From Halorubrum cibi (GTDB lineage Archaea > Halobacteriota > Halobacteria > Halobacteriales > Haloferacaceae), in the NCBI RefSeq assembly GCF_900182635.1, contig NZ_FXTD01000002.1, forward strand, positions 62,001 through 126,000: a stretch of 64,000 bases of DNA. The letters run 5' to 3'. Positions 1-64,000 of the stretch are shown here, piece by piece (the first letter of the stretch is position 1; each line of letters begins with the position of its first letter). The notes beneath the pieces are model-generated. The model saw only the letters and a program-made list of their open reading frames with translations, searched no databases and was not told where the DNA came from. The translations under genes were made by a program, and so were the position numbers.

Positions 1-251
1 AGGGGTTCTCAGAGCACTTCGAGCTGTCGACGGCGACGGACCTCATCGAAGCGGCGCGGCGCGGCGAGATCGACCTCATCGTCTCGCGGCAGCGGGAGCT
101 GTTGGAGGTGGCCGTCGAGGAGGAGATCACCTACTTCTCGACGCACGCGAGCGCGAGGGCGGCGCTCGAGGCGATCGATCACGCGAGCGACGATCTCGAC
201 GTGATGGCGGTGTCGGACCGGCCGAAGCGCGTCGAGAACTGGGGCGAGTAG
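1..251 (+). CDS. C-terminal fragment, possible MGS-like domain protein
   Basis: An open frame enters from the left edge (codons start at base 3) and ends at TAG 249-251, giving about 82 residues. The pattern of an IEAARRGEIDLIV strand-helix unit followed by EEITYFSTHASARAALEAI resembles the methylglyoxal-synthase-like fold at the C-terminus of carbamoyl-phosphate synthase large chains, where a similar alternating strand and helix ends in an alanine-rich helix. The family call rests on remembered pattern only, and the full protein could be something else. The acidic composition and codon use are normal for the window. The protein start lies outside. Confidence 0.55.
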   Translation, partial: GFSEHFELSTATDLIEAARRGEIDLIVSRQRELLEVAVEEEITYFSTHASARAALEAIDHASDDLDVMAVSDRPKRVENWGE

Positions 252-693
252 CGCCGCTGGACGGGTCGCGTCGCCGGAACCGGCCGGACGACTGGCGAAC
301 AGGCGGCGTGACTTCGGTCCCGCGACGGGTCGCCACGCACCCGCCTCGACCGCCGCGGGGCGGCTCTCAGGTCACGGGGAGTCTGATGCGTCATTCCACT
401 TGAACCGTCGTCCTCTTTCGTCTCGTCTCCACTCGACCGATCCGACTGAACTCCTCTCTGGGACCGGCTCTTCCGAAAGGACGGTATATCTCGCGTGTGA
501 GCGGTACGAATCGCGTGATCATGGCACGAGTCGTGAGCGGCCTGGCGGGCCGCTCGCGGCTCGCGGTTACACCGCTTGAGCCGTCGCTCACTTCTTCGCT
601 CGTATGGTGTGAAATCTCCGTCCAGGTGAAATATCCGTCCGTGACATCCCGTTCGTCCCGGCCGGCACTGGTACCTCTAACGAAGCGAATCGA
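252..693. other. Noncoding gap between convergent genes
   Basis: This 442-nt stretch between the first fragment and the convergent DUF7124-type gene holds no convincing gene. Open frames crossing it are arginine/serine-rich and lack protein-like composition. The only clear structure is the hairpin at 535-555. A TATATC near 485 has no gene placed to use it. Confidence 0.6.
535..555. terminator. Perfect 8-bp hairpin between convergent genes
   Basis: GAGCGGCC at 535-542 pairs with GGCCGCTC at 548-555 around a 5-nt loop TGGCG. It sits in the gap between convergent genes, so a transcription-end or RNA-stability role is possible. No U-tract follows, so the role is inferred. Confidence 0.35.
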
Positions 694-1107
694 TCACGGC
701 CAGTCGTCTCGGGAGGGTTCCTCGGGCTCTTCGGTCTTCTCCGGCGTTGCGAGGGTCCACCCGGCGGCCTCCGCGGCGTCCTCGACGTGGAGGAACTCCC
801 AGTCCGTCGCCTCCGCGACCGCGGCGTCCTCGTCGTCGACGCCGACGAAGACGTGTCGGTCGGTGTCGAACTGGCTCCTGATGTTCTCCAGGCTCTCCTC
901 GACGCCGCGTGGCCCGGAGAAGAAGTCCTGGCGCACGCGGTGTTTCCGGGTGAAGTTCGTGACGACGTACGTGGGCTTCTCGCTCACGACTCCCACGTAC
1001 TCCGTCCACTGTCGAGCGCCACTGAACACGGCGTTCGGGTCGGCGAGCGCCTTCAGTGCCTCCAGTTCGAACGCCAACGTCATGTCGCTTGATCCGCCGC
1101 TGTCCAT
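694..1107 (-). CDS. Haloarchaeal conserved protein, DUF7124-type
   Basis: A 137-residue acidic protein of unknown function. The core from MTLAFELEALKALADP through VFSGARQWTEYVGVVS is the pattern I recall for haloarchaeal DUF7124 proteins; the family number is from memory. No membrane segment, signal peptide or metal-binding cluster is visible, so it is probably cytoplasmic. A second in-frame ATG at 1083 begins directly at the conserved block, so the first eight residues are optional. The C-terminus is a short acidic, proline-containing tail. The gene stands alone on the minus strand. Confidence 0.8.
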   Translation of the reverse strand: MDSGGSSDMTLAFELEALKALADPNAVFSGARQWTEYVGVVSEKPTYVVTNFTRKHRVRQDFFSGPRGVEESLENIRSQFDTDRHVFVGVDDEDAAVAEATDWEFLHVEDAAEAAGWTLATPEKTEEPEEPSRDDWP

Positions 1108-1197
1108 GCGTCACGTTTCGCATCGCGGGCGAAAACGACTTCGCTTCTCACGCGTGTCGCGAGTCGCAAGGAGATCGACGGGGGAACCGCAGGCGGA

Positions 1198-1386
1198 TCA
1201 CCGAGTTCGGATCAGAGAGCAATCGGTGAACTTCACCACGTCGCCATCCTCGAGATCGGCGGATTCCAGGGCGGTCCGCGGTCGATCGGCCAGTTCGGGG
1301 ACGACCGCCTGCGTCCGCTCGTCGAGCTCGTCGTAGTGACGGACCCGCGCGTCGGACGGTACCCTCCCGGTTCGACGCAGCCGCAT
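1198..1386 (-). CDS. Small haloarchaeal protein, DUF7979-like
   Basis: A 62-residue protein with the block YDELDERTQAVVPELAD followed by LEDGDVVKFTDC, a combination I associate with a small haloarchaeal family (possibly DUF7979, number from memory). The pattern suggests a short helix and a beta hairpin. No catalytic motif is visible. It could be a small regulator or part of a larger complex, but nothing shows this. It lies between the DUF7124-type gene and the histidine kinase, all on the minus strand but with gaps, so co-transcription is uncertain. Confidence 0.65.
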   Translation of the reverse strand: MRLRRTGRVPSDARVRHYDELDERTQAVVPELADRPRTALESADLEDGDVVKFTDCSLIRTR

Positions 1387-1494
1387 CCATCGTCTCTCCT
1401 CACGGATCGATGTATGCTAACGTATTTCATGAAATGTGGTAACTCGTTCATGCAGTTCACACAGCAGGTGCGCTCCGACGAACGGCCCGACGAG

Positions 1495-3717
1495 TCACGA
1501 GCCGCTCACGGAGTCCTCGCGTCGCGGCAGCGTGACCGTCACCACGGTGCCGCGGGGCTCGGCGTCCGCGGCCGTCGCCGATCCGCCGGACTGCTGGAGC
1601 ACCCAGTACACGAGCCACAGTCCGAGCCCGCTGCCGTGATACAGCGCGTCGACGGCGCGCCCGGTCTCCAACACGTCGCGGTTCATGCCGTTCAGCCCGG
1701 GACCGTCGTCGACGACCCGGATCACCACCGCCTCGGCCGTCGATTCCACGGCGACCTCGACGGACTGTCGGTCGCGGTCGTGATGGACGATCGCGTTGTG
1801 GATCAGTTCCCTGATCGCCCGATCGATCCAGCCGGTCGCGGACGCGATCGCCTCGCCCGCGGCGGGCGTCGACGCCGAGACCGACGCGTTCGGGAACTCC
1901 GCGGCGGTCGCTTCGACCAGCTGATCGACGGTTCGACCGACGTCGACCCGCTCCGCAGTCGGTGGATCGCTCAGCACTTCGGTGATGTGATGAGCCTTCT
2001 CGCTCGTCGTCAGGAGTTCGTCGGCACGCGAGACGATGTCAGACGCTGCGTCGGCGGGGTCCGCGGGACCCGCGGAACCGTCCTCCGGAGAGTCGTACCC
2101 TCTCACGTTTCCGTCGGCGATCTGTTCCGCCCGGCCGCGGATCACGGTCATGGCGTTCCGGAGGTTGTGCTGGAGCACCCGGTCGACGACGCGGAGTTGA
2201 CGGGACCGGTTCTCGCTGTCGGTCACGTCTCGAAGGACGCCGACGACCCCGACTACCTCGCCTTCTCGGTCCTCATCTGACGCCTCGAGCGGGTAGTAGC
2301 GCACGTCGAACGTTCGAGTCCCCCGATCCGGATGGGTTCGCGTCGTCCGGTACTCGATCGAGTGACCCCGGAGCGCGCGGTCGACGTGCCGTTTCACGTC
2401 GGGGAACTGGTCGGCGTCGACGACGTCACCCACCGTGAGTCCGCTCACGTCCGTCTCGTCGATGCCGTGATACGTCCGGTATTGTCGATTTGCGAACAGG
2501 AATTGCCCCTCGCGGTCGACGGCGGCTATCAGATCGGTCGCGCCGTCGATGGCGCGCTCGAACCGCTCTAACTCTCGTTCGCGCGACTTGATGTCCGTCA
2601 CGTCACGACAGATCGCGAACGTCCCCGAGAGCTCTCCGTCCTCGTCGTAGTATGGATACCGCCGCGTGCTGAAGGTCGCCTCGCGCTCGCTGCGCTCGAA
2701 CGTCGGAGAGACCTCGTACTCGGCGGTCTCTTCCGTTTCGAGGACTTCCCTCCGCCGGTCGTCGATCGTCGCGGCCGTCTCCGGATTCATGAACGCGAAC
2801 TCGTCGTCCCCGTACAGCTCCTCGCGCGAGACGCCCGCGAACTCGCTTACGGCCTCGTTGAGCAGTTCGAACTCGCCGTCGCGGTCCTGTAACAGGATCG
2901 GCTCGTCCAACTGTTCGACGATGTCACGGTACTGTTTCAGCCGCCCCACCGCCGCCTTCCGCTCCGTGATGTCCGTCTGGATGGCGACGAACCGCGAGAC
3001 GGTCCCCGCGTCGTCGAGCACCGGCGCGATCGTCTGGTGGGCGTGGTACTGCTCGCCGTCCTTGCGGCGGTCGACGATCTCCTCTTCCCACACCTCGCCC
3101 GTCCGGATCGTCTCCCACAGCGACTCGAAGTACTCGTCCGACATCTCCCCGGAGTTGAGTATCGCCGGCGTCTCCCCGATGGCCTCCTCGGCCTCGTAGC
3201 CGGTGTGTTCGGTGAACGCCGGATTGACGTACTCGATCGTTCCGTCGGTGTCCGTGACGTAGATCGCGTGGCCGGCCTGCTCGATCAGGTTCCGGAACGT
3301 CCGAAGCTCCCGGCCCCTGTCGCTCTCGGTGCGCTCCCGGAAGCTGCCGGTGTAGACGCGTCTCCCGTCGACCTCGTGGTCGTGAAACCGGACCGAAAAG
3401 GAGTGAGCGCTCCCGTCGGCGGACGCGAGTGGGACCGTGACGTCCCCTTCGCCGACGAGACGCTCCGGATCGTCGAGGCGCGCACGGATGGAGCGATCGC
3501 GTTTCTCGGCGGTCGTTTCCGGAACCAACGACGCGAGCCGTCGACCCGAGAGGTCGCTCGCGGCGTGCTCGAGGACCGATTCGACCGCCGGGCTCGCGTA
3601 GACGACCGTTCCTTCCTCGTCGAGTGAGATCACCGGGTCGGAACTCCCCTCGACGAACGACTCGAAGAACCCGTCTCCGAACGAGTCCGGCCGGTCGGCG
3701 GGGGCGTGAGATGGCAT
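1495..3717 (-). CDS. Multi-PAS sensor histidine kinase
   Basis: A 740-residue cytoplasmic signalling kinase with no membrane segment. Four PAS-type sensor domains follow one another at about residues 18-125, 140-250, 262-370 and 385-500; the second contains the typical ITDGTIEYVNPAF-like core and an ITERK exit. The phosphoacceptor region has LQHNLRNAMTVI with the histidine at residue 517. The ATP-binding domain has an N-box RELIHNAIVHH near 635-645 and a G-box GSGLGLWLVY near 700. Haloarchaea carry many such orphan kinases that sense redox, light or oxygen; the signal is not evident. No response regulator is adjacent, so the partner is unknown. The ATG at 3717 gives a sensible N-terminus. Confidence 0.93.
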   Translation of the reverse strand: MPSHAPADRPDSFGDGFFESFVEGSSDPVISLDEEGTVVYASPAVESVLEHAASDLSGRRLASLVPETTAEKRDRSIRARLDDPERLVGEGDVTVPLASADGSAHSFSVRFHDHEVDGRRVYTGSFRERTESDRGRELRTFRNLIEQAGHAIYVTDTDGTIEYVNPAFTEHTGYEAEEAIGETPAILNSGEMSDEYFESLWETIRTGEVWEEEIVDRRKDGEQYHAHQTIAPVLDDAGTVSRFVAIQTDITERKAAVGRLKQYRDIVEQLDEPILLQDRDGEFELLNEAVSEFAGVSREELYGDDEFAFMNPETAATIDDRRREVLETEETAEYEVSPTFERSEREATFSTRRYPYYDEDGELSGTFAICRDVTDIKSRERELERFERAIDGATDLIAAVDREGQFLFANRQYRTYHGIDETDVSGLTVGDVVDADQFPDVKRHVDRALRGHSIEYRTTRTHPDRGTRTFDVRYYPLEASDEDREGEVVGVVGVLRDVTDSENRSRQLRVVDRVLQHNLRNAMTVIRGRAEQIADGNVRGYDSPEDGSAGPADPADAASDIVSRADELLTTSEKAHHITEVLSDPPTAERVDVGRTVDQLVEATAAEFPNASVSASTPAAGEAIASATGWIDRAIRELIHNAIVHHDRDRQSVEVAVESTAEAVVIRVVDDGPGLNGMNRDVLETGRAVDALYHGSGLGLWLVYWVLQQSGGSATAADAEPRGTVVTVTLPRREDSVSGS

Positions 3718-3811
3718 TGTCGATCCGTCAAGCGAGGGCGACGTGAAAAGGTACTGGCTCCCCTCGGAGACCGGGAACGCGCTCCAGGCTTCCTCCCGGA
3801 GCGCCGGTCGA

Positions 3812-5050
3812 TCAGTGTTCGGTCGAGGCGGCGAGGTCGTCGACGGCGAACCCGGGTTCCATCAGGAGTTCCTTCTGCCCGCTCACGTCACGCTTCTCGC
3901 GCATCAGCTGTTTGAACGCCGACTGCGGAGAGAGGTCGCCGATGAGCACGCCGCCGACGACGCGGCCGTCCTTCAGCGCGACGCGACGCCACTCGCCCTC
4001 GTCGGTGGTGGCCTCCACCGAGTCGTCGCCGAGCGTCGGGTGGCCGAAGGAGAGGAAGGGGAAATCGAAGTGCGTGATGGAGTACGAGGAGACCCACTTG
4101 AAGGGCTCGCTGCCGTGGTCTATCATGTTGTGTGCGGCGATCGTCCCCTGCTCTTTGGCCGACCCCCAGGCGCCGTTCTGGGCGCGCTCGCCGAGGACCG
4201 TGTCGTGGAACTCCGTGATGTCGCCAGCGGCGAACACGTTGTCGACGTTCGTTCGCATGTACTCGTCGACGATGACGCCGTCGTCGGTCTCGATGGGCGT
4301 GTCCTCGAGGATCTCCGTGTTGAAGTCCAACCCGATCGCCACGCCCGCGAAGTCGCACTCGTACCGCTCGCCGTTCGGGTCGACGGCCGCCACCACGTGA
4401 CCGTCGTCGTCGACCTCGAAGTGGTCGACGCCCGAATCGAAGACGGGCTCGACGCCGCGCTCGCGCATCGCCTCGTGCATGATCTCCGCGCCTTCGTTGG
4501 AGAGGGCGTAGCGCCACCAGGAGTCGCCGCGCATCAGGTACTTCGCCTCCACGTCCTGTGCGCCGCAGATCGCCGCGAAGTCGATGCCGAGCAGCCCCGC
4601 GCCGACGATGACGCCTCGGTCCGCGTCCTCCACGCTCTCCTTGATCTTCCGGGCGTCCTGGAACGTCCAGAAGTGGTGGATCCCCTCGGCGTCGGCGTTC
4701 CCGACGGGGAGCTGCTGGGGCGTTCCGCCGATCGCCAAGAGCAGCGAGTCGTACTCGATCGTCTCGCCCTCGTGGGTCCGGATCGCGTCGTTCTCGACGT
4801 CGACGTCGACGACCAGCGTGTTCAGTCGGAGGTCGACGTCGTGGTCGTCGTACCACGACTCGTCGTGGATCGAGATGGGCGCCTCCGGGAGCTTCCCCTT
4901 CGCGAACTCCTTTATCAGGATCCGGTTGTAGAGGGACTCCCCCTCCTCGGTGATGACCGTGATCTCGGCGTCAGGCGCTTCCTCGCGGAGGGTCTCTGCG
5001 GCGGAGGCCCCCGCGATCCCGTCCCCGACGATCACGTACGAATCGCTCAT
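3812..5050 (-). CDS. FAD/NAD(P)-dependent pyridine nucleotide oxidoreductase
   Basis: A 412-residue two-dinucleotide-binding flavoprotein. The FAD site GDGIAGASAAE is at residues 6-16, the NAD(P) site IVGAGLLGIDFA lies near 148-160, and the second FAD-contact motif VFAAGDITEF is near 270. It lacks the CxxxxC redox pair of dithiol reductases, so it resembles ferredoxin or rubredoxin reductases and the N-terminal part of nitrite reductase NirB. The electron partner is unknown. I chose the ATG at 5050 because it starts directly at the Rossmann fold and a TTAA element (5072-5078) lies about 25 nt upstream; a start at 5089 would add 13 unconserved residues. Confidence 0.88.
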   Translation of the reverse strand: MSDSYVIVGDGIAGASAAETLREEAPDAEITVITEEGESLYNRILIKEFAKGKLPEAPISIHDESWYDDHDVDLRLNTLVVDVDVENDAIRTHEGETIEYDSLLLAIGGTPQQLPVGNADAEGIHHFWTFQDARKIKESVEDADRGVIVGAGLLGIDFAAICGAQDVEAKYLMRGDSWWRYALSNEGAEIMHEAMRERGVEPVFDSGVDHFEVDDDGHVVAAVDPNGERYECDFAGVAIGLDFNTEILEDTPIETDDGVIVDEYMRTNVDNVFAAGDITEFHDTVLGERAQNGAWGSAKEQGTIAAHNMIDHGSEPFKWVSSYSITHFDFPFLSFGHPTLGDDSVEATTDEGEWRRVALKDGRVVGGVLIGDLSPQSAFKQLMREKRDVSGQKELLMEPGFAVDDLAASTEH

Positions 5051-5071
5051 GGACGGCGTTTCGGATTGGGG

Positions 5072-5078
5072 GTTAATG
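5072..5078 (-). promoter_or_regulatory. Probable TATA element of the oxidoreductase gene
   Basis: GTTAATG is the only A/T-rich patch in the region and sits 22-28 nt before the ATG at 5050, as expected for a leaderless haloarchaeal mRNA. Confidence 0.45.
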
Positions 5079-5222
5079 TGGATTGTCATCCGCGTTCAGA
5101 ACCGTGATAGTCCCTCGCTCCCTCGCCGTTTCGACGTTCCCGACCGGTCGATCCGGCTGGCCGGCCGGCGGATCGCTCCGTCGTCGCCACAGATTCAAGG
5201 CCGTCGCCGCCCAACGACGCGT

Positions 5223-5819
5223 ATGAAGATCCGGCAGAACATCCGCCACTGGGCCGCGAAAAAAGCGCTCACGACCCCGGTGGTCGGCGACGTCGCCAAC
5301 GACAAGCTCGTCGACCTCCACACGAGCATCTTCCTCAACAAGGCCGACGAGGAGCGTCGCGAGGAGCGGAGAGAGCACCTCGACGACTTCTTCGACGCGA
5401 CGATGGACGCGTACGTCGCGGCCCTCGAGGCCGGCTTCCCGGAGGCCGAGGCCCGCGAGATCACTCACGTCCAGGCCAACTTCGACTTCTTCAACCACGG
5501 CTGGACGGAGATGATGGAGATCCCCGGCGACGAGCTGGAGGAGCACTACCGGCGGTACGAGTCGTTCTTCACGGAACACGGGATCACGATCGACGACCCG
5601 CTCGGCGAGTTCCGCCCGGCTGGCGGGATCGCGGACGCGCCGGAGACCCCGGAGCGACTCGAGACGGCGGAGTACGAGAACGCGCTCGCCGGCTTCGCCG
5701 ACGACGTGTACGTGGAGACCGACGACGGCGAGACGGTCGTCGGCGGCGACACCGAGGAGCCCGAGGAGGTCGACCCCGCCGTCGCGCCCGGTCTCGACGA
5801 GGACGAGGCCAGCGCCTGA
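5223..5819 (+). CDS. DUF6149 family protein
   Basis: A 198-residue acidic protein that I place in the haloarchaeal DUF6149 family. The N-terminal block MKIRQNIRHWAAKKALTTP is basic and could touch membrane lipid or nucleic acid. The middle is helical (EERREERREHLDDFFDATMDAYVAALEAGF, given here only as its ends EERREER and ALEAGF), followed by THVQANFDFFNHGWTEMMEIP. The C-terminal 60 residues are an acidic, probably disordered tail. ATG 5223 is preferred over upstream in-frame starts because earlier codons look noncoding. Function is unknown and neighbours give no clue. Confidence 0.85.
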   Translation: MKIRQNIRHWAAKKALTTPVVGDVANDKLVDLHTSIFLNKADEERREERREHLDDFFDATMDAYVAALEAGFPEAEAREITHVQANFDFFNHGWTEMMEIPGDELEEHYRRYESFFTEHGITIDDPLGEFRPAGGIADAPETPERLETAEYENALAGFADDVYVETDDGETVVGGDTEEPEEVDPAVAPGLDEDEASA

Positions 5820-5843
5820 GGGGCGGAGACGGCTTCGCCGCTC

Positions 5844-7286
5844 CTACCCCCACTCGAAGCCGGATCCCCTTCCGAACACCTCCGTCTCCGCGTCCGCCAC
5901 GGCTCCCACGTCCGCCACCGCCTCCGCGGCCGCGACCCCCGCGGCGATCCGCGCCCCCGGCGACCCGCCGAACCGGTCGAGCCGGCTTCCGGGACCGGCG
6001 TACGCGACGCCCGGAAGCCCCGCCTCGCCGAGGTCGATCGGGACGCGCTCGCCGGGGCGAGCCACGACGGCCGCGGCGGGATCGCGCGCGACCCGGAACG
6101 ACCGCACCTCCTCCGACGAGAACGTCGGAAACAGATCCTCGAGCGCCGATAGCCACCGATCTCGAACCGTCTCCTCACCCCCGTCCTCCGCGCCGTCCGC
6201 GTCCTCGGCCGACCCCCCGCGACCGACCAGATACGTCAGGTGGTCGCCCCCGTATCGCTCGGGTGAGAGCAGGTTCGTGTGAGCGAACAGCGTTCCGAAG
6301 GGGGCGTCCTCGCCCGTCGAGAGCGCCCCCGGCTCCACCGTCACCCGCCACGCGTCGACGATCGGCTCGTCCGTCGCGACGAGCGCGCACGTCCCGGGGA
6401 TCGCCTCGACGCCGGGATCGACTCCCGTCACGTCCCGGAGCGTCGACGGGCCGGCGGCGACGACGACGCCCTCGCAGTCGACGACGCGGCGGCCCGTCGG
6501 CGTCTCGACCATCATCGGGATCCCGTCTCCGTCGCCGCCGTCGCGGTCGTGGTCGCGGTCGACGCCGGAAGCGTCGACTCCGGTGACCCGGCTCCCGGTC
6601 CGGACCGCCTCCTCCCCGATCGCCTCGACGAGCGCGTCCGCGAGACGAGCCGTCGAGCCGTCGACGCAGCCGACCGCCATCCCGTCGCGGTCGTGCCCCT
6701 CCCACGACCGGAGCCACTCCGCGAGCCACGCCGCGGAGACGTCGCCGGCGCGGTCGCCGAACTCGGCCCGAAGGACCGGCTCGACGTACCCCTCGTAGGT
6801 CGCCCGCGACGCGCGGTCGGTGACGAACGCCTCGACGGTCGTCGTGTCGAGGTCGGTTCGGGGGTCGGATCCGGCGTCGCGGTCGTCATCGTCGTCGTGG
6901 CCCCCGTCAGCGTCGTCGAGATTCCGAACCGCCTGGGCGAGGCGCCTCGCTCGTGCCGCGTCGACGAGGCCGGTTCCCGGATACGCCAGCCGCTCCCACG
7001 GGGCGTCGAGCGGGTGGACGGCGCCGTCGCGGTAGCGGGCGGTTCGGCCGCGTCGCCACGCGATCCGGTCGTCGAGCCCGTGGTCGGCCGCGAGCGACGT
7101 CAGGGCGTCGTCGCCGCGCGAGAGGTAGTGCGGGAACCGCTCGACCGGGTCGCCGGCGGTGTCGACCGCGCGCGCCCGCCCGCCGACCGCGTTCGTCGCC
7201 TCGAACAGCCGGACCTCGTGGCCCGCCTCGCGGAGCCGAGCGGTCGCCGCGAGTCCCGCGAGCCCGCCGCCGACGACGCCGTACAT
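5844..7286 (-). CDS. FAD-dependent amine oxidase-type protein
   Basis: A 480-residue flavoprotein of the amine oxidase, phytoene desaturase and protoporphyrinogen oxidase superfamily. The N-terminal FAD motif VVGGGLAGLAATARLREAG occupies residues 4-22 and is followed by GGRARAVDTAG, the second FAD contact typical of this group. The end has the closing motif VAYAGPGSRLDRFGGSPGARIAAG. Haloarchaea use relatives in carotenoid and haem metabolism, but no specific substrate can be read here. A low-complexity Asp/His run (DDADGGHDDDDDRDAGSD) near residue 130 looks like a halophilic surface insertion. The GNAT gene ends 5 nt upstream, so the two are probably co-transcribed. Confidence 0.85.
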   Translation of the reverse strand: MYGVVGGGLAGLAATARLREAGHEVRLFEATNAVGGRARAVDTAGDPVERFPHYLSRGDDALTSLAADHGLDDRIAWRRGRTARYRDGAVHPLDAPWERLAYPGTGLVDAARARRLAQAVRNLDDADGGHDDDDDRDAGSDPRTDLDTTTVEAFVTDRASRATYEGYVEPVLRAEFGDRAGDVSAAWLAEWLRSWEGHDRDGMAVGCVDGSTARLADALVEAIGEEAVRTGSRVTGVDASGVDRDHDRDGGDGDGIPMMVETPTGRRVVDCEGVVVAAGPSTLRDVTGVDPGVEAIPGTCALVATDEPIVDAWRVTVEPGALSTGEDAPFGTLFAHTNLLSPERYGGDHLTYLVGRGGSAEDADGAEDGGEETVRDRWLSALEDLFPTFSSEEVRSFRVARDPAAAVVARPGERVPIDLGEAGLPGVAYAGPGSRLDRFGGSPGARIAAGVAAAEAVADVGAVADAETEVFGRGSGFEWG

Positions 7287-7291
7287 ACGGG

Positions 7292-8047
7292 CTAGGAGGG
7301 GTCCTCGTCGGTAAGTGTGTTGCGGGAGTCGGGCGCGTCCGCGGGATCGAGCGAGTCGGGCGGATCCGGTGAATCCGGCGGACGAGGCGGATCCGGTGAA
7401 TCCGGCGGGCGAGGCGGATCGGCGGGGCCGTCCCCCCCGTCGCCGAGCCGGTCCGCGAGGAACCGACGAACCGCCTCCGGAGGGTCGTCCTCGCGGTCGC
7501 GGAAGACGGCCAGCCCGGCGCGGTACCGCTCGGCGTCGTCACGAGTCGTTGCGGGCGCGTCGGCGGGTCGCTCCAGTTCGAGCTCCGCGAGGCCCGTCTC
7601 CTCCCCGGTGTAGGCGAACCCGCACTTGTAGAGCGCCTCGTAGGCGAACGGGTTGTTGACCGCGATCCGGACGCGCTCGTATCCCGCGTCCGCGAGCCAC
7701 GAGACGGTCCGCCGGACCAGATCGGGACCGAGCTCCTCGCCGCGGCGCGCGACGTGGACGGTGACGTAGCGGAGCCGACAGCACGCGGGGTCGGTGCGGT
7801 CCGGCGAGAAAGAGACCGCCGCGAGCACGTCCGTCTCGAACGCGTCCGGGTTGACGGTCTCGGGGACGGATTGCGCGGGCTCCCACTCGGGGGCCGCGTC
7901 GGAGCCGTCGACGGTCCGCAGGAACGCCTTGCCCGTGTCGCCGACGACGAACTTCCCGGCGTACGCGAACGCCCGGTAGTCGAGTCGACACGTCGCTCCC
8001 TCGCCCGGCGCGCCCGCGACCGCGAATTCCGTGCGATCCGATACCAT
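7292..8047 (-). CDS. GNAT-type acetyltransferase with proline-rich tail
   Basis: A 251-residue protein. Residues about 70-175 have a GNAT layout: strand LRYVTVHVARRGEELGPDL containing the acetyl-CoA loop, then helix, then VNNPFAYEALYKCGF, the usual N/xxA..lYxk.GF ending motif. The acceptor substrate is unknown. The last 45 residues are a low-complexity tail built from PPRPPDSPD units and are encoded by a 27-nt tandem repeat (7361-7414); the tail probably is disordered. The gene precedes the FAD oxidoreductase by 5 nt. The ATG at 8047 fits the domain start. Confidence 0.8.
   Translation of the reverse strand: MVSDRTEFAVAGAPGEGATCRLDYRAFAYAGKFVVGDTGKAFLRTVDGSDAAPEWEPAQSVPETVNPDAFETDVLAAVSFSPDRTDPACCRLRYVTVHVARRGEELGPDLVRRTVSWLADAGYERVRIAVNNPFAYEALYKCGFAYTGEETGLAELELERPADAPATTRDDAERYRAGLAVFRDREDDPPEAVRRFLADRLGDGGDGPADPPRPPDSPDPPRPPDSPDPPDSLDPADAPDSRNTLTDEDPS
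7361..7414. repeat. Two 27-nt tandem repeats inside the GNAT gene
   Basis: Units at 7361-7387 and 7388-7414 differ by one base and encode a nine-residue PPRPPDSPD-type unit on the minus strand. Further half units continue on both sides. The frame is preserved because 27 is a multiple of three. Confidence 0.8.
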
Positions 8048-8180
8048 GTTCGTCGCTACGGGCGGGGGGACGTAAACGGTCCGGGCGGTCGCGGCGGAAC
8101 GCGACCGGGAGCGTGCGCGGCGGCGACGTGGAATCGCCGGCGTCGACGGGGTACCGCCGGCGGCCGTATCGATCCGGACC

Positions 8181-8186
8181 TATAAC
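8181..8186 (+). promoter_or_regulatory. TATA element of the methyltransferase gene
   Basis: TATAAC lies 25-30 nt before the ATG at 8211. This supports ATG 8211 over the in-frame GTG at 8202 and a leaderless transcript. Confidence 0.55.
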
Positions 8187-8210
8187 TCCGCGCCGGACGC
8201 AGTGCTCGCC

Positions 8211-8798
8211 ATGTACGGCCTCGGCGACGTTCGCTTCTTCGACCGGATCGCGCCGCTGTACGACCTCGTCATGCCGCCCGCGAGCGGCGCGGCGCTCGCG
8301 GCGGGGTTCGACCGCGCGGAGCGACCGATCGACCGCCTCCTCGACGTCGGCGGCGGCTCCGGGCGCGCGTCGGCCGCGCTGACGGGACCCGATATCACGG
8401 TCGTCGACGCCTCCTCCGGGATGCTTCGGCGGGCCCGGACCGCCCGCGGGCTGTCGGCGGTCGCCGGCGACGCGGGGCGGCTCCCGTTCCGAGACGGTTC
8501 CGTCGACGCCGCCATGGTCGTCGACGCGTTCCACCACCTGCCGGACCGCGAGGCCGCGCTGGGAGAGATCGTGCGAGTGCTCGCGCCCGGCGGCGTCCTC
8601 GTCGTTCGCGATTTCGACCCGGCACACCCGCTCGGGCGGCTGCTCGTCGCCGGCGAGCACGCGATCGGAATGAGGTCGCGGTTCTCGACGCCCGACGCGC
8701 TCGCGACCGACATGGCGGCGGTCGGACTCGATCCGGCGGTCGTCGACCGCGGCTTCGGCTACACCGTTTCGGGCGTTCGGGTCGACGAGGAGGCGTAG
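8211..8798 (+). CDS. Class I SAM-dependent methyltransferase
   Basis: A 195-residue methyltransferase with the Rossmann-like SAM fold. Motif I is LLDVGGGSGR near residues 43-52, the acidic SAM-ribose residue is in ITVVDASSGML, and the post-motif VVDAFHHLPDREAALGEIVRVLAPGG is typical of UbiE/Methyltransf_11 enzymes (seen as AFHHLPD and RVLAPGG). The N-terminus FDRIAPLYDLVMP also fits UbiE-like quinone methyltransferases. Menaquinone methylation is possible, but no biosynthetic partner is adjacent. Confidence 0.85.
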   Translation: MYGLGDVRFFDRIAPLYDLVMPPASGAALAAGFDRAERPIDRLLDVGGGSGRASAALTGPDITVVDASSGMLRRARTARGLSAVAGDAGRLPFRDGSVDAAMVVDAFHHLPDREAALGEIVRVLAPGGVLVVRDFDPAHPLGRLLVAGEHAIGMRSRFSTPDALATDMAAVGLDPAVVDRGFGYTVSGVRVDEEA

Positions 8799-8866
8799 GA
8801 GGGTCGAGAGCGGACGGCTCGAGAGCCGGCGGGTCGATATAGAACGGGACGATTCGGGGGTCCCAA

Positions 8867-10291
8867 CTAGTCCTGCGGGTGTCCGTGCGCGTGGTCGCTC
8901 TCCTCGCCGTGGTCGTGGCCGTCGCCCTCGCCGTGGTCGTGGCCGCCGCCGTGGTCGGCCCCGCTGTCGTCCGTCTGGCCGAGAACCTCCGCGCCCTCGC
9001 CGTCGATCATGTCCATGTTCTTGAGGTTATCTCTCTCTTCGAAGTCCGCGACGGCCTCCATCACGTCCGCTTGGGTGATCGTCATGCGGTCCTCGGTCAG
9101 CGCGCCGAGGACCGCTTCCCGAAGCACCATCCGGAGGTCCGAACCCGTGAGCCCGGTGGTCCGGTCGGCGACCTCCTCGGGGTCGAAGTCGGCGATCTTC
9201 ATCTCGCGGGTGACGACTCTGAGGATGTCCGCGCGCATGTCGCGGTCGGGTTTGGGGAAGTTGACGATCTCGTCGAAGCGACGCCACGCGGCCGCGTCGA
9301 GCTGGTCCGGGTGGTTCGTCGCGCCGATGAGGAGCACTTCGTCGCGGACGAGCGACACCTCGTCGATCGACTTGAGCAGCGTGTTGACGGCGCGTTTCAA
9401 CGCGGCGTGTTCGTCGGATCGGCGCGTCTTCGCGACCGAGTCGAACTCGTCGATGAAGAGGATACACGGCGAGAGCCGCTTCGCGACCTCGAAGGTCTTC
9501 TCGACGTTCTTCGCCGTCTCGCCGAGGTACTGGCTCGTGATCATCGACATCTTCACCTCGACGAGCGGGATCCCGAGCTGGTGGGCGAGCGCCCGCGAGA
9601 CCGTGGTCTTCCCGGTGCCCGGCGGGCCGACGAACAGCAGCTTCCCGATCTCGCGGAGCCCGATGCTCGCCAGGTACTCGCGGTGTTCGATCGCCTTGAC
9701 GATCTTCTGGATCTCCTCCTCCTGATCGCCGGTCAACACGAGGTCGGCGAGCGTGGTCTCTATCTCCTCGGGCGCGCGAACGTTGACGAGGTCGAGCATT
9801 TCGCCGTCCTCGTCCTCGTCGAAGTACTCCTCGAGGAGCGCGTCGATCCAGACGCGGTCCGCCTGGATCGGCCGGACGCTGTCGCGCGCCTCCTCGTGGG
9901 AGACGGGTGCCTCGAGGCCGTCGACGGCCGAGAGCGCCGCGACGAGCGTGGGGTTCGAGCCGATCCGGTCGTCCTCGGCGTGATCGCGGTACCACTCTAA
10001 CCCCATCTCGGGCTGGGTGAGCGTGATCTCGCCGGAGAACTCGGTGTGCTGGGTGAAAAGCAGGTCCGAGACCGCGTCCCAGGGCCGCTCGACGCCGGTC
10101 GCCGTGCGGGTGCTGGCGTCGGTCGCCTTCAACGGTCGCTCGACGCCGCCGGGAGCGTCCTCCGCGGCGTCGGCCGACCAGAACACCCGCCGGAACCGGG
10201 GCGGGAGGTCGTTCTCGTCGAGGTCGCGGTTCTCGCTGTAGAAGTGGGTGGTCAGAACGAACTCGACAACGTCGAGCGCCGGGTCACTCAT
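8867..10291 (-). CDS. AAA-family ATPase with histidine-rich C-terminal tail
   Basis: A 474-residue ATPase. The first 170 residues form a family-specific N-domain. The AAA module follows: Walker A GPPGTGKTT near residue 220, Walker B CILFIDEFD near 276, sensor LIGATNHPDQLD near 330 and a C-terminal helical lid ending in EREDNL-like sequence. The layout resembles FtsH, proteasome-activating ATPases and other classical AAA remodelling enzymes, but no protease domain is fused. The last 35 residues alternate His, Asp, Glu and Gly (GHDHGEGDGHDHGEESDHAH), a possible Ni, Zn or Co binding tail. ATG 10291 is chosen because a GTTTAAGC box lies 25-32 nt upstream. It is divergent from idi. Confidence 0.9.
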   Translation of the reverse strand: MSDPALDVVEFVLTTHFYSENRDLDENDLPPRFRRVFWSADAAEDAPGGVERPLKATDASTRTATGVERPWDAVSDLLFTQHTEFSGEITLTQPEMGLEWYRDHAEDDRIGSNPTLVAALSAVDGLEAPVSHEEARDSVRPIQADRVWIDALLEEYFDEDEDGEMLDLVNVRAPEEIETTLADLVLTGDQEEEIQKIVKAIEHREYLASIGLREIGKLLFVGPPGTGKTTVSRALAHQLGIPLVEVKMSMITSQYLGETAKNVEKTFEVAKRLSPCILFIDEFDSVAKTRRSDEHAALKRAVNTLLKSIDEVSLVRDEVLLIGATNHPDQLDAAAWRRFDEIVNFPKPDRDMRADILRVVTREMKIADFDPEEVADRTTGLTGSDLRMVLREAVLGALTEDRMTITQADVMEAVADFEERDNLKNMDMIDGEGAEVLGQTDDSGADHGGGHDHGEGDGHDHGEESDHAHGHPQD

Positions 10292-10315
10292 CCCCGTTAG
10301 GTAGCCGCGGCACGC

Positions 10316-10323
10316 GTTTAAGC
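10316..10323 (-). promoter_or_regulatory. TATA element of the AAA ATPase gene
   Basis: GTTTAAGC sits 25-32 nt ahead of ATG 10291 on the minus strand. With the idi element at 10380 it forms a short divergent promoter region of about 118 nt. Confidence 0.5.
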
Positions 10324-10379
10324 GCGTCGAACCGCGAGTCGAATCGGACCGGTTCCCGCTCGTCGCACCGTATCGAACG

Positions 10380-10387
10380 CTTATTAG
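10380..10387 (+). promoter_or_regulatory. TATA element of idi
   Basis: CTTATTAG lies 23-30 nt before ATG 10410, fitting leaderless transcription and the choice of that start. Confidence 0.5.
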
Positions 10388-10409
10388 TCTCGGTGTGAGA
10401 CGGGAACGT

Positions 10410-11006
10410 ATGAGTTCCGACGACGCCGAGGCCCCCGATCCCGCCGGCGGGGGCGCCGACGCCGACATCGACCACGAGAACGCCGCCCAGGACGTCGTCG
10501 CCGTCGACCCCGACGACGCCCCGCAGGGAACCGTCAACCGGCTCGACGCCCACACCGGCGACGGGATCCGCCACCGGGCGTTCACCTGCCTCGTCTTCGA
10601 CGGCGACGGCCGGATCCTGTTGGCCCAGCGCGCGCCGACCAAGCGCCTGTGGGACGGCCACTGGGACGGCACCGTCGCCTCACATCCCGTCGAGGGACAG
10701 TCCCAGGAGGACGCGACCGAGACGCGACTCGAGGAGGAACTCGGGATCACGCCCGACCAGTACGATGACCTCCGAGTCACCGATCGCTTCGAGTACAAGC
10801 GCTACTACCCCAACGAGGGCGTCGAGTGGGAGGTGTGTGCGGTCCTGAAGGTCACCCTGTCCGACACCGACCTCGATCCCGACCCCGCGGAGATCGGCGG
10901 CCGGATGTGGGTCGACTACGACCACCTCCACGAGAACCCCGCGCTGTACCGCCAGCTCCGGCTCTGCCCCTGGTTCGAGATCGCGATGCGACGCGACTTC
11001 TCGTAG
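10410..11006 (+). CDS. idi: Isopentenyl-diphosphate delta-isomerase, type 1-like
   Basis: A 198-residue Nudix-fold enzyme that interconverts IPP and DMAPP for isoprenoid lipids, quinones and carotenoids. The block HRAFTCLVFD (55-64), QRAPTKRLWDGHWDGTVASHP (73-93, read here as its parts QRAPTKRLW and TVASHP) and the Nudix-like helix EDATETRLEEELGI (100-113) fit type 1 isomerases. The catalytic cysteine of E. coli Idi (C67 in SVCGHP) aligns with alanine in TVASHP; a cysteine is present instead at residue 60. The 40-residue N-terminus is acidic and variable. ATG 10410 is supported by the upstream TATA element. Haloarchaea often also carry the FMN-type isomerase elsewhere. Confidence 0.87.
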   Translation: MSSDDAEAPDPAGGGADADIDHENAAQDVVAVDPDDAPQGTVNRLDAHTGDGIRHRAFTCLVFDGDGRILLAQRAPTKRLWDGHWDGTVASHPVEGQSQEDATETRLEEELGITPDQYDDLRVTDRFEYKRYYPNEGVEWEVCAVLKVTLSDTDLDPDPAEIGGRMWVDYDHLHENPALYRQLRLCPWFEIAMRRDFS

Positions 11007-11093
11007 CAGTCGACGCGTTTTCGGCTTCCATTCCCTCTTCCACCCGTCGCCGAGAAACCACGAGTTGAAGGCGGAGCCCCGACTCCCTCCGGT

Positions 11094-11849
11094 ATGACCG
11101 TCGTCGTCGTGTTTGCGAACCCGCCCCGCGAGGGGCTCGTCGCGACCGGGCTGGCGGAGTCGACGCCGCTCTCGACCGCCGAGGCCGCCGAACTGTACGA
11201 GGCCGCCCTCCGCGACGCCGTGCTCGCGGTCGACCGCTCCGGCGGCGACCTGCTCGTCAACTACCCGGACGAGGAGGCCCTCCCCGAATCACACCGGACC
11301 GACACGCCGCCCGAGGCCGAGCTCCGGACGATCGTCGCCGACACGCTCGGCGGGACGGGCGACGTCCGCTTCGAGCGACAGGTCGGGTCGACGTTCGGCG
11401 CGCGCGCCGGCAACACCGTCACGCACCTGCTCCGCGAGGAGAACGCGGACTCGGTCGCGGTCGTGAGGCCGACCGCGCCGCTGTTCTCGCGGACGGTCGT
11501 CGACTCCGCGGCGATGAAGCTCCGGACGAACGAGGTCGTCATCGGGCCATCGACCCGCGGGCGGGCGTACTACGCGGGCTTCACTGAGCCGATCGACTTC
11601 GAGGGCGCGTTCGACGCGCCCGCGCTCCCGACGCTCGCCGCCCGCGGGCGCGACGCCGGGCTCGACGTGGAGTTCGTCCAGTCGCTCCCCTCGCTCGAGA
11701 CGCGCGCGGACCTCCTCGACACGATCCCGCTGCTCCGGGCGCGCTTCGCCGCCGAGCGGATCGTCCCCGACTATACCGCCGCCTTCGTCCACGAACACGG
11801 CCTCGACGTCGTCGTCGAGGACGGCGAGGAGCGGATCGTCCGGGATTGA
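11094..11849 (+). CDS. DUF2064-like glycosyltransferase-fold protein
   Basis: A 251-residue protein. The start VVVVFANPPREGLVATGL, the middle GSTFGARAGNTVTHLL and the block VRPTAPLFSRTVVDSA are arranged like the DUF2064/CofC-type nucleotidyl or glycosyl transferase fold, in which the DxD-like acidic motif would lie in the middle. Here that acidic motif is not clear (VAVVRPTAPL), so enzymatic activity is uncertain. No membrane segment is present. It follows idi by 87 nt on the same strand with no obvious terminator between. Confidence 0.7.
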   Translation: MTVVVVFANPPREGLVATGLAESTPLSTAEAAELYEAALRDAVLAVDRSGGDLLVNYPDEEALPESHRTDTPPEAELRTIVADTLGGTGDVRFERQVGSTFGARAGNTVTHLLREENADSVAVVRPTAPLFSRTVVDSAAMKLRTNEVVIGPSTRGRAYYAGFTEPIDFEGAFDAPALPTLAARGRDAGLDVEFVQSLPSLETRADLLDTIPLLRARFAAERIVPDYTAAFVHEHGLDVVVEDGEERIVRD

Positions 11850-11930
11850 TCGTTCGGGATTGATCGTCCGGAAGGAGCCGGTCGTTCGGGACTGATCCGG
11901 GAGTCCCGTTCCGCGCCGTCGACGCGGCCG

Positions 11931-14006
11931 CTACGCCGAGTAGCCCGCGAGTTCCGCGAGCAGGTCCGCGATCCCGTCGTCGTCGAGTTCGGCCGCGAGC
12001 GACGCCACCGCCTCACGGTCGGCCCGGTCGGTCGCCGCGCGGACGACGACCCGCTGATCGCCGAGCGGGACGAACACGCAGCCGAGTCGTTCGGCCGTCT
12101 CACGCAGACCGAGGCCGGCGTCGGCCTCGCCCGCGAGCACCCGCCGGACAGGGCTCTCGAACGCCCGGAGCGTCAGCCCGTAGCCGTCGATGCGGTCGGT
12201 CAGGTCGCCCCGGGAGTCCCCGCGCTCCGCCGCGAGGTCCTCGAGCGCGTCGTCGAGACCTCGACGCAGTCCCGTCCCGGTCGGACGGTTGACGAACCGG
12301 AGATCGCGGTCGACGAGGTCCGCGAGCCCCTCGACGCCCTCGGGATTCCCCTCGGGTACGACGATCCCCCACTCGCGGTCCCACTCGCCGAGCGCGACGC
12401 TGTCGACGTCGCGGTCGGTCGGTCCCGCGGTCACGGCGACGTCCGGGACGCCGTCGCGGAGCCGGCGGTATCCCTCGCGTGAGCCGACCGGGAGGTATCG
12501 CGGGTTCTCGAGCCGGTCGAGGAGGCGGTTCACCGCGGGATCGTCCTCGCCGACGCCGAGCAGGGTCGGCGGGCGGACGTCCGGCGAGAACAACTGGACC
12601 GTCACGGACTCGCCTTCCTCCAGGTACTCGGTGTCCGGGTCGACGGCGACGACGCCGTCGGCCTCGACGAGGCTCGTCGTCGCGCCGGATCCCTTGTCGA
12701 CGGGGTAGACGAGCGGCCGGTCGGGATCGCCCGCCGGCCCGTCCGCGGCCGCGTCGTCCGCCGATCCACCATCGGCCGCGCCGTCCGCCGACTCACCATC
12801 GGCCGCGCTGTCGTCTCCCAGATCGAGCAGGCCCACGGGCATCAGCCGGAGCCGCCCCTCGCCGTAGCGCTCGCGCAGAGCCATCCGCCCCTCGACGGTC
12901 GCGGTCCGCGGCTCCGGGAGTCCTGCGGCCTCACGGACCGCCGGCGCGACGAACGTCCGGAAGATCGTCAGCGCGGAGACGGGATAGCCGGGGAGCCCGA
13001 CGTAGGCCGACTCGCCGCCGTCCTCGCGGTCGAGCCGCCCGATAAGCATGGGCTTTCCCGGCTTGACGGCGACGCCGTGGAGCAGCAGGTCGCCGCGCTC
13101 CTCGATCACGCGGTAGATCACGTCGACCGCGCTCGCGGAGGTCGACCCCGACGAGAGGACCAAGTCGCACTCGTCGGCTGCCTCACGGAGCAGCCGCTCC
13201 ATCTCCGCGTAGTCGTCGCCGGCGTGCGGGTAGAGGACGGGCTCGCCGCCCGCCTCGGAGACCCCCGCCGCGATCGTCGTCGAGTTCACGTCGTAGATCT
13301 CCCCGCGGGAGGGGTCGAGGTCGTCGCCGGGGCGGACCAGTTCGTCGCCCGTCGAGACGATCCCGACCGTGGGCCGGCCGCGGACCGGGACCTCGTCGAC
13401 CCCGAGCGCGGAGAGCAGCCCGATCTCGCGGGGCGTCAATCGCGTTCCGGGGCCGAGCGCGCGGGCCCCGGCGGCGATGTCCGCGCCCGCGGCCATCACG
13501 TGGTCGCCCGGCGCGACCGACGTGCGGAACGCGATCCGGGCCGGTCGATCGTCGCCAGCTCCATCGTCGCCAGCTCCATCGTCGTCGCTCCCGGCGTTTC
13601 CGCCGGTTTCGCTCCCCTCGGCCGGCCGCTCGTCCGTGCGCTCGACCATCACCACCGCGTCCGCGCCGTCCGGCATCACCGCCCCGGTCGACACCTCCGC
13701 GCAGGTGCCGGGCTCGACGGTCACCTCGGGGGTCGCCCCCGCGTGGACCGCGCCGACGAGGTCGAGCTCGACCGGGTCGGCCTCGTCGGCCCCGAACGTG
13801 TCGCGGGCGCGGACCGCGTACCCGTCCATCGACGCGCGGTTGAACCCCGGCACGTCGATCGCGGCGTCGACGCGTTCGGCGAGCACCCGACCGCGGGCCT
13901 CGTTCAGGGGAACGGACTCCGGATCGGGCGAGAGGTCCAGCGACGCGATCGCTTCGCGGGCGGCCTCCGGCTCGGCCAGGTCGCGGAACTCCTTGCGCTC
14001 CGTCAT
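11931..14006 (-). CDS. moeA: MoeA-type molybdopterin molybdotransferase fused to a periplasmic-binding-like domain
   Basis: A 691-residue fusion. Residues 1 to about 400 are MoeA, the enzyme that inserts molybdate into adenylylated molybdopterin: PGFNRASMDGYAVRARDTFG, then VGIVSTGDELVRPGDDL and SSGSTSASAVDVIYRV are hallmark blocks. After a linker of Asp/Ala/Gly repeats (about residues 400-430), residues 475-690 form a PBP-like/LysR-substrate domain (RYLPVGSREGYRRLRDG, RPTGTGLRRGLDD, GEADAGLGLRETAERLG) known from archaeal MoeA paralogues and thought to bind molybdate, tungstate or a related ligand. Its start overlaps the stop of the next upstream moeA by ATGA, so translation is probably coupled. 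Confidence 0.9.
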   Translation of the reverse strand: MTERKEFRDLAEPEAAREAIASLDLSPDPESVPLNEARGRVLAERVDAAIDVPGFNRASMDGYAVRARDTFGADEADPVELDLVGAVHAGATPEVTVEPGTCAEVSTGAVMPDGADAVVMVERTDERPAEGSETGGNAGSDDDGAGDDGAGDDRPARIAFRTSVAPGDHVMAAGADIAAGARALGPGTRLTPREIGLLSALGVDEVPVRGRPTVGIVSTGDELVRPGDDLDPSRGEIYDVNSTTIAAGVSEAGGEPVLYPHAGDDYAEMERLLREAADECDLVLSSGSTSASAVDVIYRVIEERGDLLLHGVAVKPGKPMLIGRLDREDGGESAYVGLPGYPVSALTIFRTFVAPAVREAAGLPEPRTATVEGRMALRERYGEGRLRLMPVGLLDLGDDSAADGESADGAADGGSADDAAADGPAGDPDRPLVYPVDKGSGATTSLVEADGVVAVDPDTEYLEEGESVTVQLFSPDVRPPTLLGVGEDDPAVNRLLDRLENPRYLPVGSREGYRRLRDGVPDVAVTAGPTDRDVDSVALGEWDREWGIVVPEGNPEGVEGLADLVDRDLRFVNRPTGTGLRRGLDDALEDLAAERGDSRGDLTDRIDGYGLTLRAFESPVRRVLAGEADAGLGLRETAERLGCVFVPLGDQRVVVRAATDRADREAVASLAAELDDDGIADLLAELAGYSA

Positions 14007-15286
14007 TCCGTCACCTCCCAGAGTTCGACGTCGACGACGTCGCCGGCGTCGAGGCCCTCGCGCGGCTCCGGCACGACGACCCAGCCGTCCGCGAGCGCGA
14101 CGCTCGAGAGGACGCCCGACCCGCTCGCGCGGGTGGGCGTCGCGACGTACGGAGGGTCGTCCGGATCGTGGTGGGGGTCGTCCTCGCCGTTCTCGCCGTC
14201 TCCGCTGTCCGGTCCCTCCCGCGACAGCTTCACCCGGGCGAACGTCCGCGTGCCGGGTTCGCTCGCCACCTTCCGGTCGAGTCGCGCGCGCCGGGTCGGG
14301 AACGGGTCGGGGGTCGTCCCGCCCACCCGCTTCTGGACGGGCCGGAGGAACTGGACCGCGTTGACGATACAGGCCACGGGGTAGCCCGGAAGCGAGACCA
14401 CCGGCGTCCCCTCGACCCGGCCGAGACACACCGGGTGGCCGGGTTTGAGCGCGACGCCGTGGACGAGCACCTCGCCGAGGCCGTCGACGACCTCCGGGAG
14501 GAGGTCGCGCTCGCCGACGGAGGAGCCGCCGGTGGTGACGACGACGTCGGCGTCGAGGTCCGATTCGATGGCGGCCGCGAGCGCGTCCTCGTCGTCGGTG
14601 ACGACCTCTCGGTATCGCGGCTCGCCGCCCCAGCGCTCGACCAGTCTGGAGACCGTCAGCCCGTTCGTCTCGATCACCTCGCCGGGGTCCGGATCGGACT
14701 GAACCAGCTCTTCGCCGGTCGGGATCACGGCGACGGTGGGACGCTCGCGGACGGCGACCTCCTCGAGGCCGACCGACTTACACAGCCCCAGGTCGGACGG
14801 GCGAAGCGTCTCGCCCGCCTCGTAGAGCCGCTGTCCGTCCGCCACGTCCTCGCCGGCCGCGCCGACGTTCTCGCCGCTGGCGACCGCGTCGAACGTCTCG
14901 ACCTCGTCGCCGAGCGTCTCGACGTGCTCGATCATCACGACCGCGTCCGCGCCCTCGGGGAGCGCGCTCCCCGTGTGGACGCGGACCGCCTCGCCGGGCG
15001 CGACCGACCCGTCCTCGCGGTCCCGCTCCCGCAGGACCGCGGGCGACCGGTCCGACGCGCCGAAGGTGTCCTCGGCACGGACCGCGTACCCGTCCATCGC
15101 CGCCCGGTCGTACCCCGGCACCGGCGCGGGCGCGTCGATCGGCTCCGCGAGGACGCGACCGTCGGCGTCCGCGAGGGGGACCGTCTCGGTCCGGCCGTGG
15201 GCATCGGCGGCGTCGAGCAGCGTCGCGCGCGCCTCCGCGACGCGGGTCCGCCGTTTGAACCCGGCCTCGTGTCTGTCGTGGCTCAT
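14003..15286 (-). CDS. moeA: MoeA-type molybdopterin molybdotransferase, stand-alone
   Basis: A 427-residue MoeA paralogue without the binding-protein domain. PGYDRAAMDGYAVRAEDTFG, VAVIPTGEELVQ, TTGGSSVGERDLLPEVV and the exit GLPGYP-type loop VVSLPGYPVACIVNAV are present. Archaea commonly keep two MoeA copies, one plain and one fused, which is proposed to separate Mo and W insertion; that assignment cannot be made here. ATG 15286 is used because upstream codons in frame are unconserved. It overlaps the fused moeA by ATGA (14003-14006) and follows the PHP gene by about 95 nt. Confidence 0.9.
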   Translation of the reverse strand: MSHDRHEAGFKRRTRVAEARATLLDAADAHGRTETVPLADADGRVLAEPIDAPAPVPGYDRAAMDGYAVRAEDTFGASDRSPAVLRERDREDGSVAPGEAVRVHTGSALPEGADAVVMIEHVETLGDEVETFDAVASGENVGAAGEDVADGQRLYEAGETLRPSDLGLCKSVGLEEVAVRERPTVAVIPTGEELVQSDPDPGEVIETNGLTVSRLVERWGGEPRYREVVTDDEDALAAAIESDLDADVVVTTGGSSVGERDLLPEVVDGLGEVLVHGVALKPGHPVCLGRVEGTPVVSLPGYPVACIVNAVQFLRPVQKRVGGTTPDPFPTRRARLDRKVASEPGTRTFARVKLSREGPDSGDGENGEDDPHHDPDDPPYVATPTRASGSGVLSSVALADGWVVVPEPREGLDAGDVVDVELWEVTE

Positions 15287-15380
15287 GGCCGTCCGTTTCG
15301 ACTCCGCGGGCAAAAACCCCGCTTCCCCGGCGACGTCGCCGGCTCAGAACCGCGCCTGTCGCCCGCCCGGAGCGCCGGAC

Positions 15381-16259
15381 CTATCGGAACCACGAGAGCA
15401 CCCGCCCGAACCGGTGGACTCCCTGTGAGAGGCCGACTCGCGTCATCGAGGCGGCCTCGCTCGCGGCGCGAACCGCGGCGGTCGTCCCCCGGTTCGCTCC
15501 CGTCCGGGCGTAGTACCCGGATTTGCGCCCGGCGGCGATCAGGTAGTGTCTCGCCGCCATCGGGACGGGCGCGCGCTTCCCGCTCGCGCTCGTCGTCCCC
15601 TCGCGGATCGCCGCGAGCACGTCCTCGGCGGTCACGTCGTCGACCGACGAGCGGCCCCGGACCGTCAGCTCGGTGAACGCGCGGCCGACGTAGTTCAGGT
15701 GGTGGGCGTCGCTGGCGGCGACGCCGGGGTAGCCGTGAAGCGCCGCGAACCGCCTGGCGCGCCGGTTGCGGTAGCCGGTGAACAGCCAGGCGTTGAACAC
15801 CTCGATGGCGTCGACCTCGTCGACTGCGTCGTCGCCCGCGGCTGGGTCGCCGCGAGCGTCCTCGCCGCCGTCGGACCCCGGCAAGGGGACGTCGCGTCTG
15901 CGGACGCCGTGACGCGACCGCTGGAAGGGGTGGGGGACGATCGCGACCCCGCCCCGGTCGTGGATCCACGCCACGGTCGCCGCGTACGACTCCCCGCGCG
16001 GCGGCATCCGGTCGACGCCGACCGCGAGCAGGTGGCCGTCCGCGGTCGACACCTCGACACCGGGGATCCCGATCAGCCCGTATTTGGGGGCGAGCTCGGC
16101 CGCCCGCTTCGACTCGCCCATCGTGTCATGGTCGGTGATCACGACCGCGTCGAGGCCGATGTCCGCGGCGTGTTCTAAGATGAGATCGACCGGCTCGTGG
16201 CCGTCGTAGCTGTCATCGGAGTGGACGTGCGGGTCGATCCTCACGGTGACGCTGGACAC
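15381..16259 (-). CDS. PHP-domain metal-dependent phosphoesterase
   Basis: A 292-residue PHP protein. The four metal-ligand motifs are visible: DPHVHSDDSYDG at residues 9-20, VVITDHDTMG near 41, IPGVEVSTADGHLLAVG near 65-80 and AASDAHHLN near 185. An HxHP-like VPHPFQ near 108 also fits. Such proteins hydrolyse phosphate monoesters or nucleotides and often act with polymerases; substrate is unknown. The start is GTG (16259), placed about 25 nt below a TATATA box at 16283-16288. An insertion of Gly/Asp-rich sequence near residues 125-150 is probably a halophilic loop. It may be the first gene of the moeA operon. Confidence 0.88.
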   Translation of the reverse strand: MSSVTVRIDPHVHSDDSYDGHEPVDLILEHAADIGLDAVVITDHDTMGESKRAAELAPKYGLIGIPGVEVSTADGHLLAVGVDRMPPRGESYAATVAWIHDRGGVAIVPHPFQRSRHGVRRRDVPLPGSDGGEDARGDPAAGDDAVDEVDAIEVFNAWLFTGYRNRRARRFAALHGYPGVAASDAHHLNYVGRAFTELTVRGRSSVDDVTAEDVLAAIREGTTSASGKRAPVPMAARHYLIAAGRKSGYYARTGANRGTTAAVRAASEAASMTRVGLSQGVHRFGRVLSWFR

Positions 16260-16280
16260 GCCCCCGGATAGGCGGGCGGT

Positions 16281-16290
16281 CGTATATAAG
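16281..16290 (-). promoter_or_regulatory. TATA element of the PHP/moeA operon
   Basis: CTTATATACG on the minus strand, 22-31 nt from the GTG start at 16259, is one of the clearest TATA boxes in the window. Confidence 0.6.
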
Positions 16291-16358
16291 GATCCGATGC
16301 GGGGACGCCGCGGATCCGTCGCGAAACGACCCGTCGCGGAACGGAGCGACCCCGCCCG

Positions 16359-17291
16359 CTAGTCGAACAGCCCGCGGATCCGGTCGACGACCGACGACTC
16401 CTCGGCCTCGGCCTGCTCCTCCGCGCGCTGCTGCTCGCGAAGCTCGCGCAGCGCGGCGGCCTGATCGTCGGTCCCCTCGCCGCTCGCGGTCTTCGTCTCG
16501 CCGCCCTGGAGCCCCTTGAGCTGTGAGACCGCGTCGTCGACGGTGCCAGAGGTCGTCCGGGTCTCGGTCGCGGACCCGGCGAGCGCGTCGCTATCGATCT
16601 CGGCGTCGTCGACGACGGTGGTGTTCAGCTCCAGCCGGCGGCCCGTCGGACGCTCGACGCCGCCCCAGGTGAGCTCGGCGTCGTCGAGCTCACGCTCGAT
16701 GTCGGCACGGACCTGCTCGTCGGTGACGGTCTCGGCTCCCGACTCCGGATCGCCGCCCGACCCGACGTCGCCGGCCGCGCCGCCGGCCGCCGCTCCGCCG
16801 GCAGCCGCCGCGCCCGACGCCTGCTCGACGCGGTGGGCGACGAGCGCCGCCCCGGTCGCGCCGATGACGGCGACGAGCCCGACGCTGTACAGCGCCACGA
16901 CCTGCGCGCTGTAGTCCGGCGGTTCGGCGACGTTCCAGTCGTGCGGGTACACGCGGACGAACCACCCGACTGCGGCGAGACAGATCGCCGCCCCGCCGCT
17001 TCCGAGATAGAGCATGCGGCGGTCCACCGGAAGGAGGACGACGACGCCGAGGAGCAGTCCCGGTAGGCCGAGCGCGGCGGCGACCGCGGCTACCTGTCTG
17101 ACCGAGTAGGTCGAGAGGGTGTTCGCCGGCAACGTCGCGCTGTAGAGGAACACGGCGATCCCGACGATCCCCAGACCGAGTCCCACGAAGAAGAGACCGA
17201 ACCCGGCGTACACGTCGACGGCTCGGTCCGGGTCGCCGATGTACCGTCGGTAGTAGCCGAAGAGCGGGTTCGTCTCGCTCTGGTCGCTCAT
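16359..17291 (-). CDS. cdpA: Four-TM membrane protein with acidic tail, probable CdpA-type cell-division protein
   Basis: A 310-residue membrane protein. After GYYRRYIGDPDRAVDVYAG four hydrophobic segments occur at about 29-51, 66-88, 94-117 and 129-152, then a long acidic, Ala/Gly-rich cytoplasmic tail that ends in SSVVDRIRGLFD. I recall this N-terminal layout as DUF7139, renamed for CdpA, which anchors FtsZ and PRC-barrel proteins CdpB in Haloferax; the match is from memory. Residues 242-261 in the tail (TETRTTSGTVDDAVSQLKGL) reappear in a second nearby protein (18849-19151). ATG 17291 begins just before the conserved block. Confidence 0.65.
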   Translation of the reverse strand: MSDQSETNPLFGYYRRYIGDPDRAVDVYAGFGLFFVGLGLGIVGIAVFLYSATLPANTLSTYSVRQVAAVAAALGLPGLLLGVVVLLPVDRRMLYLGSGGAAICLAAVGWFVRVYPHDWNVAEPPDYSAQVVALYSVGLVAVIGATGAALVAHRVEQASGAAAAGGAAAGGAAGDVGSGGDPESGAETVTDEQVRADIERELDDAELTWGGVERPTGRRLELNTTVVDDAEIDSDALAGSATETRTTSGTVDDAVSQLKGLQGGETKTASGEGTDDQAAALRELREQQRAEEQAEAEESSVVDRIRGLFD

Positions 17292-17404
17292 GTCTCGTCG
17301 TTTCCGCCGAGTCTAATGACTGTTGCCCCCGCGAGTCGATCCTGCCGGGAGCCCGCGAGTCGATCCCGCCGGGAGCCCGCGATCGGTCCCCTCGCGTTCC
17401 GTAC

Positions 17405-17635
17405 TCAGCTCGCCGGCTCCATCTCCTCCCAGCCGGCCGCGTCGCCGCGCAGCAGCGACCCGACGATCCAGACGACCTCGTCGACGCCGCGGTCCGCCTC
17501 GAGGTCACCGCGATCGACGCTCTCCACGAACCGATCCAGGTCGTCGAGGTCGATCCGCCCGGAAGTCACCGCGCCCGTGATCGTGTCCGTGTCGCTTTCC
17601 AGCACGCCCAGAAGATCGGCCCCGTTCGCTCCCAT
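17405..17635 (-). CDS. Small acidic protein of unknown function
   Basis: A 76-residue acidic, leucine-rich protein (DLLGVLESDTDTITGAV, LDDLDRFVESVDRGDLEA, EVVWIVGSLLRGD) that looks like a small three-helix bundle. No catalytic or metal motif is seen. The ATG at 17635 lies about 27 nt from a strong palindromic TATA region, which supports it being expressed. It is in the same orientation as the CdpA-like gene, 113 nt upstream of it. Confidence 0.6.
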   Translation of the reverse strand: MGANGADLLGVLESDTDTITGAVTSGRIDLDDLDRFVESVDRGDLEADRGVDEVVWIVGSLLRGDAAGWEEMEPAS

Positions 17636-17659
17636 TTCAAATGATACTACAGAACGAGT

Positions 17660-17669
17660 TAATATATTA
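17660..17669. promoter_or_regulatory. Palindromic TATA region, probably bidirectional
   Basis: TAATATATTA is a perfect 10-nt palindrome, 25-34 nt ahead of the minus-strand gene start at 17635. Because it reads the same on both strands it could also serve the plus-strand operon that begins at 17775, with a leader of about 80 nt. Confidence 0.5.
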
Positions 17670-17774
17670 GTATCGGTTCATACAGCCAAGATGTTCGTGA
17701 GGGATCCCCACGAGAACGCTCCCCGTGACCCTTGTGTTTTTCACGGCCGGCGTCCACGGCTCACCCGAGAGACC

Positions 17775-18071
17775 GTGTCGACCGAGTGCCCGCGCTGTGG
17801 ATCCGCGCTGACGACGTTCACGCTCGGCGGGGCCGAGGCCGTCGGCTGTGACGCCTGCGGCTACGCCGGCGTCGAGGTCGACCACTCCGGCGAACCCCGC
17901 CTCGTCGAGAGCTGGGAGGAGGCGCTCGAACGGTTCGGCAGGGAGATCGAGGACGGCGGGGAATCGGAACGGGAGAACGCGGACGAGATGGAAGCGGAGC
18001 GGGAGAACGCGGACGATGAAGACGCAGACGCGACGGAAGGGGACCGCGAGAAGACGGAGCGAGAGGAGTAA
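17775..18071 (+). CDS. Zinc-ribbon protein with acidic repeat tail
   Basis: A 98-residue protein starting at GTG 17775 (VSTECPRCGSALTTF). Two CxxC pairs, CPRC near residue 5 and CDACGY near residue 26, form a zinc ribbon of the zf-TFIIB type often found in small haloarchaeal regulators. The rest is a highly charged helix; ERENADEMEA and ERENADDEDA are two copies of a ten-residue unit encoded by a 30-nt period (17971 and 18001). The next gene starts 3 nt after the stop, so it heads an operon. Confidence 0.78.
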   Translation: MSTECPRCGSALTTFTLGGAEAVGCDACGYAGVEVDHSGEPRLVESWEEALERFGREIEDGGESERENADEMEAERENADDEDADATEGDREKTEREE

Positions 18072-18074
18072 CGC

Positions 18075-18845
18075 ATGCCACCGATCGAGATCACCGACGA
18101 CCACCGAGAACGCATCGAGCGCCTGCGCGAGGAACTGGCCGACCGACACGCCGGGCCGTACGCGACGGTCGGCACCGAGGAGGTGCTCGGGTACCTGCTC
18201 GACCTCGCCGACGCCGTCGACGACCCGGACCGTTCGGCCGACGCCGACCGCCTGGCCGGCCGGGGGGACGGCTCGAACGCGACCGGCGACGGCGACGGGG
18301 ATCGCTCCCCGTTCGACCGCGAGGCGGCGCGCGCGGCGCTCGAAGAACGCAACCGGCGACACGGAGACCCCGAGGACGCGGACCGCTCGGACTTGTACTC
18401 CATCGCCGCCGAGTTCGACGTCTCGGGCCGCAGCGACATGACCAAGGGTGAACTCGTCGAGGCGATCCTCGACGCGGCCGCCGAGCTGGCGGTCGATCCC
18501 TTCGCCCGCGTCGACGTTGCGGTCCCCGACGCCGCGGACGGAAGCGGCGACGACGAGACGGAGTCGGCGGCGACCGATCCGGCGGACGACGAGAGCGCGG
18601 ACGACGACGGGGCGGGCCCGGAGGGTGCCGGCGACGACACGGCGGGCGCCGCCGACAACGAGGCCAACGATGCCGACGGCGGTGCCGGGCAACTGAACGC
18701 GATGATGAGCCTGCTCGACACTCACGACGACAAGTGGCGGAAGGGCGACGGCGACGCGCGCTACGAGGTCGAACTGCCTGACGGAAGCGTCGAGACGGCC
18801 CGCACCAAGGACGACGTGCGGGCGCTGTTGTTCCGGAACTACTGA
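18075..18845 (+). CDS. Acidic protein with Rho-N/SAP-like helical motif
   Basis: A 256-residue acidic protein of unknown function. Residues about 102-132 (DLYSIAAEFDVSGRSDMTKG plus LVEAIL) look like the Rho N-terminal or SAP-type helix-extended loop-helix that can bind nucleic acid. The region 150-205 is a disordered Asp/Gly/Ala run. The conserved C-terminus has LNAMMSLLDTHDDKWRKGDG and ARYEVELPDGSVETARTK, ending in RALLFRNY, a small beta domain. It sits 3 nt from genes on each side in an operon with the zinc-ribbon and CdpA-motif proteins. Confidence 0.72.
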   Translation: MPPIEITDDHRERIERLREELADRHAGPYATVGTEEVLGYLLDLADAVDDPDRSADADRLAGRGDGSNATGDGDGDRSPFDREAARAALEERNRRHGDPEDADRSDLYSIAAEFDVSGRSDMTKGELVEAILDAAAELAVDPFARVDVAVPDAADGSGDDETESAATDPADDESADDDGAGPEGAGDDTAGAADNEANDADGGAGQLNAMMSLLDTHDDKWRKGDGDARYEVELPDGSVETARTKDDVRALLFRNY

Positions 18846-18848
18846 TCC

Positions 18849-19151
18849 ATGGGACTGATCACCACGCTCCGCAGATGGATCGGCGGCCTCCTCGGTTCGG
18901 AGCCGGAGGAACCGGACGACGCGACGGACGAGGAGACGGCGGAGTCGGAGCCGGAGGAACCGGAGGACGACCGGCTCGACCCCGATGCCGTGACCGAGAC
19001 CCGGTCGACCGCGACCGACGACGCGGTCGACAAGCTCCGGTCGGTTCGGGAGGAGGCGGCCACGGAGGAGGCGACCGGCGACCGAGAATCGGTTGATCCC
19101 GCCCTCGGCGACGACGATCAAACCGACTCCGCCGGCGACGGGAAGCGTTAG
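18849..19151 (+). CDS. Small protein with amphipathic N-terminus and CdpA-tail-like motif
   Basis: A 100-residue protein. Residues 1-16 (MGLITTLRRWIGGLLG) would form an amphipathic membrane-binding helix with Leu/Ile/Trp on one face and Arg on the other. A long acidic linker follows. Residues 49-64 (TETRSTATDDAVDKLR) match the tail of the CdpA-like protein encoded nearby on the other strand. The end is acidic and probably disordered. The design, a membrane helix plus a short linear motif, suggests an adaptor, but this is inference. It is 3 nt after the preceding gene. Confidence 0.68.
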   Translation: MGLITTLRRWIGGLLGSEPEEPDDATDEETAESEPEEPEDDRLDPDAVTETRSTATDDAVDKLRSVREEAATEEATGDRESVDPALGDDDQTDSAGDGKR

Positions 19152-19175
19152 GTTCCGAGGGCCGAAGGGATCGAC

Positions 19176-19631
19176 ATGACCATCGATCAGGAACACGTCG
19201 CGCGGACGATCGAACTCGCGGAGGAGGCGGTCGAGGACGGAAACACCCCGTTCGGTGCGCTGTTGGTCGTCGACGGCGAGGTTCGACGGGAGGCGAAGAA
19301 CACGACCCTGACCGACGACGACGTCTCCGCTCACCCGGAGCTGAAGCTGGCGCGGTGGGCCGGTCGCGAGCTCTCGGCCGAGGAACTGGCCGACTGTACG
19401 ATGTACGCGAGCACCGAGCCGTGCCCGATGTGTACCGCCGCGATCCACTACGCCGGGATCGGCCGCGTCGTCTTCGGGGTTGCCGGCGAGACGCTCCACG
19501 AGCTCACCGGCGGGGCGATCCCGATCCCCGCCGCCGAGGTGATCCGGCGAGCGGACGGCGAAGCGACCGTGGAGGGGCCGATCGCGACCGAGGCCGCGAT
19601 GGCGGTCCACGAGGCCTTCTTCGGAGCGTGA
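19176..19631 (+). CDS. Nucleoside/nucleobase deaminase, cytidine-deaminase fold
   Basis: A 151-residue zinc deaminase. The zinc site is H53 with proton-shuttle E55 in SAHPELK and C83/C86 in EPCPMC, the order typical of guanine deaminase and tRNA-adenosine/cytosine deaminase relatives. The motif is HPE rather than the more common HAE. NTPFGALLVVDG near residue 23 is the usual substrate loop. The substrate cannot be named. Its stop overlaps the GTG start of the kinase gene (GTGA), so the two products are probably made together, perhaps in nucleoside salvage. Confidence 0.9.
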   Translation: MTIDQEHVARTIELAEEAVEDGNTPFGALLVVDGEVRREAKNTTLTDDDVSAHPELKLARWAGRELSAEELADCTMYASTEPCPMCTAAIHYAGIGRVVFGVAGETLHELTGGAIPIPAAEVIRRADGEATVEGPIATEAAMAVHEAFFGA

Positions 19632-20641
19632 CGGGTGGGACCGAGGACGACCACGACCCGCCCCGCGTCACCGCCATCGGCGCGGCCGCGGTCGACGAGT
19701 GGTACGCCGTCTCGAACCTCCCGGAGCCGGACGGCGGGGCGTACGCGAGCGAGGTCGAGACCGCCCCGGGCGGGGTCGGAGCGAACGTCGCAGTCGGCCT
19801 CGACCGGCTCGGCCGCGACGTCGGACTCGTCAGCCGGGTCGGCGACGACGAGTACGGGGACCTGGCGCGTTCGTGGCTGGCCGAGAGCGGCGTCGACGGG
19901 TCCCGGGTGGCGGTCGGGGACGAACCGACGACGCGCTCCGTGATCCTCAGCGCGCCGGACGGCGAGCGCGCCATCGTCACCGCCGGCGAGAGCTTCCGCG
20001 AACTCCGGCTCGATCCGCCGACGCTCGAGTCGATCGTCGCGAGCGAGGTCGTCTTCATCACGGCGTACGCGCCCGACCGGGTCGCGCGGGCGGTCCTCGA
20101 TCGGGTCCTCGACGTACCCGAATCCGACCGCCCCGCGCTCGTCTTCGACCTCTCGGGGCCGGTCGAGGAGCTCGCCGGGCGCGGGACCGAGCCGGAGACG
20201 GTCTACGGCTACCTCCACCGCGCCGACCTCTTCGTTGCCGGCGGCGTCGCCGCGCCCGCCTACTTCGGCGGGCGCGAGGCGGCGATCGACCGGCTCAGGG
20301 CGGTCCGCACGCCTTCCGTCGGCCCCGCGGTCCTCACCCACGGCGCGGACGGGATGACCGTGGTCGCCGAGGGCGAATCGACACGGATCGACGGGTTCGA
20401 CGTCGACGTCGTCGACACGACCGGGGCGGGTGACGCCTTCCTCGCCGGACTGATCGACCGGTGGCTCCTGACCGACCGCGAGTCCGCGGGCGGGCGAGAT
20501 CGGACTGACCTGCTCGACGCCGTCCGGTTCGCCGCCGCGGTCGCCGCGATCAACTGTACGGAGCGGTTCACGCAGACCGGACTTCCGACTCGCGAGGCGC
20601 TCGAGGCGTTCCTCGCGACACGCGACGTCGATCTTCGGTGA
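19628..20641 (+). CDS. PfkB-family carbohydrate or nucleoside kinase
   Basis: A 337-residue ribokinase-type kinase. The N-terminal signature GGVGANVAVGLDRLG near residues 50-64 and the C-terminal catalytic and anion-hole motif DTTGAGDAFLAGL near 264-276 are both clear; the aspartate in GAGD is the catalytic base. The start is GTG 19628, coupled by GTGA to the deaminase; longer versions of the frame run through the deaminase gene and are rejected. Pairing with a deaminase points to nucleoside or ribose salvage, though sugar specificity is not readable. Confidence 0.9.
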   Translation: MTGGTEDDHDPPRVTAIGAAAVDEWYAVSNLPEPDGGAYASEVETAPGGVGANVAVGLDRLGRDVGLVSRVGDDEYGDLARSWLAESGVDGSRVAVGDEPTTRSVILSAPDGERAIVTAGESFRELRLDPPTLESIVASEVVFITAYAPDRVARAVLDRVLDVPESDRPALVFDLSGPVEELAGRGTEPETVYGYLHRADLFVAGGVAAPAYFGGREAAIDRLRAVRTPSVGPAVLTHGADGMTVVAEGESTRIDGFDVDVVDTTGAGDAFLAGLIDRWLLTDRESAGGRDRTDLLDAVRFAAAVAAINCTERFTQTGLPTREALEAFLATRDVDLR

Positions 20642-20680
20642 TCGATCTCGTAGGGCCCCTCGTCGTCGGTCGGGCCTCGT

Positions 20681-21235
20681 TCACCCGTCTCCGAACGAGA
20701 TCCGAACCGCCTCGCCCGCCTCGAGGTCGCCGGCGTCGACGACGTCGTCACCCGTCGCGAACCCTCCGTGGAGGTGTTCGTAGCTCCGGTCGACCGCCTC
20801 GACTATCACCTTGGTGTCGCCGACGACCGGCATGAAGTTCGTGTCACCCTCCCACCGGGGGACCACGTGTGTGTGTAAGTGATCGACGGAGCCGCCGGCC
20901 GCCCCGCCGCCGAGGTTGAGGCCGGTGTTGAACCCGTGGGGGTCGACCGCGCGGCGCGTGGCCGCGAGGGTCGCGGCCTTCAGCCGGGCGTGGTCGAGCA
21001 TCGTCGCGTCGTCGAGGTCGGTCCAGTCGCGGACGTGGGCGTCCGGGATCACCATCGCGTGTCCGGGGTTGTACGGCGCGTTGTTCAACAGCACGTAGTT
21101 GTGATCGCTTCGCGCGACGACGCGGGCCTCGCGGGCGTTCTCGCGCCCGGGAAGGACACAGAAGGGACAGCCGTCGATGGGGTCCTCGTCGCGTTCGACC
21201 CACTCGATCCGCCACGGGGCGTAGATCTGGTCCAT
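20681..21235 (-). CDS. HIT-family nucleotide hydrolase or transferase
   Basis: A 184-residue histidine-triad protein. The catalytic motif DHLHTHVVPRW near residue 113 has the H-x-H-x-H core. A CPFC pair near residue 20 with downstream histidines forms the zinc site found in GalT/HIT and Ap4A-phosphorylase-like proteins. NAPYNPGHAMVIP is the substrate strand. It probably cleaves nucleoside phosphoramidates or dinucleoside polyphosphates. ATG 21235 is preferred to GTG 21244 because the family begins at MDQIYAPWRIEW. It converges on pfkB with a 39-nt gap. Confidence 0.92.
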   Translation of the reverse strand: MDQIYAPWRIEWVERDEDPIDGCPFCVLPGRENAREARVVARSDHNYVLLNNAPYNPGHAMVIPDAHVRDWTDLDDATMLDHARLKAATLAATRRAVDPHGFNTGLNLGGGAAGGSVDHLHTHVVPRWEGDTNFMPVVGDTKVIVEAVDRSYEHLHGGFATGDDVVDAGDLEAGEAVRISFGDG

Positions 21236-21314
21236 GGTCGACACTCGGCGTGCCGACGCTTCAAGGGCGGCGATCGGTGTCGCCTCCGGGATGACCCGAG
21301 GCCGTCCGAGACGG

Positions 21315-22184
21315 CTAGGAGTTCACCGACTCGAGATACGTCGTCACGACCATCCGTCCCTTCCGGGTCAGCGCCGCGCCTCCCTCGCCGTCGACGACGA
21401 GTCCCGACTCCCGAAGCGAGTCGAGGATCATCGACGTCCGAGTGGCGTCGCCGGTGACGACCTGCGAGACCGACGCCTCGCCCCCGGCCGAGTATATCGA
21501 CACGAGGACCTCCAGTTCGTCCTCGGTCGGGTCGAGCTCCTCGACCTCGGTTTGGACCTCCTCGTACTCGAGCCTGATGTACCGACCCAGCACGTTGAGG
21601 GTCCGCTCGTCGGGGACCGTGACGATCGACGTGACGGTCCGGCTCTCCGGAACGTGCCGGAAGACGAGCGCCGGCCGCCGCTTTCCGGCGAGCGTTCGGG
21701 TCGTACGGTCGTAGTCTATCACCGTCGAGAGGTCCACCGAGAACGGCTCGTCGGTCCCGACGAAGCCGATCTCCCCGGGCGACAGCGACAGCCTCGCCTT
21801 TCGGTCCGTCGCGTCCGTGACTCGCCCGCCTACCTTCGCCGGGTGCCGGACGGTCACCGTCACGTCCCGCAACAGCGCCTTGAACAGGACCCGGATGAAC
21901 CGATCCATGTCGTCCGGCTCGCCCTCGACGAGGGCGGTCGAGCGCGTCCCTCCGCGTTCGTACGCGAGCGTAACGCTGTCGCTGAAGAACGATCGGAGGT
22001 CTCCCGGAACGGTCCCGACGACCACGTCGAACACCCTCGAGAGCGGCGCCGTCGTTCGCGTGTCGCCCGTCACGAGCACGAGTCGGCGCTGACTCAACAG
22101 CACCCGGCCGCGGACCGGCTCGTCTCCCCCGACGTCGGACGTGTGTACCCGCCCGACGAAATCGGCCACCACCGATTCCTCCAT
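21315..22184 (-). CDS. cheF: CheF-type archaeal chemotaxis adaptor protein
   Basis: A 289-residue protein I recognise as CheF (DUF439), the adaptor that links the CheY chemotaxis response to the archaellum switch in haloarchaea. Pattern evidence: start ESVVADFVGRVH, middle RVLLSQRRLVLVTGD and SPGEIGFVGTDEPFSVDLS, and a C-terminal winged-helix-like part DELEVLVSIYSAGGEASVSQ. No other chemotaxis gene is adjacent, although a CheY-like gene occurs at 49.5 kb. ATG 22184 is supported by a GTATTTAGG box 23-31 nt upstream; upstream in-frame codons look noncoding. Confidence 0.8.
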   Translation of the reverse strand: MEESVVADFVGRVHTSDVGGDEPVRGRVLLSQRRLVLVTGDTRTTAPLSRVFDVVVGTVPGDLRSFFSDSVTLAYERGGTRSTALVEGEPDDMDRFIRVLFKALLRDVTVTVRHPAKVGGRVTDATDRKARLSLSPGEIGFVGTDEPFSVDLSTVIDYDRTTRTLAGKRRPALVFRHVPESRTVTSIVTVPDERTLNVLGRYIRLEYEEVQTEVEELDPTEDELEVLVSIYSAGGEASVSQVVTGDATRTSMILDSLRESGLVVDGEGGAALTRKGRMVVTTYLESVNS

Positions 22185-22206
22185 CGACCGCGATTGGGGG
22201 ACCTCC

Positions 22207-22215
22207 GTATTTAGG
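22207..22215 (-). promoter_or_regulatory. TATA element of the cheF-like gene
   Basis: CCTAAATAC on the minus strand, 23-31 nt before ATG 22184; it supports that start and a leaderless mRNA. Confidence 0.5.
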
Positions 22216-22405
22216 CTTACCCGTACCGTCTCAAAACTGATATTCCATCGAGCACCGAGACCATCATCGACCCGGTACTCCCCGGAGTCGCGGGAGCCGT
22301 GGCCCCCGCTCCTCGGAGTTTCGGCGAACGGGCGTCGGGTCACTCGTTGTCGAGCCACGGGAGGAACAGCAAAGCCTAATGAGGTGGGGGTTGAACTCAC
22401 GGCTG

Positions 22406-22795
22406 ATGCCCACTGTAGAATACCTCAACTACGAAGTGCTCGACGACCACGGTTGGTCGATGGACGACGATGACCTCTTCGAGGAGGCCGCCGACGCCGG
22501 CCTCGACGCGGAGGACTACGGATCCCTCGAGGTCAACCAGGGCGAGTACATCCTCGAAGCGGCCGAGGCGCAGGGCTACGACTGGCCCTTCTCGTGTCGC
22601 GCCGGTGCGTGTGCGAACTGCGCGTCCATCGTCAAGGAGGGCGAGATCGAGATGGACATGCAACAGATCCTCTCGGACGAGGAGGTCGAGGAGAAGAACG
22701 TCCGACTGACCTGTATCGGCAGCCCGGCCGCCGACGAGGTCAAGATCGTCTACAACGCGAAGCACCTCGATTACCTCCAGAACCGCGTCATCTAA
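22406..22795 (+). CDS. fdx: Haloarchaeal plant-type 2Fe-2S ferredoxin
   Basis: A 129-residue ferredoxin. The cluster ligands are in CRAGACANC near residues 63-71 and the distant Cys of [10 protein letters not shown] near residue 102. The acidic N-terminal insertion ([20 protein letters not shown]) is the halophilic addition known from Halobacterium ferredoxin that aids solubility in salt. The protein carries electrons for 2-oxoacid:ferredoxin oxidoreductases in the cytoplasm. ATG 22406 gives the standard length. A strong hairpin follows at 22908-22933. Confidence 0.96.
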
Positions 22796-22907
22796 CCACA
22801 CCGGGTCTTCCCGTGCGACCGCACGGATCGACCTCGATCGCGCCGAAACCTCCCCGTCACGTCGGTGGCGTCCCGTCGGATCTCTTCGGGTCGCCCCGTC
22901 TCGACCT

Positions 22908-22933
22908 GCCGATCCCGGACACCCGGGATCGGC
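22908..22933. terminator. 11-bp perfect hairpin between convergent fdx and M20 genes
   Basis: GCCGATCCCGG (22908-22918) pairs with CCGGGATCGGC (22923-22933) around the loop ACAC. It is symmetrical in the gap between convergent genes and could end transcription from either side. No U-run follows, so function is inferred. Confidence 0.5.
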
Positions 22934-22948
22934 GGGCGAGCACTTCCG

Positions 22949-24133
22949 CTACTCGATGAACGCTCGGACCACGTCCTCGAGGACGTTCCTCGCGACGTCG
23001 GCGTCGGCGAGAGCGATCGACTCGTCGACCGTGTGCGCCTGATCGAGGTCGCCGGGCCCCCACGTCACCGCCGGAATCTCGGCGTCGTTGACGAAGTTCC
23101 GCGCGTCGGTGGCGGCCTCGATCCCCCACGGCTCGCCGACGCCGCCGTCCGCGCCGACCGCCTCCGCGGACCCGTCACGGAGGCTCGTCGCCAGCGGGTG
23201 ATCGACCGGGATCGACGAGGAGGCGTACGTCTGGATCCGCGTCCACGTCGTCTCGACGCCGTGTTCCTCCCGCACCCGATCGAGTAACGCCTCGACCTCG
23301 GCGTCGACCGCGTCCGGATCCTCTCCGGGGAGCACCCGCCTGTCGAGGACGAGTTCGGCGTGGTCCGGGATCACCGCGAGGTTCGAGTCGGTCCCCGCCT
23401 CGATCTCGGTCACCGTCGCGAACGCGCCGCCACAGAGGGAACCCTCGCGCTGGCGGAGGTCGGCGTCGTACTCGTCGATCGCATCGAGCAGCGGCCGCGC
23501 CTCGTCGATCGTGTTCGTCCCGGCGTCGGGCTGGCTCGCGTGCGTCGCCATGCCCTCGACGGCGATCCGGTAGACCGAGAGCCCCTTAGTGCTCGTCGCG
23601 ACGCGGAAGTCGGTGGGTTCGAGCACGATCCCGTAATCGCCGTCGAAGCCGCGTTCGAGGAGGGTCCGGGTGCCCGGGTCGGCGGTCTCCTCGCCCATCG
23701 CCGCGTGGACGACGACGGAGCCCGACAGCGAGCCCGATCGGATCTCGGGTGCCAGGTCGCGGGCGACGAGCATCGCGAGCGCGACGCCGGTCTTCATGTC
23801 GGCGCTTCCTCGGCCGTAGAGCCGACCGTCTTCGACGGCGCCCCCGTACGGATCGGTCGTCCACGCCTCGGGATCGCCCGCCGGAACCACGTCGAGGTGA
23901 CCGTTCAACACGACGGTCGGCCCGTTCTCACCCACGCGCGCGCCGACCTGCGGCCGGTCCGGGTCCGGCTCCTCGAGCAGCGTCGCGTCGATCCCTTCCT
24001 CACGGAACCAGTCGGACACGAACTCGGCGGCCGCGCCCTCGTTTCCGGGCGGGTTCTCCGTGGGGATCCGCACGAGGTCGCAGGCGAGACGCTCGAGTTC
24101 CGCCGAGCGTTCCGAGGCTGAACGCTCACTCAC
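22949..24133 (-). CDS. M20-family zinc metallopeptidase/deacylase (ArgE/DapE type)
   Basis: A 394-residue M20 enzyme. Metal motifs are NGHLDVVPAG near residue 76, GRGSADMKTG near 105, and the Glu pair in AAMGEETADPG near 138. A dimerisation domain follows (residues about 180-290, ending at VLPGEDPDAV). The family removes acyl groups from amino acids such as N-acetylornithine, N-succinyl-DAP, or lysine intermediates. The start is GTG 24133. No arginine or lysine gene is next to it; the dap operon is 35 kb away, so DapE is possible but not shown. Confidence 0.87.
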   Translation of the reverse strand: MSERSASERSAELERLACDLVRIPTENPPGNEGAAAEFVSDWFREEGIDATLLEEPDPDRPQVGARVGENGPTVVLNGHLDVVPAGDPEAWTTDPYGGAVEDGRLYGRGSADMKTGVALAMLVARDLAPEIRSGSLSGSVVVHAAMGEETADPGTRTLLERGFDGDYGIVLEPTDFRVATSTKGLSVYRIAVEGMATHASQPDAGTNTIDEARPLLDAIDEYDADLRQREGSLCGGAFATVTEIEAGTDSNLAVIPDHAELVLDRRVLPGEDPDAVDAEVEALLDRVREEHGVETTWTRIQTYASSSIPVDHPLATSLRDGSAEAVGADGGVGEPWGIEAATDARNFVNDAEIPAVTWGPGDLDQAHTVDESIALADADVARNVLEDVVRAFIE

Positions 24134-24346
24134 GAGCCGTCACCCGAGCGGAAGTCGTCACGTTCGGTCGGGCGAGTCGATCTCCGTCGCCGCTGATCGG
24201 CGGGTCGTGTGCGCTCATCGTCTTCGATTCGCGAGCGACGGTCGATAAAGCCCTCGGGCGGCGAGCGGGCGTCGGCGAAGCAACCGAGCGGGACGGACGG
24301 CGGGATCGGAGACGATCCGTCGGCGGCGGCCGAAGCGGGTCGATCG

Positions 24347-24416
24347 TTTAAGTAGGTGCGTACAGACACGAGTAGACATGCGTGTTCCTCGCTCGAACGG
24401 TGACGCGACGGGAGGG
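24347..24416 (+). promoter_or_regulatory. Promoter and leader of the CorC/HlyC gene with short uORF
   Basis: TTTAAG at 24347-24352 is a likely TATA element that would start transcription near 24376. ATG 24378 opens a 16-codon frame that ends at TAG 24426-24428, overlapping the main ATG at 24422. A GGGAGGG Shine-Dalgarno-like run lies at 24410-24416. This leader therefore allows leaderless translation of the short peptide followed by coupled restart at the main gene. Confidence 0.4.
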
Positions 24417-24421
24417 TCGCG

Positions 24422-25744
24422 ATGGTAGACTTCGTCGTCTCCGGCTCGCGCCTCCTGCTCGCGCTGGTGTTGGTCGTCGTGAACGGTTTCTTCGTCGCCT
24501 CGGAGTTCGCGTTCGTCCGGATCCGCTCGACGTCGGTCGAGCAGCTCGTCGAGGAGAATCGCCCCGGCGCGGACACGCTCGAGGAGGTGATGGCGAACCT
24601 CGACAACTACCTCGCAGTGACGCAGCTCGGGATCACGCTCGCCTCGCTCGGTCTGGGGTGGGCCGGCGAGCCAGCCGTCGCCTCGCTCATCGAACCTCTC
24701 CTGGAGTCGGTGCTCCCGGCGAACCTCATCCACTTGGTGGCGTTCGCGGTCGGATTCAGCTTCATCACGTTCCTCCACGTCGTCTTCGGCGAACTCGCGC
24801 CGAAGACGATCGCGATCGCGGAGGCCGAGCGGCTCTCGCTCTTCGTCGCGCCGCCGATGAAGCTCTGTTATCTCCTGTTTTACCCCGGGCTCGTCGTGTT
24901 CAACGGGACGGCGAACGCGTTCACCAGTCTGATCGGCATCCCTCCGGCCTCCGAGACCGACGAGACGCTCGACGAACGTGAGATCCGCCGAGTGTTGGCT
25001 CGGGCGGGCGAGGCGGGCCACGTGGCCGACGCGGAAGTGGAGATGATAGAGCGGGTGTTCGAGACGGACGACACCCCCGTAACCGAGATCATGGTCCCGG
25101 GGCCGGACGTGGTGACCGTCCCCTCCGACGCCTCGATATCGGCGCTTCGAGAGACGATCCGTGAGGTCGGACACACGCGCTATCCGGTTACCTCCAGCGA
25201 CGGAGAGGAGGTCGTCGGCTTCGTCGACGTCAAGGACGTCCTGGTCGCGAGCGACCCGGACGGTGACGGAACCGCGACGGCCGGCGAACTCGCACGGGAG
25301 GTGGTGCTCGTCCCGGAGACGACGACGGTCGCCGAGCTCCTCGTGCGGTTCCAGGACGAGCACCAACAGATGGCGGTCGTGATCGACGAGTGGGGCGCCT
25401 TCGAGGGGCTCGCGACGATCGAGGACGCCGTCGAGGCGGTCGTCGGCGATCTCCGGGACGACTTCGATCTCCACGAGCCCTCGATCCGGCGATCGGGCGA
25501 CGACGGCTACGAGATCGACGGCGGCGTGTCGCTGTCGGCGGTCAACGACACGCTCGGCGTCGACTTCGAAAGCGCCGAGTTCGACACCGTCGGCGGGCTG
25601 GTGCTGGACCGACTCGGTCGACCGCCCGAGGCCGGTGACGTCGTTCCCGAGGACGGGTACACGATCGAGGTGCTGGCGGTCGACGGCGCGCGCGTCTCGA
25701 CGGTCCGGATCCGCAAGGAGGAGTCGTCGGACGGAGAGACGTAG
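24422..25744 (+). CDS. CNNM/CorC (HlyC-type) membrane protein with CBS pair
   Basis: A 440-residue membrane protein. Residues 1-180 form the DUF21/CNNM membrane domain with about four hydrophobic segments and FGELAPKTIAIAEAERLS. The cytoplasmic CBS pair covers about 200-330 (ITEIMVPGPDVVTVP, VDVKDVLVA, HQQMAVVIDEWGAFEGLATIED), and residues 350-430 are the CorC_HlyC beta domain. Homologues take part in Mg2+ and Co2+ transport or efflux; the specific ion here is unknown. A GGGAGGG lies 6 nt before the ATG. Confidence 0.93.
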   Translation: MVDFVVSGSRLLLALVLVVVNGFFVASEFAFVRIRSTSVEQLVEENRPGADTLEEVMANLDNYLAVTQLGITLASLGLGWAGEPAVASLIEPLLESVLPANLIHLVAFAVGFSFITFLHVVFGELAPKTIAIAEAERLSLFVAPPMKLCYLLFYPGLVVFNGTANAFTSLIGIPPASETDETLDEREIRRVLARAGEAGHVADAEVEMIERVFETDDTPVTEIMVPGPDVVTVPSDASISALRETIREVGHTRYPVTSSDGEEVVGFVDVKDVLVASDPDGDGTATAGELAREVVLVPETTTVAELLVRFQDEHQQMAVVIDEWGAFEGLATIEDAVEAVVGDLRDDFDLHEPSIRRSGDDGYEIDGGVSLSAVNDTLGVDFESAEFDTVGGLVLDRLGRPPEAGDVVPEDGYTIEVLAVDGARVSTVRIRKEESSDGET

Positions 25745-25843
25745 CGTCTCGCGATCGGTCGATGCGCCCCTACGCGGGACGCTCACACGCCCAACCACGA
25801 GTCGTAACGGTTATCAGTCGAAACGGGATACGTGAGGGTGCGT

Positions 25844-25917
25844 GTCCGGGTTAGGGTAGTGGACTATCCTTCAGCCTTGTGGAGGCTGAGACGCGGGTTC
25901 GATTCTCGCACCCGGAC
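25844..25917 (+). tRNA. trnH: tRNA-His (anticodon GTG)
   Basis: The acceptor stem TCCGGGT (25845-25851) pairs with ACCCGGA (25910-25916). The anticodon stem CAGCC/GGCTG encloses loop TTGTGGA with anticodon GTG at 25879-25881. The T arm GCGGG-TTCGATT-CTCGC ends at 25909. The discriminator base is C73 (25917) and a G at 25844 is encoded at position -1, both identity features of tRNA-His. CCA is not encoded. No intron is seen. It lies between the CorC-type gene and the convergent TRAP permease. Confidence 0.94.
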
Positions 25918-26027
25918 CTTCTGAGGAACGGAGTGACGAAGAAAGCCGGAAGCCGGGGATCGATCGGAGAGGACACACGCAGCGAAGCGAGCGGGTCCGA
26001 CCGTGGGTCGTGGTCGAGAACGGTGTC

Positions 26028-28712
26028 TCAGGCCGTCTCGAGGTCGGCATCGGATCCCCTCCCGCCTTCGTTCGTGGCCCGTCTGTAGTTTCGGACGAGC
26101 AGGCTCGCGAACAGCACGCCGCCCGCGGCGCGCATCAGGAGGTCCGCCGTCAAGGTATCCAGTGAGACGGCAATCCCCGCCGTCGCGAGCGCGCCTTGGG
26201 CGGGTAACAAGAGCATCGACGGGATCGACAGGAGGACGGCGGAGGATCCGAGCAGTAGACGTCCCCCGCGACCGACGTGGGTCCGGTAGTACCCGATGAT
26301 GGCCACTCCCAACCCGTACACGCCGGCGAACACGGCCACGACGGGGACGATGACTTCCGGAACGAAGAACCCGAGGTCGAGGACGTCGGCTCGAGTGATG
26401 ACGGCCGATCCACCCAAGGTGTCCCCGCCGCGAAGGAGGAGGATCCCCGGGGCGAAGACGAAGGCGAACGGGACGAGGATCTTGTTCAATGAGAGCATGA
26501 ACGCCAGTTTCCCGGTCTCGAACGGGTCCGATTTCGCGATCCCGGCGGCGGCGTAAGCCGCGACCGCGACCGGTGGCGTCACGTCGGCCATCAGCCCGAG
26601 GTACAGGACGAACAGGTGGGCGGCGAGGATGGCAATGCCGAACTCCGGGATCGTCGGTCCGAGGAGGACGATGATGATGATGTACATCACCGTCGTCGGC
26701 ATCCCCATTCCGACGACGACGGAGGCGACGCCGGCGAGGACCAGGAGCAACACCAACGATCCACCGCTGACGTCGAGGATCAGGGCCCGAAGGCTCCCGC
26801 CGAGTCCGGTGATGTTGATGATCCCGGGGATGACGCCCGCGGCGGCGACGGCGATGACGATCACCGTCGCGGTCCGCGCGCCGTTGTCCAGCGATTTGAG
26901 GACGAACGTCAGGAAGCTCCCGGCACGGGTGGAGGCGACCTCGCGACCGACGGTCCCGTCGAACCACGCGGCGGCGTCGTAGACGTCGTCGTCGAGCTCG
27001 AGAAGCGGTGCGTCTCCCCGCGGACGGATCAGGAGGAACAGGACGCTGACACCGATGACGACGACGCCCAGCGATCCGGCTGCCGCACCGAGAGCCGCCC
27101 CGATCGAGAGCCCGCTGCCGCCCTCGCCCGCGAGGAGACCGAGCGGGGTCGTGCCAGTGAGATACAGCGAGGCGACGACGGCACCGAGCGCCGCGGCGAT
27201 GGCGCCGCCGAGGTACGATCCGGTTTCCTCGTTATACGCCGCGACCGCGGAGACGAGGGCGACCGTTGCGATAATCGTGAACCACCCGGCACGGCCGATC
27301 GAGAGCCGTGCGAAGACGATGTAGTAGAGGAGCAGGCCCAGCGGAACGAGATAGAACCACCCGTGTCTCATGTGCGGTCCGATGTCCAACAGTTCGGCTC
27401 GGGGGAGCCCGCCGATACCGTGTTTGGCTGCCTCGAAGTGGACCATGACCCACATGCCGAAGAAGAACATGACGGCCGGGATCGTCGCGGCGATGATGAC
27501 GTCACGGAACGGTGTGCCGGTGAACTCGACGATGAGGAACGCGGCGGCCCCCATCACGGGCGGGAGTATCTGTCCGCCCGAGGACACCGACGACTCCACG
27601 GCACCGGCGAACTCCGGCGAGTACCCGGACCGCTTCATCAGGGGGATCGTGAGCGCACCGGTCGTGACGGTGTTGCCGACCGACGACCCCGAGAGCATCC
27701 CCATGAAGCCGGAGGAGACCACGCTGGCCTTCGCGGGACCACCCTTCCGCGTACCGGTGATCGTGTACGCCAGATCGATGAACCACTTCCCCGCGCCCGA
27801 CATCTCGAGGAACGCCCCGAAGAGGATGAATATGTAGATGAACCGTACCGAAACGCCGACCGGGAGCCCGAGGATCCCCTCGATGGTGTACCAGAGGTTC
27901 TGAACGAGCTGGTCCCAGCGGAGTTCCCTGATCGAGAGGAGACCGACGACCGGAGCGTCCCGCGGGATGAGGAAGCCGTACCGACCGTACACCATGAACG
28001 CGGCGACCAGACTCATCAACAGCAGTCCCAGCGAACGCCTGGTCGCCTCCAGAACGAGCAGAACGGCCAGCACGCCGAGCAGGTACGCCAACGGCCAGTT
28101 CGCGAGGGGACCGACGGCGAGGGGCTCCAACGCCGGGTACACCTCCCCGAGCGTCCCGGCACCGCCCAGCCCGCGAACGCGGATGACGTCCGTCACCTCA
28201 CGGTACCGCGTCGCGTAGTACGCCATCGGGAGCATCGCCAGGGCGATGAGCCCCACGTCGGACGCCGTTACCCGGTCGGTGTCGCCGTCGACGAACGCCC
28301 GACTGGCGGCGTCGCGCGCGGCGGCCAGCCCGCGAGCCGGGACACCCTCCCCGAGCCGCTCATCGACGGCCGTCGCTCCCCGGGCCAGTCGACGCACCAA
28401 GAAACCGTCGCCGGTCGATCCCGGGAACAGCAGGAACGCCATCACGAGCGCGAACGTCACGTGGATGGCCCGAACCTGAAGCTGTGCGAGCGCGGTCAGC
28501 CGGTACCTCCCGACGACCGGGAGCGTGAGTTCGAAAACGAACCCGCGAGCGGCGATCCACAGCTGGAACAGCGAGAACGTGATCCCGACGGCGGCGACGG
28601 CGACGAGTGCGGGACCCCGGAGCGTTCGTCGACGCTCGATCTCATCGAGTAGTTCGTCCGGGTCCCGTTCGTCAGGCCCCTCGACTGTCGGAGTGATTTC
28701 GGGTGGTGTCAT
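26028..28712 (-). CDS. TAXI-TRAP transporter fused 4TM/12TM permease (system 1)
   Basis: An 894-residue membrane protein that fuses the small (DctQ-like) and large (DctM-like) TRAP subunits. N-terminal hydrophobic helices (about 30-230) are followed by the 12-TM body, with the conserved FLEMSGAGKWFIDLAYTITG and SSVGNTVTTGALTIPLMKRSG motif near residue 300-350 and the second-half motif VGMGMPTTVMYIIIIVLLGP. The large additional C-terminal helices make it longer than the second copy at 43.5 kb (663 residues). It drives ion-coupled uptake of an organic acid such as a dicarboxylate or glutamate; the ligand is unknown. Its ATG overlaps the DUF1850 stop (ATGA), and the binding protein is upstream. 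Confidence 0.94.
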   Translation of the reverse strand: MTPPEITPTVEGPDERDPDELLDEIERRRTLRGPALVAVAAVGITFSLFQLWIAARGFVFELTLPVVGRYRLTALAQLQVRAIHVTFALVMAFLLFPGSTGDGFLVRRLARGATAVDERLGEGVPARGLAAARDAASRAFVDGDTDRVTASDVGLIALAMLPMAYYATRYREVTDVIRVRGLGGAGTLGEVYPALEPLAVGPLANWPLAYLLGVLAVLLVLEATRRSLGLLLMSLVAAFMVYGRYGFLIPRDAPVVGLLSIRELRWDQLVQNLWYTIEGILGLPVGVSVRFIYIFILFGAFLEMSGAGKWFIDLAYTITGTRKGGPAKASVVSSGFMGMLSGSSVGNTVTTGALTIPLMKRSGYSPEFAGAVESSVSSGGQILPPVMGAAAFLIVEFTGTPFRDVIIAATIPAVMFFFGMWVMVHFEAAKHGIGGLPRAELLDIGPHMRHGWFYLVPLGLLLYYIVFARLSIGRAGWFTIIATVALVSAVAAYNEETGSYLGGAIAAALGAVVASLYLTGTTPLGLLAGEGGSGLSIGAALGAAAGSLGVVVIGVSVLFLLIRPRGDAPLLELDDDVYDAAAWFDGTVGREVASTRAGSFLTFVLKSLDNGARTATVIVIAVAAAGVIPGIINITGLGGSLRALILDVSGGSLVLLLVLAGVASVVVGMGMPTTVMYIIIIVLLGPTIPEFGIAILAAHLFVLYLGLMADVTPPVAVAAYAAAGIAKSDPFETGKLAFMLSLNKILVPFAFVFAPGILLLRGGDTLGGSAVITRADVLDLGFFVPEVIVPVVAVFAGVYGLGVAIIGYYRTHVGRGGRLLLGSSAVLLSIPSMLLLPAQGALATAGIAVSLDTLTADLLMRAAGGVLFASLLVRNYRRATNEGGRGSDADLETA

Positions 28713-29197
28713 AACTCAAGAGAGTGTCGGCGTTCAACGCCGAGCGAGACCGTGCGGCCGTCCGCGAGTTCGTGAAGGTCGTACCGCGTCCCGCCGACGA
28801 CGAGCTCGTGACCGGCGACTGGGCCCGTCGACACCGACAACCTCCCGTGACGTTGATCGGGCGGACGGTAGACGAAGCGGTCGCCGTCCCGGTCCACCGG
28901 TGCTTGAGCGGGAAGGCCCGCCCCGTAGGAACTGAACAGCATCCGATCCATCAGGAGCGTCCCGTCGTCAACGACGTACACGTCGGTAACGAGGGTCTTC
29001 TCGACGCTGTGCGTGTACTCGACGGTGACTTCGTCACCCTCCGAAACGGGGACGTCGAGGAGGTCGATGCCCCGCTCGTCGGCGACGACGAGGGTCGAGG
29101 TCCCGGTCTCCTCGCCCACAGACGTCCCCACGGCGGTCCCGACGAGGACGGCCACCGCAACGGCGGCGAGGACGTACATCCAGGAACGTCGGGTCAC
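28709..29197 (-). CDS. DUF1850 membrane-anchored protein of TAXI-TRAP system 1
   Basis: A 162-residue protein. An N-terminal hydrophobic segment WMYVLAAVAVAVLVGTAVG (about 6-24) acts as signal anchor, followed by a beta-rich extracytoplasmic domain with VEYTHSVEKTLVTDVYVV, typical of DUF1850 proteins found in TAXI-TRAP operons. Role unknown, probably transporter assembly or binding-protein docking. The start is GTG 29197, 1 nt before the end of the binding-protein stop; the stop overlaps the permease ATG. Confidence 0.85.
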   Translation of the reverse strand: MTRRSWMYVLAAVAVAVLVGTAVGTSVGEETGTSTLVVADERGIDLLDVPVSEGDEVTVEYTHSVEKTLVTDVYVVDDGTLLMDRMLFSSYGAGLPAQAPVDRDGDRFVYRPPDQRHGRLSVSTGPVAGHELVVGGTRYDLHELADGRTVSLGVERRHSLEL

Positions 29198-29198
29198 G

Positions 29199-30185
29199 CT
29201 ACTCGAAGTAGCGGGCCGCGCCCTCGTGGAGCTCGATGGACATCCCGTTCTGTGCGGTCTCGACGTCGATGAACGCCGATTTGATCTCTAGGCGATCGAC
29301 GTTGTCGAAGATGGCCGCCGTAACGGTCTCCACGATATCGCTCTCGAGCTCCGCCCGTGTCGCGATCATGGCCTGTACCGACACCGTGTCTACGTCGCCG
29401 TCGATCCCGCCGTACGTGCCGCCCGGGATGGTGTCCTCGGCGAACCAGGAGGCACCGTCGAGCGCCGCCTCCCGTTCGTCGTCGCTCATGTTCAACACGC
29501 CGATGTCGACGGTCGTGGCCAGTTCCTCGACGGCACCGACCGGCCAACCGCCGACGACGAACGCCACGTCGACGTCGCCGTCCCGGATCTGATCGGCCGC
29601 CTGCGTGAAGTCGGTGTTCTGCTCGTCGAAGTCCTCGGGGGTGAGCCCCGCCACCGACTCCAAGATCTGGAGGGCGTTCACCTGCGTTCCGCTTCCGAGG
29701 TCCCCCGTGTTGATCCGTGCCCCCTCCATATCGGCGAACGAGCCGATGTCGGCGTCGGGCCCGACGATGACGTGGATCGTCTCCGGGTACAGCGTCGCGA
29801 CCCCTCGAAGGTTCTCGATGGGGTCGCCTTCGAAGGCCGCGAGCCCGCTCCCGTTCCGCGCGAAGAACGCGATGTCGTTCTGGATGAGCGCGAAGTCGGC
29901 GTCGCCGCTCGCCAGGCTCCCGACGTTCTCGACGCTGGCTCCCGTCGCGGACACTTGGAGGTCGTAGTCGGTGACGTCCTCGATGATCCCCTCGAACTCG
30001 CCGGACAGCGGGAAGTACGTCCCGCCGGTGCCGCCGGCGTGCCAAGTGATGATCCGCCCCTCGTCGCCGGTGTCGTCACCGCCGTCGTCGCCGTTTCCAC
30101 CGCCCGAACACCCTGCCATCCCGATGAGTCCGGTTCCCGCGATGCCCGCGATGACGCGCCGTCGTTCGATCCCAGTGTCCCTCAT
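29199..30185 (-). CDS. TAXI-family TRAP solute-binding lipoprotein (system 1)
   Basis: A 328-residue secreted substrate-binding protein. The N-terminus GIERRRVIAGIAG is a twin-arginine signal and GMAGCSGGG is the lipobox, so it is lipid-anchored outside the cell. A short Gly/Asp linker precedes TWHAGGTGGTYFPLSGEF, the defining TAXI substrate-pocket block, and VDVAFVVGGWPVGAVEELA near residue 205. It delivers substrate to the fused permease. ATG 30185 is favoured over GTG 30197 because an A/T-rich box (30211-30221) lies 26-36 nt upstream. Confidence 0.92.
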   Translation of the reverse strand: MRDTGIERRRVIAGIAGTGLIGMAGCSGGGNGDDGGDDTGDEGRIITWHAGGTGGTYFPLSGEFEGIIEDVTDYDLQVSATGASVENVGSLASGDADFALIQNDIAFFARNGSGLAAFEGDPIENLRGVATLYPETIHVIVGPDADIGSFADMEGARINTGDLGSGTQVNALQILESVAGLTPEDFDEQNTDFTQAADQIRDGDVDVAFVVGGWPVGAVEELATTVDIGVLNMSDDEREAALDGASWFAEDTIPGGTYGGIDGDVDTVSVQAMIATRAELESDIVETVTAAIFDNVDRLEIKSAFIDVETAQNGMSIELHEGAARYFE

Positions 30186-30210
30186 ACCGGAATCCACGCG
30201 GAACGTCCGG

Positions 30211-30221
30211 TTAGTTAGATA
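30211..30221 (-). promoter_or_regulatory. Promoter element of TAXI-TRAP operon 1
   Basis: TATCTAACTAA on the minus strand, 26-36 nt from ATG 30185, is the only A/T-rich patch upstream and fits a leaderless start. Confidence 0.45.
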
Positions 30222-30458
30222 GCCACTATTCGTCGACGCGACCGCCGGTAAGCGCTCCCGTCGAAGTAGCTGGATCCTACCGTCATCCCGCGAGCGTCAT
30301 CGGACGCGAAAACGCCTCAACCCCGGCTCATCGTTGCTTCTCAGTCGCTCCCGTCTCCGGGAATCGTGTCCGATTTGACGTTCGGGCTGGACCGGTTCCG
30401 GCGGTCCGCTCGAGGGGAACGGTGAGAGTCGGGACGGGTCGGACGTCGCCGTCCACCG

Positions 30459-30764
30459 TCAAAACGAGACGTCCTCCGTCTCGGAGGGACCGCCACGGGT
30501 CTCCCGTCCTGTCGTCCCCCGGTCGTCGTAGTACTTCCGACCGATGTGCTCGTCGCTTAGGTTACCGTATATCGTGGCGAAGAGCCCGTCCGCGGAGTCG
30601 AACGAAGTCTGACCGAGGGGATCGAGGATCGAATCGATCGTTTGGTCGCCGTCGCCGCTCGGACCCTCGATCCGCACCGTTCCCATCCGGGCGACGACCG
30701 CTTCCGACCCGATCGGGTAGGTGAGCTCGCGTTCGAGGGACTCCGCCAGATCCGAGAGTAACAT
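30459..30764 (-). CDS. DUF5789-like small haloarchaeal protein
   Basis: A 101-residue acidic protein. The core DLAESLERELTYPIGSEAVV, then TVRIEGPSGDGDQTIDSIL and GRKYYDDRG follows the haloarchaeal DUF5789 pattern (L..LE..L.YP then a V.I..P sequence and a final GRK.Y.DR), recalled from memory. No enzyme motif is present. A second, more divergent protein of the same style lies at 45941-46198. A TTTGTTAGG box stands about 27 nt upstream of ATG 30764. Confidence 0.75.
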   Translation of the reverse strand: MLLSDLAESLERELTYPIGSEAVVARMGTVRIEGPSGDGDQTIDSILDPLGQTSFDSADGLFATIYGNLSDEHIGRKYYDDRGTTGRETRGGPSETEDVSF

Positions 30765-30871
30765 ACCACTCGGTTGGAGCGCAGATGCTTTGTTAGGTGC
30801 CAGTTACCGTCGCCGTGCGTCGTCCGGGGTGAGACGGCTCTCCGACCCGGACGGTCCCGCCATCCGGGGGC

Positions 30872-31118
30872 TCACCCGAATATCCGGAGCAGCCCGAGCA
30901 CCCACCGGGCGACCTCCGAGAGCAGGAACAGCGCGCCCTCCGGACGCGACAGCCGCCGGCCGGACCAGAGCGCAGCGACCATGAACACGGTGAGGACGGT
31001 CAACCAGAGGAGTGTCTCCATCGCCACACCGCCGACGGTCAGCGGGCGGATCGCGGCTGCGACGCCGAGGACCCCGAGCACGTTGAAGACGTTGCTCCCG
31101 ACGACGTTCCCGACAGGC
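30872..31118 (-). pseudogene. Truncated cation exchanger (CaCA/YrbG type) fragment
   Basis: The frame encodes about 80 residues, beginning with VGNVVGSNVFNVLGVLGVAA, which is the second alpha-repeat signature (GNxxGSNxxNxL) of Ca2+/cation antiporters, then two more membrane helices (METLLWLTVLTVFMVAALWSG, quoted as METLLWLTVL and VAALWSG) and the C-terminus LLSEVARWVLGLLRIFG. A complete exchanger has about 320 residues; the N-terminal three quarters are missing. Sequence upstream of 31118 in the same frame is unlike membrane protein. A strong hairpin at 31135-31165 lies just beyond the break. Confidence 0.72.
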
Positions 31119-31134
31119 CGTATTAAAACCGGGT

Positions 31135-31165
31135 CCGTTCCTCCGGCGGAGGCTAAAACGGACCT
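31135..31165. repeat. Two-part inverted repeat beside the exchanger relic
   Basis: GTCCGTT (31135-31141) pairs with AACGGAC (31159-31165); inside it CCTCC (31142-31146) pairs with GGAGG (31150-31154) around loop GGC, with a CTAA bulge. The whole can fold as one 12-bp hairpin. It marks the break point of the truncated exchanger and precedes the lipoprotein gene on the plus strand. Confidence 0.6.
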
Positions 31166-31235
31166 CCGCGTGCGAGGATCCCGGCGGTGCGGCGACGTGG
31201 GGAGAGTTATGCCGCTCCGGGAGGTATCCCACGAT

Positions 31236-31883
31236 ATGTTACGACGTAACTCGCTTCGCGCGAGTGCCGCCCTCGCCTTCGCGGGCGTGGCCGGGTGTGC
31301 CGGGTGGGGGGGCGACACGGACGGCGATCCGTCGACGTTCGCCGAGGGGTTCGAGGACGGGATCGGCGACTGGGAGGCCGGCGCGGCGATCGGTCCCGAG
31401 GTCGACCTCGCGGAGTTCGAGTGGGAAGTCGACGTCTCGGACGCCGAGGCGGCGGGAGGTGAGCGCTCGCTGCGGATCTGGAACGAGGGAGATTACGACG
31501 ACGGGGTGACGTGGGTCGATCATCCGGTCTCCATCGAGTCGGGGCGGGCCTATCGGATCGAGGTGGCGGGGGAGTTCTGGAGCGAGTCGGAGTCGTTCAA
31601 CACGATCCGCCACGCCCTGATGCGGCTCGGGACCGATCCGCCGGCGGCCGAGGAGGACTTCCCGCAGCCGGGCGTCGACACGACCGACTTCGGCGAGACC
31701 CCGTACGGCGGGCTCCGCGAGCCGCTGTGGCTCGCCGACGGGTGGCGGGAGTACGGGTTCGAGTGGACGACGCCTCGACTGGACGTCGACACCCTCCACC
31801 TTGCCGTCGGCACGGCCGTGATCTGGGAGGCGGACGCGACCCACTACGTCGACGACCTCTCCGTGAGCGTCGAACCGCGATGA
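31236..31883 (+). CDS. Secreted lipoprotein of unknown function
   Basis: A 215-residue protein with signal peptide MLRRNSLRASAALAFAGVAG and lipobox cysteine (AGVAGCAGW). The mature part is rich in Trp, Glu and Gly and contains EGFEDGIGDWEAG near the start and HLAVGTAVIWEADATHYVDD near the end, an arrangement typical of beta-sandwich carbohydrate-binding-like domains (a fold guess). No catalytic triad is visible. GAGTTAT at 31204-31210 lies about 29 nt upstream. Its TGA overlaps the ATG of the next lipoprotein, so the two are a pair. Confidence 0.72.
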   Translation: MLRRNSLRASAALAFAGVAGCAGWGGDTDGDPSTFAEGFEDGIGDWEAGAAIGPEVDLAEFEWEVDVSDAEAAGGERSLRIWNEGDYDDGVTWVDHPVSIESGRAYRIEVAGEFWSESESFNTIRHALMRLGTDPPAAEEDFPQPGVDTTDFGETPYGGLREPLWLADGWREYGFEWTTPRLDVDTLHLAVGTAVIWEADATHYVDDLSVSVEPR

Positions 31884-32266
31884 ACCGTCGTCGCCTTCTC
31901 GCGATCGCCGGAACCGCACTCACCGGATTCGCCACCGGGTGTACGGGTCGCTTCGGCGACGACGAGGGGGGTCGCCTCGACCTCTCCGTGCGGAACGAGC
32001 GATCGGAACCGATCGACGTTCGTGTCGAGGTCGTCGGCGACGACGGGACGACCCACGCGGACGAGTCCGACCGCCTCGACCCCGGCGTCGCCCGCGCGTT
32101 CGAGGTCGTCGTGGGAACGGACGGCCGCCACGAACTGACCGCCTCGGGCGACGGCTGGGTGGGTCGGCTCGCGTGGGACGCCGGGACCTGCGCGCGCTTC
32201 GACGGGACGGTCACGGTGGCCGACGAGGCCGTCGAGGTCGCTGGCGAGTGCGTCGGCGTCCGGTGA
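31880..32266 (+). CDS. Small Tat-type lipoprotein, beta-sandwich-like
   Basis: A 128-residue protein whose N-terminus NRRRLLAIAGTALTGFATGC has a twin-arginine-like RRRLL, a hydrophobic stretch and a lipobox cysteine. The mature part LDLSVRNERSEPIDVRVEVV and ARAFEVVVGTDGRHELTAS looks like an immunoglobulin-type beta sandwich. It overlaps the upstream lipoprotein by ATGA and is followed by a strong inverted repeat. No known family can be named. Confidence 0.7.
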   Translation: MNRRRLLAIAGTALTGFATGCTGRFGDDEGGRLDLSVRNERSEPIDVRVEVVGDDGTTHADESDRLDPGVARAFEVVVGTDGRHELTASGDGWVGRLAWDAGTCARFDGTVTVADEAVEVAGECVGVR

Positions 32267-32281
32267 GGCCCGCCGCACACA

Positions 32282-32306
32282 GCGACCGAGGCTCCTCGTC
32301 GGTCGC
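32282..32306 (+). terminator. Inverted repeat after the lipoprotein pair
   Basis: GCGACCGA (32282-32289) pairs with TCGGTCGC (32299-32306) around a 9-nt loop, 16 nt after the stop codon at 32266. Position suggests transcript end; the MFS gene starts 33 nt further on. Confidence 0.45.
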
Positions 32307-32338
32307 AACGATCTCTGCCGGAAGACGTAGTCCCATGT

Positions 32339-33616
32339 ATGCCACCTCCTTCCGAGAGAGTATCCGTGGTCTCCACGCCGTCGATAGCGGGAAGCGATTC
32401 GGGGATCGTTCGGGAGCGTCCCTTCCAGCTGTTGCTCCTCATCAACGTTCTCCCGCCGCTCGGGACCGCACTCCTCTCGCCGGTGTTGGGCTCGCTCGTC
32501 GAACCGCTCGGGGCGTCCGCGGCGAACATCGGGCTGTTGATGTCGGCGTTCACCGGCCCGGCGGTGGTCGTCATCCCCATCGCCGGGGTAATAGCCGACC
32601 GGTACGGGAGACGGCCGGTCCTCATCTTCGGGCTGGTGTGGTTCGGGCTGACCGGGACTGCGATCGCGTTCGTCTCCACCTTTTACGCGGCGATCGTTCT
32701 CCGCCTGCTCCAGGGGATCGGGTTCGCCGCGCTCACCCCGATCATCATCACGAGCCTCGGCGACCTCTACACCGGGACGAAGGAGGCGACCGCACAGGGG
32801 CTCCGGTTCACCGGGTCGGGGCTCTCACAGACCGTCTTCCCGCTCATCGCGGGCGTCCTCGTCGGGTTCGCGTGGCAGTACCCGTTCCTCCTGTACGCGA
32901 TCGCGTTCCCGATCGCCGCGGTCGTCTACCTCCGGTTCGAGGAGCCGATGGACGAGAAGGCTGCGAACGGCTCCGACGAGGACCTCCGGGCACAGCTCGC
33001 CGACCTCCGAGAACTCGTCGCACACCGGCGCGCGTGGACGATCGTCGTCGCCCGCGGGACCGCGAACCTGGCGTGGTTCGGCTTCCTCACCTACAACTCG
33101 ATCGTCGTCGTCGACGTCCTCGGCGGGACGCCCGCGCAGGCCGGGATCCTCGCCGCGCTCGCCAGCCTCTCGTACGCGCTGGCGGCGACCCAGACCGGGC
33201 GGATCTCCGCCGCCTTCGACGACCGGCTCTACCCGCTGATCGCGGCAAACCTCTCGATAGGCGTCGGGCTCGGGCTCGTCTTCCTCGCGACGGCGCTGCC
33301 GATAGCGGCCCTCGGGGTGGTCCTGATGGGGGTCGGCTTCGGGCTCGTGTTGTCGATCTACCGGAGCATCGTCACCGATCTCGCGCCCACCGCGCTGCGG
33401 GGCGGACTCGTGAGCCTGAGCGAGGGGACCGGTCGCGCGAGCGCGACGCTGACGCCGATCCTCATGGGCGGGGCCATCGCGGTCGCGAGCGCCCGGATCG
33501 AGTTCGTTCCCGCCGTGCGGATCGTGGGCGTCGCGACCGGAGTCGTCGGCGCGGTCGTCGGGATCGGCTGTCTGGTGTTGATGAGCCGAGCGCCGCCGAT
33601 CCGAATGGACGGGTGA
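32339..33616 (+). CDS. MFS transporter
   Basis: A 425-residue major facilitator with 12 predicted membrane segments. The loop 2/3 motif GVIADRYGRRPVL near residue 85 is the classical MFS signature, and a cytoplasmic central loop follows (DEKAANGSDEDLRAQLADL, about 200-220). Short hydrophobic helices and small side chains fit drug or small-acid efflux families. The substrate is unknown. It lies upstream of a hydroxyacid dehydrogenase on the same strand with 81 nt between, so a shared transcript is possible. Confidence 0.85.
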   Translation: MPPPSERVSVVSTPSIAGSDSGIVRERPFQLLLLINVLPPLGTALLSPVLGSLVEPLGASAANIGLLMSAFTGPAVVVIPIAGVIADRYGRRPVLIFGLVWFGLTGTAIAFVSTFYAAIVLRLLQGIGFAALTPIIITSLGDLYTGTKEATAQGLRFTGSGLSQTVFPLIAGVLVGFAWQYPFLLYAIAFPIAAVVYLRFEEPMDEKAANGSDEDLRAQLADLRELVAHRRAWTIVVARGTANLAWFGFLTYNSIVVVDVLGGTPAQAGILAALASLSYALAATQTGRISAAFDDRLYPLIAANLSIGVGLGLVFLATALPIAALGVVLMGVGFGLVLSIYRSIVTDLAPTALRGGLVSLSEGTGRASATLTPILMGGAIAVASARIEFVPAVRIVGVATGVVGAVVGIGCLVLMSRAPPIRMDG

Positions 33617-33697
33617 GCGCCCCTCCCCTCACTCCGACGGTTCCCGTCCCCCGCCGCGACCGCGGGTACTTTGTCCCCCCGCGTCGACGCCCGGACG

Positions 33698-34669
33698 ATG
33701 AGCACGGAGCCGACCACCACCGACATCGCGGTGCTCGACCACGACGCACACGGGATCCCCGCCGCCGACTACGCCGAGATCCTTCGGGAACGGCTCCCGG
33801 ACCACACCGTCCGTCTCGCGCGGACCGCCGCGGAACGGCGGGAGTACGTCGCCGAGGCGACGGTCGTCGCCGGCGGGACCGTGACCGACGAGGACCTCGA
33901 TATCGCCGAGAGCCTGCGGCTGTTCGCGTGTAACGCCGCCGGTGTCGACCACCTCCCGCTCGAGAAACTGGCCGACCGGGGGATCGCCGTCACGAACGCC
34001 TCCGGCGTCCACGGCCCCAACATCGCCGAGCACGTGCTCGGGTGGGTTCTCACGTTCGCTCGCCGGCTCGACGAGGGGATCCGGCGACAGGAGCGTCGGG
34101 AGTGGCGGCGGTTCCAATCGTTCACCGAGCTGGCGGGCAGCACCGTCACGGTCGTCGGCCTCGGATCCATCGGCGAGGCGATCGTCGAGCGGTTCGAGGG
34201 GTTCGACGTGGAGACGATCGGTGTCCGCCACACGCCGGAGAAGGAGAGCCCGACCGACGAGGTGGTCAGCTACGGCGGCCTCCAGGAGGCGCTGGTCCGA
34301 ACCGACGTCTTGGTCCTCTCGTGTCCGCTCACCGAGACCACCGAAGGGCTGATCGGCGAGGCCGAACTCGACGCGCTCCCGACCGACGCGATCGTGGTCA
34401 ACATCGCCCGCGGGGGCGTCATCGACACGCCCGCGCTCGTCTCCGCGCTCAAGTCGGGCGCGATCCACGGTGCGGCCCTCGACGTGACCGACCCCGAGCC
34501 GCTCCCGACCGACCACGACCTGTGGGGGTTCGGGAACGTCCTCCTCACCCCGCACGTCTCCGGACACACCCCGAAGTACTGGGAGCGACGAGCCGACATC
34601 CTCGTGGAGAACGTCGAGCGAGTCGCCGAGACGGGCGAGTACGACGACCTTCGAAACCGGGTCGCTTGA
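33698..34669 (+). CDS. D-2-hydroxyacid dehydrogenase (SerA/GhrA-like)
   Basis: A 323-residue NAD(P)-dependent oxidoreductase. The Rossmann motif VVGLGSIGEAIVERF near residue 150, the NIARGGVIDTPAL block near 245 and the ending PHVSGHTPKYWERR near 290-300 (His is the catalytic acid/base of the Glu/His dyad) are the hallmark pattern of D-isomer 2-hydroxyacid dehydrogenases. The substrate could be hydroxypyruvate, glyoxylate or a sugar-acid intermediate. ATG 33698 is chosen because the longer frame adds only nine unconserved codons. Confidence 0.9.
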   Translation: MSTEPTTTDIAVLDHDAHGIPAADYAEILRERLPDHTVRLARTAAERREYVAEATVVAGGTVTDEDLDIAESLRLFACNAAGVDHLPLEKLADRGIAVTNASGVHGPNIAEHVLGWVLTFARRLDEGIRRQERREWRRFQSFTELAGSTVTVVGLGSIGEAIVERFEGFDVETIGVRHTPEKESPTDEVVSYGGLQEALVRTDVLVLSCPLTETTEGLIGEAELDALPTDAIVVNIARGGVIDTPALVSALKSGAIHGAALDVTDPEPLPTDHDLWGFGNVLLTPHVSGHTPKYWERRADILVENVERVAETGEYDDLRNRVA

Positions 34670-34751
34670 GAGGAGAGGCGATCCTGATGGACTCTTCGCT
34701 CAGTGTAGCCTAAGCAACGAGCGATCAATCGTTTCGGTGGCGCGCCGGTGA

Positions 34752-34771
34752 GCGGGTGCGACAGCACCCGC
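34752..34771. repeat. 8-bp perfect hairpin 1 of 3
   Basis: GCGGGTGC (34752-34759) pairs with GCACCCGC (34764-34771) around loop GACA in the gap after the hydroxyacid dehydrogenase gene. Confidence 0.6.
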
Positions 34772-34861
34772 GAACCGCCCGCGAGGGACGTCGCGAACGC
34801 AGTGAGCGACGAGGCTGGGGAGGTGTGAGGCGCGGGGCGGGTGGGACTCAAAGGGGCAGTC

Positions 34862-34882
34862 GCCGGCGGCTCCGCCGCCGGC
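34862..34882. repeat. 9-bp perfect hairpin 2 of 3
   Basis: GCCGGCGGC (34862-34870) pairs with GCCGCCGGC (34874-34882) around loop TCC. It is the longest of the three stems. Confidence 0.65.
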
Positions 34883-34887
34883 TGCCA

Positions 34888-34904
34888 GAGGCGCGTAGCG
34901 CCTC
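34888..34904. repeat. 7-bp perfect hairpin 3 of 3
   Basis: GAGGCGC (34888-34894) pairs with GCGCCTC (34898-34904) around loop GTA, five bases after hairpin 2. Confidence 0.6.
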
Positions 34905-35104
34905 GCGGCTGGGGCTTTGGAAGTGTTCTCCATGATCGTGATCACCGCGCCGGCAACGATCCCCTTCTACTCACCTCGATCACCATCAAAACAACCGTAC
35001 TACAAGCAGGCAGGATAGACCGGATGATTCACGCGAGAACTGCGGAAAACGCAGTCCGCCTCGGACCCGCCGCCTTCATCCACGGAGGGCGAGGACTTCC
35101 TCCG

Positions 35105-36265
35105 CTACTGATACGCCTGTATCCCGGTGAGGTCCTCGCCGAGGATGAGCGTGTGGATGTCGTGGGTGCCCTCGTAGGTGTAGACGGTCTCCATGTTCGT
35201 CATGTGCCGCATCGGGGAGTAGTCGGCCGTGATCCCGTTGCCGCCGAGCATCTCGCGGGCGATCCGCGACTGGTCGCGAGCCATCCGGACGTTGTTTCGC
35301 TTGGCCATCGAGACGTGCTGCGGGCGCATCTCGCCGGACTCCTTGAGCTCGGCGAGCCGGTGGGCGAGCAGCTGGGCGAGCGTGATCTGGGTGGCCATCT
35401 CCGCGAGCTTGCGCTGCTGGAGCTGGAAGCCGCCGATGGGTTTGCCGAACTGCTCGCGGTCGGTGGCGTACTCGCGGGCGGTCTCGAAGCAGTCCTGGGC
35501 CGCGCCGACCGCGCCCCACGCGATGCCGTAGCGCGCCTGCGTCAGACACGACAGCGGGCCCTTCATCCCGGAGACGCCGGGCAGGCGGTTCTCCTCGGGG
35601 ATCCGGGCGTCCTGGAGGGCGATCTCGCCGGTGATCGACGCACGGAGGCTGAGCTTCTCGTCGATCTTGTTGGTCGTCACGCCGTCGCGGTCCGTCTCGA
35701 CGAGGAACCCGCGGACCGGGTGGTCCTCCTCGCTGTGGTCCTTCGCCCAGACGACGGCGACGTCCGAGATGGGGGAGTTCGTGATCCACGTCTTCGAGCC
35801 GTTCAGGACGTACTCGTCGCCGTCCTTCTCGGCGCGGGTCTCCATCGCCGAGGGGTTCGACCCGTGTTCGGGCTCGGTCAGGCCGAAGCAACCGACGGCC
35901 TCGCCCTCGCCGAGCGCGGGGAGCCACTCCTCCTTCTGTTCGTCGCTGCCGAACGCGTGGATCGGGTACATCACGAGCGCGCCCTGGACGCTCGCCATCG
36001 ACCGGAGCCCGGAGTCACACGCCTCGAGCTCGCGCATCAGGAGACCGTAGGAAGTCTCGCTGACGCCCGGCAGGCCGTAGCCCTCGAGGTTCGGCGCGTA
36101 AAACCCCATCTCGCCCATCTTGGGGATGATCTCCGTCGGGAACGTGCCTTCGATCCAGTGTTCCCCCATGTCGTCGACTTCCCCCTCGACGAACGATCGC
36201 GCCGAGTCGACGAGCAGCCGTTCCTCCTGGGAGAGTGACGCCTCCAAATCGAAATAATCGATCAT
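35105..36265 (-). CDS. Acyl-CoA dehydrogenase, glutaryl-CoA dehydrogenase-like
   Basis: A 386-residue FAD enzyme. The FAD and substrate block GLTEPEHGSNPSAMETRA near residue 130 and the catalytic base E365 in YTYEGTHDIHTLILGEDLTG are the signatures of glutaryl-CoA dehydrogenase rather than ordinary fatty acyl-CoA dehydrogenases, whose Glu lies elsewhere. Standard length is 380-400. It oxidises, and may decarboxylate, glutaryl-CoA in lysine/tryptophan or aromatic breakdown, but substrates in archaea are unproven. ATG 36265 is placed below an AATAAATAA box. It is next to the enolase-superfamily genes but the 113-nt promoter gap suggests separate control. Confidence 0.9.
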   Translation of the reverse strand: MIDYFDLEASLSQEERLLVDSARSFVEGEVDDMGEHWIEGTFPTEIIPKMGEMGFYAPNLEGYGLPGVSETSYGLLMRELEACDSGLRSMASVQGALVMYPIHAFGSDEQKEEWLPALGEGEAVGCFGLTEPEHGSNPSAMETRAEKDGDEYVLNGSKTWITNSPISDVAVVWAKDHSEEDHPVRGFLVETDRDGVTTNKIDEKLSLRASITGEIALQDARIPEENRLPGVSGMKGPLSCLTQARYGIAWGAVGAAQDCFETAREYATDREQFGKPIGGFQLQQRKLAEMATQITLAQLLAHRLAELKESGEMRPQHVSMAKRNNVRMARDQSRIAREMLGGNGITADYSPMRHMTNMETVYTYEGTHDIHTLILGEDLTGIQAYQ

Positions 36266-36285
36266 GTACGGGGCTACGTACCCAC

Positions 36286-36295
36286 GAATAAATAA
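36286..36295 (-). promoter_or_regulatory. TATA element of the acyl-CoA dehydrogenase gene
   Basis: TTATTTATTC on the minus strand lies 21-30 nt before ATG 36265, one of the strongest A/T-rich boxes here. Confidence 0.55.
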
Positions 36296-36378
36296 CCCTC
36301 CGGGACGGCGCGGCCGCGGTCGACGCCCCATGCGAGAACCCGATGGTGGCGGCTGCCTGCCGAGGGATGGCGGCCGGC

Positions 36379-37596
36379 TCAGAACCCGCTCGTTCCCTCG
36401 AGGAGGTGTTCCTCGACGACGTCCATGTCGAGTTCGATCCCCAGTCCCGGCGCTTCCGGAACCGCGATCCGGCCGTCCTCGATGAGCGGCTCCTCGCGGA
36501 CCAGCAGATCGTCCCACCAGTCGACCTCGAGCGCGTGGTACTCCAGCAGGTCGAAGTTCGGGGTCGCCGCGCCGAGGTGGACGCAGGCCATCGTCCCCAC
36601 CGGGCTACAGACGTTGTGCGGGGACATGGGCATGTAGTTCTCCTCGGCGCGGTCCGCGATCCGCATCGTCTCGTGGAGCCCGCCGACCGTCGTCGGGTCG
36701 GGGGTGACGACGTCGACGCCGTGGTCGTAGATGAGATCCGAGAGCTCGAAGACGCGGAACCGGTTCTCGCCGGTCGCGACCGGCGTCCGCGTCGCCTTCG
36801 TCACCTCCTTCTGTGCGTCCATGTTCTCCGGTGGCACGAGGTCCTCGAGCCACATCAGATCGAACTCCTCCAGCTCGTAGGCGAGCCGCTTCGCGCTCTC
36901 GACGGAGTAGTCCCAGTGGCAGTCGAACGCGAGGTCGACGTCGTAGCCTATCTCCTCGCGAACCGCCTCGACGATCTCGCGTTTCTCGCGGATCGCCGCG
37001 TTCGTCAGCCGGCCGTTGTACGGGTCGTTCTCGTTGTCGGCGGGCAGATCGAGGTCGAACTTCAGCGCCGAAAAGCCCATGTCGACGACGCGGGCCGCCT
37101 CCGCGGCGTACGCCTCGGGCGAGTACGCCTCGGCCTCGGCGTACGCGGTCGCGCCGTCCTCGACCGCGTACGCCTCGCCGGCGTGACAGTCGCAGTAGAT
37201 CCGGACCTCGTCGCGGTACTTCGACCCGAGGAGCTGGTAGACCGGGAGGTCGAGGATCTTTCCGGCGGCGTCCAAAAGCGCGATCTCGATGCCGGAGGCG
37301 GCGGTGACGACCTTCCCGGTCGTGCCGCCGTGACCCGACATCTCCTGGAAGATGTAGCGCACGAGCCGCTCCACGTCGAGCGGGTTCTCGCCGACCAAAA
37401 AGCGGTTCGCGTACTCGACGATCTCCGGGATCCCGCCGCCGCGGTACGACTCGCCGATGCCCGTCACGCCGGCGTCGGTCTCCACCTTGATCAGGTTCCA
37501 CTCGAAGTTGCCCTCGACGACGCAGGCGTCGATGCTCGTGATCTCCACGTCTCGGTCCGCGTCGCGGACGTCGATCCGATCCGAGTAGTCCCTCAT
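36379..37596 (-). CDS. Enolase-superfamily (mandelate racemase/dehydratase-type) sugar-acid enzyme 1
   Basis: A 405-residue enzyme of the mandelate-racemase subgroup. The capping domain contains SIDACVVEGNFEWNLIKVET and GESYRGGGIPEIVEYA. Metal ligands in the barrel are the Asp in LAFDCHWDYS, Glu in MWLEDLVPPEN and Glu in VATGENRFR; the general-base helix carries SPHNVCSPVGT. The strand ALKFDLDLP has KxD in place of KxK. This pattern resembles the haloarchaeal xylonate and gluconate dehydratases I remember. It probably dehydrates a sugar acid to a 2-keto-3-deoxy acid. Its ATG overlaps the stop of the second enzyme gene (ATGA). Confidence 0.85.
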   Translation of the reverse strand: MRDYSDRIDVRDADRDVEITSIDACVVEGNFEWNLIKVETDAGVTGIGESYRGGGIPEIVEYANRFLVGENPLDVERLVRYIFQEMSGHGGTTGKVVTAASGIEIALLDAAGKILDLPVYQLLGSKYRDEVRIYCDCHAGEAYAVEDGATAYAEAEAYSPEAYAAEAARVVDMGFSALKFDLDLPADNENDPYNGRLTNAAIREKREIVEAVREEIGYDVDLAFDCHWDYSVESAKRLAYELEEFDLMWLEDLVPPENMDAQKEVTKATRTPVATGENRFRVFELSDLIYDHGVDVVTPDPTTVGGLHETMRIADRAEENYMPMSPHNVCSPVGTMACVHLGAATPNFDLLEYHALEVDWWDDLLVREEPLIEDGRIAVPEAPGLGIELDMDVVEEHLLEGTSGF

Positions 37597-38699
37597 GCCG
37601 AGAACTCCTCCAGGGCGTCCTCGTCGAGCGTCACGCCGTGTCCCGGCTCTTCCGGCATCGCGATCCGGCCGTCGTCGCCGGGCGCGAGCGGCTCCGCGAC
37701 GACGTCGTCGAACGCCTTCACGTCCATGTCGCGGTAGAAGTACTCGATCCACAGCCCGTTGTCGATCGCGCCGAGAAGCGAGGTGTGGATGTTCCAGTTG
37801 TAGTGTGGCGCGATCGGCACGTCGTAGGCAGCGGCGTAGTTCGCGATCCGGAGCCACTCCGTGATCCCGCCGCAGACGGTCACGTCCGGCTGGAGGATCG
37901 TCGCCGCACCCGTGTCGTTGAGCCGCGCGAAGTTGTGACGAGTTCCCTCTAACTCCCCGGTGGCGACCGGGTAGTCGATGGCGTCGTTGACCTCCGCCAT
38001 CGTCTCCACGCGGTCGATCATCACCGGCTCCTCGATGAAGTAGGGGTCGTACGGCTCGAACGCGCGACAGGCGCGGACCGCCTCGGTCGTCGACTCCCAG
38101 ACGCCGTTGGCGTCGAGGAGCAGCGTCGTCTCGGGGCCCACCTCGTCGCGGACGGCGGCGACGCGCTCGACCTCCTCGTCCACGGAGAGGCGGCCGACCT
38201 TCATCTTCACGACCTCGTGGCCCTCGTCGACGTACCGGCGCACCTCGCCGCGTAACGCCTCGTGACCCTTCTCGTCGCGGTAGTAGCCCCCGCTTCCGTA
38301 GGAGGGGACCGACTCGCTGTTGCCGCCGAGGAGCTTGTATAACGGCTGGCCGGCCGCCTTCGCCTTCAAGTCCCACAGCGCCATGTCGACGGTGGAGATG
38401 GCACGGAGCATCACGCCCATCCGCCCGATCTGGACGTTGCCCTCGTACATCTCGCGCCAGAGGCGGGTGGTGTCGCGCGGGTCCTCGCCGAGGACGATCG
38501 GCTCGAGCATCGACTCGACCGCGTCGGCGACGAGGTGGGCGCCCTCGTAGCCCAGCGAGTAGCCGACGCCCTCGCGGCCGTCGGCGGTTCGAACGTACGT
38601 TATCGCGTGGTCCCGGTACGTGAGCGTCCGGTTGGAGAAGGAGACTGGGGACTCCAACGGGAGCTCGATCGGGAACGACTCTACCTGTGTGATCTCCAT
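37593..38699 (-). CDS. Enolase-superfamily (mandelate racemase-type) enzyme 2
   Basis: A 368-residue second member of the same superfamily with the more usual racemase features. VVKMKVGR gives the KxK pair, LLLDANGVW the first metal Asp, YFIEEPV and ATGELEGTR the two Glu ligands, and IAPHYNWNIH the general-base histidine. It could be a lactone, racemase or dehydratase step; the exact reaction is unknown. Translation starts at ATG 38699, with a TATATA box 24-29 nt upstream. It heads an operon that continues into enzyme 1 with an ATGA overlap, and its promoter faces larA. Confidence 0.88.
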   Translation of the reverse strand: MEITQVESFPIELPLESPVSFSNRTLTYRDHAITYVRTADGREGVGYSLGYEGAHLVADAVESMLEPIVLGEDPRDTTRLWREMYEGNVQIGRMGVMLRAISTVDMALWDLKAKAAGQPLYKLLGGNSESVPSYGSGGYYRDEKGHEALRGEVRRYVDEGHEVVKMKVGRLSVDEEVERVAAVRDEVGPETTLLLDANGVWESTTEAVRACRAFEPYDPYFIEEPVMIDRVETMAEVNDAIDYPVATGELEGTRHNFARLNDTGAATILQPDVTVCGGITEWLRIANYAAAYDVPIAPHYNWNIHTSLLGAIDNGLWIEYFYRDMDVKAFDDVVAEPLAPGDDGRIAMPEEPGHGVTLDEDALEEFSA

Positions 38700-38722
38700 A
38701 CGTGAGCCGCTAATTCCGTCCG

Positions 38723-38728
38723 TATATA
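38723..38728 (-). promoter_or_regulatory. TATA element of the enolase-superfamily operon
   Basis: TATATA at 38723-38728 lies 24-29 nt ahead of ATG 38699 on the minus strand. The gap of 195 nt to larA is a divergent promoter region. Confidence 0.6.
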
Positions 38729-38821
38729 CCTCGTTGTATGGGCAAGAAATTCGTGGCCATCCGCCGATATCAGTCGAATCGAGCCGTCTCGTATCAACTC
38801 CGCAACGTCGTTTCGCCGCCG

Positions 38822-38862
38822 GCGTCGTCCACGAACGGTATCGCTCCGCGTCGTCCACGAAC
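38822..38862 (+). promoter_or_regulatory. 15-bp direct repeat before larA-like gene
   Basis: GCGTCGTCCACGAAC occurs at 38822-38836 and 38848-38862, starts 26 nt apart. The second copy ends just before CACTATTTG, a likely TATA element about 27 nt before ATG 38895. The spacing (2.5 turns) and position suggest an operator, perhaps for an IclR- or TrmB-type regulator, but no regulator gene is in the window. Confidence 0.55.
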
Positions 38863-38894
38863 ACTATTTGTGTCGGCCCCGCGAGAGCCCACGC

Positions 38895-40196
38895 ATGGAG
38901 TTTCCCGACCGCAGCGACGTCGACCACCTCATCGACGCACAGCCGCTCCCGTCGTTCGCGCGGGTTCGATACGATCCGCCGAGCGAGACGCTCGCGGACC
39001 CGGTCGGCACGGCCAGATCGGAACTGGACCGGCTCGACGACGTCGACCTGGATCCGGGCGACACCGTCGCGATCGGCGTCGGCAGCCGCGGGATCGATCG
39101 GATCGACGAGATCGCCGCCGCGGCCGTCGACTGGACGGAGGCGAGGGGATACGACCCGGTCGTCGTGCCCGCGATGGGGAGCCACGGCGGGGCGACGCCG
39201 GAGGGGCAACGGGAGGTGCTCAAAGCGCTCGGGATCGACGAGCGTGGCGTCGGCGCCCCCATCGACGCGCGGATGGACGCGGAGGAGCTGGAGACCGTGA
39301 CCGTCGGCGACGCGAACGTGCCGGTGTACTTCTCGGCGGCGGCGCTCGAAGCCGACGCGGTCGTCGTGGTGAACCGGGTGAAAGCGCACACCAACTTCAG
39401 CGGACCGATAGAGAGCGGGCTCGCGAAGATGACCGTCGTCGGCCTCGGCAAACAGCGCGGCGCGAAGTCGTTCCACTCGACGGCCATCGCGGAGGGGTAC
39501 GTGGAGACGCTGACGGCCGCGCTCGACGTCATCGAGGAGGCGGTCCCGCTTCTCGGGGGGATCGCCCTCGTCGAGAACTTCGAGGAGGAGCTCTCCCACG
39601 TCGAGGCGGTGCCGGCGGGGTCGTTCCTCGACCGGGAGCCGGAGCTCTTGGAACGCGCCTACGAGGAGATGCCGACGCTTCCCGTCGAGGAGATCGATCT
39701 CCTCGTCGTCGACGAGATCGGCAAGGAGATCTCGGGCGCGGGGATGGATACGAACGTGATCGGTCGCTACCACGTCCTCAACGCGCCCGACCCGGAGACG
39801 CCCGACATCGACCTCATCTACGTGCGCGGGCTCACCGAGGCGACGAAGGGTAACGGCAACGGGATCGGGCTCGCAGACCTCACCCGGCGGGCGGCGATCG
39901 ACCAGCTGGACGTGAAAAAGGCCTACGCGAACGCGCTCACGAGCGGGTCGCTCGCGAAGTCGAAGCTGCCGGTGGTCGCGCCCGACGACGAGTTCGCGCT
40001 CCGGACCGCGCTGGCCGCACTCGGCGGGTACGACCCCGAGACGGTCCGGATCGTCTGGATCCGCAACACCGAGGACCTCGGCGAGCTCCACGTCTCCGAG
40101 GCTGTCGTGGAGGACCTCCCCGAGGCGGCGGCGGTGCGGGAACGCGACGTGACGGTGACCTTCGAGGACGGGACGGCGCGGATCTCCGGGTCGTGA
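38895..40196 (+). CDS. LarA-like (DUF2088) nickel-dependent racemase-type protein
   Basis: A 433-residue protein of the lactate racemase (LarA) superfamily. The N-terminal block VVPAMGSHGGATPEGQREVL near residues 93-113 and VVNRVKAHTNFSGPIESGLA near 160-180 match the family core; DLLVVDEIGKEISGAGMDTN lies near 275. LarA enzymes racemise 2-hydroxy acids with a nickel pincer cofactor made by LarB, LarC and LarE, none of which is in the window. It is divergent from the enolase-superfamily operon and 114 nt before the cupin gene, so a place in hydroxy-acid catabolism is likely. ATG 38895 is preferred over the upstream start because a TATA box matches it. Confidence 0.85.
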   Translation: MEFPDRSDVDHLIDAQPLPSFARVRYDPPSETLADPVGTARSELDRLDDVDLDPGDTVAIGVGSRGIDRIDEIAAAAVDWTEARGYDPVVVPAMGSHGGATPEGQREVLKALGIDERGVGAPIDARMDAEELETVTVGDANVPVYFSAAALEADAVVVVNRVKAHTNFSGPIESGLAKMTVVGLGKQRGAKSFHSTAIAEGYVETLTAALDVIEEAVPLLGGIALVENFEEELSHVEAVPAGSFLDREPELLERAYEEMPTLPVEEIDLLVVDEIGKEISGAGMDTNVIGRYHVLNAPDPETPDIDLIYVRGLTEATKGNGNGIGLADLTRRAAIDQLDVKKAYANALTSGSLAKSKLPVVAPDDEFALRTALAALGGYDPETVRIVWIRNTEDLGELHVSEAVVEDLPEAAAVRERDVTVTFEDGTARISGS

Positions 40197-40310
40197 CAGT
40201 CCCGGACGCGCCCAGTCCACCGGGACGATAAACGTTATCAGCCGCGTCGTGTTCGGGCCTATCATGGCTCGAAAGACGTGCGACACCGCGGACGTACCGA
40301 CGGGGGAGCG

Positions 40311-40658
40311 ATGAGACCGGTCGCCTTCGACGAGGCGGAGACGTACGAGCCCGACGAGGGCTGGCGTCGCGTCGCGATGGCGGGAAGCGACCGGTTCTCC
40401 TTCGAGTGGTTCGAGAAGCCGCCGGGGCACAGCTCGCCGATGCACGACCATGAGAACGAGCAGGTGTGTCTCTGTCTCGAGGGCGAGCTCACCGTCGCGA
40501 CCGAGGACGACTCGGTCGCCCTTCAGAAGAACGACTCGGTGTTGCTCGAGTCGAACGAGGCCCACCGGGTCGAGAACACGGGCGAGGAGCGCGCGGTCGG
40601 CCTCGACGTGTTCGCTCCGGGACGCTCCTTCGACTTCTGGACGGACCGGGAGGAATGA
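40311..40658 (+). CDS. Cupin-domain metal-binding protein
   Basis: A 115-residue single-domain cupin. Motif 1 PMHDHENEQVCLCLEGE (H, H and E ligands near residues 44-52) and motif 2 EAHRVENTG (fourth His) give the metal site. Such proteins act as isomerases, epimerases or dioxygenases on sugar acids and aromatic acids (for example, pectin degradation KdgF). It overlaps the FAH-family gene by ATGA, so it likely functions in the same pathway. A start at 40278 is possible but adds unconserved residues. Confidence 0.85.
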   Translation: MRPVAFDEAETYEPDEGWRRVAMAGSDRFSFEWFEKPPGHSSPMHDHENEQVCLCLEGELTVATEDDSVALQKNDSVLLESNEAHRVENTGEERAVGLDVFAPGRSFDFWTDREE

Positions 40659-41482
40659 GCGTGAAGTACCTCGCGCGGTCCGCGACGGGAGAGGCGCTGC
40701 TCGGCGACGACGAGGGGTTCGTCCCGCTCGCGTCGGTCGAACCCGACCTCGAGAGCGTCCGCGAGGCGCTGCCTCGGGCGGCAGACGGGACGCTCGGCGA
40801 CGTCGACGACGCGACGGCCGAGCCGGTCCCGGCGGCTGACCTGACGTTCGCCGCGCCCCTCGAGCGGTTCGGCAAGCTCTGGGGGATCGGACTGAACTAC
40901 GAGGAGCACGCGGGCGACCTCGACGAGAACCGCCCGGAGGAGCCGGCGAGCTTCATGAAGCCCTCGACGGTCCTCACCGGACCCGGCGGCCCGATCCGGC
41001 TGCCGCCGACCGATCGCAGCGACCGGGTGACCGCGGAGGCGGAACTCGGCGTCGTGATGGGCCGAACCTGCCGGGACGTCGCGGAGGACGACGTCGACGA
41101 CGTCGTCGCCGGCTACCTGCCGATCATCGACATGACCGCGGAGGACGTTCTCCAGCGGAACCCGCGATTCCTCACTCGGGCGAAGAGCTTCGACACGTTC
41201 CTCGTTCCCGGCCCGGCCATCGTCGTGCCCGAGGAGCCGCTCGAGCTGTCGTCGCTGTCGGTGCGGACCGAGGTCAACGGCGAGGTCGAGGCGGAAAACG
41301 AGATCCGGAACATGCTGTTTCCCCCCGCCGAGATCGTCTCGTTCCACTCCGGCGTGATGACGCTCGAACCGGGCGACCTGTTCAGCACCGGAACCCCCGG
41401 CGCCGCGCCGATCGACCCCGGCGATCACGTGCGCGCGGTGGTGGAGTCCATCGGGTCGGTCGACGCGCCCGTGACGCGGTAG
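40655..41482 (+). CDS. Fumarylacetoacetate hydrolase-family enzyme
   Basis: A 275-residue FAH-family protein. GKLWGIGLNYEEHA near residue 72, ASFMKPSTVLTGPGGPIRLP near 100-120, the Glu ligands in EAELGVVMG and the Asp in IIDMTAEDV, and LFSTGTPGAA near 245 follow the family metal site and active centre. Some haloarchaeal members are 2-keto-3-deoxyxylonate or -gluconate dehydratases; others cleave dioxo acids. With two enolase-type enzymes nearby, a dehydratase or diketo-acid hydrolase role in sugar-acid catabolism is the best guess. Coupled to the cupin by ATGA. Confidence 0.88.
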   Translation: MSVKYLARSATGEALLGDDEGFVPLASVEPDLESVREALPRAADGTLGDVDDATAEPVPAADLTFAAPLERFGKLWGIGLNYEEHAGDLDENRPEEPASFMKPSTVLTGPGGPIRLPPTDRSDRVTAEAELGVVMGRTCRDVAEDDVDDVVAGYLPIIDMTAEDVLQRNPRFLTRAKSFDTFLVPGPAIVVPEEPLELSSLSVRTEVNGEVEAENEIRNMLFPPAEIVSFHSGVMTLEPGDLFSTGTPGAAPIDPGDHVRAVVESIGSVDAPVTR

Positions 41483-41596
41483 GAAGTCGGTAGGAATCCG
41501 GAGCGGAGGTACCGAGCCGGAAACGGGATCGCTCCCCGAGTCGCGATCCCGGACGTCGCAGGAAGCTTTATCTGACGACCCGCGTCACACAGGCAC

Positions 41597-42025
41597 ATGT
41601 ATCGAGTGCTGGTTCCCGTCGGTGACGACACGGAGCGATCGATGGCCGCGGCGGAGGCCGTGAGCAACCTTCCGAACGCCGCCGAGGAGGTCGAGGCGGT
41701 CGTGGTGAACGTCTTCGAGGAGTTCGACGTCACCGGGGAAGGAGGCCAGGTGAACTCCGAGGACGTCTGGGACGAGACGAACTTCCCCGAGAGCGTCGAT
41801 TCGGTCGTCGAACGCCTCGAATCGGCCGGCGTGGACGTCTCGAAACGCCGCGAACACGGCGACGTGACGAAACGGATCCTGGCCGTCGCCGACGAGATCG
41901 ACGCCGACGGGATCGTGATGGGCGGCCGGAGACGGAGCCCGACCGGAAAGGTCCTGTTCGGGAGTACCACCCAGTCGGTGATGCTCTCGGCGGATTGCCC
42001 CGTAACGGTCTCTCTCACCGAATAA
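41597..42025 (+). CDS. Universal stress protein UspA, ATP-binding type
   Basis: A 142-residue UspA-fold protein. VPVGDDTERSMAAAEAV near the start and the signature GGRRRSPTGKVLFGS (G-2x-G-9x-G/S) near residues 113-127 form the ATP site, so this copy probably binds nucleotide. Universal stress proteins in haloarchaea are numerous and often pair with transporters. A TTTATC element stands 25-30 nt upstream of ATG 41597. It follows FAH by 114 nt and precedes the second TAXI system. Confidence 0.88.
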   Translation: MYRVLVPVGDDTERSMAAAEAVSNLPNAAEEVEAVVVNVFEEFDVTGEGGQVNSEDVWDETNFPESVDSVVERLESAGVDVSKRREHGDVTKRILAVADEIDADGIVMGGRRRSPTGKVLFGSTTQSVMLSADCPVTVSLTE

Positions 42026-42098
42026 TATCTGCGTACTGACATCCGCACGACGCCGCCGTGAGTCTTCGTACGATCGGCGTTTCTTCACGTCTATACCT

Positions 42099-42134
42099 CG
42101 AGAAAATCGACAAATACGTCGAATATTGTTCTCG
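42099..42134. repeat. Nested palindrome downstream of uspA
   Basis: CGAGAA (42099-42104) pairs with TTCTCG (42129-42134), and inside it TCGAC (42107-42111) pairs with GTCGA (42118-42122). The arms are separated by short A/T-rich bulges and a six-base loop. It lies between uspA and the TAXI genes and could serve as terminator or operator. Confidence 0.5.
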
Positions 42135-42204
42135 ATCAGATCGTGTGATCGGCCAACGGGCCGGGGACGTCCAGCGGGAGAATGACCGGTTGTTTACACG
42201 TTAC

Positions 42205-42226
42205 AGTTATTGACTAATTAATAACT
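42205..42226. promoter_or_regulatory. Operator-like inverted repeat upstream of TAXI operon 2
   Basis: AGTTATT (42205-42211) is mirrored by AATAACT (42220-42226) with an 8-nt spacer that contains TAATTA. It lies about 25 nt upstream of the TATA element, in a stretch far more A/T-rich than the surroundings. A dimeric regulator could bind here. Confidence 0.5.
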
Positions 42227-42245
42227 ATTGGAACAAACAGATACC

Positions 42246-42252
42246 TTATTAT
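42246..42252 (+). promoter_or_regulatory. TATA element of TAXI operon 2
   Basis: TTATTAT lies 28-34 nt before ATG 42280, giving a leaderless or nearly leaderless transcript. Confidence 0.55.
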
Positions 42253-42279
42253 GTACCGATGTGATCATAACATTCGAAC

Positions 42280-43425
42280 ATGGCTGACAACGACGTCAAC
42301 AGACGAAAGTTCCTGTACGGTACGGCCGCGGCGGGGGTAACGGGACTCGCCGGATGTAGCGGTGGCGGCGGAGGCGGCGGTGACGGCTCCGGCGACGATG
42401 GCTCCAGCGGGGACGGTTCCAGCGGGGACGGCTCCGGCGACGACGGCTCCAGCGGGGACGACGGCTCCGGTGACGGATCGAGCGAGGCGAGCCTCCAGCT
42501 CCGCGTCGGGACGTCGGCCGGCGGGACGCAGGACGTCGGGCTGGCGGTCGAACGGGCCGTGAGCCAGGAGAGCGACACGCTCGACTACTCGACGATCGAG
42601 AGTCCGGGCTACATCGGGACCATCTACCGGATGGCCCAAGAGCAGTTCAACGCCGGCATCACCGACAACAACTCGCTCAACAAGGCGCTCGACGAGGAGG
42701 GCCAGTTCGGGGAGCAGCCGGTGTCGCGGGTCCCTCAGTACGGTTTCTCCGCGTTCCCGTACAGCATCTACATCGTCGCCCGTGACGGCACGGGCATCGA
42801 GACGTTCGACGACCTCGCCGGCGCGAACGTCTACCCCGCGGAGCCGGGCTACTCGACTCGGGGTACCACCCTCGACGTCTGGTCGCAGGAGCCCACCGCG
42901 GACGTCTACGAGCAGATGAACATCCAGGACATGGGCGTGGGTGACGCACCCGGTGCGATGGAGGAGGGGACGATCGACGCCAGTATCGCGTACGGGACGC
43001 CCGGCGTGCGGTACACCGGTTTCGTTCAGGAGATGGCCTCCCGTATCGACCTCCACTACGTCGAGCCGACCGACGCCCTCATCGAGTCCGCGGAGTCGTT
43101 CGCGGGCGCGGGGACGTCGACGACCAGCTACGACGATTGGCCCATCGCGAACGCGGACATCGGCACCGACGAAGTGTTCACCTGGGACCTCGAGGTGCTC
43201 TACACGTTCAACCCCGAGGCCAACGCCGACGCCGTCTACGAGCTGTGTCGCGTCGTCGACGAGCACAACGACGTCGTGAACGAGGGCGAGGCCCAGTTCA
43301 ACGACTACGAGTCGACCGCCGACATGCTCGGATACGCCCAGGAGCGGATCCCCGTCCATCCCGGTGCGGCGCAGTACTACCGGGACAACGACGCGTGGGA
43401 CGACAGCCTCCAGGAAGGCGAGTAG
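42280..43425 (+). CDS. TAXI-family TRAP solute-binding lipoprotein (system 2)
   Basis: A 381-residue secreted substrate-binding protein. NRRKFLYG is a twin-arginine signal and LAGCSGG the lipobox. A long Gly/Ser/Asp linker (about residues 28-68, from a repetitive DNA stretch) tethers the domain to the membrane. LQLRVGTSAGGTQDVGLAV is the TAXI pocket block and IYIVARDGTGIETFDDLAGA is a conserved strand-helix. It is longer than system 1 (328 residues) and the pocket sequence differs, so the ligand probably differs. Confidence 0.92.
   Translation: MADNDVNRRKFLYGTAAAGVTGLAGCSGGGGGGGDGSGDDGSSGDGSSGDGSGDDGSSGDDGSGDGSSEASLQLRVGTSAGGTQDVGLAVERAVSQESDTLDYSTIESPGYIGTIYRMAQEQFNAGITDNNSLNKALDEEGQFGEQPVSRVPQYGFSAFPYSIYIVARDGTGIETFDDLAGANVYPAEPGYSTRGTTLDVWSQEPTADVYEQMNIQDMGVGDAPGAMEEGTIDASIAYGTPGVRYTGFVQEMASRIDLHYVEPTDALIESAESFAGAGTSTTSYDDWPIANADIGTDEVFTWDLEVLYTFNPEANADAVYELCRVVDEHNDVVNEGEAQFNDYESTADMLGYAQERIPVHPGAAQYYRDNDAWDDSLQEGE
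42360..42483 (+). repeat. Gly/Ser/Asp linker microrepeats in TAXI lipoprotein 2
   Basis: Multiple near-copies of a 12-24 nt unit (GGCTCCGGCGACGACGG and GGGGACGGTTCCAGC variants) encode GSGDDGSSGDG-type linker. Copy number is likely variable between strains. Confidence 0.75.
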
Positions 43426-43503
43426 ACGCCCCGAGTTGATCCCCCCGCTTCGATCGCGTAGCCGGTAAACGACACCACACTTTCAAATTTTACGACAACA
43501 CAC

Positions 43504-45495
43504 ATGGATACACAAGCGGAACACACGACCGGACCGTCGGCCTGGCTTCGCGGCCTCGACGTCACCGTTACGCTCGCCGCCGTCCTGTTCTGGGCGATAG
43601 CGCTCGGCTGGATATACACGCAGACGTGGTCGCCCGTCAAGTACGGCGTGATATTCGTCGGCGGCATCATGACGGTGTACGCGCTCAACGAAACGAAGGA
43701 GTCGCTCGAGGAGGGGAGTTGGGTCGACGCCGCGGTCCTGCTTCCGGCCGCCGGCGTGTTGATCACGGCGTCGGCGTACTTCTTCACGAACTTCGACACC
43801 GTCTACCTCCTGCGCCAGGGCTTCGCCACGCCTCACGAGTACATGCTCGCCCGGCTGGTGATCGTCTCGCTTCTGTACCTCACGTGGCGCGAATTCGGGA
43901 ATCTGTTCCTGGGACTCGTCGTCGGCGTGATGCTGTACGCGATCTTCGGCGACAGCGTCCCCGGCGTCCTCGGCCACGCGGGGATGAGCGAACTGACGCT
44001 GCTCCAGGCGCTCGTCACCGACCTGTACGGCTTTTACGGCTCGCTGACCCAGCTGACCGCGTCGTGGATCGCGCCGTTCCTGTTGTACGCGGGGCTGCTG
44101 TTCGCGTACGGCGCGTTCGATCTGATCCTCCGGCTCGCGATCGTCGCCGCCGGCCAGATCCGGTCCGGCGTCGCACAGACCGCCGTCCTCTCCTCGGCGG
44201 TCATCGGCTCGATCAACGGTTCCTACACCGCGAACGCCGCCATGACCGGGTCGTTCACCATTCCGACGATGAAAGAGAGCGGGATGGCCGGCCACCGCGC
44301 CGCCGCCATCGAGGCGGTCGCCTCGACGGCGGGACAGGTGCTCCCGCCGGTGATGGGGGCGTCCGCGTTCGTGATGGCGTCGTACCTGGGCGTCGCGTAC
44401 CTCAACATCGTCATCGCCGGGATCGTTCCCGCGGCGATCCTGGTCGCGTCCATCGCCATCGCGGTTCATTACACCGCGATCAGCGACGCGAGCGACCAGG
44501 ACATGGAGTTCTCCGAGTTCTTCGACGAGGAGATGACGTCGAGCCAGAAGGTCATCGAGGGACTTCGATTCGGGATCCCGTTCGGCGTCCTGATCTACTA
44601 CCTCGGCATCGCGCAGTACACGGTGATGACCTCGGCGATGTACACCGTCATCGCGATGGTGCTCACCGGCGTCCTGATGCCGCCGGTACAGCGGCTCGTC
44701 GACGGCTCCGAAACGGGCTTCGTCTCGGAGTTCGTGACGCAGATCAAGAACACGATACACGGGTTCCGCCGCGGGGCGATCATCCTCGCGCCGATCGCGA
44801 TCATTCTCGTGGTGGTGAGCGGCGTCGTGAACCTCTTCTCGACGACCGGCGTCCCCGCGAAGATCGCGCTCCTGTTGATCAACCTCTCCGGCGGCGTCCT
44901 ACTCTTCGCCGTGCTGCTCGGGATGGCGGTCGCCATCGTGATGGGAGTCGGCATGCCGACGGTCGCCGCCTACGTCATCGTGGCCATCCTCATCGTTCCG
45001 ACGTTCGTCTCCGACTTCGGGATCGCCCGTGAGACGGCCCACTACACGATGTTCTACGCGGCGATCCTTGCCGGTATCACACCACCGGTGGCCACCGCGG
45101 CGGTGGTCGCGGCCGGGATAGCGGAGGCGAACTTCTGGCGGACCTGCGGGGCCGCTTTGAAGATCGCCGCGCCGCTTTTCGTCCTTCCCGTCGCGTTCGT
45201 CTACAACCCGGGGCTGATCTCGATGTCGCCGGGCGGGAACACGGTGTTCCTCGGCGCGTTGGTGATGATGGGCGCGATCACGATCATCTACGGTCTGAAC
45301 TACCCGTTCGAACTGTCCGTCGGGCGGCTCACGCTCACGCGCATCGGGTTGAGCGTCGTCGGCGTCCTGATCATGACGTACCCGATGCTCGCCGTGAAGC
45401 TCGCCGGCATCGCCGTCTTCGTGGCCGTCTTCGTCGGCGAGAAGGTGATGGTGCGCGGAATGAGCCTTCCGTTCGGATCGGGGGTGAACCAATGA
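43504..45495 (+). CDS. TAXI-TRAP fused permease (system 2)
   Basis: A 663-residue TRAP permease with about 16 membrane segments. It lacks the long N-terminal and C-terminal additions of system 1 but keeps the core: SWIAPFLLYAGLLFAYGAFD, NGSYTANAAMTGSFTIPTMK near residue 245, and VGMPTVAAYVIVAILIVPTF near 485. It imports the ligand delivered by the upstream lipoprotein, using an ion gradient. The start ATG 43504 is 78 nt downstream of the binding protein. The stop overlaps a small membrane protein gene by ATGA. Confidence 0.94.
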   Translation: MDTQAEHTTGPSAWLRGLDVTVTLAAVLFWAIALGWIYTQTWSPVKYGVIFVGGIMTVYALNETKESLEEGSWVDAAVLLPAAGVLITASAYFFTNFDTVYLLRQGFATPHEYMLARLVIVSLLYLTWREFGNLFLGLVVGVMLYAIFGDSVPGVLGHAGMSELTLLQALVTDLYGFYGSLTQLTASWIAPFLLYAGLLFAYGAFDLILRLAIVAAGQIRSGVAQTAVLSSAVIGSINGSYTANAAMTGSFTIPTMKESGMAGHRAAAIEAVASTAGQVLPPVMGASAFVMASYLGVAYLNIVIAGIVPAAILVASIAIAVHYTAISDASDQDMEFSEFFDEEMTSSQKVIEGLRFGIPFGVLIYYLGIAQYTVMTSAMYTVIAMVLTGVLMPPVQRLVDGSETGFVSEFVTQIKNTIHGFRRGAIILAPIAIILVVVSGVVNLFSTTGVPAKIALLLINLSGGVLLFAVLLGMAVAIVMGVGMPTVAAYVIVAILIVPTFVSDFGIARETAHYTMFYAAILAGITPPVATAAVVAAGIAEANFWRTCGAALKIAAPLFVLPVAFVYNPGLISMSPGGNTVFLGALVMMGAITIIYGLNYPFELSVGRLTLTRIGLSVVGVLIMTYPMLAVKLAGIAVFVAVFVGEKVMVRGMSLPFGSGVNQ

Positions 45496-45737
45496 GCTCG
45501 ACGAAGGACTCCACCGAGGACCAGGTCGACACGTCGAACGTCGGCGGACTCGAGGAGATAATTCCGGAGCCGCTCATGCCCGCCTGGCGGCGGATCGAGT
45601 TGATCCAGCAGTTCCGCGAGACGCACGGGGACACCTACGTGACGGTTCTCGAGGTGCTCACGGCGCTCGTCCTCGGCGTCGGCTACGCCTGGTGGGCGTA
45701 CATCTACTTCTTCGGAAGCGACGTCGTGACGATCTGA
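45492..45737 (+). CDS. Small single-TM protein coupled to TAXI permease 2
   Basis: An 81-residue protein with an acidic, soluble N-terminus and one predicted membrane helix (VTVLEVLTALVLGVGYAWWA, about residues 51-70). The start overlaps the permease stop (ATGA), which implies tight stoichiometry. No family is recognised. It could be an auxiliary or quality-control subunit; system 1 has no counterpart of this kind but carries DUF1850 instead. Confidence 0.75.
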   Translation: MSSTKDSTEDQVDTSNVGGLEEIIPEPLMPAWRRIELIQQFRETHGDTYVTVLEVLTALVLGVGYAWWAYIYFFGSDVVTI

Positions 45738-45764
45738 GAACGGTCCGACTTCCCTTCGGGACTC

Positions 45765-45944
45765 TCAGTCTTCCGCCAAGTAGAACAGCGACTCCGTTTC
45801 GCCGTCACAGCCCGGACACGTCGCCGGAAGCGCTCGACGGAGCCGTCCCATCTCGCCGCAGGACGCACACCGCCACATCGCGTATCGCGTCCCGGTCACG
45901 TCGACGATCCGACGGCCGGCGTCACTCCGATCGGAGGAGATCAC
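45765..45944 (-). CDS. Small zinc-ribbon protein
   Basis: A 59-residue protein that starts at GTG 45944. WRCASCGEMGRLRRALPATC followed by PGCDG gives two CxxC pairs about 17 residues apart, a zinc ribbon or rubredoxin-like knuckle. The rest is short and mostly strand-like, ending in SLFYLAED. The GTG overlaps the TGA of the upstream DUF5789-like gene (GTGA), which supports its reality despite its small size. A nucleic-acid or protein-binding role is the usual assumption for such haloarchaeal zinc fingers. Confidence 0.72.
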   Translation of the reverse strand: MISSDRSDAGRRIVDVTGTRYAMWRCASCGEMGRLRRALPATCPGCDGETESLFYLAED

Positions 45945-46198
45945 GCGTCACCGTCCGACTGATACGGTTCGCCGACCGCGCGTCGGGGCAGGAGGCTCAT
46001 CAGCTCCTCGGTGAGTTCCTCCGGGGAGGCGAACTCGGTCGCGGTCGATCCGTTCACCGTCGCACCGAGGTTGACCTCGCCGTCAGCCAGCCGGATCGTC
46101 ACGTCATCACACTCCGTCGCGACCGTCGAGGGCTTGACGGGGAAGGCCAGTTCGGAGAGCACGCCGTCGACCTGATTCAATCTGATCGTTCGTGTCAT
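45941..46198 (-). CDS. DUF5789-like small protein
   Basis: An 85-residue acidic protein: RLNQVDGVLSELAFPVKPST then DDVTIRLADGEVNLGATV and a helical end EELTEELMSLLPRRAVGEPY. The L..LE..L.(Y/F)P start and V.I.L.DG centre follow the DUF5789-type pattern also seen at 30459-30764. No catalytic residues. It forms a two-gene unit with the zinc-ribbon gene, coupled by GTGA. Confidence 0.65.
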   Translation of the reverse strand: MTRTIRLNQVDGVLSELAFPVKPSTVATECDDVTIRLADGEVNLGATVNGSTATEFASPEELTEELMSLLPRRAVGEPYQSDGDA

Positions 46199-46313
46199 TA
46201 CGTCAACAACGTCGTCAGGCGCTATGAACGTATCCCCTCGGGGGACACGGAGGAACGTTCGCAGAGGACTCCTCGCGGAGGGTCGTTCGCGGAACGAAGA
46301 TCGGTGTCGGGAC
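46199..46313. other. Gap upstream of the methylase gene
   Basis: This divergent region separates the DUF5789-like gene from the methylase promoter. It contains GAGGACTCCTC and repeated CGTTCGC phrases but no gene. Confidence 0.4.
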
Positions 46314-46321
46314 GTTTATTT
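46314..46321 (+). promoter_or_regulatory. TATA element of the Dam-type methylase gene
   Basis: GTTTATTT lies 28-35 nt upstream of ATG 46349. Confidence 0.45.
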
Positions 46322-46348
46322 CCGACCGTAGCCGAGGAGCGATATCGC

Positions 46349-47278
46349 ATGGCCGAGCCGATCCTCAAGTGGGCCGGCGGGAAACGACAACTGCTCGATG
46401 CGCTGTACGCGCGGTTTCCCGAGTCGTTCGACCGGTACCACGAGCCCTTCGTCGGCGGCGGAGCGCTCTTCTTCGACCTCGAGCCGAGCGCAGGCACGAT
46501 CAACGACGCGAACTCTCGGCTCGTCTCGTTGTACGAGCGGGTCCGCGACGAGCCGGACCGGCTCATCGAGCGGCTGGAGTCGTTCGAAGACCCCGAATCG
46601 GATCCCGATCCCGACCTCCCGTACGCGGAGACGACCCAACGCGGCCGCGACGTGGAGAGTTACTACTACCAGCAGCGCGCGCGGTTCAACGATCGACCGT
46701 ACACGGGTGAGTACGACCCCCTCGAGGAGGCGGCGCTCTTAGTGTACCTCAACCGAACCTGCTATAACGGCCTCTACCGCGAGAACGCCGACGGCGGGTT
46801 CAACGTCCCGATCGGTCGGTACGCGAACCCGGACTGGGTCAAACGCGATCGGATCCGACGGGCGAGCGACGTGCTCGCCGACGTCGAGGTGTCCAACCGA
46901 GACTTCGAGTACGTCCTCGACGTCGCCGACGCCGGCGATCTGGTGTACTTCGACCCGCCGTACGAGCCGATGAGTCCGACGGCCGACTTCACCGCCTACA
47001 GCGCGGACGGATTCGACCGCGAGGACCAGGAACGCCTGATCGAGGTCGCGACGACCCTCGACGACCGAGGCGTGAACGTCCTCGTCTCGAACAGCGGCGT
47101 GACGTACGACAGGTACGCCGAGGCGGGCTTTCACGTCGACACCGTGGACGCGACCCGCGCGATCAACAGCGACGGCGACGGTCGGGAGGCGGTCGACGAG
47201 GTGATCGCGACGAACGTGCCCGAACCCGCTCGGCTCGCCGACGGACAGCGCGCGCTGTCGACCTTCGAGGAGCGGTGA
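46349..47278 (+). CDS. Dam-type DNA adenine-N6 methyltransferase
   Basis: A 309-residue alpha-class adenine methylase. Motif X/I block KWAGGK is at residues 7-12, FVGGGALFF at 34-42, and the catalytic DPPY at 202-205. This order is the Dam/MTBE family, whose best known member methylates GATC, but the recognition sequence cannot be read. No restriction endonuclease or helicase is adjacent, so it acts as an orphan methylase in DNA repair, replication or phage defence marking. ATG 46349 is supported by the TATA element at 46314-46321. Confidence 0.9.
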   Translation: MAEPILKWAGGKRQLLDALYARFPESFDRYHEPFVGGGALFFDLEPSAGTINDANSRLVSLYERVRDEPDRLIERLESFEDPESDPDPDLPYAETTQRGRDVESYYYQQRARFNDRPYTGEYDPLEEAALLVYLNRTCYNGLYRENADGGFNVPIGRYANPDWVKRDRIRRASDVLADVEVSNRDFEYVLDVADAGDLVYFDPPYEPMSPTADFTAYSADGFDREDQERLIEVATTLDDRGVNVLVSNSGVTYDRYAEAGFHVDTVDATRAINSDGDGREAVDEVIATNVPEPARLADGQRALSTFEER

Positions 47279-47360
47279 GTCGTCGACCCCGTCGACGGCC
47301 CGCGCATCCACGGTCCGCCATCCGACGGGCTTTTTGACCTTCCCCGCTGTCGAGTCGAGT

Positions 47361-47810
47361 ATGACGAAGCTCGACATCGACCTCGTTCTCGCGCCCGTCG
47401 ACGGCAGCGAGGCGTCCCACGAGGCCGTCGATTACGCGATCGGGATCGCGAGCGAGTACGGCGCGAGCGTCCACGCGCTGTACGTCCTCGACGAGGAGGT
47501 CGTCCGGGCGTTGGAGTCCGGATCGATAGACGAGCGCGACGTCGCCGAGGACACCGCCGCCTTCACCGAGTCGGTCGCGGAGCGCGCCGAGGCCGCCGGG
47601 ATCGCCCACAGCAACTCCATGGCGTACGGCTTCTCGACCGAGATGAAGACGGTCCACCCCGGAAGCGTCGTCCTCGACACCGCCGAGGAGCTCGAGTCGG
47701 ACTTCATCGTCGTGCCCCGAGAACCGGTCACCGGCGAGCCGGGACAGGTGCTCGAGAAGGCCGCGGAGTACGTCCTGCTGTACGCGAGCCAGCCGGTCCT
47801 CTCGGTGTGA
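47361..47810 (+). CDS. UspA-fold protein lacking the ATP-binding signature
   Basis: A 149-residue universal stress protein fold: VLAPVDGSEASHEAVDYAIG at the N-terminus and IVVPREPVTGEPGQVL in the C-terminal loop. The G-2x-G-9x-G/S motif of ATP-binding members is absent, so this may be a non-nucleotide regulatory type. It starts at ATG 47361 rather than upstream because of family alignment. Its TGA overlaps the GTG of the DUF63 gene (GTGA), pairing a soluble stress protein with a membrane protein. Confidence 0.83.
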   Translation: MTKLDIDLVLAPVDGSEASHEAVDYAIGIASEYGASVHALYVLDEEVVRALESGSIDERDVAEDTAAFTESVAERAEAAGIAHSNSMAYGFSTEMKTVHPGSVVLDTAEELESDFIVVPREPVTGEPGQVLEKAAEYVLLYASQPVLSV

Positions 47811-48676
47811 TCCCGACGCTAACGTCACCGACGACCGCGAGGTCCCCTCTCGCGACGATCGGCGACCTCCCCTTCCTCCCGGCGGGGACGACGCTGCCAC
47901 CGCTCCCGTACCTCCTCGTCGTCCTCGTCGCCGCCGGCGGGGTCGCGGTCGCGCTCCGCCGGCGACGACCGACGATCGGTGCCTCACACGTGCTCGCGTT
48001 GACGCCGTGGATCGCCCTCGGATCCGCGCTCCACGTGCTGTACGTCGTGGGAGCGCTTCCCGATCCTCTTGCGCCGTTCGGCGGGTCGCCGACGGTGTAC
48101 CCCACGGTCGCGACGCTCGCGGGCGCGACCTGGCTGGCCGCCGACGCGGTCGCGGACGACGCCGACCGCGTTCCGATCGTCCTCGCGACCGCGGGAGCGC
48201 TCGCCCTCGCTCCGGTCGTCGCCGTCGCGGTCGCGGGCGGCGTCTCCGGGTCTGGCGCGTACTGGTCGGCGATCGCGGCGGTCGCCTCCGTCCCGGTGGC
48301 GGCGCTCGTCTGGCGCGCGCTCGCCCGGATCGAGCCGGGCGTCGCCGTCACCGGCGGCGTCGGCGCGCTCGCCGTGTTCGGGCACGCGCTCGACGGTCTC
48401 TCGACCGCGGTCGGGGTGACCCAGCTCGGCTTCGGTGAGCGCAGCCCCCTCTCGCGGATCATCCTCGAACTCGACTGGATTCCGGCGGTTCCGGTGCTCG
48501 GCGAAGGGTGGCTGTTCCTCCTCGTCAAGCTGGCGGTCGCGAGCGCCGTGGTGTACCTCTTCGTTCCGTACGTCCGCGAGGAGCCGGCGGAGGGACTGCT
48601 CCTCCTCGGCTTCGTCGCCGCCGTCGGACTCGGCCCGGCCGTCCACAACTTGCTCCTGTTCACCGTGACGCCTTGA
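47807..48676 (+). CDS. DUF63 multi-spanning membrane protein
   Basis: A 289-residue membrane protein with about eight hydrophobic segments (for example PYLLVVLVAAGGVAVALR and LVKLAVASAVVYLFVPYV). The ordered loops FGHALDGLSTAVGVTQLGF and PLSRIILELDWIPAVPVLG are the DUF63 signature used for archaeal membrane proteins of unknown function. The start is GTG 47807, overlapping the UspA stop. Coupled expression with UspA suggests a stress-linked membrane function. Confidence 0.85.
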   Translation: MIPTLTSPTTARSPLATIGDLPFLPAGTTLPPLPYLLVVLVAAGGVAVALRRRRPTIGASHVLALTPWIALGSALHVLYVVGALPDPLAPFGGSPTVYPTVATLAGATWLAADAVADDADRVPIVLATAGALALAPVVAVAVAGGVSGSGAYWSAIAAVASVPVAALVWRALARIEPGVAVTGGVGALAVFGHALDGLSTAVGVTQLGFGERSPLSRIILELDWIPAVPVLGEGWLFLLVKLAVASAVVYLFVPYVREEPAEGLLLLGFVAAVGLGPAVHNLLLFTVTP

Positions 48677-48796
48677 GAGCGGAGCGGGACGGGGTCGAAA
48701 AGCGGGGGTCGGGCAGGGTCGGAGAGCGAGTTCGAGAACCAGTCGAAAAACGCGGTTCGAGCGGGATCTGAGCGCAGGACGTGGAGCGGCCGCTGC

Positions 48797-49375
48797 TCAG
48801 TCCTCCTCGACGACCTCGGGGTCCTCGATCGCGGACTGAAGCGAGTCGAGCCCGTTGACCCACTCGGAGACGAGCCCGTACTCCAGTTCCTCGACGAGCT
48901 CCATGTCGAGACGCTCCCCGTCGATGACGCGGGTACCGGCCTGGACGACGTACCCCAACGCGGCGTCGAGGTCCTCGTCGGCCTCGGCGTCGGCGGCCGC
49001 GTGGACGAACTCGTCGACGTCGCCCTCGACGACCCCGCCGACGACGAACTCCTCGGCCGCGTAGAAGACGGGGACGAGCGAGGTCTGGACCCCGTCGATG
49101 AGCATGACCTTGTCCTCGTCGTCGAAGGAGACCTCGGCGAGGACGATGTCGCTCACGTCCCGGATCTCCTCGACCGCGCGGTCCTCGTCGATCCGGTCGT
49201 CCTCCAGCGCCGCGAGGACCTTCGCGATCGCGATCGCGGCGTCGTCCTGGAGGTTCAAGAGCAACCGCGCCGAGTCCTCGTTTTCGGGATCGAGATCCTC
49301 GTCGGCGAGCCTGTCGAGCCAGTTCTGCCAGCGCTCCTCGGAGTAGAACGTCTCAACCGCCTCGTCCTCGGTCAT
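48797..49375 (-). CDS. DUF2150 family protein
   Basis: A 192-residue acidic, all-helical protein. EAVETFYSEERWQNWLDRL near the start and LLLNLQDDAAIAIAKVLAAL and EFVHAAADAEADEDLDAALG in the middle are the pattern of DUF2150, found in haloarchaea and methanogens. Function unknown, but conserved gene neighbourhoods with signalling proteins are common. ATG 49375 is preferred over 49402 since the first nine residues there are unconserved. It lies downstream of the CheY-like gene on the same strand, 93 nt apart. Confidence 0.82.
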   Translation of the reverse strand: MTEDEAVETFYSEERWQNWLDRLADEDLDPENEDSARLLLNLQDDAAIAIAKVLAALEDDRIDEDRAVEEIRDVSDIVLAEVSFDDEDKVMLIDGVQTSLVPVFYAAEEFVVGGVVEGDVDEFVHAAADAEADEDLDAALGYVVQAGTRVIDGERLDMELVEELEYGLVSEWVNGLDSLQSAIEDPEVVEED

Positions 49376-49468
49376 ATCCAATACCTCTCCCGGACTACTC
49401 AAAGGCCTTTCTTATTTATGCCCCCGAGAGACGCCGTCACACCCGGCTGAGAACTGACGGAGCCCCGA

Positions 49469-49828
49469 TCAGTCGAGGTTGCTCTTCAGCTCCGGAACCA
49501 GCTCGTCGGGGTCCACCGGCTTGGTCACGTAGCCGTCCGCGCCGGCTTTCACCGCCTCCATCATCTTCTCCTGCTGGTCGACGCTCGTGCACATCACGAC
49601 CACGGCGTCCGGCCATCGGTCCTTGATGTTCCGCGTCGCCTCGATCCCCGTCATCTCCGGCATCACGACGTCCATCGACACGGCATCGGGCTCGTACGCC
49701 TCGAAGAGCTCCACGGCCTCCGCGCCGTTCTCCGCCTCGCCGACCACGTCGAAGGACCCCTCCAACGCGTCCCGAACGACGGTCCGCTGGAACGAGGAAT
49801 CGTCGACGACGAGTACCCGTTCGGTCAT
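49469..49828 (-). CDS. CheY-like single-domain response regulator
   Basis: A 119-residue receiver domain without output domain. D9/D10 form the acidic pocket, D53 in SMDVVMPEMTG is the phosphorylation site, T81 follows MC and K103 in YVTKPV is the conserved lysine. A CheY or a chemotaxis-type regulator is likely. The cheF-like gene at 21.3 kb could be a partner, but no receptor or kinase is near. An ATATAAG box stands 23-29 nt upstream of ATG 49828. Confidence 0.92.
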   Translation of the reverse strand: MTERVLVVDDSSFQRTVVRDALEGSFDVVGEAENGAEAVELFEAYEPDAVSMDVVMPEMTGIEATRNIKDRWPDAVVVMCTSVDQQEKMMEAVKAGADGYVTKPVDPDELVPELKSNLD

Positions 49829-49850
49829 ATCGACTCGTCGCCGGCGGTCG

Positions 49851-49857
49851 ATATAAG
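49851..49857 (-). promoter_or_regulatory. TATA element of the CheY-like gene
   Basis: CTTATAT on the minus strand, 23-29 nt before ATG 49828. Confidence 0.5.
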
Positions 49858-49932
49858 CTCGCGGATCGACTCTGGAACCTCCGGACCGCGCCCGAGGGCG
49901 TCGCTGGCGGACGCACGCCTCGACGTTCGATC

Positions 49933-49977
49933 ACCTTGTATATTTGATCGAGCGTATAATGAACATAGGAACAAGGT
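49933..49977 (+). promoter_or_regulatory. Inverted repeat flanking the phoU promoter
   Basis: ACCTTGT (49933-49939) is mirrored by ACAAGGT (49971-49977) with a 31-nt A/T-rich spacer that includes TGTATAT and GTATAATG. The right arm ends about 23 nt before ATG 50000, where the TATA element would normally be. Such wide palindromes may bind a dimer that loops or blocks the promoter. Confidence 0.45.
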
Positions 49978-49999
49978 TAAGGTATCTCACACGATACCG

Positions 50000-51037
50000 A
50001 TGGATATGGAAACGCGGAAGGTCCAACGGCTCGGGCCGTCGACGCTGGCGATGACGCTCCCGGCCGAGTGGGCACAGGAACACGGCGTGAACAAGGGCGA
50101 CGAGGTCTCCCTGCGGATGGGTGGGAAGGGAACGCTCACGGTGCTGCCCGAGTCGGTGAGCTCGGAGGAGTCGGAGGCGGTCATCAACGCGGACGGGCTC
50201 GACGCGCAGGCGCTCGAACGCGCGGTCGTCGCCCAGTACGTGCTCGGCCGACGGGTGATCCACGTCCGGAGCGAGGGGACCCTCGACAGCGAGCACATCA
50301 ACGCGGTGTACAAAGCCGAGACCCAGCTCATGGGACTCGGCGTGATAGAGGAGACGCCCGAGGACATCTCGATCCGGTGTTCCGTCGATCCCGAGGACTT
50401 CACGCTCGACAACCTGCTCGAGCGGCTGGAGAACACCGGTTCGACGATGCGCGGCGAGGCCGTCAAGGCGCTCGCACACGGCAACGCTGACCTCGCCCAG
50501 CGCGCGCTCAACCGCGAGCGGCAGGCGAACAAGATCTTCGTGCTCCTCCTGCGGCTGATCTTCACCGCCTACCAGAACCCGAACCTCGCGCGGGCGGTCG
50601 GACTGGAGGAGGGGTTCCCGCTCATCGGCTACCGGTCGGTCGCGAAGAACCTCGAACTCACCGCCGACAACGCCGAGGACATCGCCGACATCGTGATGGA
50701 GGCCGACGGCCACACTCTCGACGTCGACAAGGCGACCATGCGACAGATCCGCGAGTTCACGGACCAGGTCGACGAGCTCACGGCGCTGGCGGTCCGGGCG
50801 GTCGTCGAGCGGGACTACGACCTCACCGTCGAGTGTCGCGATCTCTTCGCCCGGCTCGAGGACCGCGAACAGGAGATCCTCGGCGAACTCCCCGACGACC
50901 TCGACAACGACGTGTTGTTGATGACCCGCGAGGTGCTCGTCAGCCTTCAGCACACCGCGGAATACGCCATGCGGAACGCCGAGATCGCCGCCAACCTCGC
51001 GCTCAACGAGGCGTCCGACCACGTCGACATCGTCTAG
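50000..51037 (+). CDS. PhoU-type phosphate regulator with AbrB-like N-terminus
   Basis: A 345-residue protein. Residues 1-50 (METRKVQRLGPSTLAMTLPA, LRMGGKGTLTVLPES) form an AbrB/MazE-like DNA-binding swapped-hairpin domain. The rest has two PhoU helical repeats with the metal-binding (E/D)xxxD patterns LELTADNAEDIADIVMEA and LLMTREVLVSLQHTAEYAM. In haloarchaea this architecture is the PhoU-like regulator of the phosphate regulon. It is not beside a pst operon here. ATG 50000 and 50006 are both possible; I use the first. Confidence 0.9.
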   Translation: MDMETRKVQRLGPSTLAMTLPAEWAQEHGVNKGDEVSLRMGGKGTLTVLPESVSSEESEAVINADGLDAQALERAVVAQYVLGRRVIHVRSEGTLDSEHINAVYKAETQLMGLGVIEETPEDISIRCSVDPEDFTLDNLLERLENTGSTMRGEAVKALAHGNADLAQRALNRERQANKIFVLLLRLIFTAYQNPNLARAVGLEEGFPLIGYRSVAKNLELTADNAEDIADIVMEADGHTLDVDKATMRQIREFTDQVDELTALAVRAVVERDYDLTVECRDLFARLEDREQEILGELPDDLDNDVLLMTREVLVSLQHTAEYAMRNAEIAANLALNEASDHVDIV

Positions 51038-51124
51038 TCGGACAGTCGACGCCCTGCGGGTCTCGTCCCCCGCGCGGATCGCCAAGTTCGCATGAACTAA
51101 GTGTCCACCCGCGAAGCGACTCGT

Positions 51125-51307
51125 ATGACCGAGGGATCCATCGAATCCGACAAGGGGATCGGCGTGACGCTCGCGCTGTCCGCCGTCGCGGTGGTCGGCG
51201 CAGTCGTGATGTACGGCCACCCGACCCAGTTCGGGAAGGCATGGGGATTCGCCGCGGCGTTCGTCTTCGCGCTGCTGGCGGTCGTCGCCGTCCAAGCGTT
51301 CGAGTGA
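51125..51307 (+). CDS. Small two-TM membrane protein
   Basis: A 60-residue protein. Residues 12-29 (GVTLALSAVAVVGAVVM) and 37-59 (AWGFAAAFVFALLAVVAVQ) are two hydrophobic helices separated by YGHPTQFGKA. The short conserved format is typical of haloarchaeal small membrane proteins of unknown function. It lies 87 nt after phoU with an AACTAAGTG patch at about 51095-51103, so it probably has its own promoter. Confidence 0.65.
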   Translation: MTEGSIESDKGIGVTLALSAVAVVGAVVMYGHPTQFGKAWGFAAAFVFALLAVVAVQAFE

Positions 51308-51356
51308 GGCGGCTCGACGAGAAACCGTTAAGCGCGTCTGACGCCAACGTCCGACG

Positions 51357-51581
51357 ATGACCGAGTACACCGAGGAAGAGCGGCGGATCCTCGCGTACCT
51401 CACGGACAGCATCACTCGCGGCGAGCGGTACGTCCGCTCGAAGACGATCGCCGACGCGATCGGTCTCACCGCCAAGCAGGTCGGCTCCCGGCTCCCGCGG
51501 CTCGCCGAGAAGGCCGACGACGTCGAGATCGAGAAGTGGGGCCGCGCCCGCTCGACGACGTGGCGCGTGAGCCAGGGCTGA
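51357..51581 (+). CDS. Small winged-helix DNA-binding protein, DUF7123-like
   Basis: A 74-residue protein with TEEERRILAYLTDSITRGER, SKTIADAIGLTAKQVGSRLP and EKWGRARSTTWRV, a winged helix-turn-helix layout with recognition helix around residues 36-52. I recall a very similar haloarchaeal family numbered DUF7123. It could be a global or local transcription factor. A GTTAAGC box lies about 27 nt before ATG 51357. Confidence 0.8.
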   Translation: MTEYTEEERRILAYLTDSITRGERYVRSKTIADAIGLTAKQVGSRLPRLAEKADDVEIEKWGRARSTTWRVSQG

Positions 51582-51677
51582 GGCGGCTCGACCTGGATAC
51601 CGATCGGGTACGCTCGGAGCCGGCGGTCGGATCCGCGACTCCACCCTTTTAATCTCTCCGCGTTCGTACTCCGATCC

Positions 51678-52106
51678 ATGACCGTCCGAGTCTCCCGGAC
51701 GTTCGAGTTCGACTCGCCCGCAGCGGACGTGTGGGCGTTCATCTCGGACGCGGAGAAGCGCGCAGGAGCGATCAGCGTAGTCGACACGTTCGAGGTCCAC
51801 GGCGACGGGACGGCGACGTGGCACGTCGCGCTCCCGATCCCGATGATGCGGTCGACGATCACGGTCGAGACCGAGGAAGTCGAGCGCGACCCGCCGAACC
51901 GAGTGAAGTTCGTGGGCAGATCGAGCGCCTTCCGGGTGACCGGCGAACACGTCATCACGGAGACCGAGGGGGGCTGCCGGCTCGCGAACGAGTTCGTCGT
52001 CGAGGGGAAGCTCCCCGGCGTCGAGTCCTTCTTCAAGCGCAACTTCGACGAGGAGCTCGACAACCTGGAGGCGGCGCTCCGCGGGTCGTTGACGCTCGAC
52101 GCCTGA
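51678..52106 (+). CDS. SRPBCC/CoxG-like ligand-binding protein
   Basis: A 142-residue protein of the Bet-v1/SRPBCC fold. VRVSRTFEFDSPAADVWAFI is the typical N-terminal strand and helix, and GEHVITETEGGCRLANEFVV the central strands. These proteins bind lipids, polyketide intermediates or assemble CO dehydrogenase (CoxG). No partner gene is near, so ligand is unknown. A TTTTAATC box lies 25-32 nt upstream of ATG 51678. Confidence 0.85.
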   Translation: MTVRVSRTFEFDSPAADVWAFISDAEKRAGAISVVDTFEVHGDGTATWHVALPIPMMRSTITVETEEVERDPPNRVKFVGRSSAFRVTGEHVITETEGGCRLANEFVVEGKLPGVESFFKRNFDEELDNLEAALRGSLTLDA

Positions 52107-52757
52107 GTCCCGCTCGAACCGGTCGACGCGTCGGCCGATCCGGTCTCCGTGGTTTTATACGCGAGCGGGACGTACCGGAGGCTGCCGAAGTTCGACGCTT
52201 TTCTCGTCGAAGTTCGGCGACAACGACCCGCGCCCGTCCCGCCTCGGGCGACGGCCCGATACAGCCTGGGGGTCCGCTGTTCGGTGCCGTCACCCGTCCG
52301 CTCGCCTCCCGTTTCGCCTCTCATCACGCCTCAACTCTCGCCGCTTTTCGCCTCTCGCCGACTTCGTGTATCGCCGATGTCGTCCATCGGCGGTTCGATT
52401 CGCGTCGGTTCCGGTCGAACCTCCCCGGATAGCGACGGGAGTATCAGCGTGGATAATTCGAGCGACACCTTCTTCATCCGTTTCGGCCTGCGTACGAACG
52501 CCGCGGGCGAATCCGGCCGATCACCCGTTTCGGGCATGGTCGGCTCAACCACTCGCTTCCACCGTCCGTCGTCCGTCGGCGTGGGTTCGGGCCACCCGCT
52601 CCCACCACCACCCGGACCCGTTCGAGGCGTGGAAGCACCGATCCCTCTTCCCGGAACCGAGTTGACCCGCCGAGTCGTGACACCGGATCCTCGTCGAATC
52701 GCGACGCCGTCGTCGAAGCGCAAGGTCGATACGTCCCTGTCGAGTACGTTCGCTCGA
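52107..52757. other. 651-nt region without a convincing gene
   Basis: The region before the presenilin homologue has one TTTATAC box near 52154 that faces right, the hairpin at 52191-52211, and otherwise mixed serine/arginine-rich open frames with no conserved protein pattern. A 136-codon extension of the presenilin frame passes through but looks noncoding. It may hold a degraded gene or long leader. Confidence 0.5.
52191..52211. repeat. 7-bp hairpin with T-rich loop
   Basis: TTCGACG (52191-52197) pairs with CGTCGAA (52205-52211) around loop CTTTTCT. It is 85 nt after the SRPBCC stop and could be a terminator. Confidence 0.45.
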
Positions 52758-53762
52758 ATGTTCCCCCGCGAGTACCGCGGCGTCGCCTTCGCCGTCGGGC
52801 TCTTCCTCGTGGTCCAACTCGGCGCGCTGGCGTTAGTCCCCGAGTTCACGGAGAGCGGCTATCAGCCCGTCGAAGACCCCCAGGACCCGACGAACAGCCT
52901 GGTGTACATCGTCGCCATCGTCGTCATGACGGGGCTGATGCTCGCGGCGTTCCGCTACGAGTTCGACTGGGCGATCCGACTGCTGATCGTCGGCGTCTCC
53001 GCGTGGCTCTCGTGGTACGTGTTCTCCGCGTTCACCTCGCCGCTTCTCGCGGCGATCCCCGCCGTCGCGGTCGCCGTCGGCCTGCTCGTTCACCCGGAGT
53101 GGTACGTCATCGACGCCGCCGGGGCGTTGATGGGGGCGGGGGCCGCCGGGCTGTTCGGGATCTCCTTCGGGATCTTGCCGGCGCTCGTTCTTCTCGGCTT
53201 CCTCGCCGTCTACGACGCGATCTCGGTGTACGGCACCGAACACATGCTCTCGCTCGCGGAGGGCGTGATGGACCTCAACATCCCCGTCGTCCTCGTGATC
53301 CCGCTCTCGCTCTCCTACTCCCTCCTCGAGGACGACTTCGAGGACGCGAACGACGTTCACGAGGAGGACGCGGAGGGTGACGGGAACGAAACCGCCGACG
53401 AGGGAGACGCGCCCGCCAACGAAGACGACGGGGGAGACGCCCCCGCCGAAGGGAACGAACGCGACGCCTTCTTCATCGGACTCGGCGACGCCGTGATCCC
53501 GGCGGTGATGGTCGCCAGCGCGGCCACCTTCTCGCCGGCCGCGGCGCTTTCGGTCCCGTTCCTCGAACTCAACCTCCCGGCGCTGTTCGCGATGGGCGGC
53601 ACGCTCGTCGGTCTGCTGTTCCTGTTGCGCTGGGTGATGAAGGGCCGGGCACACGCCGGACTCCCCCTGCTCAACGGCGGAGCGATCGGCGGGTACCTGC
53701 TCGGCTCGCTCGTCGCGGGCGTCTCGCTGGTCGAGGCGCTCGGGCTCCCGATCGCGTTCTAG
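52758..53762 (+). CDS. psh: Presenilin-type intramembrane aspartyl protease
   Basis: A 334-residue membrane protease of the archaeal presenilin homologue (PSH) family. Nine hydrophobic segments are expected. The catalytic aspartates are D153 in VYDAISVYGTEHM and D244 in GLGDAVIPAVM; the C-terminal GLPLLNGGAIGG replaces the usual PAL tripeptide region. An acidic, low-complexity cytoplasmic insertion (about residues 195-235) separates the two halves. It cleaves single-pass membrane proteins within the bilayer. ATG 52758 starts just before the first conserved helix; upstream in-frame codons do not fit. Confidence 0.85.
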   Translation: MFPREYRGVAFAVGLFLVVQLGALALVPEFTESGYQPVEDPQDPTNSLVYIVAIVVMTGLMLAAFRYEFDWAIRLLIVGVSAWLSWYVFSAFTSPLLAAIPAVAVAVGLLVHPEWYVIDAAGALMGAGAAGLFGISFGILPALVLLGFLAVYDAISVYGTEHMLSLAEGVMDLNIPVVLVIPLSLSYSLLEDDFEDANDVHEEDAEGDGNETADEGDAPANEDDGGDAPAEGNERDAFFIGLGDAVIPAVMVASAATFSPAAALSVPFLELNLPALFAMGGTLVGLLFLLRWVMKGRAHAGLPLLNGGAIGGYLLGSLVAGVSLVEALGLPIAF

Positions 53763-53843
53763 CCGGTGGAGACACTCGCACCTTGGAACGTACGACCCTC
53801 GACGACCACAAGGGACTTACCGGTCGTCCGGGAGGGGGCAAAT

Positions 53844-54056
53844 ATGTCCGTCGGATCCCTCCCTCGCCGACACCCGGTACCGGTGTTCACGACCGCCCTG
53901 TTCCTCGTCGCGCTCGGGATGACCGTGGCGTACTACGCCGACCTCATCCCCGGCGTTCCGCGGGCGCTCCCGACCTTCGTCGACCTGCTGGTCGTGACCG
54001 GAGCCCTCCTCGCGGTCGCGGCGACGACGTGGGCGGTGTCGCTCGCCACGGACTGA
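53844..54056 (+). CDS. Small two-TM membrane protein
   Basis: A 70-residue protein with two helices (PVFTTALFLVALGMTVAYYA at about 12-31 and VDLLVVTGALLAVAATTWAV at about 46-65) and short charged ends. No family is recognised. It follows psh by about 81 nt on the same strand, and an operon is plausible. It could be a substrate or a partner of the protease, but that is speculation. Confidence 0.65.
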   Translation: MSVGSLPRRHPVPVFTTALFLVALGMTVAYYADLIPGVPRALPTFVDLLVVTGALLAVAATTWAVSLATD

Positions 54057-54090
54057 CGGATCCTACGGGAAGCCGACCCGACGCGACCGG

Positions 54091-54597
54091 TCAGGAACCG
54101 CCGCCGACGCCGTGACGGACCTTCACCGCGACGCCGCTCTGGAACGCGAGCGCCTCGGTCCCGGACAGCTCCGCGCGCCCCACGGCGAAGAGGGAATCGT
54201 CGCCGTCGACGACGAGCACCTCGTCGCCGGGGCGGATCCCCTCGTCGACCGCGGTCACGAACTTCGCGAAGGCGTTTCGCCCGTCGCGGACGAACGGCTC
54301 GCTCTCCTCGCCGACGACGACGCGGTGAGCGGGCTTCGGAAAGAGCCGCTGAAGCCGGCGCGCGCCGATCTCGCCGAGGGTGAACCGCCCGTCGGTGCCG
54401 TAGGTGACGATCCGGTCCCCCTCGGCGCTTCCCGGCGTGTCGTCGACGTCACCGGCGATGACCTGCCGGGGGCGTCCGCCGCTCGACCGACGGATCGTGG
54501 TCGGCTCGTCGGGCGGGAAGAGCGCCCGGCCGGCCCCCGATCCGAACTGGTAGTCCGCGCCGGTCCGCAGGTCGGCGAGGTCCTCGCTGTCGCTCAT
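54091..54597 (-). CDS. PUA-domain protein (tRNA-guanine-transglycosylase-like PUA)
   Basis: A 168-residue protein. The first half DLADLRTGADYQFGSGAGRA and FTLGEIGARRLQRLFPKP are conserved in archaeal TGT-associated proteins; the last 85 residues (NAFAKFVTAVDEGIRPGDEV and VVDGDDSLFAVGRAELSG) are a PUA RNA-binding domain. It may assist archaeosine modification or RNA binding, but it lacks the TGT catalytic part. ATG 54597 begins the conserved block. Confidence 0.82.
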   Translation of the reverse strand: MSDSEDLADLRTGADYQFGSGAGRALFPPDEPTTIRRSSGGRPRQVIAGDVDDTPGSAEGDRIVTYGTDGRFTLGEIGARRLQRLFPKPAHRVVVGEESEPFVRDGRNAFAKFVTAVDEGIRPGDEVLVVDGDDSLFAVGRAELSGTEALAFQSGVAVKVRHGVGGGS

Positions 54598-54664
54598 GGC
54601 CGCGGTACCGCCGCCGCGCGCAAATCGGTTCCGATACGGCCGTCGGTCCCGGTACGGACGCGGA

Positions 54665-55951
54665 TCACGCTCCGTGTCCGTTCGACTCGGCCGCGGCCGC
54701 TCGCCGCGCCTGAACGACGAAGAGCGCCGTGGCGAACCCGATGAACCCGGCCGCGAGCAGGAACCCGGACTCGGTGCTCGTGAAGTCCATCGTCGCGCCG
54801 ACGGCCACCGGCCCGACGACCTGTCCGACCTTCCAGGAGATGGAGCGCAGCGACATCGAACTGGCGACCGAGTCGTGGCGCTCCCCCTCGTCGACGAACA
54901 GCGACATGCTGGCGGGCAGCCGGATCGAGTCGGCGACGCCGAGCAGCGAGTAGGCCGCAAAGAGCGAGAAGAACGCGCCGCCGAGGGTCTGTGTGTCTCC
55001 GAGATACGATATCGTGACCGGATCGACGGTCCCCTCGAAGTACGTCGCCAGCGGGATCGCGGCGGTGCCGATCCCGTACAACACGGCCCCGATCGCGACG
55101 AAGGCGTGTCGCCTGCCGTACCGATCGGTGAGGTCGCCGACGAACCCCTGCGTGACCGCCTTCGTCGCCTTCCCGCCGGCCATGATCCACCCGATCGCGA
55201 ACGCGGAGATGCCGAACGTCGTCCGGGCGTAGATCGGGAGGAAGATGATGACGGCCATCTTGCCGACGCTGAAGGTGAACCGGAAGATCACGAGCGAGCG
55301 GAGCATCGGCAACGCCAACAGCGACCGGAACGTCCCGACGCCGTCGACCGCCTCGGGGTCGGTCTGGCCGCCCGGATCGTCCCGCAGGAAGCGGTAGACG
55401 AGGAGGAAGCTCACGAGGGTGATCACGGAGAGCACGGCGTACGTCTCAGTGAACCCGTACGCGTACAGGAGGTAGCCGCCGAGGAGGTCGCCGGTGAGCG
55501 AGGAGACCGACGCGAACTGGTTGTACGACCCGAGCCAGAGCCCCTGTTCGTCGTCGGGGCTGATCTCGCCGATTATCGTCGCGCCGGTGATCCAGAGCAC
55601 GCTCGCGCCGAGCCCTTGAGCCATCCGGACGAGGATCACGTGGATCGGACTCGAGACGAACGCGAATCCGACGAAGACGCCGACGTTGATCAGGAAGCCG
55701 GCGAGCAGGAACCGTTTGGCGTTGCCCGTGTCGACCGCTCGACCGAGGGGGAGGACGATGAGGAGTTGGACGGCCGCGAAGGCGGTACCGAACAGTCCCT
55801 CGATGAACCCGGTGGTTCCGAACAGGTCCGCGTACAGCGCGAGCGCGATGAGGATCGTCGAGTACGCTTGACTGCGCGCGAAGGCGGTCCCGGCGAGCGA
55901 CGCGAACTCCGCGTTGCCGAGGAGCCGTATCGAGTTACCGAATCGGGCCAC
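54665..55951 (-). CDS. MFS transporter, multidrug/sugar-efflux type
   Basis: A 428-residue major facilitator with 12 predicted helices. VLPLGRAVDTGNAKRFLLAG near residue 70 is the first motif (unusual for lacking the standard DRxGRR), and FVGDLTDRYGRRHAFVAIG in the second half is the classical version. The start is GTG 55951. No regulator is adjacent. Substrate is unknown; drug or metabolite efflux is likely. Confidence 0.86.
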   Translation of the reverse strand: MARFGNSIRLLGNAEFASLAGTAFARSQAYSTILIALALYADLFGTTGFIEGLFGTAFAAVQLLIVLPLGRAVDTGNAKRFLLAGFLINVGVFVGFAFVSSPIHVILVRMAQGLGASVLWITGATIIGEISPDDEQGLWLGSYNQFASVSSLTGDLLGGYLLYAYGFTETYAVLSVITLVSFLLVYRFLRDDPGGQTDPEAVDGVGTFRSLLALPMLRSLVIFRFTFSVGKMAVIIFLPIYARTTFGISAFAIGWIMAGGKATKAVTQGFVGDLTDRYGRRHAFVAIGAVLYGIGTAAIPLATYFEGTVDPVTISYLGDTQTLGGAFFSLFAAYSLLGVADSIRLPASMSLFVDEGERHDSVASSMSLRSISWKVGQVVGPVAVGATMDFTSTESGFLLAAGFIGFATALFVVQARRAAAAESNGHGA

Positions 55952-56056
55952 GATCGAGTACCGGCTCGGCGAATGAGGTCCACGTAGTAAAGGCCGCGCG
56001 AGCCGGCGGTCCCTGCTGGATTCCGTCCGCGGACGCTCCCAAACCGACCTCGTCGC

Positions 56057-56878
56057 CTACAGTTCGATCCGCTCGACGAGCGAGCCCTCGCCGTTCTCCT
56101 TCGTGTTGATCGCGACGATCCGGACGACGTCCTGGAGCATCGATCCCTCCACTTTGGCTTTCAGGAGCGAGTCGACCTGGTAGACCCCCGCGGCGTTGTT
56201 CATCCGGATCTCGACCTGGACGGGCAGCTCCTCGTCGGGGTGGAGGATGACGGACTCGATGGCCTGTGAGGAGACGGTGTTGATCCCCCGTCCACCCTTC
56301 TCGTAGGGGACCCGCGAGCGCCCGCGTTCCATGTCGAGGCCGTCGGCGATCCGGATGACGCCGGCCTCCCGCGTCAGCGTCTCCTCCTCGGTGTGGTGAC
56401 AGAGGATGGCGTGGAGCACCTCGGCTTTGACCCGAACCTGCTCCGAGACGTCGTAGAACTCCGGGAGGAATCGGTCGAGCACGTCGGCGGCCAGCGGGAT
56501 CGAGTAGTAGGAGTGCTCGTCGCGGTGGACGACGTGGCCGATGTCGTGGAGCGTCGCCGCCAGCGCGATGATCACCGGCTCGTCGGCCTCCTCGAGCCCC
56601 TGCTGGCGGGCCCCGTTGAACTCGACGCCGCCCGCCTTGAGCAGGTCGTAGAGCCGGAGCGCGCGGTTGCGAACGATCTCGACGTGTTTCGTCCCGTGGT
56701 CGTTGTACCCCTTGCGATCGACGGCGTTGACGTTCTGCGCCTCCAGGTACGTGGTGATCTCCGGATCGTTTTCGATCCGCTCGAGCACCTCGTTGACCCG
56801 ACCGTCCGGGAACGCGTGGTCCGCGGCCGGATCGTACTCCTGTCTCGCGACGTGTTCGTCCTCGGCTGGCTCGCTCAT
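56057..56878 (-). CDS. HD-domain phosphohydrolase
   Basis: A 273-residue HD-domain protein. Metal ligands are expected in DHGTKHVEIVRNRALRL near residue 60, LHDIGHVVHRDEHSYYSIP near 110-128 (the HD pair), and HAILCHHTEEETL with DGLDMERGR further on. The family includes cyclic di-nucleotide phosphodiesterases and nucleotide hydrolases; the substrate cannot be assigned. The C-terminal 100 residues form a beta-rich domain (VQVEIRMNNAAGVYQVDSLL). CCTAAATAG on the plus strand around 56906 is its TATA region. Confidence 0.88.
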   Translation of the reverse strand: MSEPAEDEHVARQEYDPAADHAFPDGRVNEVLERIENDPEITTYLEAQNVNAVDRKGYNDHGTKHVEIVRNRALRLYDLLKAGGVEFNGARQQGLEEADEPVIIALAATLHDIGHVVHRDEHSYYSIPLAADVLDRFLPEFYDVSEQVRVKAEVLHAILCHHTEEETLTREAGVIRIADGLDMERGRSRVPYEKGGRGINTVSSQAIESVILHPDEELPVQVEIRMNNAAGVYQVDSLLKAKVEGSMLQDVVRIVAINTKENGEGSLVERIEL

Positions 56879-56946
56879 AGGTCATAACCGTGTCGGCGGA
56901 CGCCTAAATAGTGTGCCGTCGTGGGCTGTAGCGTGTCGTCCGCGTC

Positions 56947-59340
56947 CTACCGCTGACGGGGGCGTCGATCCGTGCCGCCCACCGCCGGCCACGCGCCTCC
57001 CATCCGCCACATCGAGAGGTCGACGTCGACGCCGGGCGAGTCGGCGTTCGTCCCCCCGTCGGGGCCGCGACCGGGATCAGTTCCCTCCCCGGCGTCGGCG
57101 ACGATCGAGACGCCCGTCGCGTCGTGGCGGGTGGGGTAGATCCGGGTCGCGAGCGCCCGGCGTCCGTTCACGAACAGTTCGAGGACGCTCGCGTCGACGA
57201 AGACCCGAACGTCGAGGGGTCGATCCAGGTCGTCGACGGCGACGCCGACGGGCGCGTCCCGCGCGTCGCGGTCGAGGCTGCTCTCCGAGCGGTCGACGAC
57301 GACGCGGTCGCTCCCGATCCGGACCGCGGTTCGCTCCGCGCCGTCTGGCGATTCACGGACTCGGAGGGAGACGGCCGAACCGGGCGCGTCGTCGGGGTCG
57401 AGTCGTGCCCGGACCTCGAACGCCTCGACGGTCGCGTCGAGTCGCTCGGGGGTCCCGTCCGCGGTCAGCCGGTCGTCGACGAGCCGCGTCTCGCGGAGGC
57501 GCTCGATCTCTCGGGCGGGTCGCTGGCGGAGTTCACCGTCGACGACCGCGAGTTCGCGTGGGAGACTCATCGCCCCCGACCAGCCGGCGTCCCACCCGCT
57601 CTGGGCCGACCGCTCCTCGCGGAGCCAGCCGATCGTTATCGTTCGGCCGTCGGGGGTCGAAAGCGACTGCGGCGCGTAGAACGCGCCCGGATCGAGGACG
57701 CCCTCCTCGTCGACGCGGAACCGCCCGACGTCGGCGTCGAACGTGCCGCGGAAGTACCGCACGTCCTCGTAGTCCGAGACGTGGATCAGGTCGCCGTCCG
57801 AAAAGCGGAGGAGTTCGGGACACTCCCAGACGACGCCGGGGTCGGCCTCCTCGGTCACGAGGGCGGGACCCTCGTAGGTCCACTCGCGGAGGTCGCGGCT
57901 CGTGTACAGCACCGCCGCACCGCCACGGTCCTGGAGCCCCGCGCCGATCAGTTGGTGCCAGCGGTCGTTTTCATACCAGAGGCAGTGGTCGCGGAAGTGC
58001 GCCGGTTCGCCGGGCGTCGACAACAGGTCGAGTTCGGGCGGCGGCGACCGGATCACGGGGTTCGCCGCGTCGGGCTCGAAGCGCGTCAGGTCATCGTCGG
58101 TCGCGGTCGCGAGACACGGCCGCTGCCACCCGTCGCGCCCCCCGGTGTAGAGCGCGTACACCGCGTCGGCATCGCCGGCAGCGACGGAGGAATCGGCGTC
58201 GTCGCCGGCGGGTACCACGCGTGGGCCGGATCCCGCGTCTCCGTCCGCGTCGTCGACGCGCTTGACGGCGACCGCACACCCCGACCAGCAGCCGTCCCGG
58301 TCGGGGCCGCTCGGATCGGGGGACATCGCGACCGGTCGGTCCTCCCAGCGGACGAGATCCTCGCTGACGGCGTGGCCCCAGTGGACCGTGCCGTGGTACG
58401 GACCGGCGGGATTGTACTGGTAGAAGAGGTGGTAGGTCCCGTCGTGGTGGATCATCCCGTTCGGGTCGTTGAGCCAGTTGGCCGGCGGGGTGACGTGGTA
58501 GGAGGGGCGGTCGCGGTCGCCCGAGAGAGCGTCGCGGTAACGCTCGAGCTCGCGGCCGCTCTTCGGCCGTCCCGTCGCGAGGGCAGTGTCGTACTCGCTT
58601 TCCCCCGCGAGCCAGCGGATGACGTCGGCCGCGAATCGCTCGCGATTCGCCTCCGTGGTCGCGTCGTCGTGCTGGGCGAACTCCATGCCGACGCCGACCC
58701 CGATGACGGTCCCCGACCCGATCCGCCACTGGAGCACGGTCACCTCGCCGGGGACGTCCTCGACGCCGCGGTGGGTGGACGCGAGGACGTCCGCTCGCTC
58801 GGGGAGCACGTCCTCGTACCGGGCGTAGGGCGCGGTCGAGCCCGCGGGACGGATGTGGTGGCGGAGGCCGGAGAGCCCCTCGACCGCGGGGTGGCCCTCG
58901 TACAGCGGGTGCCACAGCGGGCCGACCGGGTCCGTCACCTCCTCGGTCCCGGTCGCGTCCGGCGGGACTGGGTCGATCCCGAGCGCGCTCACCTGCGCGA
59001 GCGCCCGCGCCGAGCAGAACAGCCCGCCGCCGTCCGCGAGGAACGCCCGGATCGGCTCCGCGCAGTCCGCGACCGTCGCGGGGTCGCTCACGGGATCGTA
59101 GGCGTGCCACCAGAGCGCATCGAAACGGTCGAGATCGGCTTCTCCCGCCGCGACCGCCGAGAGCGCGACCGTCTCGACGTCCCCGACCACGTCGCGGGCG
59201 AACGCGAGCGCGGCCGCCGCCTCCGTTCCGTCGGACACCCCCTCGGCCGCCGCCTCGCCTTTCGTCGCCCCGCCGTCCGTCTTCCTCCCGTCCGTCGACC
59301 CCTCGATGAGGAATCCGAGGCGGGGTCCGTCGTCGGTCAT
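56947..59340 (-). CDS. Glycoside hydrolase family 32 fructosidase with N-terminal ThuA-like domain
   Basis: A 797-residue enzyme. Residues 1-250 form a separate class-I amidotransferase-like or ThuA/DUF4960-like domain (FDALWWHAYDPVSDP, FLADGGGLFCSARALAQ). The GH32 five-bladed propeller has WLNDPNG with nucleophile D292, FRDH with transition-state stabiliser D451 (usually FRDP), and WECPE with acid/base E506. The C-terminal 200 residues form the GH32 beta-sandwich. It hydrolyses fructans or sucrose-type fructosides. No signal peptide is seen, so it may act in the cytoplasm. ATG 59340 is supported by a TAGTAAAAA box. Confidence 0.9.
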   Translation of the reverse strand: MTDDGPRLGFLIEGSTDGRKTDGGATKGEAAAEGVSDGTEAAAALAFARDVVGDVETVALSAVAAGEADLDRFDALWWHAYDPVSDPATVADCAEPIRAFLADGGGLFCSARALAQVSALGIDPVPPDATGTEEVTDPVGPLWHPLYEGHPAVEGLSGLRHHIRPAGSTAPYARYEDVLPERADVLASTHRGVEDVPGEVTVLQWRIGSGTVIGVGVGMEFAQHDDATTEANRERFAADVIRWLAGESEYDTALATGRPKSGRELERYRDALSGDRDRPSYHVTPPANWLNDPNGMIHHDGTYHLFYQYNPAGPYHGTVHWGHAVSEDLVRWEDRPVAMSPDPSGPDRDGCWSGCAVAVKRVDDADGDAGSGPRVVPAGDDADSSVAAGDADAVYALYTGGRDGWQRPCLATATDDDLTRFEPDAANPVIRSPPPELDLLSTPGEPAHFRDHCLWYENDRWHQLIGAGLQDRGGAAVLYTSRDLREWTYEGPALVTEEADPGVVWECPELLRFSDGDLIHVSDYEDVRYFRGTFDADVGRFRVDEEGVLDPGAFYAPQSLSTPDGRTITIGWLREERSAQSGWDAGWSGAMSLPRELAVVDGELRQRPAREIERLRETRLVDDRLTADGTPERLDATVEAFEVRARLDPDDAPGSAVSLRVRESPDGAERTAVRIGSDRVVVDRSESSLDRDARDAPVGVAVDDLDRPLDVRVFVDASVLELFVNGRRALATRIYPTRHDATGVSIVADAGEGTDPGRGPDGGTNADSPGVDVDLSMWRMGGAWPAVGGTDRRPRQR

Positions 59341-59361
59341 GATCCCTCGTTACCACGCTCG

Positions 59362-59370
59362 TAGTAAAAA
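59362..59370 (-). promoter_or_regulatory. TATA element of the GH32 gene
   Basis: TTTTTACTA on the minus strand, 22-30 nt before ATG 59340. Confidence 0.5.
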
Positions 59371-59694
59371 CCGTTCTCCCGTGACGGCGTGACGGATCCG
59401 CGGACGAGTCGGTCGACGAACCCGCCGTCGCCCGGCGGGGACGGCAGATTCGGTCGGTGACGAAACGCATAAACGGCCCATCGACGTACGTCAGGGCGTG
59501 ACTCGAACCGCGTCGTCGCTCGGCCCGCGCCCGCCGGCAGCGACGCGGCTCTTCTCGAAGAAACGCGCGTGACGCGTCCACAGGCGGGAGTGGCGACCCC
59601 GTCCCGGACGACCCCCGACCCGCGCGCGACCGTTACCGCACCGAACACGCATTCGTTCCGACGACCCACACGCGACACCGAGACCACGACACCG
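59371..59694. other. Divergent region between GH32 and dapA genes
   Basis: This stretch holds the dapA promoter: an ATAAAC element near 59469 is the only A/T-rich site on the plus strand, giving a leader of nearly 200 nt before ATG 59695. Open codons between 59569 and 59694 in the dapA frame are Thr/Pro/Arg-rich and not part of the family. No other gene is seen. Confidence 0.5.
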
Positions 59695-60696
59695 ATGACG
59701 AACTCTACGACGACCACGACACCGTACACGACTGACCGCGACGACGACGGAGAACCGACCGACGAACCCTTCGAGGGGGTCTACCCCGCGATGACGACCC
59801 CGTTCACCGGCGAGAACGGGATCGACCACGAGCAGCTCGCCGAGAACGCCCGCTACCTCGAGCGCGCCGGCGTCGACGGGGTGGTTCCCGTCGGCTCCAC
59901 CGGCGAGTCCGCGACGATGACCCACGACGAGCACATCGAGGTCGTCGAGACCGTCCGCGACGCCGTCGACGACGTGCCCGTGATCGCGGGCACCGGCTCG
60001 AACAACACCGCCGAGGCGCTCTCGCTCTCGCGCCGGGCCGCGGAGACGGGCGCGGACGGGATCCTCCTCATCTCGCCGTACTACAACAAGCCCGAGCCCG
60101 AGGGGTTCAGAGAGCACTACGGGACGATCGCCGACGCGGTCGACCTCCCGCAGGTCGTCTACAACGTGCCCTCGCGGACGGGGCGGTCGATCCCGGTCGA
60201 CGTCGTCGTCGACCTCGCGGAACACCCGAACGTCCAAGGGTACAAGGCCGCCTCCGGCGACTTAAATCGGATCAGCGAGATAGTCGAGCGCACCCGCGGG
60301 GAGACGTTCTCCGTGCTCTCGGGCGACGACGGGCTCACGCTCCCGACGCTCTCCGTCGGCGGGACGGGCACGATAAGCGTCGTCGCGAACGTCGAGCCGG
60401 AGCGCTCGTGTGCGATGGTCGGGTCGGCGCTCTCGGGCGATTACGACCGAGCACGGGAGCTCCACCACGAGCTCGCGCCGCTGGTCCGCGAGCTGTTCGT
60501 CGAGACGAACCCGATCCCGGTGACGGAGGCGATGTACGTCCGGGATCGTGGCGGCCCGCACGTCCGGTCGCCGCTCACCCGGCTCTCCGAGGAACGGCGC
60601 GAGCCGCTCCGTGAGCTGCTCGCCGAGTACGAGGAGGGGTCGCCGGAGGAGACGGAAGCGGCAGGGGAGACCGATGCCTCCGGGGGCGCGGAATGA
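59695..60696 (+). CDS. dapA: 4-hydroxy-tetrahydrodipicolinate synthase
   Basis: A 333-residue class I aldolase that condenses pyruvate with aspartate semialdehyde in lysine biosynthesis. VYPAMTTPFTG starts the fold, GSTGESATMTHDEHIEVV is the oxyanion and substrate loop, SPYYNKPEPEGFREHY carries the catalytic Tyr, YNVPSRTGRS follows, and the Schiff-base Lys is in VQGYKAASGD. The N-terminal 24 residues are Thr/Asp-rich and variable. ATG 59695 is preferred to an upstream GTG 59569. The stop overlaps dapB (ATGA), the first of a chain of coupled genes. Confidence 0.94.
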   Translation: MTNSTTTTTPYTTDRDDDGEPTDEPFEGVYPAMTTPFTGENGIDHEQLAENARYLERAGVDGVVPVGSTGESATMTHDEHIEVVETVRDAVDDVPVIAGTGSNNTAEALSLSRRAAETGADGILLISPYYNKPEPEGFREHYGTIADAVDLPQVVYNVPSRTGRSIPVDVVVDLAEHPNVQGYKAASGDLNRISEIVERTRGETFSVLSGDDGLTLPTLSVGGTGTISVVANVEPERSCAMVGSALSGDYDRARELHHELAPLVRELFVETNPIPVTEAMYVRDRGGPHVRSPLTRLSEERREPLRELLAEYEEGSPEETEAAGETDASGGAE

Positions 60697-61520
60697 CCGG
60701 CGGCGCCGACGGCGACCTCCGGATCGCCGTCACCGGCGCGGGCGGTCGGATGGGTCGGGAAGTGATCGAGGCGGCGGCGGCTCGGGACGACGTCGAGGTC
60801 GCGCTCGCGGTCAACCGCACGCCGACGGACCCCGTCGCGGGCGTCGACGTCGCGGACGCGGCCCGGCTCGACGACCTGCTCGCCGACGCCGACCCGGACG
60901 TCCTCGTCGATTTCACGGGGCCGGAATCGGCCGTCGAGTACGCCGAGACCGCCGCCGAGGCCGGGGTGGCCGTCGTCACCGGGACGACCGGCTTCGACTC
61001 CGGGGGCACGGCGCGGCTCCGCGCCGCGAGCGAGGCGGTCCCCCTGCTGCGGGCGTCGAACTTCGCGCGCGGCGTCGCCGCGCTCCGGCGAGCGGTCCGC
61101 GAGGCGGTCGTGGCGGTCCCCGACTACGACGTGGAGCTGACCGAGACCCACCACAACGGGAAGCGCGACGCGCCCTCGGGGACCGCGAAGACGCTCCTCG
61201 ACGACGTGGAGGGCGTCCGCGAGGAGGCCCGCGGAGACTCGGCGGGAGGCGACGGTCTCGATCGGCGGGTCCACGGCCGCGAGGGCGACAGCCCGCGCGA
61301 GCCGACCGAGATCGGCGTCCACGCGAGGCGTGCCGGCGACGTGACCGGCGAACACGAGGTGTTGCTCGCGGGCAACCGCGAGACCCTGTCTCTCACCCAC
61401 CGCGCCGGCGACCGCGGCGTGTTCGCCGAGGGCGCGCTCGACGCCGCGGCGTGGCTGTCGGGACGAGAGCCCGGTCGGTACGAGTTCGACGACGTGCTCG
61501 GCGACGGTGTGAGCGAATGA
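60693..61520 (+). CDS. dapB: 4-hydroxy-tetrahydrodipicolinate reductase
   Basis: A 275-residue NAD(P)H-dependent reductase. IAVTGAGGRMGREVIEAAA near residue 10 is the nucleotide site, VVTGTTGFDS near 92 and SNFARGVAAL near 118 are conserved, and ELTETHHNGKRDAPSGTA near 150 contains the catalytic His pair and Lys. A large acidic insertion is present around residue 190. It overlaps dapA by ATGA and precedes dapD by 61 nt. Confidence 0.94.
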   Translation: MTGGADGDLRIAVTGAGGRMGREVIEAAAARDDVEVALAVNRTPTDPVAGVDVADAARLDDLLADADPDVLVDFTGPESAVEYAETAAEAGVAVVTGTTGFDSGGTARLRAASEAVPLLRASNFARGVAALRRAVREAVVAVPDYDVELTETHHNGKRDAPSGTAKTLLDDVEGVREEARGDSAGGDGLDRRVHGREGDSPREPTEIGVHARRAGDVTGEHEVLLAGNRETLSLTHRAGDRGVFAEGALDAAAWLSGREPGRYEFDDVLGDGVSE

Positions 61521-61543
61521 GTGCGATAGGCATCGACACACAT

Positions 61544-61562
61544 CGACGGGTAAATACCGTCG
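61544..61562 (+). promoter_or_regulatory. Inverted repeat and Shine-Dalgarno before dapD
   Basis: CGACGG (61544-61549) is mirrored by CCGTCG (61557-61562) around GTAAATA, and is followed at 61572-61577 by GGGAGG, 4 nt from ATG 61582. This is the only break in an otherwise overlapping operon, so it may be an internal promoter, a processing hairpin or a translational control site. Confidence 0.45.
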
Positions 61563-61581
61563 GTCGACCACGGGAGGAACA

Positions 61582-62421
61582 ATGACGCTCGAATCCGACG
61601 TGTCCGACCTCTGGGAGCGGTACGAGGCCGGGCTCTCGGCGGCGGAGACGACGACGGACGACGCGGCCGTCCTCGACGACTTCCTCGCGGCGCTGGAGGC
61701 CGGCGAGGTCCGCGCAGCCGAGAAGACCGGCGACGACGTGACGACGTGGGCGGCCAACGAGTGGGTCAAACGCGGGATCCTGCTCAACTTCGCGCTCCGC
61801 GAGACCGAACCGCGCGAGTACGGCGGAGTGACCTACTACGACGTGTTGCCGCTCCGCGAGACCGACGATCTCGACGAGCGCGGCACCCGAAACACGCCCG
61901 ACGGAACGGTCCTCCGACGCGGCGCGTACCTCGGGAGCGACTGTATCGTGATGAGCCCGGCCTTTCTCAACATGGGCGCGTACGTCGGCGACGGGACGCT
62001 CGTCGACTCCTGTGACACGGTCGGTTCCTGCGCGCAGATCGGCGCGGACGTGAAACTCGGCGCGAACACCCTGATCGGCGGCGTGCTCGAACCGATCGAG
62101 GACGCTCCGGTCGTGATCGAAGAGGGGGTCTCGCTCGGCGCGGGCTGTCGGGTCACGAGCGGGTTCCGGGTCGGCAAGAACTCGATCGTCGGGGAGAACA
62201 CCCTTCTCACGCCGCGGATCCCCGTCTACGACCTCGTCGAGGAGGAGGTGATCTACGGCCACCTTCCCGCCGAGCGCCGGGCGTTCACGCGGATGGTCGA
62301 GTCCTCGGTCGGCGAGCACGACCTCTTTTCGGGCGGCGCGTACAAGCCCGCGGTCGTCGCCACGGACGTGGAGACGGAGACGCTGGAGGCGACGCGGCGC
62401 GAGGGGGCACTACGGGAATGA
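61582..62421 (+). CDS. dapD: Tetrahydrodipicolinate N-succinyltransferase
   Basis: A 279-residue left-handed beta-helix acyltransferase. Hexapeptide turns such as GAYLGSDCIVMSPAFLNMGA, GTLVDSCDTVGSCAQIGADV and VSLGAGCRVTSGFRVGKNSI form the trimer coil. The N-terminal 90 residues are helical. It commits the pathway to the succinylase branch, so a DapE desuccinylase and an aminotransferase are needed and may lie to the right. ATG 61582 with a strong SD is the start. The stop overlaps lysA by ATGA. Confidence 0.92.
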   Translation: MTLESDVSDLWERYEAGLSAAETTTDDAAVLDDFLAALEAGEVRAAEKTGDDVTTWAANEWVKRGILLNFALRETEPREYGGVTYYDVLPLRETDDLDERGTRNTPDGTVLRRGAYLGSDCIVMSPAFLNMGAYVGDGTLVDSCDTVGSCAQIGADVKLGANTLIGGVLEPIEDAPVVIEEGVSLGAGCRVTSGFRVGKNSIVGENTLLTPRIPVYDLVEEEVIYGHLPAERRAFTRMVESSVGEHDLFSGGAYKPAVVATDVETETLEATRREGALRE

Positions 62422-63758
62422 GCCGGCGGAACTCCGACGCCGAGGACGCCGACGCGAACCCGCCCGTCCGACGCGTGAGCGACTGGGACGCGGACCGGCT
62501 CGCCGCGCTCGCCGCCGAGCACGACACGCCGCTGTACGTCCAGGACCTCGACCGGGTCCGCGAGAACTGCGAGCGCCTGCTGTCGGCGTTCCCCGACGCC
62601 GACGTGCGGTACGCCGTCAAGGCACACACCGGCCGCGCGGTGCTGGAGGCGGTCCGCGAGGCGGGCCTCGACGCGGAGTGCGCCTCCGCCGGGGAGGTCG
62701 ACCGCGCGCTCGCGGCCGGCTTCGGCGGCGACCGGCTCCACTACACCGCGGTCAACCCGCCCGCCCGCGACCTCGACTACGTCGTCGACGTCGCGGAGCG
62801 GGAGCCGGGGCTCACGGTAACGGCCGGCGCGGTCGACACCCTCGACCGTTTGGCCGAGCGCGGTTACGACGGCCGGCTCTGTCTCCGGGTGAACCCGGGC
62901 GTCGGGGCGGGCCACCACGCGAAGGTCACCACCGGCTCGGCGCCGAAGTTCGGCGTCCCCTACGACCGGGCCGCGGGCGTCGCCCGCGAGGCGGCCGAGC
63001 GGTTCGACGTGGTGGGCGTCCACGCGCACGCGGGCTCCGGGATCGATCCGGACCAGCTCGACAGCCACCGCGAGCTCGTCGCGCGGATGGGCGATCTCGC
63101 ACTGGAGCTGACCGATCCGGATCCGGCCGACGCCGATCCCCTCGACCTCGAATACGTCGACGTCGGCGGCGGCTTCGGCGTTCCCTACCGCGAGGACGAC
63201 GATCCCCTCGATCTGCCCGCCGTCGCCGACGCGACGCGAGACGCCGTCGGCGACCTCCGCGGACTCGCGCTCGCGATCGAGCCCGGCCGGTACGTCGTCG
63301 CCGACGCGGGCGTCCTCCTGACGCGGGCGAACACCGTGAAGCCGACGCCGGAGGGGACGGTCGTCGGCGTCGACGCCGGGATGACGGATCTGCTCCGCCC
63401 CGCGATGTACGACGCGTACCACCCGATCCGCAACCTCGGCGGGGCCGACGGCGAGCCGGCCCCGGCGGACCGCGAGACGGAGTCCGTCGCAGTCGCGGGA
63501 CCTATCTGTGAGACCGGTGATAGCTTCTGTACGGATCGCGCGCTGGCGCGCCCGGCCCGCGGGGACCTCCTCGCGATCGGCGTCGCAGGCGCGTACGGAT
63601 ACGAGATGGCGAACCAGTACAACTCGCGGCCGCGGCCCGCGGAGGTCGCGCTCGCGGACGGGGAGGCGACGGTCGTCCGGCGGCGCGAGCGGCTCGCGGA
63701 CCTCACGACGGCCGAGCGCGAGGCGGACGGGACGGCCGAGACGGAGGTGGGCCGATGA
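62418..63758 (+). CDS. lysA: Diaminopimelate decarboxylase
   Basis: A 446-residue PLP enzyme for the last step of lysine synthesis. The PLP lysine is in RYAVKAHTGRAVLEAV, the phosphate-binding loop is GVHAHAGSGID and YVDVGGGFGVPY, the substrate region is EPGRYVVADAG, and C-terminal catalytic Cys is in CETGDSF. The N-terminal 20 residues are acidic and disordered. Overlaps dapD and dapF by ATGA. Confidence 0.94.
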   Translation: MSRRNSDAEDADANPPVRRVSDWDADRLAALAAEHDTPLYVQDLDRVRENCERLLSAFPDADVRYAVKAHTGRAVLEAVREAGLDAECASAGEVDRALAAGFGGDRLHYTAVNPPARDLDYVVDVAEREPGLTVTAGAVDTLDRLAERGYDGRLCLRVNPGVGAGHHAKVTTGSAPKFGVPYDRAAGVAREAAERFDVVGVHAHAGSGIDPDQLDSHRELVARMGDLALELTDPDPADADPLDLEYVDVGGGFGVPYREDDDPLDLPAVADATRDAVGDLRGLALAIEPGRYVVADAGVLLTRANTVKPTPEGTVVGVDAGMTDLLRPAMYDAYHPIRNLGGADGEPAPADRETESVAVAGPICETGDSFCTDRALARPARGDLLAIGVAGAYGYEMANQYNSRPRPAEVALADGEATVVRRRERLADLTTAEREADGTAETEVGR

Positions 63759-64000
63759 GCACTCACGCCGTCCCGGTCGAGAAGTACCACGGCACCGGCA
63801 ACGACTTCCTCGTCGTCGACGCCGGCGAGGGCGTCGGCGACCGCTCGGCGTTCGCGCGGGCGTACTGCGACCGCGAGACGGGCGTCGCGGCCGATACGGT
63901 CGACGGCCCGATCGACGGCGCGGGCGAGCACGGAGACGCGACCGATGACGCCGCCGACTCCGCGGGTCGCCGCGGGGCCGACGGCGTCCTCTTCTTGGAG
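63755..64000 (+). CDS. dapF: Diaminopimelate epimerase, N-terminal part
   Basis: The first 82 codons reach the right edge. VEKYHGTGNDFLVVDAG is the conserved N-terminal motif with active-site Asn. A Gly/Asp-rich insertion follows. The two catalytic cysteines lie beyond the window. ATG 63755 overlaps lysA by ATGA. Confidence 0.9.
   Translation, partial: MSTHAVPVEKYHGTGNDFLVVDAGEGVGDRSAFARAYCDRETGVAADTVDGPIDGAGEHGDATDDAADSAGRRGADGVLFLE

Follow-up and report, generated by a model that had tools for sequence, protein, structure and literature searches.

The window, by which we mean the whole stretch of 64,000 nucleotides of the Halorubrum cibi genome analysed here, encodes two proteins that, judged from their sequences, gene neighbourhoods and species distribution, are candidate membrane anchors of volactin, an archaeal actin. 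One is a predicted four-helix membrane protein of a volactin-linked DUF7139 subgroup, which was defined in the present analysis and is termed DUF7139-V, and the other is a small protein of 100 amino acids. A sequence-only reading of this DNA had proposed that both carry the same motif, TETRTTSGTVDDAVSQLKGL in DUF7139-V (residues 242 to 261) and TETRSTATDDAVDKLR in the small protein (residues 49 to 64). Genome-wide profiles and shuffles bear this out, and we are highly confident that the motif is real and common to both proteins.

The two open reading frames are separated by 1557 bp, and the small-protein gene starts 3 nt past the stop of a Rho_N/SAP-like gene. The reading frames and both peptides lie exactly where they had been placed. 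The features of the neighbourhood are:

16359 to 17291, minus strand: DUF7139-V, previously described as a CdpA-like protein; open reading frame of 310 amino acids with four predicted membrane helices and a cytoplasmic tail
16626 to 16712, minus strand: conserved tail segment VRADIERELDDAELTWGGVERPTGRRLEL of DUF7139-V, residues 194 to 222; WGGVE is invariant across genera in the alignments
16500 to 16568, minus strand: box A, TETRTTSGTVDDAVSQLKGLQGG, DUF7139-V residues 242 to 264; first motif copy, conserved across the order
16425 to 16499, minus strand: box B, ETKTASGEGTDDQAAALRELREQQR, DUF7139-V residues 265 to 289; second motif copy, conserved; AlphaFold2 helix 274 to 309
16362 to 16397, minus strand: C-terminal helix SSVVDRIRGLFD of DUF7139-V, a possible membrane-associating end with a conserved pattern
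17778 to 18071, plus strand: zinc-ribbon protein of the same neighbourhood; conserved part, start not fixed; match to PF13453 barely above the cut-off
18075 to 18845, plus strand: Rho_N/SAP-like protein of 256 amino acids, upstream of the small protein; PF07498, E 1.9e-7
18849 to 19151, plus strand: small protein, open reading frame of 100 amino acids; N-terminal helix, acidic linker, one motif copy, acidic tail
18849 to 18896, plus strand: N-terminal helix MGLITTLRRWIGGLLG of the small protein, predicted to be membrane-targeting; R8 and W10 invariant; helix in the AlphaFold2 model
18975 to 19055, plus strand: shared motif LDPDAVTETRSTATDDAVDKLRSVREE in the small protein, supported by dN/dS; helix 59 to 75 in the AlphaFold2 model

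Elsewhere in the window, a tandem pair of genes on the minus strand (11931 to 15313) was named by eye as molybdopterin-biosynthesis (MoeA-like) genes.

Membership of DUF7139-V in PF23600 is based on a Pfam match that exceeds the curated cut-off across the membrane domain (E 6.7e-46, 156 bits against a cut-off of 30, positions 2 to 149 of 150). Its AlphaFold2 model is poor (mean pLDDT 56) and places helices at residues 24 to 52, 59 to 86, 91 to 114 and 128 to 168 at low confidence; neither a PDB sequence search nor a Foldseek search with this poor model gave a credible match. Alignments of orthologues across the order reveal that the WGGVE segment, box A, box B and the C-terminal helix are all kept, and the hydrophobic moment of the C-terminal helix (0.54) is not significant against shuffles. 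For the small protein, neither Pfam (at E <= 1) nor NCBIfam gave a match. Its AlphaFold2 model contains only helices 3 to 16 and 59 to 75, with the rest disordered, and the box helix reaches a mean pLDDT of 85 over residues 61 to 70. The suggestion that both proteins have membrane-binding parts is upheld insofar as membrane helices are predicted in both, but these are predictions only, and the N-terminal helix of the small protein, while conserved, does not exceed composition-preserving shuffles in hydrophobic moment.

The relationship between the two motifs was assessed in both directions. A profile of the small-protein motif region alone, built from nine sequences, was run on all six frames of the 3.18-Mb genome. 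It recovered the small protein itself (E 5e-17), followed by box B (E 0.0022) and box A (E 0.0036), and the next match (E 0.031) is unrelated. The tail of DUF7139-V carries two motif copies in place of the one that had been described. In reverse, a box A profile made exclusively from genera other than Halorubrum returned the small protein as the best genome match after box A (E 0.069), with a chance match to histidyl-tRNA synthetase close behind (E 0.093); as reciprocal best matches in the genome, box A and the small protein provide an argument that is weak if taken alone. A profile of box B alone did not find the small protein in the window's own genome. When the Halorubrum small-protein motif profile was compared with the tails of 30 DUF7139-V orthologues, with E-values scaled to 3000 proteins, box A of an orthologue from a different genus (L035) matched at E 4e-6 and box A of the window at E 0.004, and none of 100 composition-matched shuffles of either tail reached the score. 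With a joint motif profile, every match at E < 1e-4 in 115 genomes of the order fell within the two protein kinds, an exclusivity that arises partly by construction because both kinds stand in the profile. The motif was conceivably one that recurs at random in many unrelated acidic proteins; neither the genome nor the 115 genomes presented such a picture, and by these searches the motif is nearly exclusive to DUF7139-V and the small protein. Outside Halorubrum, the agreement between box A and the small-protein motif is largely limited to T-x-x-R and the pattern of the helix.

Relatives of the small protein were detected in 34 of 392 genomes (E < 1e-12), mostly of Halorubrum and otherwise of five other genera of three families; eight Halorubrum genomes in this survey gave no match. 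Positions without variation include the N-terminal M, R8 and W10 as well as the stretch LDP..TE.R...D.V..L, in which T49 and D57 each show a single exception. In a comparison of eleven Halorubrum sequences, dN/dS was 0.18 for residues 43 to 66 (from LDP to the box), 0.53 for the N-terminal helix (residues 1 to 13) and 0.97 for both linkers, the last value being a guide only because the linker alignment is uncertain. By this measure, conservation of the small protein centres on the motif, to which strong purifying selection is confined. In g10 genomes (L081, L084 and L086), the place of the small protein after the Rho_N/SAP gene is occupied by another protein, in which an N-terminal helix and a zinc ribbon are combined with a TDDAADRLRDLRDE-like end. 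In the g25 genomes G023 and G054 (L005 and L006), the small-protein gene stands alone, away from DUF7139-V and volactin, and is flanked by aroA-type and Xaa-Pro-peptidase-type genes.

In the other genera compared, DUF7139-V is generally followed immediately on its own strand by an actin homologue, which is volactin by Pfam (PF25216, E 6e-137). Since this neighbour is volactin, volactin was searched for together with DUF7139-V across the 115 genomes of the order. Both occur in 53 genomes, DUF7139-V alone in none, volactin alone in one (a partial frame) and neither in 61, counts in which related genomes are not independent of each other. In 44 of the 53 genomes, the two genes are immediate neighbours on one strand, with DUF7139-V preceding volactin. 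Part of the co-occurrence may reflect linkage, because adjacent genes can be lost in a single deletion. Presence of the pair also varies inside two genera (g23: present in G020 and G091, absent from G083; g18: present in G029, G050 and G081, absent from G040 and G065), and the pattern is therefore not that of one old split. At E <= 1e-3, the joint motif profile finds boxes in 49 of the 54 volactin-positive genomes and in none of the 61 volactin-negative ones; matches in the former are expected because the profile holds both proteins, and the information lies in their absence elsewhere. The Rho_N/SAP-like protein is found in 40 of the 115 genomes, all of them volactin-positive. Most volactin-positive genera lack the small protein, which can therefore be no more than an accessory part.

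Halorientalis regularis (L136) and archaeon A07HR60 (L138) have, on one strand, genes for the Rho_N/SAP protein, the small protein, the DUF7139 protein and volactin; the same order, with DUF7139-V, is seen in G051, and a zinc-ribbon gene of like kind adjoins DUF7139-V and volactin in other genera. On plasmid pNG700 of Haloarcula marismortui and on a Natrinema plasmid, DUF7139 is followed by volactin. The pNG700 segment (L191, 5007 to 8445) comprises DUF7139, volactin (E 5.7e-134), zinc-ribbon-type and SAP-type genes, the last two being assigned from the matching layout in L146, and all four are annotated as hypothetical proteins. In PLSDB, relatives of DUF7139-V are annotated only as 'hypothetical protein' or 'permease'. 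In the window's own genome, volactin is encoded alone and apart from the usual cluster (G000:C5:93919-94950, L224). It is unlinked in all seven Halorubrum genomes compared, and the small protein and DUF7139-V remain together there.

The genome contains three DUF7139 proteins. One of the paralogues is near-universal, being present in 96 of the 115 genomes (G000:C1:101873-102847 in the window's genome, L223). It has a Cys-rich C-terminus (CGNCAEFDYV...YCGHYDEVMEAMEPCEQW) and is flanked by a DUF373-like gene and acetate-CoA-ligase-type genes, named by eye; in the 115 genomes it has no box match by the joint motif profile and is only loosely associated with volactin. The third protein (G000:C4:71814-73538, L235) is 574 amino acids long, with several repeats of the WRWRLRHRNGNVIADSGEGYAS type following. 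FtsZ, sought by its signature near two of the DUF7139 paralogues and in the window, was not found at these places, and gene neighbourhood points to neither DUF7139-V nor the near-universal paralogue as CdpA.

Because one linear motif occurs in two carriers with predicted membrane parts, a common partner is likely, and the motif probably serves such a partner. That this partner is volactin, by putative binding, we regard as an even chance. The interpretation in the sequence-only reading stands in its shared motif, its predicted membrane parts and its likely common partner, but the FtsZ-associated or PRC-barrel partner that it offered as an example finds no support here, since the motif and DUF7139-V follow volactin rather than the division machinery (49 of 54 against 0 of 61 genomes; 44 of 53 adjacent). 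The explanation that we consider best overall, and that we would expect to hold in about one of two such cases, is that the two proteins are membrane tethers of the volactin cluster that share a helical box. The window would then contain a remnant of an ancestral cluster consisting of zinc ribbon, Rho_N/SAP, small protein, DUF7139-V and volactin, from which the volactin gene itself would have come to lie elsewhere in Halorubrum genomes. DUF7139-V would be integral to the membrane and display two short helical boxes on its disordered cytoplasmic tail. The small protein would be a peripheral membrane protein, with its N-terminal helix lying on the membrane and its flexible acidic linker presenting one box of the DUF7139-V kind. 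All these boxes may recognise one and the same partner in the cytoplasm, most probably volactin filaments or the tips of these. In this way, both proteins would tether volactin to the membrane or regulate it there, and the small protein would supplement the integral two-box sites of DUF7139-V with peripheral ones of a single box. According to published imaging, volactin filaments contact the membrane only at their tips, regardless of the division site, and the factors that bind volactin were called unknown (PMC10869688); the papers found on volactin describe no membrane anchor and name no binding factor. We tentatively propose that DUF7139-V anchors the filament tips via two helical actin-binding boxes and that the same box lets the small protein act as a further, peripherally bound anchor or regulator; this specific version we consider somewhat less probable than its opposite.

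A different role would follow if DUF7139-V were CdpA and its motif bound FtsZ1, FtsZ2, SepF or the PRC-barrel protein CdpB, with the small protein joining the mid-cell ring. Haloferax volcanii possesses a DUF7139 protein. HVO_0739 is presumably CdpA. The HVO_0739 product is a predicted membrane protein that is strongly reduced upon cdrS repression, and its mRNA is monocistronic with a length of about 1052 nt (PMC8406309), which would fit DUF7139-V and the near-universal paralogue equally. CdpA has been named as an H. volcanii division protein (PMC12186497), and an N-terminal helix as in SepF (PMC8187382) could bring the small protein to mid-cell. HVO_0739 and volactin (HVO_2015) have widely separated locus numbers; this hints that DUF7139-V is not CdpA, but it is no proof because Halorubrum also has DUF7139-V and volactin unlinked. 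FtsZ and SepF are general among FtsZ-dividing archaea (PMC7617429), whereas 61 of the 115 genomes lack DUF7139-V and strong box matches; moreover, the presence of DUF7139-V tracks volactin instead, whose filaments assemble without reference to the division site (PMC10869688). We consider a division role unlikely, and the identity of CdpA leaves the motif and the volactin link unaffected.

The boxes could also pair with each other, the helix of the small protein acting on box A or box B to modulate or cluster DUF7139-V without any third partner. The adjacency of the two genes in Halorubrum and Halorientalis, the modelled helical box of the small protein with its spaced hydrophobic pattern and the two tandem boxes already present in DUF7139-V are compatible with this idea, but it explains neither the two boxes in genera without the small protein nor the tie to volactin, and we judge it rather improbable. 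That the partner is the Rho_N/SAP-like protein, joining the membrane to the nucleoid, agrees with the position of its gene directly 5' of the small-protein gene and with its restriction to volactin-positive genomes (40 of 54); the 14 volactin-positive genomes without a detectable Rho_N/SAP protein, 13 of which have DUF7139-V, make this hardly credible. The resemblance might even be due to chance or composition, if haloarchaeal tails, being acidic and abundant in T, D, E, R and A, had drifted towards similar sequences, or one tail might derive from the other without shared function. The motif is short and the single-genome E-values are just 0.002 to 0.07. Against this very doubtful origin stand the reciprocal top matches across the whole genome between genes of one neighbourhood, the E-value of 4e-6 in another genus (L035), the failure of shuffles to reproduce the match and the strong purifying selection confined to the motif.

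In H. volcanii, disk formation is under the control of volactin (PMC10869688), which also has a part in tissue-like multicellularity (PMC7617734). If DUF7139-V and the small protein act as tethers, they would constitute a membrane-tether system for an archaeal actin that is encoded with that actin. DUF7139-V is a direct candidate for the anchor, as it is found where volactin is, usually adjoining it, and its conserved peptide recurs in the small protein. Should DUF7139-V prove to be CdpA, an archaeal actin would be tied to the division machinery.

Comparison with known systems places the two proteins as follows. DUF7139-V has the same membrane domain as other DUF7139 (PF23600) proteins, possibly including H. 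volcanii CdpA, but it differs from the near-universal paralogue in having boxes A and B and in following volactin; the volactin-linked subgroup is marked by co-occurrence with volactin, by adjacency to it as a rule, with Halorubrum itself as an unlinked exception, and by boxes A and B, both of which the window's protein carries. Volactin (PF25216), the H. volcanii actin, is the neighbour and co-occurring partner of DUF7139-V but is itself the filament protein. SepF, the FtsZ2 membrane anchor of haloarchaea, uses an N-terminal membrane-targeting helix to present a binding part to a cytoskeletal polymer (PMC8187382). The small protein may resemble it in an N-terminal helix that is predicted and conserved, with a moment not above shuffles; in contrast to SepF, it lacks the SepF core domain, with no Pfam match at E <= 1 and no strands in the AlphaFold2 model.
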